Shown here: positions 1 to 64,000 of the stretch, one piece after another
Position numbering within the stretch: the first letter of the stretch is position 1
Layout of the letters: each line of letters opens with the position of its first letter
NCBI GenBank assembly: GCA_000169395.1
Contig: AAXZ01000005.1
Coordinates: 62,001-126,000, forward strand
Source: Rhodobacteraceae bacterium HTCC2150
GTDB lineage: Bacteria > Pseudomonadota > Alphaproteobacteria > Rhodobacterales > Rhodobacteraceae
DNA length: 64,000 bases
Direction: 5' to 3'
Notes under the pieces: model-generated
What the model saw: the letters and a program-made list of their open reading frames with translations, nothing else
Told to the model about the DNA's origin: nothing
Databases searched by the model: none
Made by a program: the position numbers and the translations under genes

Positions 1-2
1 AT

Positions 3-173
3 GAATACGAAACACTATATCGTGCAATGCGTACGTACTGTGCCAAACACAACAAGTTAGATGACGCTGAGCTTAGAGTGCGAAAAATCGTGCAGCACTA
101 TGTGCTAGTTGCAGCTAACAGTGGATTGCGTGTTGGAGAACAGCGACAGTTGCAGTTCCAAAGACAAAGGTAG
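3..173 (+). pseudogene. tyrosine recombinase (phage integrase) fragment
   Basis: The open frame at the left edge reads into a tyrosine-integrase core. It contains a helical stretch followed by the box I pattern ANSGLRVGEQRQL, in which the Arg of GLRVGE is the first catalytic Arg of the family. The frame stops at 171-173, only a few residues after box I. The later catalytic residues (the HxxR motif and the Tyr nucleophile) are therefore missing, and the N-terminus lies outside the window. A full phage integrase is usually 300-400 residues, so this is a remnant. The sequence right after it (from about 161) belongs to a different, Pro/Gln-rich frame, suggesting a deletion joint. The motif is seen directly; origin from a prophage or island is inferred. 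Confidence 0.6.
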
Positions 174-289
174 TCAAACAAGAACCGCAACAACAGACAA
201 CGCCAAAAGACACTGAACCAACAGACTTTACACCTATTCGCCCACAGCCACCGCTACCAAATCAACAAGACGACAGAGACAAACGTTAG
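161..289 (+). pseudogene. Pro/Gln/Asp-rich C-terminal fragment, unknown
   Basis: An open frame of about 42 codons overlaps the end of the integrase fragment in another frame and ends at a TAG (287-289). It has no start codon in a sensible context. The translation is rich in Gln, Pro, Thr and Asp, with a run of QQQTTP and a final QQDDRDKR, typical of a disordered protein tail. It may be the tail of a deleted gene fused to the integrase remnant, or chance. No family is recognised. Confidence 0.2.
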
Positions 290-330
290 GAAACCAATCA
301 AAAGTGCATGGTTTGTAGCGGTTTGAGTGT

Positions 331-450
331 ATGGTTGACACTATTGCTGACTGGCATAGTGAGGCGCTGTGCAAATACTATCCCCTTAAATCATTGAACT
401 ACAGCAAGCGTAGAAAAAACGTGCTGTTCATTCCTTTAACAAATCTATAA
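331..450 (+). CDS. small ORF, 39 codons, unknown
   Basis: An ATG at 331 opens a 39-residue frame that ends at TAA 448-450. The product is basic and aromatic in its second half (NYSKRRKNVLF). No good Shine-Dalgarno sequence precedes the ATG. A related stretch, AGCGTA(A)GAAAAACGTGC, recurs near 1952-1970 out of any clear frame, so this may be a piece of a decayed repeat and not a gene. Nothing else in 290-475 can be supported. Confidence 0.15.
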   Translation: MVDTIADWHSEALCKYYPLKSLNYSKRRKNVLFIPLTNL

Positions 451-475
451 TATAAGACTGATAATAAACCGATGA

Positions 476-664
476 AGGTTTGAGATAAAATCTTATGATC
501 AATTGAAAGCTGAAATGGAAGCAATTCAGCAACAAATGGTTGGAGCTAAGAAGAACGAACGTGCTAACGAACTTAAAGAAGTAAAGCGTCTTTGCAAAGA
601 GTTTGGCTTAACTGCTGGCATGCTTAAAGGTGCTCTAGTTGAGGGAAGAAAGAAAAATGCATGA
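476..664 (+). pseudogene. H-NS-like histone family fragment
   Basis: This frame encodes a small Lys-rich, helical protein resembling short H-NS/MvaT-type DNA-binding proteins: a coiled-coil-like start (YDQLKAEMEAIQQQM), a charged middle, and an end FGLTAGMLKGALVEGRKK that matches the C-terminal DNA-contact part of the family as I recall it. The frame has no proper start. It is closed upstream by TGA 473-475, while an ATG at 472 begins M-K-V in another frame and hits TGA after three codons. One indel near 478-481 would join that ATG to the body, so a single-base frameshift is likely. The stop (662-664) overlaps the methyltransferase start at 657. In an intact state it would bind AT-rich DNA. 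The broken start is seen; the family call is by pattern. Confidence 0.45.
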
Positions 665-1349
665 TACTGCCATGATGTACGGTAAACACTTTTTTAGCAC
701 ATATATGAAGGATGCGTCAGGCTTAAAAATCTTAGATATCGGCGCTCAAGATGTAAACGGTAGTCTAAGAAGTGTTGCTCCGATAAATAATGATTATATT
801 GGTGCAGATTTTGTCGAAGGAAAAGGGGTAGACGTAATATTGGATGATCCTTACCTCCTACCGTTTGAAGATAGTTCTATCGATGTAGTGGTGAGCTCGT
901 CTTGCTATGAGCATTCCGAGTTTTTTTGGCTATCGTTTAACGAAGCACTGAGGGTGCTTAAGCCGACAGGATTACTATATATTAACGTTCCATCGAATGG
1001 TGCTTATCATAGGTATCCAGTAGATTGCTGGAGGTTTTATCCGGACAGTGGAATTGCTCTGGAAAAGTGGGGCAATCGCAGTGGATATGAATGTGCTTTA
1101 CTAGAGTCTTTTACGGGTATTAGAAAAAATGATAGTTGGCATGATTTTGTTGGTGTCTTTGTAAAAAACAAGATTAACGCTACTAAATTCCAGAATAGAA
1201 TTCAATTTAATACAAAAGAGTTTATGAATGGAAGATTACTTAATTCAGAGGAAATTTATAACCATAAAATTTTTCAACAAACTTGGAAAGTTAGAGATTT
1301 AAAAAGAATCATTAAGGAAGCAATTAAGCCACTTATTGGTAGGCCGTGA
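657..1349 (+). CDS. class I SAM-dependent methyltransferase
   Basis: This 230-residue protein has a Rossmann methyltransferase core. Motif I (KILDIGAQDVNGS) is at about residues 24-36, an acidic end of beta2 follows (YIGADF, about 47-52), then a GVDVIL segment, and IDVVVSSSCYEH (75-86) corresponds to motif IV of Methyltransf_11-type enzymes. Residues 95-125 (ALRVLKPTGLLYINVPSNG) fit the post-motif strand. The substrate is unknown; the YHRYPVDCWRFYP segment is seen in methyltransferases near polysaccharide genes and in phages. I chose ATG 657 over the TTG at 639 because a purine-rich GAGGGAAGAAAGAAAA precedes it. It overlaps the end of the H-NS-like frame by 8 bases. Codon use is AT-rich, unlike the genes after 2.2 kb, suggesting transfer. 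It is the only intact gene in the first 2.1 kb. Confidence 0.65.
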   Translation: MHDTAMMYGKHFFSTYMKDASGLKILDIGAQDVNGSLRSVAPINNDYIGADFVEGKGVDVILDDPYLLPFEDSSIDVVVSSSCYEHSEFFWLSFNEALRVLKPTGLLYINVPSNGAYHRYPVDCWRFYPDSGIALEKWGNRSGYECALLESFTGIRKNDSWHDFVGVFVKNKINATKFQNRIQFNTKEFMNGRLLNSEEIYNHKIFQQTWKVRDLKRIIKEAIKPLIGRP

Positions 1350-1409
1350 GGTTGGTTGATTTAAGGTTATGAACGTAAAATTCGCAAACATTTAATTCAA
1401 GTTGTTGAG

Positions 1410-1854
1410 GTGGTTTTTACAAATAAGAGATTAAGCTTCGGTTACAACTTCGTTTCGTTTAATCCACTTCAAAATAATAACCCTATCGCTGTTCGTCGTC
1501 GCAAACTGATTGCAAAGATTGATGAACAAATCCAACTTGCAGCAAATAAAGACTACACACCTACGCAACACAAATGGGTTACTGACGAACATGGTAACCA
1601 ACGCAAAGTGGAAGTTGCTAAACGTGTTAAGCGTTGGTGGACTGCTAGTTTTGATGGAAAGATAAATCTTGTAATGCGCTATGGAAGCAAGCCTTTAGAG
1701 TTTGCTAAAAGTAAGAATGCTATCGAAGTAGGTAGTGAAGCAGAAGTTGCTGACGTGCTAGCTAAGGTGCAAAGCTGCTGAACATGGTGAGTTAGATGCG
1801 CTGATAGAGAAGCAAGCACAGTTTGGCAGACGAGTGACACAAAAGAACAAATGA
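1410..1854 (+). pseudogene. DUF6641 family protein, frameshifted near its end
   Basis: The frame from GTG 1410 encodes about 123 residues resembling a small proteobacterial family (DUF6641 as I recall it): an RRRKLIAKIDEQI helix, a KVEVAKRVKRWW segment, then strands ending in KNAIEVGSEAEVADVL. It stops at TGA 1779-1781. The expected C-terminus continues in the next frame as AAEHGELDALIEKQ and ends at TGA 1852-1854. One extra base in the AAA at 1771-1773 explains the break. The real start is also unclear because the first 20 residues do not look like the family; GTG 1410 has only GTTGTTGAG upstream. Function is unknown. An indel error in the assembly or genuine decay are both possible. Confidence 0.5.
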
Positions 1855-2168
1855 CAAGTTAAATGGAGAACGTGTTTGGTTAAAGCACGTTCTTCGTCTT
1901 ACAATGTGCAACAAGTGACTGCGTAAACTATTGAATTGCAATAGTTACACAAGCGTAAGAAAAACGTGCAGAGTGATTAGGAGTTACACACTAGTTGCAC
2001 ACTAACTATTGATAGGTAGTAAATGCTTGATATTAAACAGGAAATTATCAACGTTACTACTGAGTGGAAATAATTTCCCGCCTCAAAGCACTAAACAGCC
2101 AAACATTGCGCTAATAGATTTGCTGTGGAATACATGATCGATCAATCAAGACTGTTGGAATTCATTAC
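1855..2168. other. gene-free AT-rich stretch, boundary of the mobile segment
   Basis: No coding frame can be supported here. Besides the hairpin at 1868-1892 it holds a 9-bp inverted repeat, GGAAATTAT (2040-2048) and ATAATTTCC (2070-2078), with a 21-base spacer. Base composition changes from AT-rich to that of the rest of the window at about 2080-2165, so the junction of the inserted segment with the chromosome probably lies here. No tRNA or obvious direct-repeat attachment site was seen. Confidence 0.4.
1868..1892 (+). terminator. possible stem-loop terminator after DUF6641
   Basis: GAACGTG (1868-1874) pairs perfectly with CACGTTC (1886-1892) across an 11-base loop, followed by TTCGTCTT. 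It sits 14 bases after the reconstructed DUF6641 stop, so it may end that transcript. The T-run is poor. Confidence 0.35.
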
Positions 2169-2908
2169 ATGAGCCTAAAAAAAATCCTTAAGAAACTTGC
2201 TGGCAAAAAACCAAACAAGATCTATTCACCAGTGGAATTTACACGTCGTGATACAGAAATTCTAGAACACATCATGACCAGTGGCGTGACCATGACGTCG
2301 ACCGAGCGTATGATCGCCACGATCCAAGCCTGCAAATATGCGCTTGAATGTGACATCGAAGGCGACTTTGTGGCGTGTGGCGTGGTGGAAATTCGATTGC
2401 TGCTAAGATGATTTTCGAAGAATACAAATCTGATCGCAAAGTTTTTCTGTTTGATACATTTGCGGGTATGACAGAACCAACAGCCGAAGATATGACTGTA
2501 AAGGACCAAAAATCCGCCATGGCTAAGTTTTTGGATTCCGATAAAGGCAATTATAATGATTGGTGTTACGCCTCTCTTGAGGATGTCCAGCAAAACTTCG
2601 TGAAAGCAGGTCTTGATCATAACAATGTTTCATTCATTAAGGGCGATGTTGTTCAAACTTTAGCTGAACAGGCCAACTTGCCAGAAAAAATTGCTGTGCT
2701 GCGATTGGATACTGACTGGTATGAATCCACCAAGGCAGAAATGGCTGTTTTGTACCCCTTGTTGGAAAATCGGGGCGCTTTCATTGTCGATGATTATGGT
2801 CATTGGGACGGTGCCCGTAGGGCGATTGAAGAGTATTTTGACACCAGTGAACACAAACGGCCATTGATGCAATACACCGATTATACTGGCCGCATGGGAA
2901 TTAAATGA
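2169..2908 (+). pseudogene. TylF/MycF-type (macrocin O-methyltransferase family) methyltransferase, frameshifted
   Basis: Two overlapping frames (ATG 2169 to TGA 2411, and about 2375 to TGA 2908) together encode one protein of about 245 residues with the TylF pattern: TERMIATIQACKYAL, DFVACGV/WRGGNS (SAM-binding loop), KVFLFDTFAGM, SFIKGDV, LRLDTDWYEST and FIVDDYGHW (metal-binding aspartates in the family). The break lies in the SAM loop. Family members read GVWRGG, which needs two copies of the 7-mer TGTGGCG here, but only one is present (about 2370-2377). Loss of one 7-bp unit shifts the frame. Such enzymes O-methylate sugars or polyketides using SAM and Mg2+. The stop overlaps the next ATG (ATGA at 2905). 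The gene may be dead, phase-variable or misassembled. Confidence 0.7.
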
Positions 2909-3300
2909 TTAAGGGATTTTCCCTTTGTATAAGTTGGGCGATTTTTGGCATGTTAATGCCATGTTTCGCCCAAAATGGCCCAACTACGCCTTTGTTTTGC
3001 GAAGGTGAAAATCCGTTTTGGACATTGGAATTAGACACTGTCAGCGCGGTTTTCCAGCGAACTGGAAATACGCTGCGCGCCTTTGACGTGCCATTAGTGG
3101 CCATTGCACAAGGACGTACCGACCCCAAAACCTATTCCCTGATTAACTTATCCGCAGCAGACACCGCGATTGTAACGATCCGCAATTCAATTTGCTCCAA
3201 CAATGTGACACAAACAATTGCCCCGATGACAATTGACATTCTAACCCAAGAAGGTAGCGAAGCCGTATTATTAACCGGCTGTTGCACAGTAAAAGAATGA
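2905..3300 (+). CDS. secreted protein resembling COG3650
   Basis: This 131-residue protein starts with a clear Sec signal peptide (MIKGFSLCISWAIFGMLMPCFAQ, cleavage after CFA about residue 22). The mature part has CEGENPFWTLEL, close to the C-x-G-x-x-PFW pattern of COG3650 predicted periplasmic or lipoprotein domains, and cysteines near the end (SICSNN, GCCTVKE) that could form disulfides in the periplasm. Function is unknown. The ATG at 2905 overlaps the stop of the upstream gene and the TGA at 3298-3300 overlaps the ATG of the next gene, so it is translationally coupled on both sides. The signal peptide is clear; the family call is by motif memory. Confidence 0.65.
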   Translation: MIKGFSLCISWAIFGMLMPCFAQNGPTTPLFCEGENPFWTLELDTVSAVFQRTGNTLRAFDVPLVAIAQGRTDPKTYSLINLSAADTAIVTIRNSICSNNVTQTIAPMTIDILTQEGSEAVLLTGCCTVKE

Positions 3301-4169
3301 ACCGCAGTAATCCAAAACTAGCCGCTGTCTATATGATCGGTGCGATTGTTTCGTTTACCTTGATGGCCATCGCAGGGCGTGAATTGGGTGGATCTCTGGA
3401 TACGTTTGAGATCATGATGTACCGCAGCATAATCGGTATCCTAATCATGGTTACCTGCATCACCTATTTGGGTCGTTGGGGTGACATTCATCGCCGCCGT
3501 ATGCCCCTGCACCTGTTTCGAAACGCGGCACATTTTACAGGGCAAAACCTGTGGTTTTATGCCGTGACGTTGATCCCCCTTGCCCAGCTTTTCGCGTTAG
3601 AGTTCACGGTTCCAATTTGGGTGGCGCTTGCCGCACCATTGTTTTTAGGGGAAAGCTTCACCAGAACAAAATCCCTTGCCATTGGTCTTGGGTTTATCGG
3701 TATTTTGATTGTAACACGCCCTGGTAGCATGGGATTAAGCATAGGCATCATCGCCGCCGCCACCGCGGCTATCGCCTTTGCCATCACAGCAATTACCACC
3801 AAAAAGTTAACCCAAAGCGAGAACATTTTGACCATTCTGTTTTGGTTAACAATCCTTCAGGCTGTTTTTGGGGCGCTTTGTGCTGGTTTTGATGGCGTCA
3901 TCACTTGGCCAAGTGGCATCAATCTTTTTTGGGTAACACTGGTTGGCTGCGCGGGTTTATTGGCCCATTTCAGCCTGACACGCGCCCTGCATCTTGCACC
4001 AGCGTCGGTGGTAACGCCGATGGATTTTGCCCGTTTGCCAGTCGTCGCTGTTGTTGGTGCAATGATTTACGCCGAACCACTGGATCCCATGATCATATTT
4101 GGCGCGGTGGTAATATTTGCAGCGAACTATATAAACATTCGATCCGAGATGCGCTCGACGTCGAACTAG
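3297..4169 (+). CDS. EamA/DMT-superfamily transporter
   Basis: A 290-residue polytopic membrane protein with about ten hydrophobic segments arranged as two EamA repeats. The first half contains FEIMMYRSIIGILIM and ALEFTVPIWVALAAPLFLGE, the second TPMDFARLPVVAVVGAMIYAEP, which are the paired YRS/TPxxY-like and LGE/xAEP landmarks of drug/metabolite exporters. Members export or import amino acids, nucleotide precursors or drugs; the substrate cannot be read from sequence. I start it at ATG 3297, which overlaps the stop of the secreted-protein gene (ATGA), not at an ATG 15 bases earlier. It ends at TAG 4167-4169. Confidence 0.85.
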   Translation: MNRSNPKLAAVYMIGAIVSFTLMAIAGRELGGSLDTFEIMMYRSIIGILIMVTCITYLGRWGDIHRRRMPLHLFRNAAHFTGQNLWFYAVTLIPLAQLFALEFTVPIWVALAAPLFLGESFTRTKSLAIGLGFIGILIVTRPGSMGLSIGIIAAATAAIAFAITAITTKKLTQSENILTILFWLTILQAVFGALCAGFDGVITWPSGINLFWVTLVGCAGLLAHFSLTRALHLAPASVVTPMDFARLPVVAVVGAMIYAEPLDPMIIFGAVVIFAANYINIRSEMRSTSN

Positions 4170-4321
4170 CCGCAAAAACCCTTGAAAACACCCTAAATGT
4201 GATATTTTTGCCGCGCAACCCCTCTGATTGTGCTGGCTGTCGTCAAGGCAAGTTATTTTTTAGGCTTTTTTTGTGGAAAGCTGTTTTCGGGACAACGAAC
4301 ACTCAAAAGGGAAAACGTCGC

Positions 4322-5407
4322 GTGAAAAAAACACTCATTCTTAGCGCTTGCGCCGTGATGCTGGGATCATCCGCCTATGCAGGCGGATTAGATCGATCTG
4401 GGCAAAGCATGAGCATTCTGTTTGAAAAAGGGACCTATGCTGAACTGAGCTTTGGCATGATCAAACCAACGGCAAGTGGCGTGGGGAACGGCACTGTTAA
4501 CACCGAAACCATCAGCAATGTAGCGAACAATTATTCGCAAACTCAACTGGGTTTCAAAACCGATGTAAACGATCAGCTGTCTTATGCGATTATTTTGGAT
4601 CAACCTTTTGGTTCGGATACCGCATATGGCGCGACTGGTGTGAATTTTGGTTCAACAGGCGCAAAGATTAATTCATCTGCGATCACAACCATGTTGCGGT
4701 ACAAATTCAGTGATAGAATTAGTGTTCACGGCGGATTACGTGCGCAAACAATAAACTCTGATCTATCTTTGGGTGGTGCTGGTTTTGGGGGGTTCGGCCT
4801 GCTATATGCCGCGACGTTTGCGTCTAACATGGGCCTTGGGTATTCTGTTGGTGCTGCTTATGAAATTCCAGAAATAGCGTTGCGTGTTGCACTAACTTAT
4901 AATTCCAAAGTGAAACATAATTTTGCGACGACTGAAAATGGCGCGTCAACAGGCATAACAAATGTTGAAACGCCAGAATCTTGGAATTTGGAATTTCAAT
5001 CCGGTATCGCCGCAGATACCTTGGTATTTGGTTCAATTCGTTATGCCAAATGGGGTGATTTTGACGTAATTCCACCCGTTTTTGGCGCCGATTTGGCCGA
5101 TCTGGATGACTCTACTACGTATAACATTGGTATCGGTCGCAAATTCAGCGACAAGCTTTCAGGCTCAATCTCGCTTTCTTATGAAAAAGAAGGTGATCCA
5201 TTGGTATCCCCGCTTTCACCAACAAATGGTAAATTGGGTATCGGTCTTGGCCTAAAATACACCATGGACAAAGTCGAAATTTCTGGAGGTGTAAGCTATA
5301 CTAAAGTTGGCGATGCCAATCCAAAATCAGGCACGAACGTAGCATTTGCCAATTTTTCGGGCAATAACGCCTTGGCGTTTGGTATGAAAATTGGGTATCG
5401 GTTCTAA
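4322..5407 (+). CDS. OmpP1/FadL-type outer-membrane transporter
   Basis: A 361-residue beta-barrel protein of the FadL/TodX family, which moves long-chain fatty acids or other hydrophobic compounds across the outer membrane by lateral diffusion. A Sec signal (KKTLILSACAVMLGSSAYAGG) gives cleavage after AYA, followed by GLDRSGQSMSILFE, the N-terminal plug region in place of FadL's usual start. Alternating beta-strands fill the rest, and it ends in GMKIGYRF with a terminal Phe, the BAM-recognition signal. The start is GTG 4322, with AAAGGG about 10 bases upstream; the frame is open further upstream but the signal peptide fixes this start. A strong terminator follows at 5439. It is probably a single-gene transcript. 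Confidence 0.88.
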   Translation: MKKTLILSACAVMLGSSAYAGGLDRSGQSMSILFEKGTYAELSFGMIKPTASGVGNGTVNTETISNVANNYSQTQLGFKTDVNDQLSYAIILDQPFGSDTAYGATGVNFGSTGAKINSSAITTMLRYKFSDRISVHGGLRAQTINSDLSLGGAGFGGFGLLYAATFASNMGLGYSVGAAYEIPEIALRVALTYNSKVKHNFATTENGASTGITNVETPESWNLEFQSGIAADTLVFGSIRYAKWGDFDVIPPVFGADLADLDDSTTYNIGIGRKFSDKLSGSISLSYEKEGDPLVSPLSPTNGKLGIGLGLKYTMDKVEISGGVSYTKVGDANPKSGTNVAFANFSGNNALAFGMKIGYRF

Positions 5408-5438
5408 ATACAGAACTTCTCGAAATGTGAATAAGAAT

Positions 5439-5463
5439 CCGCCCAATGTGGCGGTTTTTTTTT
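5439..5463 (+). terminator. intrinsic terminator after the FadL-type gene
   Basis: CCGCC (5439-5443) and GGCGG (5450-5454) form a GC stem with a 6-base loop, directly followed by nine T (5455-5463). This is a textbook rho-independent terminator 32 bases after the stop codon. Confidence 0.9.
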
Positions 5464-5516
5464 GTTGCGCAAAAAACGGATCGACAACAGATCAAATCAA
5501 AAGCTAAATCGCAGGC

Positions 5517-6434
5517 ATGACACAAAACCAAACATTAAGCAGCCGCGCGTGGGGCGAACTATTATTGCTGGCGTTGATCTGGGGCGGATCGTTCCTGGCC
5601 ATGCGCATTACGTTGAACGAAGTTGGCGTTTTCACAACTGTGGCGCATCGTATCTTTTGGGCGGCGTTTATCTTGTGGGGCGTTGTTTTATATCGCGGTA
5701 TTTCTATTCCTGGCAGTGGTAAAATTTGGGGCGCATTCTTTGTTATGGGTGCGTTAAATAACGCCATTCCATTTGCCCTTTTTGCTTGGGGTCAGCTTTA
5801 TATCGAAACGGGGTTAACCTCAATTTTGAACGGCGCAACTGCACCCTTTGGTATTCTTTTGGCGGCTTTGTTTTTCAAAGACGAGCCAATTACCCTACGC
5901 CGCGGCATTGGTGTAGTCTTAGGTTTTTTGGGTATGGCCATTACGCTTGGGTTAGAGAACCTGCAAGAATTTAACATCAAGTCATTGGCGCAATTAGCCA
6001 TTTTGGGCGCGACGTTTTCGTATGCATTGGCTGGCTCATGGGCACGGGCCCAACTAGGGCATTTACCCTCGCAATTATCGGCAGCAGGTATGGTGACAGC
6101 GGCCACACTAATCATGGTGCCTTTGGCCTGGTACTTTGAAGGACCATTTGACTTGACCCTTATGCCAAGCACTTGGATGGCCATCTTTTACATGACCGTA
6201 TTTGCAACGGCGCTTGCCTACCTGCTGTATTACCGCGTGCTTAGCATGGCCGGCAGTGGAAATTTGATGCTTTGCACCCTGCTCATCCCACCTGTTGCTG
6301 TTATCCTAGGATCGCTTGTTTTAGGTGAAGCATTGCATTTTCGCGCATTCATCGGCTTTGGCGTCCTTGCGCTTGGCATGTTCATTCTAGATGGACGTTT
6401 GGAACAATACTTGCGACGACGGTTTTCTGTTTGA
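5517..6434 (+). CDS. EamA/DMT-superfamily transporter
   Basis: A second, separate EamA exporter of 305 residues with about ten membrane segments. Landmarks are WGELLLLALIWGGSFLAMR at the start, TVAHRIFWAAFILWGV, the AxxFGILLAALFFKDEP pattern closing the first repeat, and LIPPVAVILGSLVLGE closing the second. It ends in a basic tail (YLRRRFSV). It shares only family-level features with the transporter at 3297, so the two are not a recent duplication. The start ATG 5517 has little Shine-Dalgarno signal. The substrate is unknown. It begins 53 bases after the preceding terminator and so should have its own promoter. Confidence 0.88.
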   Translation: MTQNQTLSSRAWGELLLLALIWGGSFLAMRITLNEVGVFTTVAHRIFWAAFILWGVVLYRGISIPGSGKIWGAFFVMGALNNAIPFALFAWGQLYIETGLTSILNGATAPFGILLAALFFKDEPITLRRGIGVVLGFLGMAITLGLENLQEFNIKSLAQLAILGATFSYALAGSWARAQLGHLPSQLSAAGMVTAATLIMVPLAWYFEGPFDLTLMPSTWMAIFYMTVFATALAYLLYYRVLSMAGSGNLMLCTLLIPPVAVILGSLVLGEALHFRAFIGFGVLALGMFILDGRLEQYLRRRFSV

Positions 6435-6483
6435 TCGAAACGGGCTTTGGCGTTACCTAAGATAAAAAACCAAAGGGCGCGTC

Positions 6484-7350
6484 ATGTTTTATAATTCTGC
6501 TGATGAGTGGCACAACGCCCGTGAAAAACGTGTGTTGATATTTGGCATGTCAGGCTTGGGAAAAACCCATGTCGCCAATATGTTGCGCGATACTGGCGAG
6601 TGGTATCATTACAGCATCGATTACCGTATCGGCACCCGTTATATGGGTGAACATATCTTAGACAACATCAAACGCGAGGCCATGAAAGAACCCTTCATAG
6701 CTAATCTTTTGCGTACGGATTCAATCTATATCGGGTCAAATATCTCGTTTAACAATCTTGCCCCGCTTTCTACTTATTTGGGTAAACCAGGGGATCCTGC
6801 CAAAGGCGGCGTGCCGTTTGACGAATATATGCGGCGCCAAGCATTGCATCGAGAGGCAGAAATAGCGTCACTTTTGGACAGCCGATATTTCATTGATCGC
6901 GCTCAGGCAATTTATGGTTATCCGCATTTCATCTGCGATACCGGCGGCTCGATTTGTGAAGTGGTTGAACCAAACAATCCGGATGACCCTGTTCTTAGTT
7001 CCCTGTCACAAGACAACTTGTTGGTTTGGATCAAGGGGGACGATAGTCACATAGATCGCCTTGCTGCACGTTTTGATCGTGCACCAAAGCCAATGTATTA
7101 TTCACCCGCGTTTCTAACGGAAAAATGGTCACAATATCTGTCACTTAACGGTGTGGCTGAAGATAAAGTTGATCCAGACGATTTCGTGCGTTGGACATAT
7201 CGTCAAGCAATGAAACATCGTGAGCCGATCTATGCCGCAATGGCTGAAAAATGGGGGGTTACAGTTATGGCAGATGATGTTGCCAATGTGTCAAATGCCA
7301 CTGATTTTGACAGGCTCATTGCTGATGCCCTTGGAAAACAAGCAAACTAA
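6484..7350 (+). CDS. P-loop ATPase/kinase-like protein, unknown role
   Basis: A 288-residue soluble protein with a P-loop near its start: VLIFGMSGLGKTHVA (Walker A GMSGLGKT, about residues 20-27), with a hydrophobic-acidic strand HFICDTGGSICE at about 155-165 that could be the Walker B region. The C-terminal half has YYSPAFLTEKWSQYL and FVRWTYRQAM. It looks like a P-loop kinase or ATPase of the type annotated simply as 'ATPase' in many Rhodobacterales. Substrate and partners are unknown. It lies 34 bases upstream of the homoserine acetyltransferase gene in the same direction, so co-transcription is likely. Confidence 0.65.
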   Translation: MFYNSADEWHNAREKRVLIFGMSGLGKTHVANMLRDTGEWYHYSIDYRIGTRYMGEHILDNIKREAMKEPFIANLLRTDSIYIGSNISFNNLAPLSTYLGKPGDPAKGGVPFDEYMRRQALHREAEIASLLDSRYFIDRAQAIYGYPHFICDTGGSICEVVEPNNPDDPVLSSLSQDNLLVWIKGDDSHIDRLAARFDRAPKPMYYSPAFLTEKWSQYLSLNGVAEDKVDPDDFVRWTYRQAMKHREPIYAAMAEKWGVTVMADDVANVSNATDFDRLIADALGKQAN

Positions 7351-7383
7351 GCTTACGTAAATAGCCCCACTAGGAACGATATC

Positions 7384-8301
7384 ATGCCGATAAAATTACC
7401 CTCTGACTTGCCTGCCTTCCGAGTATTGGAAGAAGAAGGCGTGATGGTGATTTCACGTCGCAAAGCCGCACGTCAAGACATTCGCCCCCTAAAAATTGGC
7501 CTGTTGAATTTAATGCCCAAGAAAATTCAAACAGAAACCCAATTTGCACGCCTCATTGGGGCCACGCCTTTGCAGATTGATCTGACCCTAATTCGCATGT
7601 CAGAACATCAAACCCGCAATACGTCAGCGGCACACATGGAAACGTTCTACAAACCTTTTCAAGAGGTTAAGGATGAGAAATTTGATGGGTTAATCATCAC
7701 CGGCGCCCCAATTGAACACTTGGAATTCAGCGATGTGACCTATTGGAACGAGCTGATTGAGGTGATGAATTGGACGCAGACCAATGTGCATTCCACATTT
7801 GGCGTTTGCTGGGGTGGCATGGCCATGATCAACTATTTTCACGGTGTTAAGAAACATATGCTGGATGCCAAGGCATTTGGGTGTTTTCGTCATGAAAACC
7901 TTGAAAAGGCCTCGCCTTTCTTACGTGGTTTTTCCGATGAATGCGTGATCCCCGTTAGCCGCTGGACGGAAATGAAACAGGATGAAATCGATCAGGCAAA
8001 TGGGTTGAAAACTTTGCTTGGCTCACCTGAAACAGGCCCTGCCTTGGTTGAAGATAAGGACCATCGTGCGCTTTATATATTTAACCACTTTGAATATGAT
8101 GATGGCACGCTGAAACAAGAATATGATCGCGACGTTGAAGCGGGCACGCCAATAAATGTGCCGTGTCATTATTATCCCAATGATGATCCCAACCGCGCGC
8201 CCCTTAATCGTTGGCGCAGCCACGCGCATTTGCTTTATGGAAACTGGTTGAACCAAATTTACCAATCCACCCCTTACGATATGGCTGAAATTGGCAACTA
8301 G
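7384..8301 (+). CDS. metAA: homoserine O-acetyltransferase (MetA family)
   Basis: A 305-residue full-length MetA enzyme that acylates homoserine in the first committed step of methionine synthesis. The catalytic residues sit at canonical positions: Cys142 in FGVCWGG, His235 and Glu237 in NHFEYD. Position 111 is Glu (GAPIEHLEF). Work on MetA showed that Glu at 111 gives acetyl-CoA specificity while Gly gives succinyl-CoA, so this should be an acetyltransferase despite resemblance to E. coli succinyltransferase. ATG 7384 has AGGAAC upstream. The 33-base gap to the upstream gene leaves no room for a SAM riboswitch. It connects functionally to the methyl-transfer module at 51-56 kb. Confidence 0.9.
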
Positions 8302-8358
8302 GCGCTATGCGGCCCACAGAATTCGCGGTAGGCTGGCAATAATAAATCGGAGCCCACA

Positions 8359-9228
8359 ATGACCCTTCCTTTTGACGGCAAAATCAGTGCTTATTACAAA
8401 AATGATGCGCCGCAAGATGTGCGTGACGCCATTGCGACGGCCAAAAAGAAGCATGTTCTAAATCCCAAATACCCTTTTGCAAAAGTAATGAACAAACAGG
8501 ACTACGAGGCGGAAATGGCCGCTTTGCAGATTGAATTGGTCAAAATGCAGGCTTGGGTTAAAGAAACTGGCGCCCGTGTAGCAGTGGTTTTTGAAGGGCG
8601 CGATGCGGCTGGCAAAGGCGGCACAATCAAGCGGATCACCCAACACCTTAGTTCGCGAATTGCGCGGATCGTGGCCCTGACCAAACCCACCGAACGCGAA
8701 CAGGGCGAATGGTATTTCCAACGTTATATCAAAGAATTACCTGCACGCGAAGAAATGTCATTGTTTGATCGCAGTTGGTATAATCGTGGTGTTGTGGAAC
8801 ATGTGTTTGAATTCTGTACCCCCGATCAACGAGAGGTTTTCTTTGGTCAATTGGCGGATTATGAAAATCTGTTGATTAATGACGGTATCTATCTGACTAA
8901 GATTTGGTTGAATGTCGGACGTGCGGAACAGTTGAACCGTTTCTTGGAACGCGAAAAAGATCCGCTAAAGCAATGGAAACTAAGCTGGATTGACGTTGAA
9001 GGTCTAAACCGTTGGGATGCTTATTCTGACGCCATCAAGGAAACTTTAACCCGCAGCCACAGTGAAAATGCACCATGGACCGTTGTGCGATCAGACGACA
9101 AGCGACGTGCAAGGATTGCTGCTATCAAAACCGTTCTATCACGGCTTCCTTATACGGGTCGCGATGATGCCTTCGTCAATGACATCGACGGCCAAATTTG
9201 CGGCGGGCCAGATATCTGGGATGTCTAA
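8359..9228 (+). CDS. ppk2: polyphosphate kinase 2
   Basis: A 289-residue PPK2 that reversibly transfers phosphate between polyphosphate and nucleoside diphosphates. It has the Walker [16 protein letters not shown] (about residues 77-91), the lid region [16 protein letters not shown], and the Walker B with following Arg pair, [15 protein letters not shown] (about 132-146), in the order of the family. Length fits a one-domain class I enzyme. ATG 8359 has GGAG seven bases upstream. Its last 8 bases overlap the TetR gene, so the two are translationally coupled. Confidence 0.92.
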
Positions 9229-9841
9229 ACGCGGCTATCACCATGGAAATTTACGTCAGGCTTTGGTCGATGCGGCGTTGATTTTGATCGAACAGAAGGG
9301 GCCAACTGGTTTCACCTTGGCCGAGGCGGCAAAAACCGCTGGGGTTACGCCCGCTGCCGTGTACCGTCATTTCGGTGGCCGCGAAGAATTAATCGCGGAA
9401 GGCGCGCAACAAGGGTACGACATTTTCGCGGACCTTATGGAATACGCTTATCGTGATGGGAAACCCTCAGCCTTGGCCGCATTTGAGGCAACAGGTCGTG
9501 CCTATCTTGCCTTTGCACGCAAATATCCAGGCCATTATCAGGCAATGTTTGAAAGTGGCCTTTCATTAAATGCATATCCCGATCTTAATTTGGCCGCCAC
9601 CCGTGCCCAAGGCGTGCTTACCCGCGCCGCAGATTCCCTCTCACAACATATTCCTGCCGACAAACGTCCGCCATCTGCGATGTTTTCCGCCCATATTTGG
9701 GCGCTAAGTCACGGTGTTGTCGAATTATTTGCCCGAGGCAATCCTGGGGCCAAGGGACAGTTTCCACCCGAGGAACTCCTTGAAAGTGGTATTGGGATCT
9801 ATTTGCGCGGCCTAGGACTTATTCCGCCGGACGATCACTAA
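9221..9841 (+). CDS. TetR/AcrR-family transcriptional regulator
   Basis: A 206-residue regulator with an N-terminal [28 protein letters not shown]-type start, then [26 protein letters not shown] (about residues 32-57) as the recognition helix region. The C-terminal ligand domain resembles the WHG class ([31 protein letters not shown]). The ATG at 9221 overlaps the end of ppk2; the longer upstream frame lies inside ppk2 and is disregarded. Coupling to ppk2 suggests that it may control ppk2 or itself, but no operator was identified. It ends convergently with lpxB, overlapping that gene's end by 23 bases. Confidence 0.87.
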
Positions 9842-11003
9842 GATCACGCAAAATTGCCTTTGCAGCCCGCAGACCAGGGGCCTCACCACCCTGCCCTAAT
9901 GCAGCCATTGTATCGCTCATCGCATCACGTTGGCGCATTTGCACTTGATCCGAGTTCATCAGCGATGTGACACCTTTTGTGATTTTATCTGGCGTGCAAT
10001 TTTCCAACAAAAATTCTGGCACATGGCGAGTGTCACTGATCAAGTTTACCAAAGTTACTGTATCTTGACGGTAAAGACGGCGCATGATGATCCGCGAAAG
10101 AGGCGCAAGATCATAGGCAACCACCATTGGCGTGTTTGCAGCCGCCAATTCTAATGAAACGGTGCCAGAAGCCGCCAACGCAAAATCAGCCTGCGCATAT
10201 ATTGCCCGTTTCTGCGCCTCGGCTGTCTCAACCGACATGCCACTGGGATCAAAGAGTAAACAGCCTGCAGGCCAGCTTTCCATTTGTTGCGTTAATTCAT
10301 TTGCCACAGATCGCGCCGCGGCAACTGTGATTTGCAAATCCGGATGCACCGCCTTGATCTTATGAATTGCCGCCCCAAAAATTGGCGCCAAACGTTTAAT
10401 TTCAGACTTACGTGACCCCGGTAGAACGACCAGTGTTTTCCTCTTCTCATCAATAACAGCAGGCAGATCAGCGGGGTTTGCCGCCACTTCAGCCACAATT
10501 GGATGCCCTACAAAATCACATTGAATGCTGCTGTCCGCCCAGTATTTTGGTTCAAACGGGAAAAGCGCCAGCATTTGGTCGATCACGCCTTGCAGTTTGG
10601 CAACGCGCCCTGGGCGCCATGCCCAAACAGTAGGGGCCACATAATGAACCGTGCGAATGTCGCTTGCCGCTTTCACTTGTTTAGCCACACGAAATGAAAA
10701 ATCCGGGCTATCAATTGTGATCAAGGCATCGGGTGACAATTCAATCACCGCCTCAGCGGTTTGTTTTATACGACGTTTTAGGGCGAAGTATTTAGGCAGA
10801 ATTTCAGCCAGCCCCATAACGCTAAGCTCATCCATTGGGAAAATGCTATTCAGGCCTGCCGCTTGCATTTCAACACCGCCAACGCCATGAAAAACAACGT
10901 CTGGAACCAGTTCGCGCAGCCCCTTCATCAATGCGGCACCTAATCGATCGCCCGAAGGTTCACCCGCCACAAGAAAGAACACAGGCGCATTCACATCCTT
11001 CAT
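9819..11003 (-). CDS. lpxB: lipid-A-disaccharide synthase
   Basis: A 394-residue GT19 glycosyltransferase that joins UDP-2,3-diacylglucosamine to lipid X, making the lipid A disaccharide at the inner membrane. N-terminal FFLVAGEPSGDRLGAALM (about residues 9-26) is the family signature. YVAPTVWAWRPGR, LPGSRKSEI and ALAASGTVSLELA are the expected nucleotide-sugar-binding motifs. It is last in the minus-strand lpx run; its start overlaps the lpxI stop by 4 bases. Confidence 0.95.
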   Translation of the reverse strand: MKDVNAPVFFLVAGEPSGDRLGAALMKGLRELVPDVVFHGVGGVEMQAAGLNSIFPMDELSVMGLAEILPKYFALKRRIKQTAEAVIELSPDALITIDSPDFSFRVAKQVKAASDIRTVHYVAPTVWAWRPGRVAKLQGVIDQMLALFPFEPKYWADSSIQCDFVGHPIVAEVAANPADLPAVIDEKRKTLVVLPGSRKSEIKRLAPIFGAAIHKIKAVHPDLQITVAAARSVANELTQQMESWPAGCLLFDPSGMSVETAEAQKRAIYAQADFALAASGTVSLELAAANTPMVVAYDLAPLSRIIMRRLYRQDTVTLVNLISDTRHVPEFLLENCTPDKITKGVTSLMNSDQVQMRQRDAMSDTMAALGQGGEAPGLRAAKAILRDLSDRPAE

Positions 11004-11791
11004 GCACTGGCCCAGATGGTGATGCCCGCGTCATCTGCCAATTGAATAGTCTGCGCACGATCTAGAACCATGACGTGTCCTGCCTGCAAGCAAATGCCGG
11101 TTAACCCTGCATCACTTACAGCTTTGATCGTGGCGGGGCCAATGGTTGGCATATCAATGCGTAAGTCCTGACCAGATTTTGTGCGCTTCACCAAAACCCC
11201 ACCTTTGGGCAACTGAACACGGGTGTTTTGCACAAATTTCAATAATTGATCGGTGCCTTGCAGGGTTTCAATGCCGATGCATTGTCCGTTACTGACAACA
11301 CATCCTTGCCCCACATCAAGTGGGCTTAGGGCCGCAAGGATTTCAATACCACGCAGAGCATCGTTTTGTAACTTATCCAGTTCAGCACCACACATTATTC
11401 CGTCCATCACCAAAAGATCTGGCAACAAATCGTGGGCAGCAACGATTTCAAATCCTGCTTCAGTGAAGATGGCCAAAACTTCGCGAAGCAATCCATCATC
11501 ACCTTTGGCTAATGCGGCCATGATACGTGGCGCCAATTGCATCGTGGTTGAATCAAGACGCGCAGGATCAAGGGCCGGACGTTGCATCGCACCTGCAAAT
11601 ACTAGCTTGGTTACTCCTTCGTCATGCAAAGCCGCGAACAATTCACCCAATCGTTCAAATTCGGCTTCTATGATTGTATTTTTGCTGTTCGCCGTGGTTG
11701 CGACGCCTTTGAGGCGCACCAAGACCCCTGCCGTTTCAGCAGACAACATTTCGGGCAATGAACCACTTCCGGCAATGATACCAACAGTCAT
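11000..11791 (-). CDS. lpxI: UDP-2,3-diacylglucosamine pyrophosphatase LpxI
   Basis: A 263-residue LpxI (DUF1009) protein, the alphaproteobacterial replacement for LpxH. It hydrolyses UDP-2,3-diacylglucosamine to lipid X. The N-terminal VGIIAGSGSLPEML and the C-terminal GVLVKRTKSGQDLRIDMPTIGPAT and GICLQAGHVMVLD segments match the family. It sits between lpxA and lpxB, 4 bases after lpxA and overlapping lpxB by 4 bases, the usual order in this class. Confidence 0.93.
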   Translation of the reverse strand: MTVGIIAGSGSLPEMLSAETAGVLVRLKGVATTANSKNTIIEAEFERLGELFAALHDEGVTKLVFAGAMQRPALDPARLDSTTMQLAPRIMAALAKGDDGLLREVLAIFTEAGFEIVAAHDLLPDLLVMDGIMCGAELDKLQNDALRGIEILAALSPLDVGQGCVVSNGQCIGIETLQGTDQLLKFVQNTRVQLPKGGVLVKRTKSGQDLRIDMPTIGPATIKAVSDAGLTGICLQAGHVMVLDRAQTIQLADDAGITIWASA

Positions 11792-11795
11792 GATA

Positions 11796-12593
11796 TCAAC
11801 TCGGTGTTAGATAAGAACGATCACTGGCGCCCAGAACGAAATCAACGATTTCACGAACGAGGTCGCTTTCGTTTTCTTCGCCCAAACGACGTGCCCGTTC
11901 TTGGAAAGCACCCTCGCCCTGTGCCAAAGCCTGAAACGCCGCGCGTAATGCCATAATGTCAGTGCGATCAACGCCTTTGCGTTTCAGCCCAACAAGGTTC
12001 AACCCATCTAGCGTGCCACGAGGGCCTTGAACCAGTCCATGCGGTATCACGTCATTCGTGACCATTGTTACGGCGCCAATAATAGCACCTTTGCCAATCC
12101 GCACCCACTGGTGGATGCCAGAAAGGCCGCCAATGATTACGTCATCATCGACAATACAATGACCAGCGAGGGCCGATTGATTGGCCATAATCACGCGATT
12201 GCCAACAATCACATCATGGCCAACATGCGCACCTGTCATAAATAGGCAATCATCGCCCACTTGGGTTAACCCGCCACCGCCAGCTGTCCCAAGATTAAGC
12301 GTAGCCCCTTCACGAATGCGATTGCGCTTGCCGACAACCAGACGTGTTTCTTCGCCTGCGTATTTTAAATCTTGTGGGACTTCGCCCACACAAGCGAAAG
12401 GAAATACAATTGTTTCATCGCCAATTTCCGTCCAGCCGGTTACAACAGCGTGGTTTTTGATGATCACACCGCGCCCTAGGCGCACATTTGGCCCAACAAC
12501 GGAAAATGCCCCGATTTGACAATCAGGCCCAACGATGGCGCCCTCTTCAACCACTGCAGATGCGTGGATATTTGCAGTGGTATCGATGCTCAT
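11796..12593 (-). CDS. lpxA: acyl-ACP--UDP-N-acetylglucosamine O-acyltransferase
   Basis: A 265-residue LpxA, the first enzyme of lipid A synthesis, transferring a 3-hydroxyacyl chain from ACP to UDP-GlcNAc. The N-terminal two-thirds is a left-handed beta-helix of hexapeptide repeats (IHASAVVEEGAIVGPDCQIG and onward). The catalytic His lies in TGAHVGHDVIVGN. The C-terminal helical part (RTDIMALRAAFQAL) is present. It starts one base after the fabZ stop, on the same strand. Confidence 0.95.
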   Translation of the reverse strand: MSIDTTANIHASAVVEEGAIVGPDCQIGAFSVVGPNVRLGRGVIIKNHAVVTGWTEIGDETIVFPFACVGEVPQDLKYAGEETRLVVGKRNRIREGATLNLGTAGGGGLTQVGDDCLFMTGAHVGHDVIVGNRVIMANQSALAGHCIVDDDVIIGGLSGIHQWVRIGKGAIIGAVTMVTNDVIPHGLVQGPRGTLDGLNLVGLKRKGVDRTDIMALRAAFQALAQGEGAFQERARRLGEENESDLVREIVDFVLGASDRSYLTPS

Positions 12594-12594
12594 A

Positions 12595-13056
12595 TTAGTC
12601 GCCTGTCATGTCGAACATTGCGGTCAAATCGGCCTCGGCGGCAACCTCACCATCCACAGATGCAACGCCATGGAATTTCCAAACCTTACCGCGCCCGCGT
12701 GTTACCTCGACGTGCATTTCAAGTACATCACCGGGCACAACTTTGCGACGGAATTTCACGTTATCAAGCGCCATGAAATAGACCAGCAATTCCTTGTCGA
12801 CCAAATCAAGTGTGATCCCAACTAGAACCGCTGCTGACTGGGCCATAGCCTCAACAATCATTACACCAGGCATAATTGGTGCCTTTGGGAAGTGGCCTTC
12901 AAAATGGGGCTCATTGGCTGTCACATTCTTAATGCCAACAGCACTTTTGTGCGGAACAATGTCGCGAACCTTATCAACCAACAAAAACGGATAACGATGC
13001 GGAATAATGCGTTTGATCAGATCAAGATCGGCGGATGTTGGTTTATCTTCGGACAT
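12595..13056 (-). CDS. fabZ: 3-hydroxyacyl-ACP dehydratase FabZ
   Basis: A 153-residue hot-dog-fold dehydratase of fatty-acid elongation. It shows [14 protein letters not shown] and the catalytic segment [25 protein letters not shown] with its His. I start it at 13056 (MSEDKPTS) and not at an ATG 36 bases upstream because a very strong AAGGGGGGA lies 7 bases before 13056. Placing fabZ beside lpxA lets the two pathways share 3-hydroxyacyl-ACP. lpxD, often found here in other alphaproteobacteria, is absent. Confidence 0.94.
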
Positions 13057-13144
13057 AGTTTGTCCCCCCTTAATTTTGCTTAACTTAGCCATAACAATTC
13101 AAGCAACTTGTCACAAGTTCAGAAAAACTGCTTTCGCAGAACCT

Positions 13145-13699
13145 TTAACGATCAGGTCCAACACCAAGGTCGGCATCAATACGCGAGATGATTTGATCTG
13201 TTAAATCGGTTTCAGGCGCAGACCAGATGACGGCACGCGTATCGACAAGGACACCGACTTGATTTTCTTTAAGAACTTTAAGAATTACTGCGCGCGTTTC
13301 AGTCTGAAAAAACTGTCGATTCAGGTCAGAAATGTTCGCCAATTCACGTTCTTTTTCACGTTGTTTATCGCGTATCGCGACCACTTTTTGGTCAAACGCC
13401 AATGCGAGGGCTCGAAATTCTGCCTGATCAAGAATGCCGCGCTGCACGGTAAGTGCTTCTTCTTCTTCTTTCAGCTCAACAGAAACCCGTTCATTTTCAG
13501 AATTTAACAAAAAGACTTCATTTTGAAAGGATTCTACCAGTCGTTTGCCAAACAGCGTTCTTTGAAAAACGATTTCTTGATCGACAGTAAATACGCCGCC
13601 TGAAATTTCAGAACCCAACGAAAACTGTGCTTGGGCAGGAATAGCCCAAGTAAGCATGACCCCCCAAATACAAGCCGCTATGAAGTTAAGCGGCCTCAT
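13145..13699 (-). CDS. skp: OmpH/Skp family periplasmic chaperone
   Basis: A 184-residue periplasmic protein with a signal peptide (FIAACIWGVMLTWAIPAQAQ, cleavage after AQA about residue 24), followed by a short VFTVDQEIVFQRTLFGKR head and a long charged helical region (ERVSVELKEEEEALTVQRG to EKERELANISDLNRQF) that should form the coiled-coil tentacles of Skp. It escorts unfolded outer-membrane proteins to the BAM complex. It starts immediately after the bamA stop, so the two are co-transcribed. Confidence 0.88.
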   Translation of the reverse strand: MRPLNFIAACIWGVMLTWAIPAQAQFSLGSEISGGVFTVDQEIVFQRTLFGKRLVESFQNEVFLLNSENERVSVELKEEEEALTVQRGILDQAEFRALALAFDQKVVAIRDKQREKERELANISDLNRQFFQTETRAVILKVLKENQVGVLVDTRAVIWSAPETDLTDQIISRIDADLGVGPDR

Positions 13700-16018
13700 T
13701 TAGAACGCTGTTGAAATCGTGAATTCGAAGTTTAGCTCTTTATCAGTTGATTGTTTCAAAATTGGACGTGAGAAATTGAAACGCAGCGGTCCAATTGCAG
13801 TTTTCCAAAAGATAGAAACCCCAGCTGCAGATCTTAGATGCAGACCGTCATCAATACCGGGAACCGATGATTTATCATCCAGCCCCCAAACCGAACCTAC
13901 ATCCAAGAATGCGCCGCCAGTAATTCCATATTCAGCAGGCAAGCCGATTGGGAATTCTGCCTCAAAACGTGCAGCGGCATAAAAGTTACCACCCAAAGGA
14001 TCCGACGTTGCTGTATCATATGGACCAATTGAGTTGGGTTCGAAACCGCGCATCTGCGCCGTATTTAAGAAAAATCGATCTGTGATTTTGGTTGATCCAG
14101 ACAAAACATTGATAGCACCAGCTTCAAATGCAGCACGCAAAATTACCTCTTCTTGCATAATGCTTTGTTCCGCCTGGGCTTTCGCTAAGGTCCGGATATA
14201 CTGAGCAGAAGAACCAGGGCCGACATAGTCTTGTTCAAAACTCAACAAATAGCCAGCATTAGGATTAAGGCCAGTTTTTCGACTATCAAACGAGTATTTA
14301 TACCCAACGCTGCTTTTCCAAAGGTTGCCAGAATCTGCAATTATGTCGGCCGATGCAGCGGCATCTACCGAACTGATGTCCTCGTATCTAAATCCGAGCC
14401 TTACTTGAAAACGCCCATTTTCACTGACGGGGAATTCAAACGATGGTGAAAAGAAGAAGTTAGTTACTTGGTATTTATCTGCGGTGTCTTCAGAATAACC
14501 CCCATTAATCGCAAAGCTAAGCTCACGACCTAGGTAGTTTGGTTCAGCGAAGGCCAAAGTCAAAGATCTAGCGTTATCAACCGTTCCAATCGTGGCACTT
14601 AGCGTTTGTCCCCGGCCAAGGAAATTGGTTTCAGAAAAGTTCGCATTTAGCCCAATACCTGATGTTGTCGAATAACTGGCACCGAAACCAAGAGAACCAG
14701 TCGGTTGCTCTTCGACATCAACATCCAAAACGATTTGATCTGGCGCGGATCCTTCGCGTGTTTCAACTTCTGCACTGCTAAAGAAGCCCATTGCACGGAT
14801 ACGCTCAGCCGCATTGAGGATTGCGCGAGGGTTAAACGGATCACCCTCAACGGTATCAAATTCGTTCCGGACAACGCGATCCAAAGTTGTGTTATTTCCT
14901 TCGATATCGATACGCTCAACAAATATCCGCGGACCCTTTTCCAGAACAAATTCGATATCTAAAGTTAAGTCAGCGTCATTACGTGTAATCCGCGGTGTTG
15001 CGCGGATGAAATTCAAGTCTTGCTGCAACGCCAGACGCTCTAATCGCGCAATCGAATTCTCGACCCCGCTTGGAGAATAGACCTGACCCGTCTTAATTTT
15101 CAAAATCGCCAGATATGCATCGGGGTCAATTTCAGCCAGATCACTAGAAGTCGTAACTTCGCCAATTTTGAATTGCTGACCTTCCTGAATTGAGAACGTA
15201 ATGAAATAGGCGTCACGCGTACGCGCGGCCTCGGCTGTCACGTCAGGAATGTTGAAATCCACAAACCCGCGCGAGATATAGAAATCTGCAAGCAACTGTT
15301 TGTCAAATTCCAAACGATCCGCAATGAATGAATCTGATTTAATAAAAGCCCGGAAGAGCCCAGCCTGTTTTGTTTCAAGAACACGACGCAGACGACGGTC
15401 AGAGAAGTAACGGTTGCCGACAAAACCAATCCGTTCATTAGCAACAACACGCCCTTCTGTCACTTCGAATACCAAATCCACACGGTTTTCAGAGCGTGGA
15501 ATTAAAACGGGCGTTACTGTCGCGGACAAACGCCCTTGTTGGCGATATGCAGCGGTGATTTGTGCAGCATCTGCTTCTGCAATACTGGGGCTATACACAC
15601 GGCGTGACTTGGATTGCAAAAACTCTAAGATATCCTCATCTTTTAGACGCTTATTGCCCTCGACGTTAATACGACTGATTGTTGGGTATTCTTTTACGAC
15701 AATTTTCAAACGATTGCCCTGCGGAACAATTTCAACGCTTTCAAAAAGTCCAGAACCAAGCAAATTCTGATAAGCGGCATTCAGCTGACCACCCGTAACT
15801 GTTTCGCCACGTTTAATGCCAGTATAGCTGAGAACCGTGTTACTTTCGACGCGTTGATTGCCTTCGATGCTAACAGATGTGAAACGATATGGCTGAGCCT
15901 CAGCAGCACATGCCCAGATCATTGCGCAAAGAACAATAAATGTTAGAAAAGTACAATAAATCGTGGATTTAAGACCACGCGACTTTGCAATTGCTTCAAC
16001 TCGATAATTAGTGCCCAT
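13700..16018 (-). CDS. bamA: outer membrane protein assembly factor BamA
   Basis: BamA, about 772 residues, is the Omp85 core of the outer-membrane protein insertion machine. After a signal segment (TIYCTFLTFIVLCAMIWACAAEAQ) come five POTRA repeats (about residues 28-410), with tell-tale GNQRVESNTVLSYTGIKRGE, GNKRLKDEDILEF and GNNTTLDRVVRNEF, then a 16-strand barrel ending in FEFTISTAF with terminal Phe. The lid segment is MRGFEPNSIGP. I choose ATG 16018; the frame extends 24 codons further to 16090, but that part has no signal-peptide character. It is followed directly by skp. Confidence 0.95.
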   Translation of the reverse strand: MGTNYRVEAIAKSRGLKSTIYCTFLTFIVLCAMIWACAAEAQPYRFTSVSIEGNQRVESNTVLSYTGIKRGETVTGGQLNAAYQNLLGSGLFESVEIVPQGNRLKIVVKEYPTISRINVEGNKRLKDEDILEFLQSKSRRVYSPSIAEADAAQITAAYRQQGRLSATVTPVLIPRSENRVDLVFEVTEGRVVANERIGFVGNRYFSDRRLRRVLETKQAGLFRAFIKSDSFIADRLEFDKQLLADFYISRGFVDFNIPDVTAEAARTRDAYFITFSIQEGQQFKIGEVTTSSDLAEIDPDAYLAILKIKTGQVYSPSGVENSIARLERLALQQDLNFIRATPRITRNDADLTLDIEFVLEKGPRIFVERIDIEGNNTTLDRVVRNEFDTVEGDPFNPRAILNAAERIRAMGFFSSAEVETREGSAPDQIVLDVDVEEQPTGSLGFGASYSTTSGIGLNANFSETNFLGRGQTLSATIGTVDNARSLTLAFAEPNYLGRELSFAINGGYSEDTADKYQVTNFFFSPSFEFPVSENGRFQVRLGFRYEDISSVDAAASADIIADSGNLWKSSVGYKYSFDSRKTGLNPNAGYLLSFEQDYVGPGSSAQYIRTLAKAQAEQSIMQEEVILRAAFEAGAINVLSGSTKITDRFFLNTAQMRGFEPNSIGPYDTATSDPLGGNFYAAARFEAEFPIGLPAEYGITGGAFLDVGSVWGLDDKSSVPGIDDGLHLRSAAGVSIFWKTAIGPLRFNFSRPILKQSTDKELNFEFTISTAF

Positions 16019-16179
16019 AGCAGCGATTCTCGCCTTGTTAGTCCCAGATATAGTGTTGCTAACGGGAATAGACACAGATGTCAAAAACAAGAACGGCCCA
16101 TGTGGAGTTATCCACAGGGGGCCGCATGAAGTTTAGGGACGTATTTACCGCACCTTTATGGCACGATATCGGAAATGTC

Positions 16180-16305
16180 TTAAAGTGATCCGATGAAGGC
16201 ACCAGCCAACAACGCACCACCAACAGCGCCAAGCATGATGAAACGGTCAGCATTCAGCCCCATCAGCAGGGAAACACCTTGATAACCAGATTGAATGTAA
16301 CGCAT
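16180..16305 (-). CDS. 41-residue single-span membrane protein
   Basis: An ATG at 16305 with AAAGGA seven bases upstream opens a 41-codon frame ending at TAA 16180-16182. The product starts MRYIQSGYQGVSLLMG, continues NADRFIMLG and has a C-terminal hydrophobic segment (AVGGALLAGAFIGSL) that would span or insert in the membrane. It lies in the 426-base gap between bamA and rseP, in the same direction. I believe similar short ORFs occur at this place in other Rhodobacterales, but that is memory. Function is unknown; the site suggests an envelope role. The rest of the gap holds no other gene. Confidence 0.7.
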   Translation of the reverse strand: MRYIQSGYQGVSLLMGLNADRFIMLGAVGGALLAGAFIGSL

Positions 16306-16444
16306 TTGATATCCTTTCTTGAACGATAGATCCAAGATGCCCGTCAAATGGGGCGCAAATGTGACCCAGCCGAGAAAAGGTTGTGACTATTCCGCAATTT
16401 AGCCCATGACGTTGAGTCAATTGATTGCATCAAAGATTTATTGC

Positions 16445-17791
16445 CTATGGGCACAGAAAATCGTTGAACACCGAAAAGATCATCATGCCCAGAACCAGTG
16501 CCATTCCGGCGGCAAAAAGCAATCTTAGCGCTTTTTCAGGTGGTGGGTTACCTGTCACAGCCTCATATGCATAAAACAGCAAATGCCCCCCATCCAACAC
16601 CGGAATTGGGAAAAGGTTCATCATGCCGATGGCCGTTGATAGAACGGCGATCAGAATGACGAAATCCAATATGCCATTTGATGCAACATTGCCCGACGTT
16701 TCAGCGATGCCAATTGGCCCCTGTAGGTTACAGGTACTGATTGCCCCACTCACGATATGTGAAAGTGCTGATAGGCTTCCTGTAACAATTGACCAGACCC
16801 GGCTTGCGCCATAGGAAACCGATCCCCAAACGCTGGGTGCCTCAAGCACAGGTTCAAACAGCGTGGAACCGCTGATTCCGATTAGCCAACGGGTTTCAAA
16901 GCCACCTTCTGGCAGCGGCAAATCAGAACGACGCGGTGCCAATTCGACGTCAAATTCAGTCGCGCCTTGCCCATCGGCATCTGCACGCCAGATTGTTAGG
17001 CGCATGGGTGCCCCATCAAGCTCCGCGACAATAGCCATAAGATTTTGGAATGTTGCCACAGGCGCATCATTAACGGCGATGATTACATCACCTTCCTCTA
17101 AACCGGCGTCTTCCGCAGCAGAACCAAAGGATACACGATCCACCAAAGCGGGGCTTGGGTTGGGGCCAGTTATGGCCATTGTCGCGCCTTTTCGTTCAAC
17201 AAGATAGTCAACTGTTGGCTGTTCAATCGTGTCGCTTTGGCTGAAAAACGCCTTGTAACTGTCAACTGGCACGCCATTCAGTTCCAAGATCAAATCACCT
17301 GCCTGAAGTTCGCTTACACCTGCTGGATTGTTTTTGATTGCGCCGATTTTGGGTTCATCAACAGGCAATCCACGTGACAATGCGATAACAGCGAAAATGA
17401 TGATCGTAAGCACAAAGTTAAAAACAGGGCCCGCAAGTACCGTCAGCGCGCGACGCCAAAGAGCAGCACCAAACATCGATTTGGCGGCATCTTCGTCGCT
17501 AAGGGCAGCGACAGCTTCGCCATCGGGTTGGCTTGCTGCATTCGCGTCACCTAAAAATTTTACGTATCCCCCAAAAGGCAGGGCCGCCAGTTGCCAACGT
17601 GTGCCGTGTTTGTCGTGACGTGAAAACAGGACGGGGCCAAACCCCAACGAAAATACTTCGGCTTTGATCCCACACCATCGACCAACAATGTAATGGCCGT
17701 ACTCATGCACCGTGACGATTATTGAAAGGGCAACAATAAAGGCCAATATCGCCCAAGAGAACCCACCAAAACCTGCTAATATGTCCGCCAT
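16445..17791 (-). CDS. rseP: site-2 metalloprotease RseP
   Basis: A 448-residue intramembrane zinc protease. The HExxH motif VHEYGH is at residues 28-33 in the first membrane span, the LDG motif (PVLDGGH, Asp400) in a C-terminal span. Two PDZ-like regions lie between: NPAGVSELQAGDLILELNG (about 175-195) and FGSAAEDAGLEEGDVIIAVND (about 235-255). RseP cleaves anti-sigma factors and leftover signal peptides in the inner membrane. It lies between dxr and bamA, the common alphaproteobacterial order. Confidence 0.95.
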   Translation of the reverse strand: MADILAGFGGFSWAILAFIVALSIIVTVHEYGHYIVGRWCGIKAEVFSLGFGPVLFSRHDKHGTRWQLAALPFGGYVKFLGDANAASQPDGEAVAALSDEDAAKSMFGAALWRRALTVLAGPVFNFVLTIIIFAVIALSRGLPVDEPKIGAIKNNPAGVSELQAGDLILELNGVPVDSYKAFFSQSDTIEQPTVDYLVERKGATMAITGPNPSPALVDRVSFGSAAEDAGLEEGDVIIAVNDAPVATFQNLMAIVAELDGAPMRLTIWRADADGQGATEFDVELAPRRSDLPLPEGGFETRWLIGISGSTLFEPVLEAPSVWGSVSYGASRVWSIVTGSLSALSHIVSGAISTCNLQGPIGIAETSGNVASNGILDFVILIAVLSTAIGMMNLFPIPVLDGGHLLFYAYEAVTGNPPPEKALRLLFAAGMALVLGMMIFSVFNDFLCP

Positions 17792-17809
17792 TTTCGCCCC
17801 GTTTTCCTA

Positions 17810-18964
17810 TTATTGTTTAACCAGCCTGCGGGCCAGTTGATCCATTTCAGCGACGTTTTCAAGGTTAACCGTGGCACTGGTAAGGCTGGATTCCGCCGAA
17901 ATCTTGGTGATCGCCAATTCTACTCGTTCAGCCATATCGCAAAATCCAATTTTGCGGGCCATGAACAGATCTAGTGCGGCCTCTTTGGCACCATTAAATG
18001 CGGCGCCCATTAGTCCGCCCATTTGCGCCACTTCACGCGCTAAACGCAGCGCTGGAAATCGCGTTTCGTCGGGTGCCTCAAACGTCAATGTACCTACGCG
18101 GGCCAAATCAAGACGCGCCACGGGTAAATCCAAACGAGATGGCCAATTTAACGCATAACCAATCGCATGGCGCATGTCCGACATTCCCATATGCGCCATC
18201 ACCGCGCCGTCCTTGAATGAAACCATGGCATGCACCAGAGATTGCGGATGAACCAGCACATCGATCTGATCCATTTCAACATCAAAAAATGCTTTGGTTT
18301 CCAAAACTTCCATGGCCTTGTTAAACATGCTTGCGCTGTCAATACTGATCCGTTGCCCCATTTCCCATGTTGGATGTGCCAAAGCCTGTTCCAAGGTTGC
18401 AGACGCCATTTCACTGGCGCTCCATGTTCTGAACGGGCCACCAGACGCAGTGATTGTGATCTTCTCAACAGCGCTGATGTCTTCGCCTACGAGTGCTTGG
18501 AAAATGGCGGAATGTTCGCTATCCACAGGCAGTAAACAGGCGTTATGTTTTGCCGTTAAGTCCATCACCAATGGGCCCGCTGCAACCAGCGTTTCTTTAT
18601 TGGCCAAGGCAAGGGTTGAGCCTTGTTTTAGAACTTCAATTCCTGGTGCCAGACCAGCATAGCCAATAATTGCCGACATGCCCCAATCAATGGGCTCCAT
18701 AGCTGCCGCGACGATGGCCTCAGCGCCAGACGCCACCTTGATTTCTGTGCCTGCGAGTGCATCCTTAAGATCCTGATAACATTCGTCATGCGCCGTAACG
18801 GCCACTTTTGCATTTAATGCTTGGGCTTGTTGTGCCAAATCCGAAATATTTCGACCACCTGTTAGGGCGACCACATCATAGTCTTCTGGTTTTCGGGCAA
18901 TCAGATCAACAGTATTTTGACCGATTGAACCGGTCGAGCCGAAAATCGAAACCTTACGGGTCAT
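17810..18964 (-). CDS. dxr: 1-deoxy-D-xylulose 5-phosphate reductoisomerase
   Basis: A 384-residue DXR, which makes 2-C-methyl-D-erythritol 4-phosphate from DXP with NADPH, the committed step of the MEP isoprenoid route. The start KVSIFGSTGSIGQNTVDLI is the NADPH-binding signature; LANKETLVAAG, PVDSEHSAIFQ and ASGGPFR (catalytic loop region) are all present. Its start overlaps the cdsA stop by 4 bases (TCAT at 18961-18964). Its product feeds UppS encoded two genes upstream. Confidence 0.95.
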   Translation of the reverse strand: MTRKVSIFGSTGSIGQNTVDLIARKPEDYDVVALTGGRNISDLAQQAQALNAKVAVTAHDECYQDLKDALAGTEIKVASGAEAIVAAAMEPIDWGMSAIIGYAGLAPGIEVLKQGSTLALANKETLVAAGPLVMDLTAKHNACLLPVDSEHSAIFQALVGEDISAVEKITITASGGPFRTWSASEMASATLEQALAHPTWEMGQRISIDSASMFNKAMEVLETKAFFDVEMDQIDVLVHPQSLVHAMVSFKDGAVMAHMGMSDMRHAIGYALNWPSRLDLPVARLDLARVGTLTFEAPDETRFPALRLAREVAQMGGLMGAAFNGAKEAALDLFMARKIGFCDMAERVELAITKISAESSLTSATVNLENVAEMDQLARRLVKQ

Positions 18965-19767
18965 CGGATAGAGATACCTGGCACATCAACAAATATCGCG
19001 ACCAGTAGCATGAACAGCACCGCACCAAGAACACCGTCGAAACGGTCAAACATACCGCCATGTCCGGGAATAAGGGATGAACTGTCTTTCACGCCAACCT
19101 TACGTTTTAGCGCACTTTCGGCGATGTCACCAAGTTGGCTTGCAAAGGCCAACAAGACCGAAATCCACAACAAATCCCATCCAGCGCGTGTAAACGACAG
19201 GAATAAGGCACCAACACCGAGGGCACCAACCCATCCTGCAATGGTACCGGACCACGTCTTTTTAGGGCTGACCTTAGGCCAAAATTTGGGGCCGCCAAAA
19301 ATACGCCCAGCAAAATAGCCCGCAATATCAGTTACGATCACCACCAAAACCAGCCAAAACAACCATGTGCCACCATGATCCGCGCGAAAACCAACAAGCC
19401 CGATACCTGCAGTTAAAAGGGCAATCACAAAAATGGCAAATAGCGCGCGGTTATTGGCGAAATTCAACATCCCAAAGACCGCGAATAAACACGTCAGAAG
19501 CGACAGAACCTTAAGGGGTATGGTTGGGGCGGCTAAAACGAGTGCGCCGCCGAAAATGCCATAAAGCACGGAAAGATATGAAATTTTCGGTGATAACATT
19601 TGGGAGAGTTCCCAAATCATGATGCCGATCACAATGGCAATGAGGCCATGAAACCAAATGCCACCTAGGTGAATAGCCGTCACGCCAAGGGCCGCCATCA
19701 ACGCACCGGAAATGACACGCGGCGCTAAATCAGCCCAAAGACCGGAATTACTTACAGTTTTGTTCAT
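18961..19767 (-). CDS. cdsA: phosphatidate cytidylyltransferase
   Basis: A 268-residue integral membrane protein with about seven spans that makes CDP-diacylglycerol from CTP and phosphatidate. The C-terminal signature is visible: SQLGDIAESALKRKVGVKDSSSLIPGHGGMFDRFD in pieces, with its conserved D-x-x-E-S-x-x-K-R and PGHGG-x-x-D-R-x-D. It overlaps uppS upstream and dxr downstream by 4 bases each, indicating tight coupling. Confidence 0.94.
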   Translation of the reverse strand: MNKTVSNSGLWADLAPRVISGALMAALGVTAIHLGGIWFHGLIAIVIGIMIWELSQMLSPKISYLSVLYGIFGGALVLAAPTIPLKVLSLLTCLFAVFGMLNFANNRALFAIFVIALLTAGIGLVGFRADHGGTWLFWLVLVVIVTDIAGYFAGRIFGGPKFWPKVSPKKTWSGTIAGWVGALGVGALFLSFTRAGWDLLWISVLLAFASQLGDIAESALKRKVGVKDSSSLIPGHGGMFDRFDGVLGAVLFMLLVAIFVDVPGISIR

Positions 19768-20480
19768 GCACTTACGGCCCCAAAACGCCGGCTACGGCCA
19801 GCATATTGTTCAATCAAACCTTGGAAAATTTCCGGTGTAAAATCTGGCCACAAAGTATCGATGAATTCATATTCAGCATAGGCCGATTGCCATAATAGGA
19901 AATTTGAAATTCGTGCCTCGCCGGATGTTCGGATCACCAGATCAGGATCGGGCAAGAAACACGTATCCAAATACCGCGCCAATGTCGTTTCATCGACGGT
20001 TTCAGGATCAATTTTACCCAAGGCCACATCGCGGGCCATACGTCGAGACGCACGTGCCACCTCATCGCGCCCCCCGTAATTCAACGCGATCGTCAAATCG
20101 GTAAGCGTGTTGGCCTTGGTCAACTCTTCAACTTCATCCATCAACTCGCGCAATTTGCGATCCAACTTGATACGGTCACCGATGAAACGAACCCGCACAC
20201 CCTGGCGCATGAATTCTTGCATTTCTTTCGCAATATAGCGGCGAAACAGGGCCATAAGCCCCGCAACTTCGGTTTGGGTACGCTTCCAGTTTTCGGTGGA
20301 AAAGGCGAAAATCGACACGTAACGCACGCCCAAGTCAGGGCACGCTTCGACAATTTCCCGCACGCGCCGTGCACCGGCTTGGTGACCAAATAGTCTTGGC
20401 CGCCCCTTTTGCACAGCCCAACGCCCGTTGCCATCCATAATGATGGCGACATGGTTTGGTCCTGTTTTCTGATCAGACAT
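19764..20480 (-). CDS. uppS: undecaprenyl pyrophosphate synthase (isoprenyl transferase)
   Basis: A 238-residue cis-prenyltransferase that builds the C55 lipid carrier for peptidoglycan and polysaccharides. HVAIIMDGNGRWA carries the catalytic Asp. YVSIFAFSTENWKR, ALNYGGRDE, DLVIRTSGEARISNFLLWQSAYAE-type segments follow. I start at ATG 20480, with GGAAAGGGTGCTG upstream; the frame is open for 71 more codons into frr but that part is not homologous. It overlaps cdsA by 4 bases. Confidence 0.94.
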   Translation of the reverse strand: MSDQKTGPNHVAIIMDGNGRWAVQKGRPRLFGHQAGARRVREIVEACPDLGVRYVSIFAFSTENWKRTQTEVAGLMALFRRYIAKEMQEFMRQGVRVRFIGDRIKLDRKLRELMDEVEELTKANTLTDLTIALNYGGRDEVARASRRMARDVALGKIDPETVDETTLARYLDTCFLPDPDLVIRTSGEARISNFLLWQSAYAEYEFIDTLWPDFTPEIFQGLIEQYAGRSRRFGAVSA

Positions 20481-20496
20481 CAGCACCCTTTCCGGG

Positions 20497-21063
20497 TTAA
20501 ACCTGCATAATCTCTTCTTGCTTGGCCGCCAAGCTTGCGTCGACTGCCGCAATAGCGGCGTCTGTGACCTCTTGAATTTCATCGGCCCAGATTTTTTGAT
20601 CATCCTCACCCATGCCATTACCTTTGGCTTTTTTGATCTGATCCATGCCGTCACGACGTACGTTGCGAACCGCAACTTTCGCACTTTCGGCATATTGTGC
20701 AGCGACTTTCGTCAATTCACGACGACGTTCTTCGTTTAGTTCTGGGATTGGCAAACGAATTATTGTGCCATCAACAACTGGGTTAATGCCCAGACCACTT
20801 TCACGAATGGCTTTTTCAACGGCCTGAACCATTGTTTTGTCCCAAACGTTGATCGTCAACATCCGTGGTTCTGGCACATTTACTGTACCGACTTGGTTAA
20901 TGGGTGTGCGTTGGCCGTATGCCTCGACTGAAATAGGATCAAGCATCGTGGCGGCCGCGCGACCTGTGCGCAGGGTTTGAAATTCTGACTTAAGGCTGGT
21001 CATAGCGCCATCCATGCGTCGTTTCAGATCATCTACGTCAATGTCTAGGTCGTCTTGTGCCAT
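20497..21063 (-). CDS. frr: ribosome recycling factor
   Basis: A 188-residue RRF, which with EF-G splits post-termination ribosomes. [28 protein letters not shown] begins the three-helix bundle; [25 protein letters not shown] is the beta/alpha domain; and [14 protein letters not shown] is the conserved C-terminal helix. It sits 16 bases upstream of uppS and downstream of pyrH, a standard gene order. Confidence 0.96.
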
Positions 21064-21129
21064 GGTTTTTCACTCTTTTACGTTGGGCTGGAAATACAGC
21101 CAGCTTTGATTGTTAGCTCAGGTATAACG

Positions 21130-21867
21130 TTAACCGCCAACCTTTGTATAGGTTCCCTTGCCTTCCATGATGGTGCAAAATCCGCCGGGCTCATCTAGTG
21201 AAAACACAAGGATCGGCAAATTATTGTCACGCGCAAGGGCAATGGCGGATGCATCCATAACCTTTAGGTTCTTTTGCAATACATCATCATAAGAAATTTC
21301 GTCATAACGGACGGCATCGTCAAACTTGGCAGGATCTTTGTCATAAACACCGTCGACTTTAGTGCCCTTGATGATCGCCTGACAGCTCATTTCGCTGGCG
21401 CGAAGCGTGGCTGCTGTATCGGTTGTGAAATACGGATTGCCTGTGCCTGCGGCAAAAATCACCACCCGCTTTTTCTCAAGGTGGCGCACTGCGCGGCGAC
21501 GAATGTAAGGCTCGCAAACCTGATCCATTGGAATGGCTGAAACAACGCGTGTGTGAATATCCAGTGCCTCAAGGGCGGATTGCATCGCCAGCGCGTTCAT
21601 TACTGTGGCCAACATGCCCATATAATCGGCTGTTGTGCGTTCCATACCCTGCGCGCTGCCTTGCAAACCGCGGAAGATGTTTCCGCCGCCAATAACCATG
21701 CAAATCTCAATCCCAAGGTCATGAACACGCTGTACTTCGGCGGCAATTCTTTCAACAGTCGGCGGATTAAGACCAAACCCTTGGTCCCCCATCAACGCCT
21801 CGCCAGAAATTTTTAACATGACCCTCTTGTAAGACGTGTCGCTGTTGGCAGAAGATGCAGCTGTCAT
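21130..21867 (-). CDS. pyrH: UMP kinase
   Basis: A 245-residue amino-acid-kinase-fold enzyme that phosphorylates UMP to UDP. It has [18 protein letters not shown] near the start, [43 protein letters not shown] and the C-terminal GTYTKVGG tail. I start at 21867 because GGAAAGG precedes that ATG by 8 bases; the upstream ATG at 21903 lacks such a signal. It is first in the minus-strand run and divergent from miaA. Confidence 0.94.
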
Positions 21868-22003
21868 ATCGGGCCTTTCCGGGCTGTTTTTTTGAGTGTG
21901 CAAAGAATGTCTGAAAACACCGCTAACCGCAACGCCTTAGACCCGCTTTCACGCGGATTATTTTCGGTATCGTTCACTTTTTTTGTTAATGAATTGAATT
22001 TTG

Positions 22004-22882
22004 ATGTTTGACCTTACACAAATCAGACCTGATCAGCCGGTTTTAATCGCTGGCCCCACCGCCTCTGGCAAATCATCCCTTGCCTTAGAGATTGCGCAAA
22101 ATCAGGGCGGCATGATTGTAAACGCCGATGCATTACAGGTTTTTTCCAATTGGCGCGTGTTAACGGCAAGACCACCTGCAGAAGAAGAGGCACTGGCCCC
22201 CCATCGTTTGTACGGCCATGTTTCAGGTGATGCACTTTATTCAGTCGGCGAATGGCTGCGTGATGTTTCATCGCTTTTGCAAAATGAAACGCAAAGACCA
22301 ATAATTGTTGGCGGTACTGGACTGTATTTCAGGGCCCTAACCGAGGGGTTGGTAGAAATTCCCGCAATTTCACCGCAATGGCGTATTAAAAGCGAAAGTA
22401 TCTTAGAAAACACCGGCATCGCTGGCTTGCTTTCCGAATTGGACGAAAAAACCCGCAGTCGAATAGACATTCAAAACCCTAAACGTGTTCAACGCGCATG
22501 GGAGGTTTTAAAAGAAACAAATCAGGGCATTGCGGATTGGCAAGATGCGACCCCTGCCCCTTTATTGGCGTTGCAAAACTGTTTTCCCATCGTTTTGGAC
22601 ACAAAAAAGCCATGGTTGAACGAACGGATAGATCGTCGTTTTGACATGATGATTTCAGGCGGCGCGCTAGAGGAAGCCAAGGCCAATTTACCGAACTGGA
22701 ACCCAATTCTTCCATCTGCCAAAGCCATAGGTGCAGCTGAATTAATTGCTTACTTACAAGGAGATATGGAATTAGGCGCCGCGATTGAGGCCGCAAAAAC
22801 CGGCACGCATCAATATGCCAAGAGACAGCGAACATGGTTCAGAAAACGCATGAAAGACTGGCATCACTTTGATCCTGCGTAA
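22004..22882 (+). CDS. miaA: tRNA dimethylallyltransferase
   Basis: A 292-residue MiaA that adds a dimethylallyl group to A37 of tRNAs reading UNN codons. The P-loop is GPTASGKSSLA (about residues 17-27); NADALQVFSNWRVLTARP matches the substrate-binding DSMQVYR-type segment with Ala and Phe variants; GGTGLYFRAL, and AIGAAELIAYLQG and YAKRQRTWFRKR at the end complete the family pattern. ATG 22004 is preferred over the TTG at 22001; the Shine-Dalgarno is weak. Slight variants such as 'NADALQVF' instead of DSMQVY are typical of Rhodobacterales. Confidence 0.92.
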   Translation: MFDLTQIRPDQPVLIAGPTASGKSSLALEIAQNQGGMIVNADALQVFSNWRVLTARPPAEEEALAPHRLYGHVSGDALYSVGEWLRDVSSLLQNETQRPIIVGGTGLYFRALTEGLVEIPAISPQWRIKSESILENTGIAGLLSELDEKTRSRIDIQNPKRVQRAWEVLKETNQGIADWQDATPAPLLALQNCFPIVLDTKKPWLNERIDRRFDMMISGGALEEAKANLPNWNPILPSAKAIGAAELIAYLQGDMELGAAIEAAKTGTHQYAKRQRTWFRKRMKDWHHFDPA

Positions 22883-22995
22883 CAATTCTGCAACGACACT
22901 TTTAGCAACCGAATCGCCTGATTCATTTCCATTTTGATTTTTTACGCTTTGCCAGCCAATATGCTGAAAAACAAAGACAAAACGGCAGGCAGAAT

Positions 22996-23811
22996 ATGTA
23001 TCTTAAACAGGACACCCCTTTAGGGGGATTGCGCTATGTTGCACTTCAGCAATTGGCGCGTGGCGGCACATGGCGCACCGAGGCGATGCGCAGCTATCCC
23101 TTTCCTGTTTTGTTGTGCTTTACAAAGGGTCAAGGCCGCCTAACGATCAATGGCGTGCGCTATGGATATGCCGCAAATACCCTTGTGATTATTCCCAGCC
23201 ACGCGATGCATGGCTTTGAATGCGGGCGTACCACCTCTGGTCACGCACTGTTCTTATCAAACGCCACCAGCCTATCCAGTTTTGAAGAACAAGCCATTTT
23301 GCGATTGCCATTGATGGCGGATCAGCACGAGTTGACAGACTTTCTGGAAAACATTGGCCAAGAACTGGATGTTCAAAACACAGGTTATGAACAAGTTTGC
23401 AAATCAATCATTGAATTGATGGCGATTTGGGTCGAACGCAAGCTGGAAAATGTGGAACCGAAAGGACGTTCTGGTGCCGCTTACCGATTGGCCGCCTCAT
23501 ATAGTCAATTATTGGAACAAGATTTTAACACCGGGAAAACCGTTGCGGCATATGCCGAAAAATTAGGCATTACCCCCACGCATCTATCCCGTGCTTGTCG
23601 CGAAACCTGTGGTCGCCCAGCTTCTTCATTGTTGTTGGATCGGATTTTCTTTGAAGCACGTAAAATGCTATCAGAAACCGCCCTCCCGATCAAAGATATC
23701 GCTGCGGGCCTTGGGTTTCGATCTGCCGCTTATTTTACGCGTGCCTTTTCGCAACGTGTGGGCAGCACCCCGAGTGAGTTTCGCCGCACATCAATGCCAC
23801 GGTTAAACTAG
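22996..23811 (+). CDS. AraC-family transcriptional regulator
   Basis: A 271-residue regulator. The N-terminal half is a cupin-like sensor domain (GQGRLTINGVRYGYAANTLVIIPSHAMHGFE, about residues 50-80). The C-terminal half holds two HTH units: AAYAEKLGITPTHLSRACRE (about 178-197) and the signature IKDIAAGLGFRSAAYFTRAFSQRVGSTPSEFR (about 230-261, in pieces). The inducer is unknown. It stands alone downstream of miaA, and the gene at 23840 is convergent to it. No binding site was identified. Confidence 0.88.
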   Translation: MYLKQDTPLGGLRYVALQQLARGGTWRTEAMRSYPFPVLLCFTKGQGRLTINGVRYGYAANTLVIIPSHAMHGFECGRTTSGHALFLSNATSLSSFEEQAILRLPLMADQHELTDFLENIGQELDVQNTGYEQVCKSIIELMAIWVERKLENVEPKGRSGAAYRLAASYSQLLEQDFNTGKTVAAYAEKLGITPTHLSRACRETCGRPASSLLLDRIFFEARKMLSETALPIKDIAAGLGFRSAAYFTRAFSQRVGSTPSEFRRTSMPRLN

Positions 23812-23839
23812 TAAAATTCAACTTAAATCAGTTCAGTTT

Positions 23840-24352
23840 TCAACGGTTCTCTAAAAATTCTTGCGCATCCAATATCGTGGCGGCCATTGCGTCTATGAAA
23901 CCAGGCGCTGTAATGTCGATGAATTCAGACGGTGTCGTTTCATCAATTTCCACAAATCCATCAGGCTCTTTCAGCGTGGCAAGTGCAGCCGGGGATTTAA
24001 CCAATTCACGGTAACTGGCCCCTTGCCCATGTTTTAGCACATTCACGACCAGATAATTCTGCTGAACCCTATCGGCCAAATCACGTTTGTTTTCTGAAAC
24101 CAATAAGGCCGCTAGTTTTTTGGAAAATGGCCCGCGCTTAAAGTGATGTTGCATCCGTTTTTCAAACAACGAAAACATATCAACCGCCGCGCGTTCCAGC
24201 GACACCACTAATGATTGCCATTCTGTGACGACTTCGTCCCCCGCATCTAACGCTTCGGGCAAAGTTCCAATTTCCGCAATCCGAACCTCTGTCGCCTTGG
24301 CCTCTTTTTGGACCTTAGCAATTAGATCAGATAAACTCTCGGACGCAGACAT
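23840..24352 (-). CDS. hypothetical protein, helical, 170 residues
   Basis: I do not recognise a family. The product is soluble and mostly alpha-helical with an acidic C-terminus: a first helix SLSDLIAKVQKEAKATEVRIAEI, a second with WQSLVVSLERAAVDMFSLFEKRM, then an uncharged SPAALATLKEPDGFVEI, and a final FIDAMAATILDAQEFLENR. No signal peptide. The start at 24352 is chosen because AAGGAG lies 7 bases upstream; a nearby ATG at 24358 is too close to that sequence and longer upstream starts lack it. It is divergent from uspA, with an FNR-type box in the shared gap about 117-130 bases upstream, so it might be co-regulated. Confidence 0.6.
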   Translation of the reverse strand: MSASESLSDLIAKVQKEAKATEVRIAEIGTLPEALDAGDEVVTEWQSLVVSLERAAVDMFSLFEKRMQHHFKRGPFSKKLAALLVSENKRDLADRVQQNYLVVNVLKHGQGASYRELVKSPAALATLKEPDGFVEIDETTPSEFIDITAPGFIDAMAATILDAQEFLENR

Positions 24353-24468
24353 GGACATTCTCCTTTTGGTTTGTTCTCCTTTAATCCAATTCGTTGGAAA
24401 TGATAATGGCGGATTGGTTGAATTCATCGAATTACCTATTTTACGGTGATGCAGGGCGTTCATTTCCC

Positions 24469-24482
24469 TTGATATAGGTCAA
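24469..24482 (+). promoter_or_regulatory. FNR/FnrL-type box upstream of uspA
   Basis: TTGATATAGGTCAA is an inverted repeat with half-sites TTGAT and GTCAA separated by 4 bases, one base off the FNR consensus TTGAT-N4-ATCAA. Its centre is 66 bases before the uspA ATG, fitting a class II site near -41.5 if transcription starts about 24517. UspA genes in related bacteria are often under FnrL, which is a known pattern; control here is inferred. Confidence 0.65.
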
Positions 24483-24541
24483 TGCGATGTCATTTGCCGT
24501 GTCCTAACATGCTTCCCATGCAATCAACGAAAGGAAACAAA

Positions 24542-24988
24542 ATGTTTAACAAAATAGTTGTGGGTATCGACGGTTCTGAAACTTCGGAAAATGCGTTGAA
24601 GGCCGCTTGCGAAATGGCGTCGAAATTCGGTTCAGAGTTGCACCTCATTCACACGCCACAACCCAAAACAGTTGCTTTTGCTATGGGGGCGGTTGCTGGC
24701 TATCACACTGTTACAACCATGCCCGCGCCCGAAGAAGTTGAAAAAGCGGGAAACAAAATCTTGGATTCTGGCAAAGACATTGCCAAAAAACATGGGCAAA
24801 CCATCCATCAAACCTATTTGGGTGCTGGCGATCCGGCCAGTGAAATCACCGACTGTGCCGAAAAGTGTGGCGCGGATCTAATTGTTACTGGGCGCCGTGG
24901 ATTGGGCAACCTAAGCGCATTAATACAAGGCAGTACCTCGTTGAAAATAAATCATATTGCAAAATGTGCTTGTTTGAGTGTTATCTAA
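24542..24988 (+). CDS. universal stress protein, UspA family
   Basis: A 148-residue single-domain Usp. It begins with FNKIVVGIDGSETSENALKAACEMA (Asp of VGIDGS binds ATP), and near the end has the ATP-binding pattern GRRGLGNLSALIQGSTSLKI, i.e. G-x2-G-x9-G-S/T, so it probably binds ATP. Usps help cells survive starvation, low oxygen and other stress. The start at ATG 24542 has AAAGGA six bases upstream; the frame is open upstream but that part is not homologous. An FNR-type box lies 60 bases before the ATG and a long hairpin follows the stop. Confidence 0.93.
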   Translation: MFNKIVVGIDGSETSENALKAACEMASKFGSELHLIHTPQPKTVAFAMGAVAGYHTVTTMPAPEEVEKAGNKILDSGKDIAKKHGQTIHQTYLGAGDPASEITDCAEKCGADLIVTGRRGLGNLSALIQGSTSLKINHIAKCACLSVI

Positions 24989-24996
24989 TATGCCGC

Positions 24997-25029
24997 ATAA
25001 ACTATGGCGCCACCCGCGCCATAGTTTAT
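24997..25029 (+). terminator. 14-bp perfect stem-loop after uspA
   Basis: ATAAACTATGGCGC (24997-25010) pairs perfectly with GCGCCATAGTTTAT (25016-25029) over a 5-base CACCC loop. It starts 8 bases after the uspA stop. There is no clean T-run, so it is a terminator or an mRNA 3'-end stabiliser. Confidence 0.6.
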
Positions 25030-25106
25030 CCATCAATTTTCGCCTACCTTCGAGGCATCGCTTACTATATCCAGAGTGAAAACCAGATGCCTCGGAGATT
25101 GATAAA

Positions 25107-26054
25107 ATGAATGACGCCGCAAATGAAATTATCCTGCACAACTATCCACAATCGCCCGTCGCTGAGAAAGCGCGCGTGGCCTTGGGCATTAAAGGATTAG
25201 CATGGCGGTCTGTTGAAATTCCGCGCCTTACGCCAAAGCCGATGTTGACCAAACTTACAGGTGGATACCGACGTACGCCCGTTATGCAAATTGGCGCGGA
25301 CATCTATTGTGATTCACAGTGTATTTTGCGCGAATTGGAACACCGTCATCCTTCGCCTTCGTTTTTTCCAACTGCGGAAGCTGGAATGATGTGGTGGCTC
25401 AGTCGATGGACAGATGGTGCCTTGTTTGACTTGACGGTTAAGGTTGTGTTGGGGTCAGCAGGCGATGCATTGCCCAAAGATTTTGCACAGGATCGTGGGC
25501 GTCTGTATCTAGGCGAAAACTGGGCAGATGGGTTACGTGCGGCTAATGCTGCCCTACCCCATTTGGCCGCGCAATTGCGGGCACCTTTAAGCTGGGCCAA
25601 CGATCAACTATCCGACAACAGGAAATTTTTGCTGGGCGATAACCCTGCTGCTATTGATGCGCAGCTCTACCATCTGACGTGGTTTTTGCGCGGACGCTGG
25701 GATCAGGGGCCAAAATTCTTATCCGAATTCAAATATCTTGAACGGTGGGAAAACACGGTCCATGCAATTGGACATGGTACAATGACCGACCTGTCACCAG
25801 AGGATGCCATTGAACGCGCGGCAAGTTGCACGCCGTGCACATTGCCCGCGACTGATCCGTTTGATCCGCAAGGATTAACGCCTGGAATGCAGGTTACCGT
25901 TTCACCCGACCTTAATGGCGGCGAACAACCTGTTGAGGGCGAAATTGTTTCGGCCACTGTCGACACCATCAGTATATTGCGCCACGAAACAGACGTGGGT
26001 GCCATTGGCGTCCATTTTCCACGTGCCGGTTACCGCGTTGATATCACAGGCTAA
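25107..26054 (+). CDS. glutathione S-transferase family protein
   Basis: A 315-residue protein with an N-terminal thioredoxin-like GST domain (EIILHNYPQSPVAEKARVALGIKGLAWRSVEIPRL-type strand-helix start; GGYRRTPVMQIGADIYCDSQCILREL, about residues 52-78, holds the cis-Pro and the DSQxI glutathione-binding motif). The middle is the all-helical C-terminal GST domain. A further beta-rich domain of about 80 residues follows (MQVTVSPDLNGGEQPVEGEIVSATVDT), longer than a standard 200-230-residue GST. Substrate is unknown. Start is ATG 25107 with CGGAG upstream. It converges on the MBL gene, one base apart. Confidence 0.78.
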   Translation: MNDAANEIILHNYPQSPVAEKARVALGIKGLAWRSVEIPRLTPKPMLTKLTGGYRRTPVMQIGADIYCDSQCILRELEHRHPSPSFFPTAEAGMMWWLSRWTDGALFDLTVKVVLGSAGDALPKDFAQDRGRLYLGENWADGLRAANAALPHLAAQLRAPLSWANDQLSDNRKFLLGDNPAAIDAQLYHLTWFLRGRWDQGPKFLSEFKYLERWENTVHAIGHGTMTDLSPEDAIERAASCTPCTLPATDPFDPQGLTPGMQVTVSPDLNGGEQPVEGEIVSATVDTISILRHETDVGAIGVHFPRAGYRVDITG

Positions 26055-26055
26055 A

Positions 26056-27333
26056 CTAATCGGACGAAGCTTGGGATGCGTCTAATTCTTTTAGACGCTT
26101 TGCCTCCCACAAATAGGTATTTCGGGCGGTCGCATTAATTTCTGTGTCGGCTAACGCCTCCATCGCGTTGGCCTTCAGACTTTGTACGGGCTGATCAAGA
26201 GCGATCAGGTGATCACACAACTCGAGTCGCCACTGCATGTTTGATGTGTTTTCAGCCGCCTTTTGCAGGGCATCTATGCCGCCTGCTAAATCCGCCATCC
26301 GTTGGGCACGGTCTTTGGAGGCAAGACTGCCCAAATTAGTGGGGTTCCCATCATACCAACCCAATGTGCCTGTCGCATAAGCACGCGCTGCCCAGGATGC
26401 CTTGCCATAATATTCCCCTAACCAGGGTTTATCCGCGATTTCAGGTGGTAACGTTAGGTTTGCGACAATATCATCCAAGGAATGCCCAGCATCCATTCCC
26501 GCCGCGGTATCGCGCATTACGTGCAAAATTGCGGCACGCGTGGTCAATAAAACCTCGCTTATGTTCTTGGCTCCAAAAACCGGCATGGTGTGGCCCGGTG
26601 CCAAAACCTTGGCTTGCAAACCTTCTAGCATCAACAGACTTTGTGCCCACGCCCCGAAATCCCTGTAAGGCGTGCCACGGATCGCATATAAATTGGGGAA
26701 CGCATGATACCAATTATCGCCGGGGATCAAAACGCCATGTTCCGGCACCCAGACCACCATGTGATCTGACGTTTCACCCGGCGCCATGATCAGATCGATT
26801 TGAACACCATCCAGATCCATGGAACAATTTTCACTTATCAACTGTGTCGGGGCAATGTGCCCTGCACCCATCCCCTCCATCGGGCGTTCACCTGGTCCAC
26901 ATCCAAGGCTAACACGTTGATCAGATGTTAAACCAAACCCAAATTGCGCCAAGGTACGGCGGCCCAATGCTTGGCTTGGTGCAATCATATCCGGATCGAC
27001 ATCGATTAAATCAGACGCAAACCCTGCACTTGCAATGATTGGAATATCTTTACCTTGCGCAAAAACAGACGCGCCCGAAATGTGATCGCGATGACTGTGT
27101 GTATAGATAATGCGCGCCACAGGTTTGTCGGTGATCTTGCGAAATTCTGCCAACACGTTTTCAGCCGCTTTCGTGCTTTCAGACGTATCGACAATCGTCA
27201 CACTGTTTGCCCCCACAATCATATGCTGGGTAGAGGCCGCATATCCAACCGCTGTCCAAATATTGGGGCAAAGTTGGATGATCGATTTCTTAAATTGTAT
27301 GGCGTTGTGATGGATTAGGGCTGGGTTTGTCAT
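26056..27333 (-). CDS. metallo-beta-lactamase-fold hydrolase, alkylsulfatase-like
   Basis: A 425-residue MBL-fold protein. The Zn-binding motif is IIYTHSHRDHISGA (about residues 75-88), with other metal ligands suggested by GETSDHMVV (about 216) and LAPGHTMP (about 268). PNLYAIRGTPYRD and the C-terminal helical part (LGWYDGNPTNLGSL, then a helix-rich dimerisation segment) resemble BDS1/SdsA1-type alkylsulfatases, which cleave sulfate esters from alkyl chains. It lacks the sterol-carrier domain that these enzymes usually carry at the C-terminus (it is about 200 residues shorter). The start ATG overlaps the SDR stop by 4 bases. Activity is inferred. Confidence 0.75.
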   Translation of the reverse strand: MTNPALIHHNAIQFKKSIIQLCPNIWTAVGYAASTQHMIVGANSVTIVDTSESTKAAENVLAEFRKITDKPVARIIYTHSHRDHISGASVFAQGKDIPIIASAGFASDLIDVDPDMIAPSQALGRRTLAQFGFGLTSDQRVSLGCGPGERPMEGMGAGHIAPTQLISENCSMDLDGVQIDLIMAPGETSDHMVVWVPEHGVLIPGDNWYHAFPNLYAIRGTPYRDFGAWAQSLLMLEGLQAKVLAPGHTMPVFGAKNISEVLLTTRAAILHVMRDTAAGMDAGHSLDDIVANLTLPPEIADKPWLGEYYGKASWAARAYATGTLGWYDGNPTNLGSLASKDRAQRMADLAGGIDALQKAAENTSNMQWRLELCDHLIALDQPVQSLKANAMEALADTEINATARNTYLWEAKRLKELDASQASSD

Positions 27334-28100
27334 GAATTAAGCTCCAAAATATCACTCATGGCCATCGCGCCCATGCCGCCATCAACGCAAATATCCTGAC
27401 CTTTGATCCAGTTACTTGCAGGGGATGCCATAAAGATAATGACATCAGCAATTTCATGCGCGTCACCTGCACGCCCCGCCCGTTCAATGTTTTTCGCAAC
27501 CTTTTCACCAAATGCTTTGACAAAATCATCCAAAATACCTGTGCTAACCGCAGCGGGGCTTACGCTATTCATGCGAAAACCCTGGGCAATCATTTTTTCC
27601 GTTTGAGCCATGGTAAAAACGATCATCGCCTCTTTGGACAGATTATACGCGCGGGTTGCATCAATCTGATGTTTTTCAACAAATCCGCCCAATTCATCTG
27701 GGTCTAATGAAAACAATTCTTTGATTTGTGGTAAATTCTCACGCCACATGGCCCCAGCACGCGATGCGGTATTCACAATTGACGCGCTTTTGGCCAGTTT
27801 CGGCATCATGCCATCCAGAAATGTCCTGAAACCTAGAAAGTTAACTTTCAGAACCGCTTCTGTAAGTCCAGCACGCGGGGGTAAGCCCGCGTTGTTTATT
27901 AACGCATCAAAGGGTCCATTTGCCTTTGCTATCGCCAAATCAATAGACGCTGGATCAGACAGATCAATTTTGATCCAGTGATCCACCGCAACCGAAGGTT
28001 CAGAAATATCAAAAACGGTCACATGATGATTTTCCGCCTTCAATTTCGCGGCAACCTCGGCGCCGATTCCGGTGGCTGCACCTGTTAATGCTACTTTCAT
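27330..28100 (-). CDS. short-chain dehydrogenase/reductase
   Basis: A 256-residue classical SDR using NAD(P). It has TGAATGIG (residues 6-13) for cofactor binding, NNAG, and the catalytic Ser...Tyr-x3-Lys set with NTASRAG and YNLSKEA. The C-terminus has the PAAV-STGI loop and CVDGGMGA. It is preceded by AAAGGGT before ATG 28100 (a GTG one codon upstream is possible). It resembles 3-alpha-hydroxysteroid or coniferyl-alcohol dehydrogenases, but the substrate is unassigned. It is coupled to the alkylsulfatase-like gene, so the pair may convert an alcohol or ester substrate in sequence. Confidence 0.82.
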   Translation of the reverse strand: MKVALTGAATGIGAEVAAKLKAENHHVTVFDISEPSVAVDHWIKIDLSDPASIDLAIAKANGPFDALINNAGLPPRAGLTEAVLKVNFLGFRTFLDGMMPKLAKSASIVNTASRAGAMWRENLPQIKELFSLDPDELGGFVEKHQIDATRAYNLSKEAMIVFTMAQTEKMIAQGFRMNSVSPAAVSTGILDDFVKAFGEKVAKNIERAGRAGDAHEIADVIIFMASPASNWIKGQDICVDGGMGAMAMSDILELNS

Positions 28101-28177
28101 CACTGTACCCTTTGATTAAATTACCAATGCGTTAGTGCACGTTCAACTTTGAGTACCAAAAGAGCAAGGATTTGAGC

Positions 28178-29485
28178 CTATTGCAAACGTTTTAGCAAAA
28201 GCCGTGCTAGCGCGCGAAGCCCAATACCAGAACGAATTTCAAATTCCTCAAAATGGAACTTTCGTTGGGGAATTCCTTTGATCGCCAGCCCCTTTGCAAG
28301 GCTTTTACGCATCGCTTCGGGCCCACAAAAATATGCTTGGGCGTTAGTCGCCTCAAAACCCATCTGATTGACGATTTGATCCGCATTTAGCCGCGATTGA
28401 ATTTGGCTGTCATGAACAATGACCCTAAAGTTCTTAAGACGACCTTCAATACGCTGCAATTCTGTCAAATGCGCCGCATCTTTAGCGTCACGCACGCAAT
28501 AAAACAGCGTCACCAATCCATCTTTGTCTGTCAATGATTGTGCCCATGCAACAAAAGGCGTGATGCCCACTCCAGCCGCAATCCACAATTCGGCGGCAAG
28601 GCCACGTTTACGTTCAAAACGCCCAAACGGCCCCTCGATCTTGACTTTCCCACCCAATTTCACGCGTGATGCCAACGCGTTTGTGAAATCACCCAGAGAC
28701 GCCACCGTCATGCGTAAGTCACCACTCGCGTCAGGTGCCTTACTGATGGTGAAAGGATGTGGTTCGTTCATGCCGATACCGTCAAACGTTGCAAATGCAA
28801 ACTGACCAGCCCGGTGTTTCAGTGCACGTTTTGTCGGCGTCATTGTGATCGCCGTGGCAAGAACTTCAAGTTTTATGTCATTGATTTCATATGCTTTTGT
28901 TGGGTGCATACTTCGCGGCAAGATCTTGTAAACATATGCCAAAATACCCAAGGCACAGAAGACACTGACAAATATTCCGATCGGATCGCCATTTGAAAAC
29001 GGCTTTAGGATCAACCAGTAATGTAGCGCACTGAGAACAAAAAAGCCGCCAATAATTTTATGCGTCCACCGCCATAAATGATAGGGAATAAAGGTGGTAA
29101 TCGTAATCACCACCAAAATCAAGAAACCATAAAGGCTTATTTCACCCGCGGTTTCCGCAAATTCAGTTAACAGTGTTTCACGGCCCAAACCATCCATTTC
29201 CGCATCAATCGTGTCGTGCAAAAGGATCGCAATCATTGATCCGGTACCCAACCATTTGTGCAAAATATAACTGCGATCAAGACCGCCAAATATCCGTTCA
29301 ACAAACCCAAGACGTGTGGCGATAATTTGTCCCAAAGACATGGCTATCAATGCGGCCATTCCCAGATATTGACTAAACAAGGCCACGCTGTCGAATTTTG
29401 CGGCAAGCGGAGGCAACCAAATCATCGGCACGATCAATGAGGCGGCAACTATGGCCAATCCAATGGGTTTAAATTGCAAAGTCAT
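28178..29485 (-). CDS. ferric-reductase-like membrane flavoprotein
   Basis: A 435-residue protein with an N-terminal six-helix ferric-reductase-like transmembrane domain: His residues in SYILHKWLG, AILLHDTID, WRWTHKIIGG and SALHYWLI are candidate haem ligands (about residues 78-160). The C-terminal half is an FAD/NAD reductase module: RAGQFAFATF, HPFTISKAP (FAD), AAGVGITPFVAWA (NAD) and AYFCGPEAMRKSL. It should move electrons from NAD(P)H through FAD and two haems to an acceptor across the membrane. It lies 78 bases from the SDR gene on the same strand. Confidence 0.83.
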   Translation of the reverse strand: MTLQFKPIGLAIVAASLIVPMIWLPPLAAKFDSVALFSQYLGMAALIAMSLGQIIATRLGFVERIFGGLDRSYILHKWLGTGSMIAILLHDTIDAEMDGLGRETLLTEFAETAGEISLYGFLILVVITITTFIPYHLWRWTHKIIGGFFVLSALHYWLILKPFSNGDPIGIFVSVFCALGILAYVYKILPRSMHPTKAYEINDIKLEVLATAITMTPTKRALKHRAGQFAFATFDGIGMNEPHPFTISKAPDASGDLRMTVASLGDFTNALASRVKLGGKVKIEGPFGRFERKRGLAAELWIAAGVGITPFVAWAQSLTDKDGLVTLFYCVRDAKDAAHLTELQRIEGRLKNFRVIVHDSQIQSRLNADQIVNQMGFEATNAQAYFCGPEAMRKSLAKGLAIKGIPQRKFHFEEFEIRSGIGLRALARLLLKRLQ

Positions 29486-29733
29486 ATCCTTATCATCAAT
29501 CCGTAATCGCCATGCTCAATAGTGCGGCTTAGTTGGAAATATCGGCGCATATACGCCGGAATCCCCACGTCTATATTTTTGATATATCGGGGATAATTCC
29601 AAGCACTCAAACGTTCAACGCCAAAAACCAACAATTTTGTAGACCGAACCCCAGAAATCGGCCACATTCTGCGTCATTAGTTATATTTTACCAGTCCAAA
29701 TTTTTAATTGAACATTTTGCAAAGGAAATCCCG

Positions 29734-30729
29734 ATGAAACCTATCGTTCACAAAACGCCTGCCCCCGGTTGGGTTGGCGGGTTTGAAGAATCCAACCCCG
29801 ATTTCGCCTACCCAAAACCAGATTTATCCTCGCTTAAGATGTTGGATAACCTTGCAAACATCAATCTACTGGATCGACAACAAGCGGTTTTATGGCCAGA
29901 ATTCAGCTGGGAAACCCAAAAGGACGAAGCAGACAAAAAACTTTGTTTTCAGATGTTTGACCCAGACATATCGCGGCTTGGATATACAAATGAGGGCCGC
30001 GTTTATTCCATCATTTGCCCTCAACAGGGTACAGCATCAGCATCCATTGGCGCCTTGAATGTTGAGGTGACGGTGACAGGCAACCGTGGTTGGGCCAATG
30101 AAACCGATAAATCCATTGCCGCCGACATGACGGTACGCCCTAAAATTTGGTTCAGCCCAGGTGCCGACCAAAACTGGATCGTCAGCAAAATCTGGGACAA
30201 GTTTGCCAGCAGCGATCGCCCCTTTCCATCTGACAAAGCCAATGCGATGGAATTAAACACCTATAATGCAGGCCAACCCGACAATCCTATATTTGTTTTG
30301 AACAAGGGCGAGTCCACGGGTTTCCCCATCCCTGATTTTGCTCGGCACCCCGATGAGGCGTGGTCAGTTGGCCATCTAAGTGTCGAAATCGGTGCGCCCA
30401 TTTCGAAAGGTGATCCAGTTGTTGATGAATTTAACAAATTGGTGATGGAAGCATTCAATCTGGCCGCTGGGAACATGTTGCAAGAGGGTAATGTCTTGTG
30501 TTGGAACGTCTGGTTTGAAGCGCCACAAATTGTTGATCGCGATGAATGGGCTGATCATGCTGAAATGTGGCGTAAATCCATTGATGCCGATCACGGCAGC
30601 CCTGATGGACCCGGTACTGACCCACGATATTACAACGGTGATAAATTCGTCGCCAGCGAGGCCTTAAAGGAACGCGAAGAAGCCAAATTCTTAGCGTTTA
30701 TCAAGGATCATTTCGGCGGTGGTATCTAA
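29734..30729 (+). CDS. hypothetical protein, 331 residues
   Basis: I recognise no family. It has no signal peptide or membrane span. The first 60 residues are Pro-rich and ordered around WVGGFEESNPDFAYPKPDLS. A central beta-rich region contains QQGTASASIGALNVEVTVTGNRGW and WFSPGADQNWIVSKIW. The last third has LCWNVWFEAPQIVDRDEWADHAEMWRK and a Gly/Asp-rich stretch (HGSPDGPGTDPRYYNGD). Composition and length suggest a soluble enzyme. The start at ATG 29734 has AAAGGAAA six bases upstream. It is divergent from the ferric-reductase-like gene across a 248-base gap that holds CGGCG-N6-CGCCG (29543-29558). A bidirectional terminator follows. Confidence 0.65.
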   Translation: MKPIVHKTPAPGWVGGFEESNPDFAYPKPDLSSLKMLDNLANINLLDRQQAVLWPEFSWETQKDEADKKLCFQMFDPDISRLGYTNEGRVYSIICPQQGTASASIGALNVEVTVTGNRGWANETDKSIAADMTVRPKIWFSPGADQNWIVSKIWDKFASSDRPFPSDKANAMELNTYNAGQPDNPIFVLNKGESTGFPIPDFARHPDEAWSVGHLSVEIGAPISKGDPVVDEFNKLVMEAFNLAAGNMLQEGNVLCWNVWFEAPQIVDRDEWADHAEMWRKSIDADHGSPDGPGTDPRYYNGDKFVASEALKEREEAKFLAFIKDHFGGGI

Positions 30730-30753
30730 AAAACTTGCCGAAACCACAATAAG

Positions 30754-30790
30754 AAAAGGCGGCTAGATCCCATTGATCAAGCCGCCTTTT
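30754..30790. terminator. bidirectional intrinsic terminator
   Basis: AAAAGGCGGCT (30754-30764) pairs with AGCCGCCTTTT (30780-30790), an 11-bp stem with a 15-base loop. T-rich flanks on both strands suit both the converging gene at 29734 and pyruvate carboxylase. Confidence 0.9.
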
Positions 30791-30808
30791 ATAAATTATA
30801 TTAGCACC

Positions 30809-33800
30809 TTAGGCTTCAAATTCGATCAACAAATCCTTGCTGTCGACTTGCGCGCCAGCGCCAACATGAACAGCTTTGACCACGCCATCGTTTTCCGCGC
30901 TGATGCCCGTTTCCATTTTCATGGCTTCAATCGTGCAAAGCAAATCACCCTGTGCCACAGTTTGACCAACGGATACTGCAACCGACGAAATTACACCCGG
31001 CATTGGCGCACCAAGTTGGGTTGCATCACCATCCTGTGCCTTGGGGCGCGTTTCGGTTGTTACAGCCGCTGCGCGGTTCATTACACGCACCGAACGCGGT
31101 TGGCCGTTTAGTTCAAAGAACACCTGAACCCTGCCGTCTTCATCAGTCTCACCAATGGCGATCATTTGAATTTCAAGGGTTTTACCCGGATCAATCTCGG
31201 TGCTGATTTCGTCACCTGGCTCCATACCATAAAAGAACGTGCTGGTTGGAAGTGTACGAACAGGGCCAAAAATCTCATGCCGTTTCATGTATTCAGTGAA
31301 CACTTTTGGATACATCAAATAGCCGTTCAAATCTTCGCCATCGATGTCCATCCCCCCAAGAACGGCACTAATTTCAGCGCGCTCAGCCTCGAGATCAAGC
31401 GGCGCTAGGTTTTCACCAGGGCGATTGGTAATCGGTTTCTCGCCCTTAAGAACCTTGGCTTGCAATTCAGATGGGAAACCGCCGTGAGGTTGGCCAACTT
31501 CGCCCTTAAAAAAGGTCACAACACTGTCTGGGAAAGCGATTTCCTTTTTAGGATCAGCCAAATCATCTTTGGTCAATCCAGCCGCAACCATCGATAACGT
31601 CATATCGCCAACAGTTTTAGCAATCGGTGTCACCTTAATAACATCACCAAAAGCATGGTTCACATCCGCATAAGTACGCGCGATATCTGACCACTTATCC
31701 TCTAGCCCCATGGAACGCGCTTGCGCTTTGAGGTTACTAAACTGCCCGCCGGGCATGCCGTGCAAATAAACCTCGGATGCAGGATGGCTTGGCCATGTTT
31801 CAAACGCAACATACTGACGACGCACATTTTCCCAATAGGTATTGATGTCACGCACCGCCCCAATATCAAGGCCAGTATCACGTTCTGAGTGGTGTAAGCT
31901 TTCAACAATTGAGCCCAAGCAAGGTTGGGCCGTGCCACCAGAAAACGCATCCATTGCCAAGTCAACCGCGTCAACACCCGCATCTGATGCCGCCAAAATA
32001 GAAGCAGCGCTGATGCCGCTGGTATCATGTGTATGAAAATGCACGGGCAGACCAGTCTCTTCTTTTAGGGTTCTGACAAGGATGCTGGCAGCCGCTGGTT
32101 TCAACAAACCGCCCATATCTTTTAGACCCAAAACATTGGTGCCAGCCGCCTGAAGTTCCTTAGCCATTTTGACGTAATACTTTAGGTCATATTTGGCATT
32201 ATCTGGGTCCTGAATATCACCCGTGTAACAAACCGCTGCCTCAAGCAAACAGTCTTGTTCGCGCACTGCATCCATCGCAACACGCATGTTTTCAACCCAA
32301 TTAAGCGGATCAAAGACACGGAACAGATCAATGCCTGTGGTGGCCGCTTGGCGCACAAATTCTTGCACAACATTGTCGGGATAGTTGGCATAACCAACAC
32401 CGTTAGAGGCCCGCAACAGCATTTGGGTCATGACATTAGGCATACGACGGCGCAAATCGCGCAAACGCTGCCATGGGCATTCTTGCAAGAACCGGTAAGA
32501 CACATCAAAGGTCGCCCCACCCCAACATTCCATCGAGAACAACTCGGGCAAATTATGCGCATAGGCATCCGCAACATTCACCATATCAAAACTGCGCATC
32601 CGTGTCGCCAGCAATGATTGATGTCCGTCACGCATTGTCGTGTCGGTGATCAGCAATTTCTTTTGCGCCAACATCCAATCAGCAACGGCCTGTGGTCCCT
32701 GCTCTTTTAGCATCGTGCGCGTGCCGGGGGCCGTGTTTTCGGTCAGGTTTTCCGGCGCTTTCGGTGCTTTGACTGTTGCCGCTGGTTTTGGTTGATCCTT
32801 CACATCAGGATGGCCGTTCACTGTCACATCGCCGATATAAGTCAGAATTTTCGTGGCACGGTCTTTGCGCGCGGGAAACGAAAACAGATCGGGCGTGTTG
32901 TCGATAAACTTGGTCGTATAGCTGTTGTCCAAGAATGTTTCATGCTTCAGCAGGTTGATAACAAAAGCTATATTGGTCGACACACCGCGAATACGGAATT
33001 CACGCAAGGCGCGATCCATTCGGGCAATCGCTGTCTTAGGGCTTGGGCCTTTGGTGGTGATCTTCACCAACAAACTGTCGTAATAACGCGTGATTACCGC
33101 GCCCGCGTATGCGGTACCCCCATCCAAACGCACGCCCAAACCTGTGGCAGAGCGATAGGCACTGATGCGGCCATAATCGGGGATAAAGTTGTTCTGAGGA
33201 TCCTCAGTTGTGATCCGTGTTTGCAGCGCGTGACCCGTCAGACGAATATCGGCTTGGGATTTCGCGCCAGTGGCCTGTTCCATTGTCGCGCCTTCGGCGA
33301 TACGAATTTGGGCGCGCACAATGTCAATGCCGGTCACTTCTTCGGTTACGGTGTGTTCCACCTGAACGCGCGGGTTCACCTCAATGAAGAAAAATTCCTC
33401 AGTGTCCATGTCCATAAGGAATTCAACGGTACCGGCACATTCATAACCAACGTGGGCACAAATTTTGCGACCCAATTCACATATCTCGGCGCGTTGCTCT
33501 TCGCTTAGGTAAGGGGCTGGCGCACGTTCCACGACTTTTTGGTTACGTCGTTGAACCGAACAATCGCGTTCAAACAGGTGATAGATTTCTCCATATTTAT
33601 CACCTAAAATTTGCACCTCAACATGGCGAGCGCGTTGTACCAATCGTTCCAAGTAACCTTCGCCATTGCCAAAGGCGGCCTCGGCCTCGCGGCGGCCTTC
33701 CATGACTTTTTCAACCAGCTCACCTTCGTGCATGATCGGACGCATACCGCGACCACCGCCACCCCAGCTGGCCTTAAGCATGAAAGGATAGCCAACCTCA

Positions 33801-34273
33801 TCCGCCATGCGGCGCACTTCGTCCATGTCATCACCAAGAACTTCGGTGGCTGGCACCACGGGTACGCCCGCTTCCATGGCGACACGACGCGCGCTGGCTT
33901 TGTCACCTAATTGGCGCATGGTTTCTGCGCGTGGCCCGATAAAAGCAATACCTGCCGCATCACAGGCATCAACGAATTCGGGATTTTCCGACAACAATCC
34001 GTAACCGGGGTGAATGGCATCAGAACCCGACAGTTTCGCGACACGGATGATTTCTGGAATTGAAAGATAGGCTGCAACTGGCCCCATACCCTCGCCGATG
34101 CGGTAAGCTTCGTCCGCTTTAAAACGGTGCAAGCCTAGTTTGTCTTCTTCGGCAAACACGGCGACCGTCGATTTTCCCATTTCCGTTGCTGCCCGCATGA
34201 TCCGAATGGCGATTTCACCACGGTTCGCGATCAAGATTTTTTTGAATTCATTCGGCAGGCTACTGTGGGGCAT
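30809..34273 (-). CDS. pyc: pyruvate carboxylase
   Basis: A 1154-residue biotin enzyme making oxaloacetate from pyruvate and bicarbonate, replenishing the TCA cycle. Domain order: biotin carboxylase (about residues 5-460) with FKKILIANRGEIAIRIMRAA, the GGGGRGMR ATP loop and EVNPRVQVEHTVTE; carboxyltransferase TIM barrel (about 530-820) with TTMRDGHQSLLATRMRS; a PYC_OADA connecting domain; and a C-terminal biotinyl domain with EAMKMETG, whose Lys is biotinylated. I choose 34273 (AAGGATCGCGAAATG) rather than 34294. Full-length for a single-chain enzyme. It has its own terminator downstream. Confidence 0.96.
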   Translation of the reverse strand: MPHSSLPNEFKKILIANRGEIAIRIMRAATEMGKSTVAVFAEEDKLGLHRFKADEAYRIGEGMGPVAAYLSIPEIIRVAKLSGSDAIHPGYGLLSENPEFVDACDAAGIAFIGPRAETMRQLGDKASARRVAMEAGVPVVPATEVLGDDMDEVRRMADEVGYPFMLKASWGGGGRGMRPIMHEGELVEKVMEGRREAEAAFGNGEGYLERLVQRARHVEVQILGDKYGEIYHLFERDCSVQRRNQKVVERAPAPYLSEEQRAEICELGRKICAHVGYECAGTVEFLMDMDTEEFFFIEVNPRVQVEHTVTEEVTGIDIVRAQIRIAEGATMEQATGAKSQADIRLTGHALQTRITTEDPQNNFIPDYGRISAYRSATGLGVRLDGGTAYAGAVITRYYDSLLVKITTKGPSPKTAIARMDRALREFRIRGVSTNIAFVINLLKHETFLDNSYTTKFIDNTPDLFSFPARKDRATKILTYIGDVTVNGHPDVKDQPKPAATVKAPKAPENLTENTAPGTRTMLKEQGPQAVADWMLAQKKLLITDTTMRDGHQSLLATRMRSFDMVNVADAYAHNLPELFSMECWGGATFDVSYRFLQECPWQRLRDLRRRMPNVMTQMLLRASNGVGYANYPDNVVQEFVRQAATTGIDLFRVFDPLNWVENMRVAMDAVREQDCLLEAAVCYTGDIQDPDNAKYDLKYYVKMAKELQAAGTNVLGLKDMGGLLKPAAASILVRTLKEETGLPVHFHTHDTSGISAASILAASDAGVDAVDLAMDAFSGGTAQPCLGSIVESLHHSERDTGLDIGAVRDINTYWENVRRQYVAFETWPSHPASEVYLHGMPGGQFSNLKAQARSMGLEDKWSDIARTYADVNHAFGDVIKVTPIAKTVGDMTLSMVAAGLTKDDLADPKKEIAFPDSVVTFFKGEVGQPHGGFPSELQAKVLKGEKPITNRPGENLAPLDLEAERAEISAVLGGMDIDGEDLNGYLMYPKVFTEYMKRHEIFGPVRTLPTSTFFYGMEPGDEISTEIDPGKTLEIQMIAIGETDEDGRVQVFFELNGQPRSVRVMNRAAAVTTETRPKAQDGDATQLGAPMPGVISSVAVSVGQTVAQGDLLCTIEAMKMETGISAENDGVVKAVHVGAGAQVDSKDLLIEFEA

Positions 34274-34471
34274 TTCGCGATCCTTGTTGAGCATAACTAT
34301 GATGTATCAGCCCCGCGAAAGCCGCGCGAAGCTTGCTTTTCGGGTGCCTAACATATCGAAATAGGTCGCAAAATAGCCAAATGAAGTGACGCCCAAAAAC
34401 GACAGGATCAACTACAGAACGGGCATTCAGCGAAGTATTCGTAAATATTCAATGCACAATTTGGAACTAAA

Positions 34472-42041: not shown

Positions 42042-44807
42042 TTATTCTGCGGCCTCGGTCACCGGATCAGCCGCCCTTGCTCGACAGGCCGAAAACTTAA
42101 ACTCTGGGATTTTGCCAAATGGATCAAGTTTTGGGTTGGTCAGGATATTGGCCGCCGCCTCGACATAAGCAAAGGGCAAGAAAACCATATCCTCGGCCAC
42201 CGCGCGATCAACGCGCGCCATGATGTTGATCTTGCCGCGACGGGTTTCAAGCGTGATCATTTCACCCGCTTTCACGCCCATTGCCCGCAATGTTTTGGGA
42301 TGCAGCGAAGCGTTCGCCTCGGGTTCGGCCCAATCCAAAACAGTGGCACGGCGGGTCATGGACCCAGTGTGCCAATGTTCCAACTGACGACCCGTGGTTA
42401 GGATCATTGGGAAATCAGCATCTGGCACCTCGGCGGGGGCCGTAACATTGGCCGGTGTGAAGCGTGCGCGACCAGATGGACGCGGGAATTTATCCCCAAA
42501 TACAATCGGTTGACCTGGATCATCCGGTGTCAGCGATGGGTAGGTCACAGCCGTTGTTTCCAAGCGATCCCATGTGATGTTGTCCAAGGAACCCATGTTC
42601 AACTTCATCTCAGCAAACACTTCTTTGGGGTGCGTATAGTTCCAATCCAGACCTAAGTGATTGGCCAACTGAACGGTAATCCACCAATCCTCACGCGCAT
42701 CACCGGGTGGTGAAACAGCTGGACGGCCCATTTGAACCTGACGATTGGTGTTTGTCACAGTGCCAGTTTTTTCCGGCCATGCAGATGACGGGAAAATAAC
42801 ATCGGCGTAGTTGGCCGTTTCGGTCAAGAAGATGTCCTGAACGACCAAGCAATCCAACTTTGCCAAGGCATCGCGGGCGTGTTCAACATCTGGATCAGAC
42901 ATCGCTGGGTTTTCACCCAAAATATACATGCCCTTGATTTTGTCGTCATGGATCGCGTCCATAATTTCTACAACGGTCAGGCCTTTTTGGCTGGAAAAAT
43001 CATCCGTTCCCCACACATCAGTGAAAGCAGAGCGCACACCATCATCCTCAACCGATTGATAATCGGGCAAGAACATCGGAATAAGACCGGCATCAGATGC
43101 ACCCTGTACGTTGTTTTGACCACGCAAAGGATGCAAGCCAGCACCAGGGCGACCCGTTTGGCCTGTCATAAGGGCCAGCGAAATCAAACAACGTGAATTG
43201 TCTGTGCCGTGAATATGCTGGGAAATACCCATGCCCCAGAAAATCATCGCCGCATCAGCATTGGCGTAAGTGCGTGCAACTTGGCGAATTTCCTCGGGTG
43301 AAATACCGCATAGTGGCGACATCGCCTCGGGTGTGAAATCGGCCAAATGCGCCTTCATTTCATCCCAGTTTTCGGTCATCGTATCGATGTAGTTTTGATC
43401 ATACAGCTTTTCCTCGACAATCACGTTCATGATTGCGTTAAGCAAGGCAACATCAGTGCCCGGACGGAATTGCAGCATATGTTCAGCGTGGCGTTTCATT
43501 GCTGTGCCGCGTGGATCAATGATGATCAACTTGCCGCCGCGTTTGGCGAATTGTTTGAAATAGGTCGCGGCTACAGGGTGGTTTTCTGAAGGGTTACACC
43601 CAATCACAATGGCCACATCCGCGTTTTCAATTTCATTAAACGTAGCCGTCACAGCCCCCGAGCCGACGTTTTCTAACAAGGCAGAAACTGATGACGCATG
43701 ACAAAGCCGCGTACAGTGATCGACGTTGTTGTGTTTAAACGCCTCGCGGATCAGTTTTTGGAACAGATACGCTTCCTCGTTGGAACATTTGGCCGAACCA
43801 AAGCCCGCGATTTCACGACCGCGACCTTTCATACCACGACCTGCAAATTCAAACGCTTCTTCCCAGCTTGCTTCGCGGAAATGCGTCGACAGATTACCCG
43901 GATCAACGTTCAACCCCTTGGCTGGCGCATCATCACGACGGATCAGCGGCTTGGTTAGACGGTGCGGATGCGCGATGTAATCAAAGCCAAAACGACCCTT
44001 CACACACAGGCGGTTTTCATTGGCTGGACCTTCGATACCTTCGACCCAAGCAATCTTTTCATCCTTGATTTTAAAGGACAATTGGCAACCAACACCACAA
44101 TAAGGGCAAACGCTTTCGACCTCGCGATCAAAGGCTTTGCTGTCACCAACAAGGGCCTCATCCACCACTGTGGCGGGCATCAACGCACCAGTTGGGCAGG
44201 CCTGAACGCATTCACCACAAGCCACACAGCTTGAGGCACCCATGGGATCGTCAAAATCAAAGGTGATCTTGGCATCTGCACCACGACCGGACAGGCCGAT
44301 AACATCATTTACTTGCACGTCGCGACAGGCGCGCACACACAGGTTACATTGAATACAGGCATCCAAATTCACTGACATCGCCAGATGAGACGCGTCCAAC
44401 AAGGGCACGCGGGTTTCCTCAAGTTTGGGAAAACGGCTGTCTGACACGTCTTGCATATCGGCCATATCCCACAGATGGGATGATTTATCATGGGCCGCAT
44501 CGCGGTCAGGCTGATCCGTCACCAGCAATTCCATGACCATCTTGCGGGCCTTTTCGGCGCGCGCGCTGTCGGTTTTAACAACCATACCATCGGCAGCAGG
44601 ACGAATGCAGGATGCCACCAACGTACGCTCGCCCTCGACCTCGACCATACAAGCGCGACAATTGCCATCGGGCACATAGGCGGTAGCGTCTTTGTGACAA
44701 AGATGCGGGATTTTCAGCCCACGGCCATTTGCAGCCTCCCAAACGGTCAAGCCACGCTCTACGGTTACGTCTTCGCCATTCAAGTTGAATGTTACGGTAT
44801 CAGTCAT
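42042..44807 (-). CDS. fdsA: NAD-dependent formate dehydrogenase alpha subunit
   Basis: A 921-residue molybdopterin-guanine-dinucleotide enzyme oxidising formate to CO2. N-terminal ferredoxin-like [2Fe-2S] domain with HLCHKDATAYVPDGNCRACMVEV; then His-Cys and two [4Fe-4S] clusters (CIQCNLCVRACRDVQ and CVACGECVQACPTGAL); then an Mo-bis-MGD core with VCPYCGVGCQLSF (4Fe-4S) and the active-site CTRLCHASSV. The Mo ligand is Cys, not selenocysteine. The C-terminus (about 780-921) is the molybdopterin-dinucleotide-binding domain. It starts 4 bases after the fdsGB stop. Cytosolic complex; delivers electrons to NAD through FdsGB. Confidence 0.95.
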   Translation of the reverse strand: MTDTVTFNLNGEDVTVERGLTVWEAANGRGLKIPHLCHKDATAYVPDGNCRACMVEVEGERTLVASCIRPAADGMVVKTDSARAEKARKMVMELLVTDQPDRDAAHDKSSHLWDMADMQDVSDSRFPKLEETRVPLLDASHLAMSVNLDACIQCNLCVRACRDVQVNDVIGLSGRGADAKITFDFDDPMGASSCVACGECVQACPTGALMPATVVDEALVGDSKAFDREVESVCPYCGVGCQLSFKIKDEKIAWVEGIEGPANENRLCVKGRFGFDYIAHPHRLTKPLIRRDDAPAKGLNVDPGNLSTHFREASWEEAFEFAGRGMKGRGREIAGFGSAKCSNEEAYLFQKLIREAFKHNNVDHCTRLCHASSVSALLENVGSGAVTATFNEIENADVAIVIGCNPSENHPVAATYFKQFAKRGGKLIIIDPRGTAMKRHAEHMLQFRPGTDVALLNAIMNVIVEEKLYDQNYIDTMTENWDEMKAHLADFTPEAMSPLCGISPEEIRQVARTYANADAAMIFWGMGISQHIHGTDNSRCLISLALMTGQTGRPGAGLHPLRGQNNVQGASDAGLIPMFLPDYQSVEDDGVRSAFTDVWGTDDFSSQKGLTVVEIMDAIHDDKIKGMYILGENPAMSDPDVEHARDALAKLDCLVVQDIFLTETANYADVIFPSSAWPEKTGTVTNTNRQVQMGRPAVSPPGDAREDWWITVQLANHLGLDWNYTHPKEVFAEMKLNMGSLDNITWDRLETTAVTYPSLTPDDPGQPIVFGDKFPRPSGRARFTPANVTAPAEVPDADFPMILTTGRQLEHWHTGSMTRRATVLDWAEPEANASLHPKTLRAMGVKAGEMITLETRRGKINIMARVDRAVAEDMVFLPFAYVEAAANILTNPKLDPFGKIPEFKFSACRARAADPVTEAAE

Positions 44808-44811
44808 GGGC

Positions 44812-46500
44812 TTATACCTCGTCTTTGAAATGTTGCAGTGTCAGCTTGATTGGATTTGGCGCCGCTTGCCCCAAACCACAAATACTTGCGTCCACCATCA
44901 CGTCACACAAGTCGGTCAAAAGATCCGCATCCCATGTGTCCTCTTGCATCAATTTAACGGCCTTTTCACAACCAACACGGCACGGCGTACATTGGCCACA
45001 GCTTTCATCCTCAAAGAATTTCAGCATGTTAAGGGCCGCGTCGCGGGCGCGGTCTTGATCGGAAAGAATGACGATTGCCGCCGACCCAATAAAGGTACCA
45101 ACCGCTTGTAGCGTGTCAAAATCCATTGGGATATCGTTCATATGCGCGGGCAACAAACCAGCGGATGGCCCGCCTGGTTGATAGGCTTTGAATTCATGGC
45201 CATCCAACATGCCCCCAGATGCCTCGATCAAATCCATGATCGTAGAGCCAGCTGGTAACAGATGAACACCAGGGTTTTTCACGCGACCAGAGATTGAATA
45301 AGAACGCAGACCTGTGCGGCCATTTTTGACTGTTGTGTTCAGGCACTCAGGCCCTTCACGACAGATTTTCGTAACCCAATACAAAGTCTCAACGTTGTGC
45401 ACCAATGTAGGACGGTTAAAGATGCCCACTTGCGCCACGAAAGGTGGACGATGCCGCGGCAGACCTTTTTTGCCCTCGATGCTTTCAATCATCGCACTTT
45501 CTTCGCCGCAAATATAAGCCCCTGCACCGCGTCGCAGGTCAATATAACCTGCCTCAACAATGCCAGCTGCCTCAAGTGCGGCAATCTCTTGCGCCAAAAT
45601 GTGCAAAACGGCCGGGTATTCATCGCGCATATAAATAAAGCATTTTTCAGCCTCAACCGCCCACGCGGCAATCAACATGCCCTCAAGGAAAACATGCGGT
45701 GTGCGTTCTAGGTAATAACGATCTTTGAAGGTGCCGGGCTCGCCCTCATCGCCATTCACCGCCAAATAACGCGTGCCCTGTTCCATGCGCACGAAAGACC
45801 ACTTTTTACCAGAAGGAAACCCTGCCCCGCCAAGACCACGAAGACCGGATTCTAGAACCTTGTCCTGAACCTGATCCGGTGTCATTGAACCACCGCGCAA
45901 AGCGGCCAGTTCGGCATAACCACCAGCAGCATGATAAGCATCAAATGTTTCGTATTCTGGGATATGCGCGTGCGTATCTTGCGCCGCGATTGCCTTTTCC
46001 ACCAATTGTGGCGTGGCGTGATCAATGTGATTGTGACCAATTTCCAAAACAGGTGCGGTATCACAACGTCCCATGCAAGGTGCGCGCAACACCCGCACTT
46101 TGGCTGGATCAAGTCCGTCTTTCAACGCGGCCATCAACGCCTGTGCACCGGCCAGTTCACAAGAAAGGCTGTCGCACACACGAATTGTCAGATCTGGCGG
46201 GGCAATTTCGTCTTCTTTCACCACATCAAAGTGGGAATAAAACTTTGCCACCTCGTATACTTCGGCTTGTGACAGGCGCATTTCTTCGGCCAGGGCGCGC
46301 ATGTGGGCGGCGGACAGATGACCGTATTCATCTTGGATCAAATGCAAGTGTTCAATCAACAGATCGCGATCGCGTGGTTTATCACCCAAAAGCGCGCGAA
46401 CCTCTGCCATTGCGCCGTCTTCATACTGACGCCCCTTTGGCTGGTTTCGCCCCTTACCGTTACCCGATTTCCAGATGCCGTCTTTGTTCTGCGCGTTCAT
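44812..46500 (-). CDS. formate dehydrogenase FdsG-FdsB fusion (NuoE/NuoF-like)
   Basis: A 562-residue fusion. Residues about 30-170 are NuoE-like (FdsG), with thioredoxin-type [2Fe-2S] cysteines in VCDSLSC and APCMGRCD. Residues about 200-560 are NuoF-like (FdsB): GLRGLGGAGFPSGKKW (FMN), NGDEGEPGTFKDRYYLE and GAGAYICGEESAMIES (NADH), and SCGQCTPCRVGCEK (4Fe-4S). In Rhodobacter capsulatus FdsG and FdsB are separate proteins, so here the diaphorase module is one chain. It takes electrons from FdsA and reduces NAD. An excellent AAGGAGAACGGC precedes ATG 46500. The N-terminal 25 residues are Lys/Asn/Gly-rich and disordered. Confidence 0.93.
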   Translation of the reverse strand: MNAQNKDGIWKSGNGKGRNQPKGRQYEDGAMAEVRALLGDKPRDRDLLIEHLHLIQDEYGHLSAAHMRALAEEMRLSQAEVYEVAKFYSHFDVVKEDEIAPPDLTIRVCDSLSCELAGAQALMAALKDGLDPAKVRVLRAPCMGRCDTAPVLEIGHNHIDHATPQLVEKAIAAQDTHAHIPEYETFDAYHAAGGYAELAALRGGSMTPDQVQDKVLESGLRGLGGAGFPSGKKWSFVRMEQGTRYLAVNGDEGEPGTFKDRYYLERTPHVFLEGMLIAAWAVEAEKCFIYMRDEYPAVLHILAQEIAALEAAGIVEAGYIDLRRGAGAYICGEESAMIESIEGKKGLPRHRPPFVAQVGIFNRPTLVHNVETLYWVTKICREGPECLNTTVKNGRTGLRSYSISGRVKNPGVHLLPAGSTIMDLIEASGGMLDGHEFKAYQPGGPSAGLLPAHMNDIPMDFDTLQAVGTFIGSAAIVILSDQDRARDAALNMLKFFEDESCGQCTPCRVGCEKAVKLMQEDTWDADLLTDLCDVMVDASICGLGQAAPNPIKLTLQHFKDEV

Positions 46501-46551
46501 GCCGTTCTCCTTGTGGAAATGGGGCGTGGAATTTGCGGCAATATTGCTGAG

Positions 46552-46569
46552 TTTGTTTATAATTACAAA
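46552..46569 (-). promoter_or_regulatory. possible LysR-type binding site upstream of fdsGB
   Basis: TTTGT-TTATAATT-ACAAA is an exact 5-bp inverted repeat with an 8-base spacer, containing the T-N11-A pattern of LysR-family sites. It lies in the 100-base gap between the LysR gene and fdsGB, 52-69 bases before the fdsGB start. Confidence 0.45.
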
Positions 46570-46600
46570 TCCAGAATTGTTAAGATGTCATTTGTTTTGA

Positions 46601-47485
46601 TTATAATGAAGCGCGCAATGCATCGTCCAACGCCTCAAGCGCAGGCAACACGGGGTCCTGCGCCTTAAAAGCCAAGCCAATTCCGTGACTTAACACCGGA
46701 TCAACCAAACTTAATCTGACCGTATCAAGACCCGCAAACACCACCTCAGCCAACCCTTTTGGGGCAATTGTAGCAGCACCGCCGCCCGCAACCTGCACCA
46801 AGGCGGCCGTAAATCCGTTGGTTTCCATCACAGGATCAGGAAAACAGCCAACGGCGGCAAAGGCCTCGTCAATAAATTGACGGTTGCGCATGTTGCGCGT
46901 CAACAAACACAAAGGCAATGCCGCCGCTTCGGCCCATGTGGCCGAACCAGAGGGGCGCGGCGCAATCGCACGGGGCGCAATCAGCACATAGGTTTCCTCA
47001 TATAATGGCGTCATCATATCGCCCGGAATGACGTCTTCGTCGACATAGGTAATGCCGGCGTCCAGCGTGTAATCATTCAACTGTTTGGCAATTTGCCGAC
47101 TTGATAACGAATGAATTTCCATGGCCAAGTTTGGATGCTGCGCCCGCAGGTTTGCCGCCGCTTGCGCCGCCACAGGCAGGGCCGTTGGCACCGCCCCTAC
47201 AATCAACTTGCCCCGCAAATCACCCTTAGAAACCTCAACCTCTTGGCGCATTCCCTCATTATCTGCCAGAATTTTGCGCGCCCATTTCACCATCACTTCA
47301 CCTTCGCGGGTGAAACCAAGGAATTTGTTGCCGCGACGGACAATTGGCGTGCCAAAACTTTCTTCAAGTTTGCGAATGCGGGCAGAAAAAGCAGGTTGGG
47401 ATATGCCAATTTCATCGGCAGCCTGCGAAAAATGCCGATACCGCGCCAAGGCCAGCAGTAATTCCATATCTCGAAAATCAGCCAT
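46601..47485 (-). CDS. LysR-family transcriptional regulator
   Basis: A 294-residue LysR regulator: MADFRDMELLLALARYRHFSQAADEIGISQPAFSARIRKLEESFG holds the winged HTH (pieces at residues 1-45). From about 90 a periplasmic-binding-like effector domain follows (LIVGAVPTALPVAAQAAANLR; GITYVDED). It is transcribed in the same direction as the fds genes and 100 bases upstream, so it is the likely activator of formate dehydrogenase, probably responding to formate. A candidate site lies in the gap. The link is by proximity, not proof. Confidence 0.9.
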   Translation of the reverse strand: MADFRDMELLLALARYRHFSQAADEIGISQPAFSARIRKLEESFGTPIVRRGNKFLGFTREGEVMVKWARKILADNEGMRQEVEVSKGDLRGKLIVGAVPTALPVAAQAAANLRAQHPNLAMEIHSLSSRQIAKQLNDYTLDAGITYVDEDVIPGDMMTPLYEETYVLIAPRAIAPRPSGSATWAEAAALPLCLLTRNMRNRQFIDEAFAAVGCFPDPVMETNGFTAALVQVAGGGAATIAPKGLAEVVFAGLDTVRLSLVDPVLSHGIGLAFKAQDPVLPALEALDDALRASL

Positions 47486-47845
47486 TTCTGTGCCCTGTTG
47501 TTCCTCGGACTTTATCGTCTCGCAATAAGACCTAACGGCGTTTTGTAATACTGACCAGACCTGCCGCCATTTTCAAGAAGTCGAAATTTCATTCTACGCT
47601 CTTATTTCAACTAACCATCACGACTTGGCGGATTTATTTGCCGATGAGAATGCCACCGACGGGCCCAGAACAAGAGCGAACACGCCCATCGATCGCCGGC
47701 CCAACTTTTGCAATCAGACAACCCTGCTAAGGGCCTTAACAATTACACTACGAATTGCATCGTTAGTCTAATTTCCAAGAAATATTCTTTTCTGCAAAAG
47801 GAAAACTTTGATAGACTGCCGATAAACCACCAAAGGAGAACCAAA
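47486..47845. other. 360-base gap between LysR and the membrane-protein gene
   Basis: This divergent gap should hold promoters for the LysR gene (minus) and the gene at 47846 (plus). No tRNA, riboswitch or coding frame with family resemblance can be supported. A plus-strand open frame extends from 47708 into the next gene, but it lacks a ribosome binding site and coding character. Confidence 0.5.
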
Positions 47846-48271
47846 ATGAAAACACCTTGGCATCTATGGGTCGTTGGCGTGGTAACATTGTTGTGGAATG
47901 GTATGGGGGCGATGGATTATGTCATGACTCAAACCAAGAGCGACGCCTATATGGCGCAATTCACAGCTGAACAATTGGAATATTTTTACAACTTTCCAAC
48001 ATGGGTTCAGGCCAGTTGGGCCATCGCTGTGTGGTTTAGTGTTTTGGGTTCAATTTTACTGTTGTTACGCAACAAAAATGCGCCTTTAGTTTTAGGCATT
48101 TCCTTTATCGCTATGGCGGCCACAGCCATCCACAACTTCATTCTGGATGAAGTGAAAATGCACGAAGTTACAAGTGCATTTGCTCTTTATTTCTCGGGTG
48201 CAATATTTGTTGTGGCATTGTTGTTGTGGCTCTATGCACGAGCAATGCGTCGCGATGGAATACTTAGATAA
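47846..48271 (+). CDS. conserved membrane protein, four spans
   Basis: A 141-residue protein with four hydrophobic segments: LWVVGVVTLLWNGMGAMDYV (residues about 7-26), VQASWAIAVWFSVLGSILLL (about 51-70), LVLGISFIAMAATAIHNFIL (about 80-99), and ALYFSGAIFVVALLLWLYA (about 112-130). The motif WNGMGAMDY with a following FYNFPTW is seen in small membrane proteins of Rhodobacterales and other proteobacteria labelled 'putative sugar transporter'; I would not assign a substrate. AAAGGAG lies 8 bases before ATG 47846. It ends 22 bases before the convergent rlmE stop. Confidence 0.7.
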   Translation: MKTPWHLWVVGVVTLLWNGMGAMDYVMTQTKSDAYMAQFTAEQLEYFYNFPTWVQASWAIAVWFSVLGSILLLLRNKNAPLVLGISFIAMAATAIHNFILDEVKMHEVTSAFALYFSGAIFVVALLLWLYARAMRRDGILR

Positions 48272-48293
48272 ATCGTTGCGTTAAGGAACGTAT

Positions 48294-49001
48294 TTAGCCC
48301 CTAAACCCAGTCGCGACCACAAACTTTTCTGAACTGTTTGCGCGGCTGGCTGGGGGTTTTACATTCGCCACTTTGGTGAATTTTTGCTTTAGCAATTTTT
48401 GCAAATCGCCCTCAGCACCACCGGCCAATGTTTTGGCTATAAACGTGCCTCCATCCTCTAGCACGTCAAAGGCGAAATAGGCGGCCGCCTCACATAACGC
48501 CATAATTTTCAGGTGATCGGTTTGTTTGTGTCCTGATGATGACGCCGCCATATCCGACATCACAACGTCAGCCTTACCGCCAAGCCATTCTTTGACTTTG
48601 TCGTCGGCGCCCTCGTCCATGAAATCTAATTGATAAAGATCACAACCGGAAATCGATTCCATAACCTGTAAATCAACACCAACGATTTTGCCGACTTTGC
48701 CCGACTTTGTACCCAGCGAATTTACCCGCGGCACAGCAACCTGACACCAACCACCAGGCGCACAGCCCAAATCAACAACACGCGCACCGGCTGTCAAAAA
48801 GTTGAATTTTTCGTTCAACTCCAATATCTTATATGCCGCTCGACCACGATATCCGTCGTCCTGTGCACGCCGAACGTACGGATCATTCAATTGTCTCTGC
48901 AACCAAAGCGTTGAAGACAATTTACGCCCGCGGGCTGATTTTACTTTGATTTTCAGATCGCGTTCGCCGCGGCCTGAAGTGTTCTTGGTTTTCTTTGCCA
49001 T
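48294..49001 (-). CDS. rlmE: 23S rRNA 2'-O-methyltransferase RlmE (FtsJ)
   Basis: A 235-residue FtsJ that methylates U2552 of 23S rRNA during 50S maturation. It has [16 protein letters not shown] (SAM motif), the K-D-K-E tetrad: Lys in [10 protein letters not shown], Asp in [13 protein letters not shown], Lys in [10 protein letters not shown], Glu in [11 protein letters not shown]. It has a basic N-terminal extension (about 20 residues, Lys/Arg-rich) typical of Rhodobacterales. It follows ppx/gppA with a 23-base gap that is largely an exact 13-base tandem duplication (49003-49028), which also covers the ppx stop codon. Confidence 0.93.
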
Positions 49002-49024
49002 TGTTTTCTACTTAAGTTTTCTAC

Positions 49025-50143
49025 TTAAAAAGGACCGTCATCCAGCACGCCATCCGCGCTCATCTGTGCGTATAACAGACCTTCGCGCAAACCGCGATCC
49101 GCAACTGACAACCTATCTGTTGGCCAAATTCGCAGCAAGGCTTGCAAAATCGCGGCACCTGACATGATCAAAGCATGCCGATCACGCCCAATACGTGGAT
49201 CATTGCGCCGCCCTGTTGGCCCCATGGCCAAATAATCTTGAATGACGCTGTCGATTTGATCCGATGTCATGCGTAAACCGTCAACCTTGTTACGGTCATA
49301 CCTGCGCAACCCCAAATGACTGGCTGCAACGGTTGTGACCGTGCCACTTGTGCCGATAATTTGAAACCCGTCGCGAACACCGTCTGCATCCTTATACGGG
49401 GAAAAGTCGGTCAATTTTTCCTCAAAAAACCAACTCATCAGGGCATAACGCCCAGCATCATCATTCACGTCATTGAATTGATCTTTTAGCGTCGCAACCC
49501 CTAATGGTACGGAAATCCAATCAACGACCTTGGCGCCGGGTAATTCGCTGATGGCGGCGTTAAAGCCAGAATGAAGACGCATAATGGCACGGGGACGGTC
49601 ACTGCGCGGTACACGTGAAAGATCGATCCAAACCAATTCTGTTGAACCACCACCAATATCCATAACCAACAATTGTTCTGTGCTTCTGGATACCAAAGGC
49701 GCACAAGAAACCACCGCAAGGCGCGCTTCTTCTTCTGGCTGAATGATTTCAAGATCCAGACCCGTTTCGCGACGCACTAGCGAGATAAAATCAGGGGCAT
49801 TCTTGGCGCGACGGCACGCTTCGGTTGCGACCAGTTTCATGCGCTTCACTTGATGCCGCGACAGTTTTTTCTGACAGATTTTCAGCGCACCGATTGCGCG
49901 CGCCATTGAGGAACGTGACAACTGACCGCTGGCCTCTAGCCCTGCCCCAAGCTGTACGGTTTTGGAAAAACTATCCACGACATGCAATTGATTACCCTTG
50001 GGTTGCGCAATCAACATACGGCAAGAATTTGTCCCTAAATCGAGCGCCGCATACAAATCAGCGGGATCAGGCCGTTCTGGTGTGGCAGGCGCGACCGGTT
50101 TTGGAAACGCGCCGGCAATGGGGGTGGGCTCGTGCGGGGCCAT
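49025..50143 (-). CDS. Ppx/GppA family phosphatase
   Basis: A 372-residue ASKHA-fold phosphatase. YAALDLGTNSCRMLIA (phosphate 1 loop), LVMDIGGGSTELVWID (phosphate 2 loop) and GTSGTVTTVAASHL are clear. Exopolyphosphatase releases phosphate from polyphosphate and GppA converts pppGpp to ppGpp; the single-domain length here (versus about 500 for E. coli Ppx) is the usual alphaproteobacterial form, so the substrate is not certain. Start at 50143 follows an A-rich GAGTAAAAA with little Shine-Dalgarno signal. Transcribed with rlmE. Confidence 0.9.
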   Translation of the reverse strand: MAPHEPTPIAGAFPKPVAPATPERPDPADLYAALDLGTNSCRMLIAQPKGNQLHVVDSFSKTVQLGAGLEASGQLSRSSMARAIGALKICQKKLSRHQVKRMKLVATEACRRAKNAPDFISLVRRETGLDLEIIQPEEEARLAVVSCAPLVSRSTEQLLVMDIGGGSTELVWIDLSRVPRSDRPRAIMRLHSGFNAAISELPGAKVVDWISVPLGVATLKDQFNDVNDDAGRYALMSWFFEEKLTDFSPYKDADGVRDGFQIIGTSGTVTTVAASHLGLRRYDRNKVDGLRMTSDQIDSVIQDYLAMGPTGRRNDPRIGRDRHALIMSGAAILQALLRIWPTDRLSVADRGLREGLLYAQMSADGVLDDGPF

Positions 50144-50241
50144 TTTTTACTCAATATTGTTTTTTTTACTCTAAACCGCCAACAGGGTTATCCGCAAGGC
50201 TCGCTATTGCACCATCTTTGCAAATTTGGCGATTGCTCATT

Positions 50242-50286
50242 CCTAGCTGATCAAGCTAGGCTAATTGAAACAATTCCATATATAAT
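50242..50286 (+). promoter_or_regulatory. palindrome and -10 box upstream of hemolysin-III gene
   Basis: CCTAGCT-GATCA-AGCTAGG (50242-50260) is a perfect 7-bp inverted repeat, and a consensus TATAAT lies at 50281-50286, 19 bases before ATG 50305. The repeat covers the position expected for the -35 box, so it may be an operator. Regulator unknown. Confidence 0.5.
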
Positions 50287-50304
50287 ACGCTAATAGGACC
50301 GCGC

Positions 50305-50940
50305 ATGTACCCAGAATATCGAAAGTCTGAACGCATCGCAGATGGCATTGTACATGGGACAGGCGTCGCCTTGGCGATAATTTCGTCAATTTTACTCTTG
50401 GCATTCGTTGCGTCCAATTTGTCATTTTGACACCAATTTGTTGTTGTGATTTACTGTTTTACGCTTGTTATCATGTTGTGCGCGTCGGGTATTTACCACA
50501 TGACGCCTTGGGAATCTTTGCGCCCAATGCTGCGCCGCATTGATCATGCCGCCATTTTCATCAAGATCGCAGGAACATTCACGCCATTAGTTGCTTTGAT
50601 TAATTCCCCATTTGCCTATGGCGTTTTGATTTTGGTTTGGGGGCTTGCACTGGCTGGCGCCGCAAAAGATTTGTTCTTTTGGCGCACACCTGGACGACTT
50701 GGTCCCTTCTTATACTTAGGGCTGGCATGGATCGGGGTTGCGCTGATTTGGCCAATTTTCAAGATTTCACCGCAAATCGGCTGGTTCATGGTTGCCGGTG
50801 GGCTGACCTATTCATTCGGTGTCATTTTCTACAGAATGAAAAATTTACAGTATTCACGCGCGATCTGGCATGGATTTGTTGTGTTAGCATCTGGATTGTT
50901 TTTTGCGGCCGTTGCCACCTGCGCGATTTTGATGACCTAG
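50305..50940 (+). pseudogene. hemolysin III / PAQR-family membrane protein with in-frame UGA
   Basis: The frame from ATG 50305 to TAG 50938-50940 encodes 211 residues of a hemolysin-III (YqfA/PAQR) protein: ERIADGIVHGTGVALAI, ASGIYHMTPW, RRIDHAAIFIKIAGTFTP and a last helix with SRAIWHGFVVLAS, with about seven spans. A TGA at 50428-50430 interrupts it after residue 41 (NLSF then HQF). A TGG to TGA change of one base would explain it, but I cannot show what the ancestral codon was. Downstream the frame is fully open and conserved, so the damage is recent, or it is a sequencing error. Restart at 50446 or later would lose the first helix. The promoter region looks intact. Confidence 0.7.
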
Positions 50941-51114
50941 CAAGTATTCATAACGATCATGCAAAGGTTTCACGGCTTTACCCCTTTGCAATTTCCCCAT
51001 TGAAATTTACACCTTCGTTAACAGTGTCGTTTGCAAACCGCACGAAGTCGAAAACCGACCGCGAACTTGGAAACATCAACCATAAAAGCGAAGTAGAATT
51101 GTAAGGAATCAGCA

Positions 51115-51411
51115 ATGCCCGAAGTCGTAATAGTATATTGGCGAGACATCCCAGCCCAAGTCATCGTGGGCAAAGGTCGACGCGCCGCCAAGAAAACGTT
51201 GCCTGAACGGTTTGAACAAGCGATTGATCGCTGTGCGATGAAGGTTGGCGCAAAAGATGCCGATGCATATCTTGCGGATTGGCGCAAAGCGGAACCTGTC
51301 AAAATGGACGGTGAAGGCACCGCAATTTTGGACAGCGAAGTTGCGCGTTTGGATGCTGAATACGACCAAAACCGAATTAAAGAGCTGATTGCCAACGAAG
51401 GTCACGCTTGA
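51115..51411 (+). CDS. Virulence_fact (PF13769) domain protein
   Basis: A 98-residue soluble protein recognised as the small 'virulence factor' family (name historical, role unknown): VVIVYWRDIPAQVIVGKGRRAAKKTLPERFEQAIDR and DADAYLADWRK are the conserved parts, ending in KELIANEGHA. AAGGA lies 8 bases before ATG 51115. It is the first gene of the cluster that continues with MetF-like, the pterin-binding methyltransferase and the reactivase, and is regularly found with these genes in Rhodobacterales, so a role in cobalamin-dependent methyl transfer is inferred. Confidence 0.8.
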   Translation: MPEVVIVYWRDIPAQVIVGKGRRAAKKTLPERFEQAIDRCAMKVGAKDADAYLADWRKAEPVKMDGEGTAILDSEVARLDAEYDQNRIKELIANEGHA

Positions 51412-51443
51412 ACCGCCCTAAAACAAACTTAAAGGAGGCCATC

Positions 51444-52382
51444 ATGGCATTGCTAAATTTCCGCAAACGCGACGTTGAAGAAACAACTGGTCCCCTTTCG
51501 GCCGAGGTTGAGGCCTTTATGCAAGGGTATTCCATTGAGGTAATGCCGCGGACCGCTGAAAAAATCGAAGATTTCCGCGAATTGCTGCCACAAGGCACTC
51601 GCGTTTATGTGGCCCACATCGAAGGCACACCCATTGAAGATATGGTAGGCACAGCCAAACGTCTGGCCGCTGATGGTTTTGAAGTCATGCCGCATTTCCC
51701 TGCCCGCATCATCAAAGACGAGGCCACATTGGCCGATTGGATTGCGCGTTACCAAGGCGAAGCAGATGTTACATCAGCTCTTTTGCTGGCGGGTGGAGTA
51801 ACAACACCTCATGGTGACTATCACTCATCCATGCAACTGCTGGAAACCGGCCTTTTTGACAAAGCAGGCTTTAAACGTTTGCATGTTGCAGGGCACCCAG
51901 AGGGCAACAAAGACATTGATCCAGATGGATCAGATAAAAACGTCATGGATGCGTTGCGTTGGAAACAAGATTTTTCCGCCCGCACGGACGCAAAAATGGC
52001 CTTGGCCACGCAATTCTGTTTTGAAAGTGGCCCCGTGATTGAATGGGCTGACGCTTTGGCCGAGGCTGGCTTTGACATCCCGATCCATATCGGTGTTGCA
52101 GGTCCGGCCAAGCTGCAAACACTGATTAAGTTTTCGATTGCTTGTGGTGTCGGTGCATCTTTACGCGTTTTGCAACGCCGCGCCAAAGACGTGACCAAAC
52201 TGTTGTTACCGTTTGAACCAGATGAGTTCATCGCGGATCTTGCCGCCCATAAAGCCAAGAACCCAGATTTCAACATCGAAAAACTACACTTCTTCCCCCT
52301 TGGCGGCATTAAAACCAACGCCAAATGGGCCATCAACAATGGGGGCAGCGCGTCTGTTCCTGCCAACACTCCTAACGCCTAA
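51444..52382 (+). CDS. methylenetetrahydrofolate reductase-like protein
   Basis: A 312-residue MetF-fold TIM-barrel protein: SIEVMPRTAEKIEDF (in place of the usual SFEFFPP), RVYVAHIEGTPIEDM, LLAGGVTTPHGDYHSS, VAGHPEGNKDIDPDG, ATQFCFESGPVIEW, and GVAGPAKLQTLIKFSIACGVGAS. Real MetF uses FAD and NAD(P)H to make methyl-THF. The motifs match a branch that differs from E. coli MetF, so it may be MetF itself for this organism or a corrinoid-linked paralogue. AAGGAG precedes ATG 51444; the longer frame to 51408 overlaps the previous gene. It sits 12 bases upstream of the pterin-binding gene. Confidence 0.83.
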   Translation: MALLNFRKRDVEETTGPLSAEVEAFMQGYSIEVMPRTAEKIEDFRELLPQGTRVYVAHIEGTPIEDMVGTAKRLAADGFEVMPHFPARIIKDEATLADWIARYQGEADVTSALLLAGGVTTPHGDYHSSMQLLETGLFDKAGFKRLHVAGHPEGNKDIDPDGSDKNVMDALRWKQDFSARTDAKMALATQFCFESGPVIEWADALAEAGFDIPIHIGVAGPAKLQTLIKFSIACGVGASLRVLQRRAKDVTKLLLPFEPDEFIADLAAHKAKNPDFNIEKLHFFPLGGIKTNAKWAINNGGSASVPANTPNA

Positions 52383-52393
52383 AGGCCAAGCTT

Positions 52394-53461
52394 ATGACCA
52401 GAACCATTGTCGAATCCAAAACCAAAACCGCCATTATTGGCTTTGACCAACCGTTCTGTGTGATCGGTGAACGTATCAATCCAACAGGCCGTAAAAAGCT
52501 GGCTGAACAATTGGAAATGGATGATTTTTCCATGGTTGAGGCGGATGCAATTTCGCAAACTATGGCAGGTGCTACGGTACTTGACGTGAATTCTGGCGCA
52601 GTTTTCACCAACAAAATGGCAACTGACCCGCGTTACGCTGACAACAACTTTGTTGAACCACCACTTATGCGCGAATTGATTTCACGCATTCAAAGCATTG
52701 TTGATACACCCCTATGCATCGACAGCTCTGTGCCTGGTGCGCTTGAAGAAGGCCTTAAGGCTGCCGAAGGTCGCCCCTTGCTGAATTCCGTCACCGGCGA
52801 AGAAGAGCGTTTGGAATTGGTTTTGCCATTGGTCAAGAAATACAACGTTCCAGTTGTGGCAATTTCTAACGATGATACTGGCATTTCCGAGGACCCTGAT
52901 GTGCGTTTCGCCGTTGCGAAAAAAATCGTGGAACGCGCCGCTGATTTCGGCATTCCGGCCCATGACATTGTGGTCGATCCCCTTGTGATGCCGATTGGCG
53001 CCATGGGCACAGCTGGCTTGCAAGTATTCAAATTGGTCCGTCGCTTGCGCGAAGAACTTGGCGTTAACACGACTTGTGGGGCGTCCAACATTTCCTTTGG
53101 TCTGCCTAATCGCCATGGCATCAATAACGCGTTTCTACCGATGGCTATGGCTGCCGGTATGACCAGTGCGATCATGAACCCAATCGCCCTACCTGTTGGC
53201 CCCAAGAAATTGGCCGAAAAACGTGCTGCCCTAGAGGCCGCTGGAATCATAATTCCAGAGGATATCGATCCAGAATTGCTGGCCCAATTGACAGGTCTTG
53301 GATCAACCAAAGCCCGCGCAGGCAAGGAAATGGAGGCCATTCGCGCCGCCAACTTCCTTACCGACAATGATCCACATGGTGCAGAGTGGATTAAAACCAA
53401 CAAAGTCGTTGCCGATGGTGCGGCAGGTGGCCGTCGTACATCACGTCGTCGTCGCGCCTAA
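52394..53461 (+). CDS. methyltetrahydrofolate:corrinoid methyltransferase (pterin-binding)
   Basis: A 355-residue pterin-binding TIM-barrel protein: FCVIGERINPTGRKKLAEQL (pterin loop), ADAISQTMAGATVLDVNSGAV, TPLCIDSSVPGALEEGLKA, LNSVTGEEERLE, DIVVDPLVMPIG, and GASNISFGLPNRHGIN. These match MtgA/MtvB-like and MetH pterin domains: it moves a methyl group from methyl-THF to a cob(I)alamin protein. In Phaeobacter and relatives the cobalamin methionine synthase is split over separate proteins, and this is the pterin-binding part as I recall the published genetics. The last 17 residues are Gly/Arg-rich (GGRRTSRRRRA). ATG 52394 has AAAGGCC upstream. Confidence 0.85.
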   Translation: MTRTIVESKTKTAIIGFDQPFCVIGERINPTGRKKLAEQLEMDDFSMVEADAISQTMAGATVLDVNSGAVFTNKMATDPRYADNNFVEPPLMRELISRIQSIVDTPLCIDSSVPGALEEGLKAAEGRPLLNSVTGEEERLELVLPLVKKYNVPVVAISNDDTGISEDPDVRFAVAKKIVERAADFGIPAHDIVVDPLVMPIGAMGTAGLQVFKLVRRLREELGVNTTCGASNISFGLPNRHGINNAFLPMAMAAGMTSAIMNPIALPVGPKKLAEKRAALEAAGIIIPEDIDPELLAQLTGLGSTKARAGKEMEAIRAANFLTDNDPHGAEWIKTNKVVADGAAGGRRTSRRRRA

Positions 53462-53485
53462 AGACAACGCGCCGAATTTACTTTA

Positions 53486-53529
53486 GTCTGATCCTTAAGC
53501 ATCGCCTATTTCTTGCTTTAGGATCAGAC
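53486..53529 (+). promoter_or_regulatory. intercistronic hairpin covering the next ribosome binding site
   Basis: GTCTGATCCTTAAGC (53486-53500) pairs with GCTTTAGGATCAGAC (53515-53529), a 15-bp stem with one mismatch and a 14-base loop. The 3' arm contains the AGGA that would serve the TTG start at 53532. No T-run follows, so it is not a standard terminator. Confidence 0.6.
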
Positions 53530-53531
53530 AA

Positions 53532-54218
53532 TTGCTGTTAAAAGATCACCGATACAGTCGAATTTTTCGCATTTTCATGCGCGCATTGGTTATTGTGGGT
53601 TTTGTCCTTGTCGTTCATTGGTTGTTGTCATGGACGATGGACCAAATTGATAACAACGGCGAAAAAAGCCAATCTTTCATGTTAACAACGATAATCGTGC
53701 TGTTGTTATTGGCGCTCGCTGCTTTGATGGCGATCCCCTTTGTACCCGGTGTTGAGATTGCCATAACTTTGGTTATCCTAAAGGGGCCGGTAATTGCGCC
53801 GTTTGTCTATCTGGCGACATTGTTTGGATTGATCCTTGCGTTCTTGGTTGGTCGACTAACACCCTATCCAGTTCTGCAACGCTTCTTTGCTGATTTTGGC
53901 ATGGCGCGTGCTGCTTCCTTGTTGGATCGTTTAGCCCCGCTTGATACCGCCGCAAGATTGGCCATTTTACAAGATCACCTGCCGCAATTCATGCGCCCAT
54001 TGGCGAAAAATTGGCGCTATCTTTTTCTTGCGCTGGTTCTGCAAATTCCGGGGAACAGCGTGATTGGCGGCGGCGGCGGCATCAGTTTGATGGCAGGAAT
54101 AAGTAGACTTTTTGGCGTGAAGGGAACGATTTTCACCTTCATTCTTGCCGTCGCCCCTATTCCCTTGTTCATCTATTTTTTCGGCACAGATTTTTTAGCA
54201 AAAATGGGCGCAATTTGA
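53532..54218 (+). CDS. polytopic membrane protein, possibly VTT/DedA-like
   Basis: A 228-residue membrane protein with about five spans: ALVIVGFVLVVHWLLSW (18-34), FMLTTIIVLLLLALAALMAIP (48-68), VLKGPVIAPFVYLATLFGLILAFLVG (about 80-105), YLFLALVLQIPGN and a glycine-rich NSVIGGGGGISLMAGISR, then IFTFILAVAPIPLFIYFFG. The order PG(V)-x-(I), G-x-x-x-G and LQIPGN is reminiscent of DedA/VTT proteins, but the match is not strong enough to name it. It starts at TTG 53532 (AGGA eight bases upstream, within a hairpin); ATG 53577 is the alternative. It interrupts the corrinoid cluster between the methyltransferase and the reactivase. Confidence 0.6.
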   Translation: MLLKDHRYSRIFRIFMRALVIVGFVLVVHWLLSWTMDQIDNNGEKSQSFMLTTIIVLLLLALAALMAIPFVPGVEIAITLVILKGPVIAPFVYLATLFGLILAFLVGRLTPYPVLQRFFADFGMARAASLLDRLAPLDTAARLAILQDHLPQFMRPLAKNWRYLFLALVLQIPGNSVIGGGGGISLMAGISRLFGVKGTIFTFILAVAPIPLFIYFFGTDFLAKMGAI

Positions 54219-54296
54219 CCAAAATTGACGCGTCTCGGCTTTTCTTTCGCAGCGTTCTAGGTATGGTCAATCTGACATCAATTTAGGGTTCATCAG

Positions 54297-56336
54297 ATGA
54301 GCAATACCGATCCTCTCGTAATTTTCACACCCTCAGGCAAACGCGGGCATTTCCCTAAAGGGACGCCCGTTCTGACGGCTGCGCGCCAGTTGGGCGTTGA
54401 TCTAGATTCCGTTTGCGGTGGTCGTGGTATTTGTTCGCGCTGTCAAATTACGCCATCAATCGGTGAATTTCCGAAACACGGCGTCACGGTCACTGATGAT
54501 GCGCTATCCGAATGGAACAAGGTTGAGCAACGTTACAAAGATATTCGTGGGTTGATCGATGGGCGTCGCCTTGGCTGTCAGGCGCAAATTCAAGGCGATA
54601 GCGTAATTGATGTACCCGCCGAAAGTCAGGTTCATAAACAAGTGATCCGAAAACGCGCCGAAGTGCGCGATATCACGATGAACCCCTCGACTCGGCTGTA
54701 TTATGTCGAAGTGCAAGAACCCGATATGCACGAACCGTCTGGCGATCTGGAACGGCTAATTTCCGCGCTTCGAAACGAATGGGATTTGCCAGATTTAGCA
54801 ATTGAATTCAATGTTCTATCCGCCCTGCAACCCGTGTTGCGCAAGGGCGAATGGAAGGTGACCTGCGCCGTTCATATGGGTGATGATCTGTCTGGTCCTC
54901 GGATCATTCAAATCTGGCCGGGTTTTCATGATGGCGCACTTTATGGTGTTGCGGTTGATCTTGGCTCGACAACAATTGCCGCGCATCTGTGTGATTTAAA
55001 AACCGGCGAAGTCGTTGCAAGTTCCGGCTTGATGAACCCGCAAATCCGCTTTGGCGAGGATTTGATGAGCCGTGTTTCATATTCGATGATGAACGCAGGC
55101 GGCGACAAAGAAATGACCCTAGCGGTTCGCGAAGGCATGAACGCTTTGTTTGCTGAAATCGCCCAGCAGGCCGAAATTGAAATCGAACAAATTGTGGATG
55201 CTGTGTTTGTGTGTAACCCAGTGATGCACCACCTGTTTTTGGGCATTGATCCGTTTGAATTGGGTCAAGCACCGTTTGCATTGGCAACTTCCGACAGCAT
55301 GTCCCTGCGCGCCAGCGATCTGGATCTTGAACTGCACCCTGCTGCCCGGCTTTATATGTTGCCTTGTATTGCTGGCCACGTGGGTGCCGATGCCGCCGCA
55401 GTCGCCTTGTCAGAAGCACCAGATCAATCCGACGATTTGGTTTTGCTGGTTGATGTGGGTACCAATGCTGAGATTATTTTGGGCAATAAATCCAAGGTTC
55501 TGGCGTGTTCTTCCCCAACGGGCCCAGCATTTGAGGGTGCGCAGATTTCCAGCGGTCAACGCGCCGCACCTGGCGCCATTGAGCACGTAGAGATTGACCC
55601 TGTTACCAAAGAGCCCCGTTTTAAGGTCATCGGATCAGATCTTTGGTCAGATGAGGCCGGTTTTGACGTCAGCATCGCCACCACAGGTGTCACGGGAATT
55701 TGTGGATCAGGTATTATTGAAATCGTCGCTGAAATGCGGATGGCTGGGTTACTTGATGCACCCGGTTTAATTGGCTCTGCAGAACAAACTGGTTCATCCC
55801 GTTGTTTCCTAGATGGGCGCACCAATTCTTACACGATTTGGCAGGACCCCAATGATCCAGCGCAGAAAATTACCGTAACCAATCGCGACATCCGCGAAAT
55901 TCAAATGGCCAAAGCAGCCCTATATTCCGGTGCACGCTTGTTAATGGATAAATTTGAGGTCGATACTGTGGATCGCATTGTTTTGGCGGGCGCGTTTGGT
56001 GCGCATATTTCCCCCAAACACGCGATGGTTTTGGGCATGATCCCTGATTGTGAACTGGAAAAGGTAACATCCGCAGGTAATGCCGCGGGAACAGGTGCGC
56101 GTATCGCCCTGCTAAATACCCAAGCTCGTAAAGACATTGAAAAAACGGTGTGTGCTATTCATAAAATTGAAACCGCGATTGAGCCACGCTTTCAGGAACA
56201 CTTTGTCAATGCATCCGCCATTCCAAATGCGGTGGAACCCTTCCCTATCCTATCGTCAATCGTCAGCCTGCCAGTGGTGAACTTTAACACAGGTGGCGGC
56301 GGTGGTGGTGGGCGACGTCGCCGATCACGTGGCTGA
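54297..56336 (+). CDS. ASKHA/RamA-like corrinoid activation protein (DUF4445)
   Basis: A 679-residue ferredoxin-ATPase. Residues 1-90 form a [2Fe-2S] ferredoxin domain with SVCGGRGICSRCQITP and a further Cys in RRLGCQAQ. From about 210 an ASKHA ATPase: YGVAVDLGSTTIAAHLCDL, VLLVDVGTNAEIILGNK, ATTGVTGICGSGIIEIVAEM, and DRIVLAGAFGAHISPKHA. RamA and CoFeSP activators reduce inactive cob(II)alamin proteins to cob(I) using ATP. In Phaeobacter a DUF4445 protein is required for the split methionine synthase, so that is the likely role. It ends with a Gly7-Arg4 tail. Start ATG 54297 has AGGG upstream. Last plus gene before a convergent small ORF. Confidence 0.88.
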   Translation: MSNTDPLVIFTPSGKRGHFPKGTPVLTAARQLGVDLDSVCGGRGICSRCQITPSIGEFPKHGVTVTDDALSEWNKVEQRYKDIRGLIDGRRLGCQAQIQGDSVIDVPAESQVHKQVIRKRAEVRDITMNPSTRLYYVEVQEPDMHEPSGDLERLISALRNEWDLPDLAIEFNVLSALQPVLRKGEWKVTCAVHMGDDLSGPRIIQIWPGFHDGALYGVAVDLGSTTIAAHLCDLKTGEVVASSGLMNPQIRFGEDLMSRVSYSMMNAGGDKEMTLAVREGMNALFAEIAQQAEIEIEQIVDAVFVCNPVMHHLFLGIDPFELGQAPFALATSDSMSLRASDLDLELHPAARLYMLPCIAGHVGADAAAVALSEAPDQSDDLVLLVDVGTNAEIILGNKSKVLACSSPTGPAFEGAQISSGQRAAPGAIEHVEIDPVTKEPRFKVIGSDLWSDEAGFDVSIATTGVTGICGSGIIEIVAEMRMAGLLDAPGLIGSAEQTGSSRCFLDGRTNSYTIWQDPNDPAQKITVTNRDIREIQMAKAALYSGARLLMDKFEVDTVDRIVLAGAFGAHISPKHAMVLGMIPDCELEKVTSAGNAAGTGARIALLNTQARKDIEKTVCAIHKIETAIEPRFQEHFVNASAIPNAVEPFPILSSIVSLPVVNFNTGGGGGGGRRRRSRG

Positions 56337-56489
56337 TCAAAGCGAGCGCTTGAAACACCAATAGACCGCCTTTTCTTCGCCGAGAGTTTTAACAATATTG
56401 CGCCCTGCATCTTTGCAGGCCCATTCGCTGTCAAAATCTATGCTCATCGGTGTGGCGCCGTTCAATACTAAGACAAAGACCCATGCCAT
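56337..56489 (-). CDS. small Cys-containing protein, 50 residues
   Basis: ATG 56489 with AGGAG seven bases upstream opens a 50-codon frame ending in TGA 56337-56339, one base after the reactivase stop. The product starts MAWVFVLVLNGATP, then has FDSEWACKDAGRNIV and ends AVYWCFKRSL, giving two cysteines (about residues 25 and 45) that could pair. Similar short proteins of this pattern, MAWV-(hydrophobic)-Cys-Cys, occur in related genomes as I recall; function unknown. The hydrophobic start is too short for a classic signal peptide. Confidence 0.65.
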   Translation of the reverse strand: MAWVFVLVLNGATPMSIDFDSEWACKDAGRNIVKTLGEEKAVYWCFKRSL

Positions 56490-56635
56490 GGTTAATCTCC
56501 TATTTCGTACTCGAATTTTGGCTTCGGTATCACGGCGATCTTAAGACTAGGTTTCAGATTGCAAGAAAAGTGGTTGTATTCCAGCCATGCATCGGCATTC
56601 TGAAAGCTATTGATTTAACTATTTGGGGGGTGAAA

Positions 56636-57859
56636 ATGGCCAAAAATATTATCATTTGCATGGACGGCACTGGCAACGAGATCGAGAAGAAAGAAACCAA
56701 CGTCTTGCGTTTCTTTCGCGCCCTTGACCGGACAGACCCCAAAAAACAAATCGTTTATTATCAACCCGGTGTCGGAACAATGGACAACGACAAGCTGGTC
56801 CTTAGGGTGACGCAATCGTTGGTTTCTGTTGCGGGCTTGGCGTTTGGATATGGCATGGAGGACGATGTTTTGACCGCCTATAAATACCTTTGCACAAATT
56901 ATCAGGGCAAAAAGACAGGCGCTAAGGAACATGACCGGATCATGATCCTTGGATTTTCACGCGGTGCCTATGCAGCCCGCGTTTTAGCAGGTTTTATTCA
57001 CAATTTTGGCCTTGTTCGGCCAACCGAATTGCATCTGATCAAACCCGTGTTTCGTGCCTATCGCAAAATTTCGCACTCAAAACCGGGCCCAGCTGCGGAT
57101 AAGGTGTTTGATAACATGCGCCGGTATCGGTCTGTCTTAAGGGCGTTTTCCGTTCCAATTAAATTTCTAGGCTTGTTTGATACCGTGTCATCAATGATCC
57201 GGATCAGATTTCGCAAGTTTTTCACGACAGGCAGCATTCTGGAATTCGGTACACACGCCAGCGTGAATAACAATGCCTCGGTTGAGGTTGTCCGCCATGC
57301 GGTATCAATTGATGAAAGTAGGTCGATGTTTCGATCCCAACTATGGGAAGAAGGCCAGGAATTTTACGGGAACCCATGGAAAAGTGGTACGCCCAAGCCG
57401 CAAGATACCAAACAAGTATGGTTCGCCGGCACACATAAAGACATCGGTGGTTCCGTACCCGAAGATGAATCCGGTATTTCAAAAATCACCTTCATGTGGA
57501 TGAAAGAACAACTGGACGCATTAGATTTAGACGGGACCAAAGTCGGGTTCCGTACCGCATATTTGAACAAATATATCCTAGGCAAAACCGCAGTAAATCG
57601 CGCAACCCATCAACTGCCCATCGGGACACCCAATTATGCGGGCATGATCCACAACACATTAAAGGGCGCGTGGCTGATCCTAGAGGTATTTCCAAAGTCA
57701 AAAGTGCGTCGACAGTGGCCGCGTCGTCGGGGGATCATCTATTATATCCCATGGGCAGAACCGCGCCCGTTCCCCAACAACGGAACTTTACATGAAAGTG
57801 TTACAGAACGTTTGAATGATCCGAAATTGGATTACAAACCACGCAATATTTTACTTTAA
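56636..57859 (+). CDS. DUF2235 alpha/beta hydrolase
   Basis: A 407-residue DUF2235 protein: IIICMDGTGNEIEKKETNV at the start (the DGTGN motif is diagnostic), YYQPGVGT, AYKYLC, and the nucleophile elbow MILGFSRGAYAARVLAGF with Ser108 in G-x-S-x-G. CKWFAGTHKDIGG-like text appears as VWFAGTHKDIGGSVPE, where Asp and His could complete a catalytic triad. Members include Tle1-type phospholipase effectors of type VI secretion, but no T6SS gene is here and most genomic copies are unassigned. Start ATG 56636 follows a G-rich GGGGGGTG. Converges with pgi 10 bases on. Confidence 0.87.
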   Translation: MAKNIIICMDGTGNEIEKKETNVLRFFRALDRTDPKKQIVYYQPGVGTMDNDKLVLRVTQSLVSVAGLAFGYGMEDDVLTAYKYLCTNYQGKKTGAKEHDRIMILGFSRGAYAARVLAGFIHNFGLVRPTELHLIKPVFRAYRKISHSKPGPAADKVFDNMRRYRSVLRAFSVPIKFLGLFDTVSSMIRIRFRKFFTTGSILEFGTHASVNNNASVEVVRHAVSIDESRSMFRSQLWEEGQEFYGNPWKSGTPKPQDTKQVWFAGTHKDIGGSVPEDESGISKITFMWMKEQLDALDLDGTKVGFRTAYLNKYILGKTAVNRATHQLPIGTPNYAGMIHNTLKGAWLILEVFPKSKVRRQWPRRRGIIYYIPWAEPRPFPNNGTLHESVTERLNDPKLDYKPRNILL

Positions 57860-57868
57860 CTTTGCCAT

Positions 57869-59476
57869 TTAAGATCTTGATATAAATTTCAAAAGTGATT
57901 GCGTTGATCCATCTTTGTGATCTGCGCTTTCTTTGCCTTGAACCATTGGCTCTAGCGCTGTGGCCAGTTCTTTGCCCAGCTCAACACCCCACTGATCAAA
58001 CGAATTGATGCCCATAATGACACCCTCTACAAAAACGCGATGTTCATAAAGTGCAATGATTTGCCCCAAAACAAACGGCGTCAAGCTTGGGTAAACCAAG
58101 GTCGTAGATGGGCGATTTCCAGTGAACACGCGGTGGCGCGCTTGGCGTTCTAGTTCATCACCTGACAACCCCTTTTGGGCCATCAAACCACGCGCCGTTT
58201 CAAGATCACGACCCAGCATCAATGCCTCGGATTGCGCCAGGCAATTTGCCACCAACAGATCGTGATGATGGGCAAGCTCGGCCTCTTGCCCCTTTGCACC
58301 AATCATAAATTCACATGGAATGACCTGACGGCCTTGATGGATCAATTGATAAAAGGCGTGCTGCCCATTGGTGCCAGGCTCGCCCCACACAATCGGGCCT
58401 GCTGGCATCGGTAAATCATCGCCAGACATGGCAACACCTTTACCGTTAGATTCCATTTCCAATTGTTGAAAATATGCTGCCAGACGGCCCAATCGTTGCT
58501 CATACGGCAATACGGCTCGTGTTGGATACCCGCATACTTGATGATGCCAAATACCCACCAAAGCTAGCAATACAGGCATATTTTCCGCAAGATTGGCCTG
58601 TGTAAAGTGTTTATCCATCGCCTCACCACCTGCCAAGAACGAACGGAAATCTTCCGCACCTACAGACAGCATGATAGAAAGTCCGATTGGCCCCCAAAGT
58701 GAGTATCGACCACCAACCCAATCTTCAAAACCGAACACGCGTTCAGCAGAAATACCAAATTCACTGGTTTTTTCAGCCGAAGTTGAAAGTGCCGCAAACT
58801 GTGCGCCAGTATTCGCGACCGATTTCGCCATCCAATCGCGGGCGGTTGTGGCATTGGTCATCGTTTCAATCGTCGTAAATGTTTTTGATGCCACAATGAC
58901 CATCGTGGTAGTCGGATCAAGCCCTGCTAACGTGTCGGCAACGTCGGCGCCATCAACGTTTGATACAAAGTGAACGCGTGGCCCATCAGCAAACGCGGTC
59001 AACGCACGTACGGCCATGGCTGGCCCCAAATCTGACCCGCCGATGCCGATATTAACGACATCAGTAATGGCACCGCCCTGCCCCATAAATGCACCGCTTC
59101 GTACATCCTCGGCAAAACTTTCCATCCGCGCCAATGTAGCAAGAACATCAGGCATCACATCCTGACCATCAACCAAAACTGGCGTGCCGTTTACATTGCG
59201 CAAAGCCGTGTGCAACACAGCACGGCCCTCGGTTTCATTTATTGCGTCACCTTGAAACATGGCGTCGCGTTTGGCGACAAGATTAGCGCCTTTGGCAAGC
59301 GAAAGTAACGTATTTAGAGCGGTTGAATCGATATTGGTCTTGGAGAAATCGAACAACATCCCGTCGGTTTTGACCGAATATTCGGCGGCTCGCTTGTCAT
59401 TTTCGAACAATTCAGAGATTTTTCGCGCTTGAACATTAGATTGGTGATCTGACAGTTCATCCCAAATATTTTGCAT
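57869..59476 (-). CDS. pgi: glucose-6-phosphate isomerase
   Basis: A 535-residue PGI linking glucose- and fructose-6-phosphate. It has [59 protein letters not shown], the sugar-binding MESNGKGV, and the C-terminal [15 protein letters not shown] with its conserved Gln and Lys. Last gene of the zwf-pgl-pgi operon, 33 bases after pgl. Confidence 0.95.
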
Positions 59477-59509
59477 AAATTATCCTTATCTCTTTTTATT
59501 CAAACAAGG

Positions 59510-60181
59510 CTAAACAGCCCAATGGACCGACGCATTTTCCAACACAGCTTTGATGGGTGCATCAATCTCGTTTAATTTCATCGCAGCCTCAAGTGCCGTG
59601 CGTTTTTCTTCGCCCATGATAAGTACATGGATGTGTTTAGCCGCCTTTAACACGGGCGCAGTTAACGTAATCCGAGGCTCACCCGCGCCCGCGGCGCGCA
59701 TGGGTAACAATGTTGGCGCATCATCGGCGAGTGATTTCTCCAAAAGATCAGCACCTGGGAACAATGACGCGGTATGCATGTCGCCCCCCATTCCCAAAAC
59801 CAGTACATCCAGCGGCAAGACCGCTTCTACCCCAACAGACAAGGCAGCAAGCCCTTCTTCTGGTGTTTCAGCATCCGCATAAAGTGGAATTAATTGCGCA
59901 ACAGCCGCCTTGTTTTGTATCAAACGTGCCCGCAACAATGCGGTGTTTGAACGAGGTGACGTTTCAGGCACCCAACGTTCGTCATTCAGCAAGATCGCAA
60001 CTTTGGACCATTCAAGATCGGACTGGTTCAATCGATCAAACATAGGCCCGGGCGTGGTTCCACCTGGAACCGAGAGGCTTGCTGCCCCGTTTTTTTCAAT
60101 TGCATAGCCAAGCTCAGCCGTAACAATGTCAGACAAACTGGCGATTAACGTTTCGCGGTTTGGATACGTAATAAACTTCAT
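59510..60181 (-). CDS. pgl: 6-phosphogluconolactonase
   Basis: A 223-residue DevB/SOL-type lactonase that hydrolyses 6-phosphogluconolactone to 6-phosphogluconate. It shows SLSVPGGTTPGPMFDRL, LLNDERWVPETSPRSN and LGMGGDMHTASLFPGA, the expected sugar-phosphate-binding segments. The start overlaps the zwf stop by 4 bases, so expression is coupled. Second gene in the zwf operon. Confidence 0.95.
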   Translation of the reverse strand: MKFITYPNRETLIASLSDIVTAELGYAIEKNGAASLSVPGGTTPGPMFDRLNQSDLEWSKVAILLNDERWVPETSPRSNTALLRARLIQNKAAVAQLIPLYADAETPEEGLAALSVGVEAVLPLDVLVLGMGGDMHTASLFPGADLLEKSLADDAPTLLPMRAAGAGEPRITLTAPVLKAAKHIHVLIMGEEKRTALEAAMKLNEIDAPIKAVLENASVHWAV

Positions 60182-61638
60182 AGTTCTTCAATCTCGCGCC
60201 AGCGACGGCCATCTTTGTGCATAAGCATCATTGCATCTTCGGGCCCCGCGCTTCCCTGGTCATAGGCAATTGGTTTTTGACTCCGCTCGGCCCACCCTTT
60301 GATTATCGGATCAGTCCATTTCCAAGCCGCTTCAACCTCATCACCGCGCATAAACAGGGTTTGGTTGCCACGGATCACATCCATAATTAGGCGCTCATAG
60401 GCATCAGGCACATCCGCCGCCTTTTCTTCGCCAAACGCATCAGCAAACGTCATATCAAGCGGCACATCTATCAAACGCATGCCGCCAGGGCCCGGTTCTT
60501 TGATGGTCACACTTAAGTCCATACCTTCGTCAGGTTGCAGACGAATGGTTAATACATTGGCCTTCGAACCCGCATCATCATCAAAGATTGAATGCGGAAT
60601 GTCCTTAAAGGTCACAACGATTTCGCTCATCCGCGCCTTCATACGTTTACCAGTTCGCAAATAGAAAGGGGTGCCTTTCCAGCGCCAATTGGCAATGCCG
60701 ACTTTCATAGCAACAAAACACTCAGTCTTGCTGTTTTCATCGTCGACTTCTTCCAAGAACGAGGGGCCTTCAACACCTTTACGGTACTGACCACGGACAA
60801 TATCGTCATCCTCTACTGGATCCAACGATCTGATTACTTTCAATTTTTCATCCCGAACAGCGTCAGGATCAAAATGGCTGGGGGGTTCCATCGCCGTCAG
60901 ACACAAAAGTTGCATCAGGTGGTTTTGCACCATGTCCCGCATAGCACCAGACTTATTATAATAGGCCCCGCGCCCCCCAATCCCGACGGTTTCTGCCGCT
61001 GTGATTTGCACATGATCCACATACTGCGCATTCCACAGAGGTTCAAAGAGCACGTTAGCAAACCGAAGCGCCATTAAGTTTTGAACAGTTTCTTTACCTA
61101 AATAGTGATCAATGCGGTAAATCTGACTTTCGTCAAAGTGTTCTGCCAAATCGCGGTTCAGCGTGCGTGCTGTTTCCAAATCACGACCAAAAGGTTTTTC
61201 CACAACGACGCGACTTTCAGCGTTTGCAATATTGTGACTGTGCAGACGCGAAGCCAGTTCGCCAAACAAGCTTGGGCCAACAGAAAAGTAAAACGCTTGA
61301 ACAACATCAGGACGCACTAACTTGGCAAGTTCTTTCCACCCATTTTCGCCCATAGCGTCAACGGTGACGTAATGAAACATCTTCAGAAACTCTGCTATTT
61401 GTTTCTTGTCTCGCTTATTTTCTGCCACGAATTCATCAAATGCGTCAGAAACAAACTTGCGAAAACTTTTGTCCGAAAAATCGCCTCGGGCAGCACCGAT
61501 AATTCGGCTGCCTTCGGCTATTTGTCCAGCCTGATAGCGGCGAAACAAACCCGGTAAGATTTTACGTCGGGCCAAATCACCCGTACCGCCAAAAATGACC
61601 AAATCAAAAGGGGAAACTGGGATTATACGGGATACCAT
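60178..61638 (-). CDS. zwf: glucose-6-phosphate dehydrogenase
   Basis: A 486-residue G6PDH, the entry to the Entner-Doudoroff and pentose-phosphate routes. DLVIFGGTGDLARRKILPGLF holds the NADP-binding GxxGDLA motif; RIDHYLGKETVQNLMALRFAN is the substrate and catalytic segment; and the C-terminal half has the FADAFGEEKAADVPDAYERLIMDVIRGNQTLFMRGDEVEAAW region. It is first in a zwf-pgl-pgi operon. A LacI-type operator lies 34 bases before its ATG. Confidence 0.96.
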   Translation of the reverse strand: MVSRIIPVSPFDLVIFGGTGDLARRKILPGLFRRYQAGQIAEGSRIIGAARGDFSDKSFRKFVSDAFDEFVAENKRDKKQIAEFLKMFHYVTVDAMGENGWKELAKLVRPDVVQAFYFSVGPSLFGELASRLHSHNIANAESRVVVEKPFGRDLETARTLNRDLAEHFDESQIYRIDHYLGKETVQNLMALRFANVLFEPLWNAQYVDHVQITAAETVGIGGRGAYYNKSGAMRDMVQNHLMQLLCLTAMEPPSHFDPDAVRDEKLKVIRSLDPVEDDDIVRGQYRKGVEGPSFLEEVDDENSKTECFVAMKVGIANWRWKGTPFYLRTGKRMKARMSEIVVTFKDIPHSIFDDDAGSKANVLTIRLQPDEGMDLSVTIKEPGPGGMRLIDVPLDMTFADAFGEEKAADVPDAYERLIMDVIRGNQTLFMRGDEVEAAWKWTDPIIKGWAERSQKPIAYDQGSAGPEDAMMLMHKDGRRWREIEEL

Positions 61639-61671
61639 TACGGCCTCTTTTCACTTCTTTGCCAACAAAAT

Positions 61672-61683
61672 GTTAGCGCTAAC
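61672..61683. promoter_or_regulatory. LacI-type operator upstream of zwf
   Basis: GTTAGCGCTAAC is a perfect 12-base palindrome with the central CG typical of LacI-family operators. It lies 34-45 bases upstream of the zwf start, where it would block or overlap the promoter. In Rhodobacter, CceR (a LacI-family regulator responsive to 6-phosphogluconate) represses the Entner-Doudoroff genes; the similar site between maeB and sucC fits its role in TCA control. No LacI gene is in this window. Confidence 0.7.
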
Positions 61684-61839
61684 CTATCTATTGATTGAAA
61701 CATGCACAACCAATAATTCACTGTCTAGCACGACACTATAAAACCACAACAGTCATCACAAAACTGTCAGCCGTGCGCCTTTATGCTTTCTTTTGGGTAA
61801 AGGGCCTCATAGGCATTATTCAAGCAAAAGGGTACGGGC

Positions 61840-62829
61840 ATGAAAGATCTGGAAACGTCAGCCACTGATCAAGCTGACAACAATGATGCGTCGAACGCGA
61901 ATATCGGCAAGTTTGTTGATCCGAAAATCACCGCCAAAGGTGATACACGGGCAACTGTTGCCCTTAGCAATCCGCAAACGCTTTGGTTTAATACCGGCAC
62001 ACTTTGCAATATCGAGTGTGAAAATTGTTATATCCTAAGCTCGCCCAAGAACGACGCCCTTGTGTACATCACCGCAGATGAGGTTTCAGATTACCTAACG
62101 CAGCTTAAGGATCAAAATTGGGGTGTGCGTGAGATTGCCTTTACGGGTGGTGAGCCTTTCATGAACCCCGAGATGATTGAAATCACTCGACGCTCGCTTG
62201 CGGCTGGATATGAGGTATTGATCCTCACAAACGCCATGCGCCCGATGATGCGCAAATCCATGCAAGCGGGTCTATTGGAATTGAACGCGGCCTATCCTGG
62301 CAAGCTTACCATGCGCATTTCTGTGGATCACTATGATGCCGACAATCACGACAAAGAACGCGGCCAAGGCAGCTTTGAAACCACCATCAAAGGGATGAGC
62401 TGGCTGCGTGACAACGGCATTGCCATGGCAACTGCTGGTCGCACGGTTTGGGGTGAAAACGATGCGCAATCCCGTCAGGGATATGCAGATCTATTTGAAA
62501 GAAACAACTTTAATATCGATGCGCAAAACCCTGGAATGACAGTTTTATTTCCGGAAATGGATGAGAACATCGAGGTGCCTGAAATCACAACAGATTGCTG
62601 GGGCATTCTGAATAAATCCCCCAATGACATTATGTGTTCTTCATCCCGTATGGTGGTGAAGCGCAAAGGTGCCGACAAACCCGCTGTTCTTGCGTGCACC
62701 CTTTTGGCCTATGCGCCCAAATTTGAGCTCGGTGAAACTTTGGCCGAGGCCGAACGCGACGTTGCCCTGAACCACCCCCATTGCGCCAAATTCTGCGTTC
62801 TTGGGGGCGCCAGTTGTTCGCGTAATTGA
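61840..62829 (+). CDS. radical SAM protein with C-terminal Cys cluster
   Basis: A 329-residue radical SAM enzyme. The SAM-cluster motif CNIECENC is at residues 56-63 (CxxxCxxC), followed by a GGEPF motif (AFTGGEPFMNPE, about 105-116). The C-terminal 80 residues hold six further Cys: TDCWGIL, IMCSSS, VLACTLL, HCAKFC and GASCSRN, suggesting an auxiliary [4Fe-4S] cluster as in SPASM or twitch domains. The first 40 residues are a disordered Asn/Asp-rich extension. Substrate is unknown. It lies beside, and convergent with, an agmatinase family gene; I believe this pairing recurs in related genomes. ATG 61840 follows AAAAGGGTACGGGC. Confidence 0.82.
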   Translation: MKDLETSATDQADNNDASNANIGKFVDPKITAKGDTRATVALSNPQTLWFNTGTLCNIECENCYILSSPKNDALVYITADEVSDYLTQLKDQNWGVREIAFTGGEPFMNPEMIEITRRSLAAGYEVLILTNAMRPMMRKSMQAGLLELNAAYPGKLTMRISVDHYDADNHDKERGQGSFETTIKGMSWLRDNGIAMATAGRTVWGENDAQSRQGYADLFERNNFNIDAQNPGMTVLFPEMDENIEVPEITTDCWGILNKSPNDIMCSSSRMVVKRKGADKPAVLACTLLAYAPKFELGETLAEAERDVALNHPHCAKFCVLGGASCSRN

Positions 62830-62833
62830 CTGA

Positions 62834-63781
62834 TTAGGTCATAACGCACAACAGTTCGAACATAATCGATACGCCCAGCCACGCTGTTGCACCACCAAAA
62901 TCAAACGGTGGGGAAACTTCGACCATATCCGCGCCGATTATGTTGACGCCTTGCAACTCTCGAACGACCTGTAGTGCCTGAAAGCTGTTCGGGCCGCCCA
63001 CTTCTGGTGTGCCTGTTCCTGGTGCAAATGCCGGATCAACGAAATCGATATCATAGGATACATAGGTATCCCCAGTGCCCACAATTTCACGCGCTTCTGC
63101 CATGACATCGGGAATGCCGCGGGCGAAGAATTCCTCGATCGTGATGATGCGAATACCAACAGCTTCGGCAAAATCGCGGTCTTCGCGATCATAGGCGCTG
63201 CCTCGGATACCAATTTGAACCACACGCTTAGGATCAAGCAAGCCCTCCTCAACGGCACGACGAAACGGGGTGCCGTGGGTATACATTTCACCGTCAAAAT
63301 AGCTGTGAAACAAATCTGTGTGGCTATCAAAGTGGATCATCCCAACCGGTGCATCACTGGCCAAGCCGCGTAAGATCGGTAAAGAACATAGATGATCGCC
63401 ACCTGCGGTTAGGGGTTTTACGCCCGCCGCCTTAACTTTGCTGTAAAACGCCGTGAACCGATCCAGACTGTCCTGAATACTGGCAGGGTTTGGCGCAACA
63501 TCGCCTAAATCAGCACAGTTGACGGCCTCAAATGGGCGGATGCCCGTGGCACCATTTTCTGCGCGGATCATCGTTGAAAGATCACGCAATTGGCGCGGAC
63601 CATGACGTGGACCGGGGCGGTTTGTTGTGCCCGAATCCCATGGCGCGCCGATGATTCCGATGCCAACCTCATTAAATCGCGGGTGATCGAATTCAACGTG
63701 CGGCAAGCGCATAAACGTTGGAACGCCTGCAAATCGCGGCAATTCCATGCCAGAAACAGGTTGGAAAAATGGATCAGACAT
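62834..63781 (-). CDS. speB: agmatinase/arginase-family ureohydrolase
   Basis: A 315-residue binuclear-Mn ureohydrolase. Metal motifs: LTAGGDHLCSLPIL, MIHFDSHTDLF (usual DAHxD with Ser in place of Ala) and YDIDFVDPAFAPGTGTPEVGG. Length and motifs fit agmatinase (agmatine to putrescine and urea), though guanidinobutyrase or guanidinopropionase cannot be excluded. I start it at 63781, with AAGAGG before the ATG; an ATG at 63829 adds an unrelated 16 residues. It ends 4 bases from the convergent radical SAM stop. Confidence 0.9.
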   Translation of the reverse strand: MSDPFFQPVSGMELPRFAGVPTFMRLPHVEFDHPRFNEVGIGIIGAPWDSGTTNRPGPRHGPRQLRDLSTMIRAENGATGIRPFEAVNCADLGDVAPNPASIQDSLDRFTAFYSKVKAAGVKPLTAGGDHLCSLPILRGLASDAPVGMIHFDSHTDLFHSYFDGEMYTHGTPFRRAVEEGLLDPKRVVQIGIRGSAYDREDRDFAEAVGIRIITIEEFFARGIPDVMAEAREIVGTGDTYVSYDIDFVDPAFAPGTGTPEVGGPNSFQALQVVRELQGVNIIGADMVEVSPPFDFGGATAWLGVSIMFELLCVMT

Positions 63782-63857
63782 TGGCACCTCTTGGAAATTA
63801 TGGATCACTTGCCCGAAGTAAACCTGCACAATTGCCTAAGGTAAAGTGAAATTCCGC

Positions 63858-64000
63858 TTATGCCTCAAGCTCGGCATCCCAATAGAGAAAATCCAGCCAA
63901 CTTTCATGTGTAAAGTTAGGGGGAAATTTCCGCCCAGTGTTTCGAAGTTCCATAGCAGACGGTTTGCGCGCAGCACGCAGCAGCGTCATGCTGGATTGTT
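63858..64000 (-). CDS. C-terminal end of an unidentified gene, cut by window end
   Basis: A minus-strand frame of at least 47 codons runs in from the right edge and stops at TAA 63858-63860. The visible part is basic at first (TLLRAARKPSAM) and then NFTHESWLDFLYWDAELEA, a hydrophobic-acidic end. It looks coding in codon pattern, but I cannot name a family from it. It lies 77 bases upstream of speB on the same strand, so it could be in the same transcript. Confidence 0.5.
   Translation of the reverse strand, partial: QSSMTLLRAARKPSAMELRNTGRKFPPNFTHESWLDFLYWDAELEA

Follow-up and report, generated by a model that had tools for sequence, protein, structure and literature searches.

In Rhodobacteraceae, a GapR regulon was predicted in 2014, consisting of a LacI-family regulator and a 20-bp palindrome, with zwf-pgl-pgi, edd-eda, gapA, gapB, fba and pckA listed as targets (Ravcheev et al., 2014, PMC4052901). 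Roseobacter was described there as carrying two gapR copies, one of which is divergent from gapB (PMC4052901). For the CceR regulator of R. sphaeroides (RSP_1663), the motif [A/G/T]GTT-N6-8-AAC[A/C/T] was reported, together with targets that include zwf-pgl-pgi, pckA, malic enzyme and FbaB (Imam et al., PLoS Comput Biol 2015, PMC4344238). The effector of CceR is 6-phosphogluconate (PMC4419725). In P. denitrificans lacking CceR, Zwf, Pgi, Pgl, Edd and Eda go up and PckA, MaeB and Fba go down (PMC11323563). No report on CceR in Roseobacter, or on CceR paralogues in Rhodobacteraceae, was found in the open-licence literature.

Rhodobacteraceae bacterium HTCC2150 has features in common with these systems. 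A LacI-family regulator and the palindrome are shared with the GapR regulon, and the motif and the targets zwf-pgl-pgi, pckA, malic enzyme and FbaB are shared with R. sphaeroides CceR. In contrast to the GapR regulon, HTCC2150 holds a sister-type copy of the regulator only, P0001, which lies away from gapB and seemingly runs the whole set; unlike R. sphaeroides CceR, P0001 falls outside the canonical CceR clade and shares on average 54% identity with its members. It is probable that this bacterium uses a CceR-type regulon that is run by the sister regulator P0001 through the palindrome before zwf, with canonical CceR absent. What the site itself adds is one more bacterium with a known regulon; the less ordinary part is the regulator.

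The palindrome before zwf

The window analyzed here is a stretch of 64 kb (64,000 nucleotides). The perfect 12-letter palindrome GTTAGCGCTAAC occupies positions 61672-61683, exactly where the original prediction had placed it, 33 nt upstream of the ATG of zwf; it is assigned to neither strand. The zwf gene (60178-61638, minus strand), encoding glucose-6-phosphate dehydrogenase of 486 aa (TIGR00871, 564.8 bits, cut-off 400.6), is the first gene of zwf-pgl-pgi. It is followed on the same strand by pgl (59510-60181), encoding 6-phosphogluconolactonase (TIGR01198, 158.8 bits, cut-off 124.45), and by pgi (57869-59476), encoding glucose-6-phosphate isomerase (NF001211, 747.4 bits, cut-off 492); all three gene names were taken from NCBIfam models. 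The claim that the palindrome lies in the zwf promoter is unsupported, since no sigma-70-like promoter was found at 61600-61900. As no promoter could be placed, the geometry proposed below for repression rests on the distance between site and start codon. The site coincides with no RNA element above the Rfam gathering score.

A divergent radical SAM gene (61840-62829) shares the intergenic region, its start codon lying 156 nt from the palindrome, and the site might in principle serve this gene and not zwf. This is highly improbable, as zwf itself is only 33 nt away and the site is conserved before zwf in the family, in a comparison that covered the zwf side of the site in relatives.

Counts within the window say little. 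Two matches with up to two mismatches are present, and at least two were obtained in 43 of 100 shuffles; there is no enrichment, which is what a chance match without function would give. The 3.58 Mb genome, by contrast, holds four exact copies of the word where an order-3 Markov model, trained on 256 kb of the same genome, predicts 0.08 (Poisson P ~2e-6), and three of these copies stand 21-33 nt before genes of central carbon metabolism, namely zwf, edd-eda and gapA, all Entner-Doudoroff (ED) or glycolytic genes. Together with the conservation of the site in relatives described below, these genome-wide counts rule out chance for practical purposes.

The fourth exact copy, at C18:30006-30017, is not found before a central carbon gene. 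A tRNA-Arg (CCT) gene follows 138 nt downstream, and a glycerate 2-kinase-like gene on the same strand ends 110 nt before it; no target accounts for this copy. Places with one mismatch number eight in the genome, barely above the 4.4 expected, and such sites therefore count by their position and not by their number. The reversed word, used as a control, yielded 38 places with up to one mismatch, compared with 12 for the real word; the reversed word is simply commoner in this genome, with about 27 places expected. Several one-mismatch places are not claimed as targets: C19:16204 and C25:46243 fall inside reading frames, C25:196909 precedes an uncharacterized reading frame, and an acetyl-CoA acetyltransferase gene starts 130 nt after C24:766306. 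The two-mismatch place C25:791379 is likewise inside a reading frame. When the genes flanking the 12 places with up to one mismatch were examined, neither fbp nor gltA, both named in the original prediction, was encountered.

Further sites and their conservation

The motif GTT-N6-8-AAC that defines the CceR/GapR regulon is found in HTCC2150 as a palindrome before zwf-pgl-pgi, and the same palindrome recurs before much of the described target set. It is exact before edd of edd-eda, 21 nt from the start codon, and before gapA, 32 nt from the start codon. With one mismatch, it is present before pckA (119 nt), before maeB and twice before gapB (99 and 129 nt); with two mismatches, it lies 70 nt before fbaB, the gene with a broken frame. 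The assignment of the zwf site as a LacI-type operator of this regulon is borne out by these copies and near-copies, and so is the expectation that the palindrome would also stand upstream of edd-eda and, as a near-copy, of pckA. As predicted, the zwf site very probably functions as an operator of the known regulon. In itself it is ordinary: zwf-pgl-pgi was already among the targets named when the regulon was predicted in 2014, and the site represents a further instance of what has been described.

Some of these sites deserve separate comment. In the gapB promoter (L014, 7952-7993), the two operator copies are separated by exactly 30 bp (about three turns of the helix), which suggests cooperative binding. 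The class I fructose-bisphosphate aldolase gene fbaB (L259, ~1583-2511; C24, near 115500) has a reading frame broken near its start, reflecting either decay or an assembly error, two causes that look the same here. The second operator-like site of the window, GTTTGCGCTAAC on the minus strand (36848-36859, one mismatch), is 99 nt from the start of maeB and 141 nt from that of sucC, upstream of both genes. It was absent from the original prediction, and malic enzyme is a known CceR target. The maeB gene (34472-36748, minus strand, GTG start) is assigned to an NADP-dependent malic enzyme of 758 aa with 970.7 bits to NF009501, below the cut-off of 1178, and the site lies at an activator-like distance from it. 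The divergent sucC (37001-38194, plus strand), encoding the succinate-CoA ligase beta subunit (NF001913, 554.1 bits, cut-off 370), may share the site with maeB.

Of the 58 family genomes that contain zwf, two lacked the gene start and were dropped; in the other 56, the 300 bases upstream of zwf were scanned for the site. It was recovered with up to one mismatch in 35 of the 56 genomes and exactly in 25. Among 100 palindromes made by shuffling its letters, none matched more than one genome with up to one mismatch, and none matched any genome exactly. Similarly, the edd site is present in 25 of 30 genomes with up to one mismatch (60 shuffled palindromes: at most 0 of 30), and the pckA site, mostly as GGTTGCGCTAAC, in 29 of 30 with up to two mismatches (60 shuffled palindromes: at most 2 of 30). 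Median distances from site to start codon are 37 for zwf, 46 for edd and 138 for pckA, so that near and far classes separate. By analogy with Paracoccus CceR, a site close to the start codon fits repression and a distant one activation. The proteins that rise and fall in the P. denitrificans deletion match the near and far sites of HTCC2150; CceR of that species was probed by gene deletion, whereas the HTCC2150 regulator is known from sequence alone.

The regulator P0001

The original prediction had called for a CceR homologue elsewhere in the genome, and one was found. P0001, encoded at C20:84378-85379, is a LacI-family protein (PF00356) and the only close CceR homologue among six LacI-domain proteins in a genome that is 99.92% complete. 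Across the family, a homologue of at least 50% identity is present in 48 of 61 genomes, HTCC2150 included, and none was detected at E 1e-70 in 16 genomes of other families in the same class. The zwf site tracks this type of regulator: it is present in 34 of 46 genomes with the regulator and in one of 10 without it (Fisher P 3e-4). The remaining 12 of the 46 have no zwf site within one mismatch, and the sole genome with a site and no regulator (G019) is a fragmented assembly of 91% completeness.

With six LacI-domain proteins available, one of which (P0003) also scores to GntR models, the zwf palindrome could be the operator of a different LacI-family regulator dedicated to a sugar pathway. This is very unlikely, though to a lesser degree than the radical SAM alternative. 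P0001 possesses the SEMTxSR recognition helix of canonical CceR, but the other five proteins have different recognition helices without this motif and are unlikely binders of the palindrome; moreover, the palindrome recurs family-wide before ED and gluconeogenic genes and follows the P0001 family.

With P0001 as the most likely regulator in HTCC2150, the following circuit can be proposed, with binding, the effector and the sign of regulation of each gene all inferred. When sugars are not in use, the CceR/GapR-type, LacI/GntR-like master regulator would repress zwf-pgl-pgi through the palindrome, and would likewise repress edd-eda and gapA, whose sites lie 21-33 nt ahead of the start codons. 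By analogy, the same regulator may activate the gluconeogenic genes pckA, gapB and maeB from sites 99-129 nt upstream; the support for such a dual role comes from the site distances. When sugar enters the cell, the regulator would be released from its operators by 6-phosphogluconate, which Zwf and Pgl produce.

The surroundings of the P0001 gene are different from those of its closest relatives discussed below. It is flanked by putA and an ACT-domain gene and is not divergent from gap or zwf with an operator between, the arrangement that marks the sister clade. No operator of the searched form lies beside the gene, for which reason autoregulation of P0001 was rejected; contig C20 has one such place, at 42434, directly behind putA on the same strand.

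Position of P0001 relative to canonical CceR

The regulator stands apart from its homologues in a manner that is not seen for PckA or Zwf. Mean identity of the HTCC2150 protein to the others is 54.4%, against 78.2% for the others among themselves; the corresponding values are 79.1% and 80.8% for PckA and 70.2% and 73.7% for Zwf. A regulator tree of 51 rows was computed with a careful search and replaced a first tree that contained very distant rows and whose careful search was unfinished. In this tree, P0001 groups with eight gap/zwf/edd-linked homologues (support 97/92), outside the canonical clade of 27 rows (100/99) that contains the Paracoccus protein and the presumed R. sphaeroides protein. 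In the presumed R. sphaeroides genome (G051), the regulator lies about 14 kb from pckA.

Two readings of P0001 have to be weighed here. Under the first, canonical CceR was lost and its operator set is now run by a sister regulator, with the wiring kept. We lean towards such a swap. Under the second, P0001 is the genuine CceR orthologue, changed by rapid evolution in this lineage, and no swap took place, the regulon being the same. The latter gains from the status of P0001 as the only close homologue in a nearly complete genome, from the length of its branch, and from its retention of 124 of the 159 columns that are nearly invariant in canonical CceR, including the recognition-helix contacts. 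On the other hand, the sister-clade grouping persists with support of 96/92 when the long-branched nearest relatives of P0001 are removed, and AU tests in which P0001 was forced together with canonical CceR gave p = 0.019, or 0.029 after that removal; the placement concerns one protein on a long branch, with AU values of 0.02-0.03. At 16 clade-diagnostic columns, P0001 follows the sister clade at 14 and the canonical clade at one, some of these states being possibly ancestral. Four genomes, moreover, hold both types side by side, which also argues against one orthologue that merely diverged. The fast orthologue is therefore rather unlikely, though far from negligible. As to the original prediction of the same control as by Rhodobacter CceR, the operators agree with it, but the regulator does so only in part: by tree, identity and diagnostic residues, P0001 is not the orthologue of Rhodobacter CceR and belongs to the sister clade.

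The eight other members of the sister clade are each encoded divergently from gap-zwf-edd, gap or zwf in named marine relatives: gap, zwf and edd are near the regulator in L112, L113, L114, L146 and L158, gap in L115 and L116, and zwf and edd in L125. The genomes of L113, L115, L116 and L125 are the four with both regulator types. In L112, L114, L146 and L158, an exact palindrome is located 77-83 nt before the regulator start, and the same four genomes carry an exact palindrome 88-92 nt before pckA and have no canonical copy. In these four loci (~5500-11000), which derive from HTCC2255, two Amylibacter MAGs and one Rhodobacteraceae bin, gap, zwf and edd form a compact cluster, and its own CceR-like regulator is transcribed away from it, the exact palindrome lying in the region that separates them.

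A quick PckA tree was used as a single-gene stand-in for the species tree, one gene being a weak species marker. In it, seven genomes with only the sister type or the related Amylibacter type are split by a branch of support 100 from HTCC2150 and the canonical genomes. The nearest relatives of the regulator are thus not the nearest by PckA, which fits either the swap or an unequal loss of copies. Searches of the family and of relatives returned no other genome of the genus of HTCC2150.

Under the favoured swap, the operators at six or more transcription units have been retained, and the protein acting on them seems to be another member of the family. If true, this would be a natural case of a global regulator exchanged without rewiring of its targets, and it would raise the question whether the sensing of 6-phosphogluconate moved with the regulator. 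Annotation by nearest homologue would name P0001 CceR and miss its sister-clade identity.

Two further observations concern the wider family of these regulators. A further paralogue clade, represented by L280-L283 (genomes G005, G007, G039 and G013), is 44-50% identical to P0001 and carries an SKMTASR helix; these genomes also hold canonical CceR. In addition, the structure PDB 3kjx, which bears only the name "LacI family regulator" and is assigned to Silicibacter pomeroyi in a reference list, scores 543 bits against the presumed R. sphaeroides CceR and 365 against P0001, and is probably an unrecognized canonical CceR.
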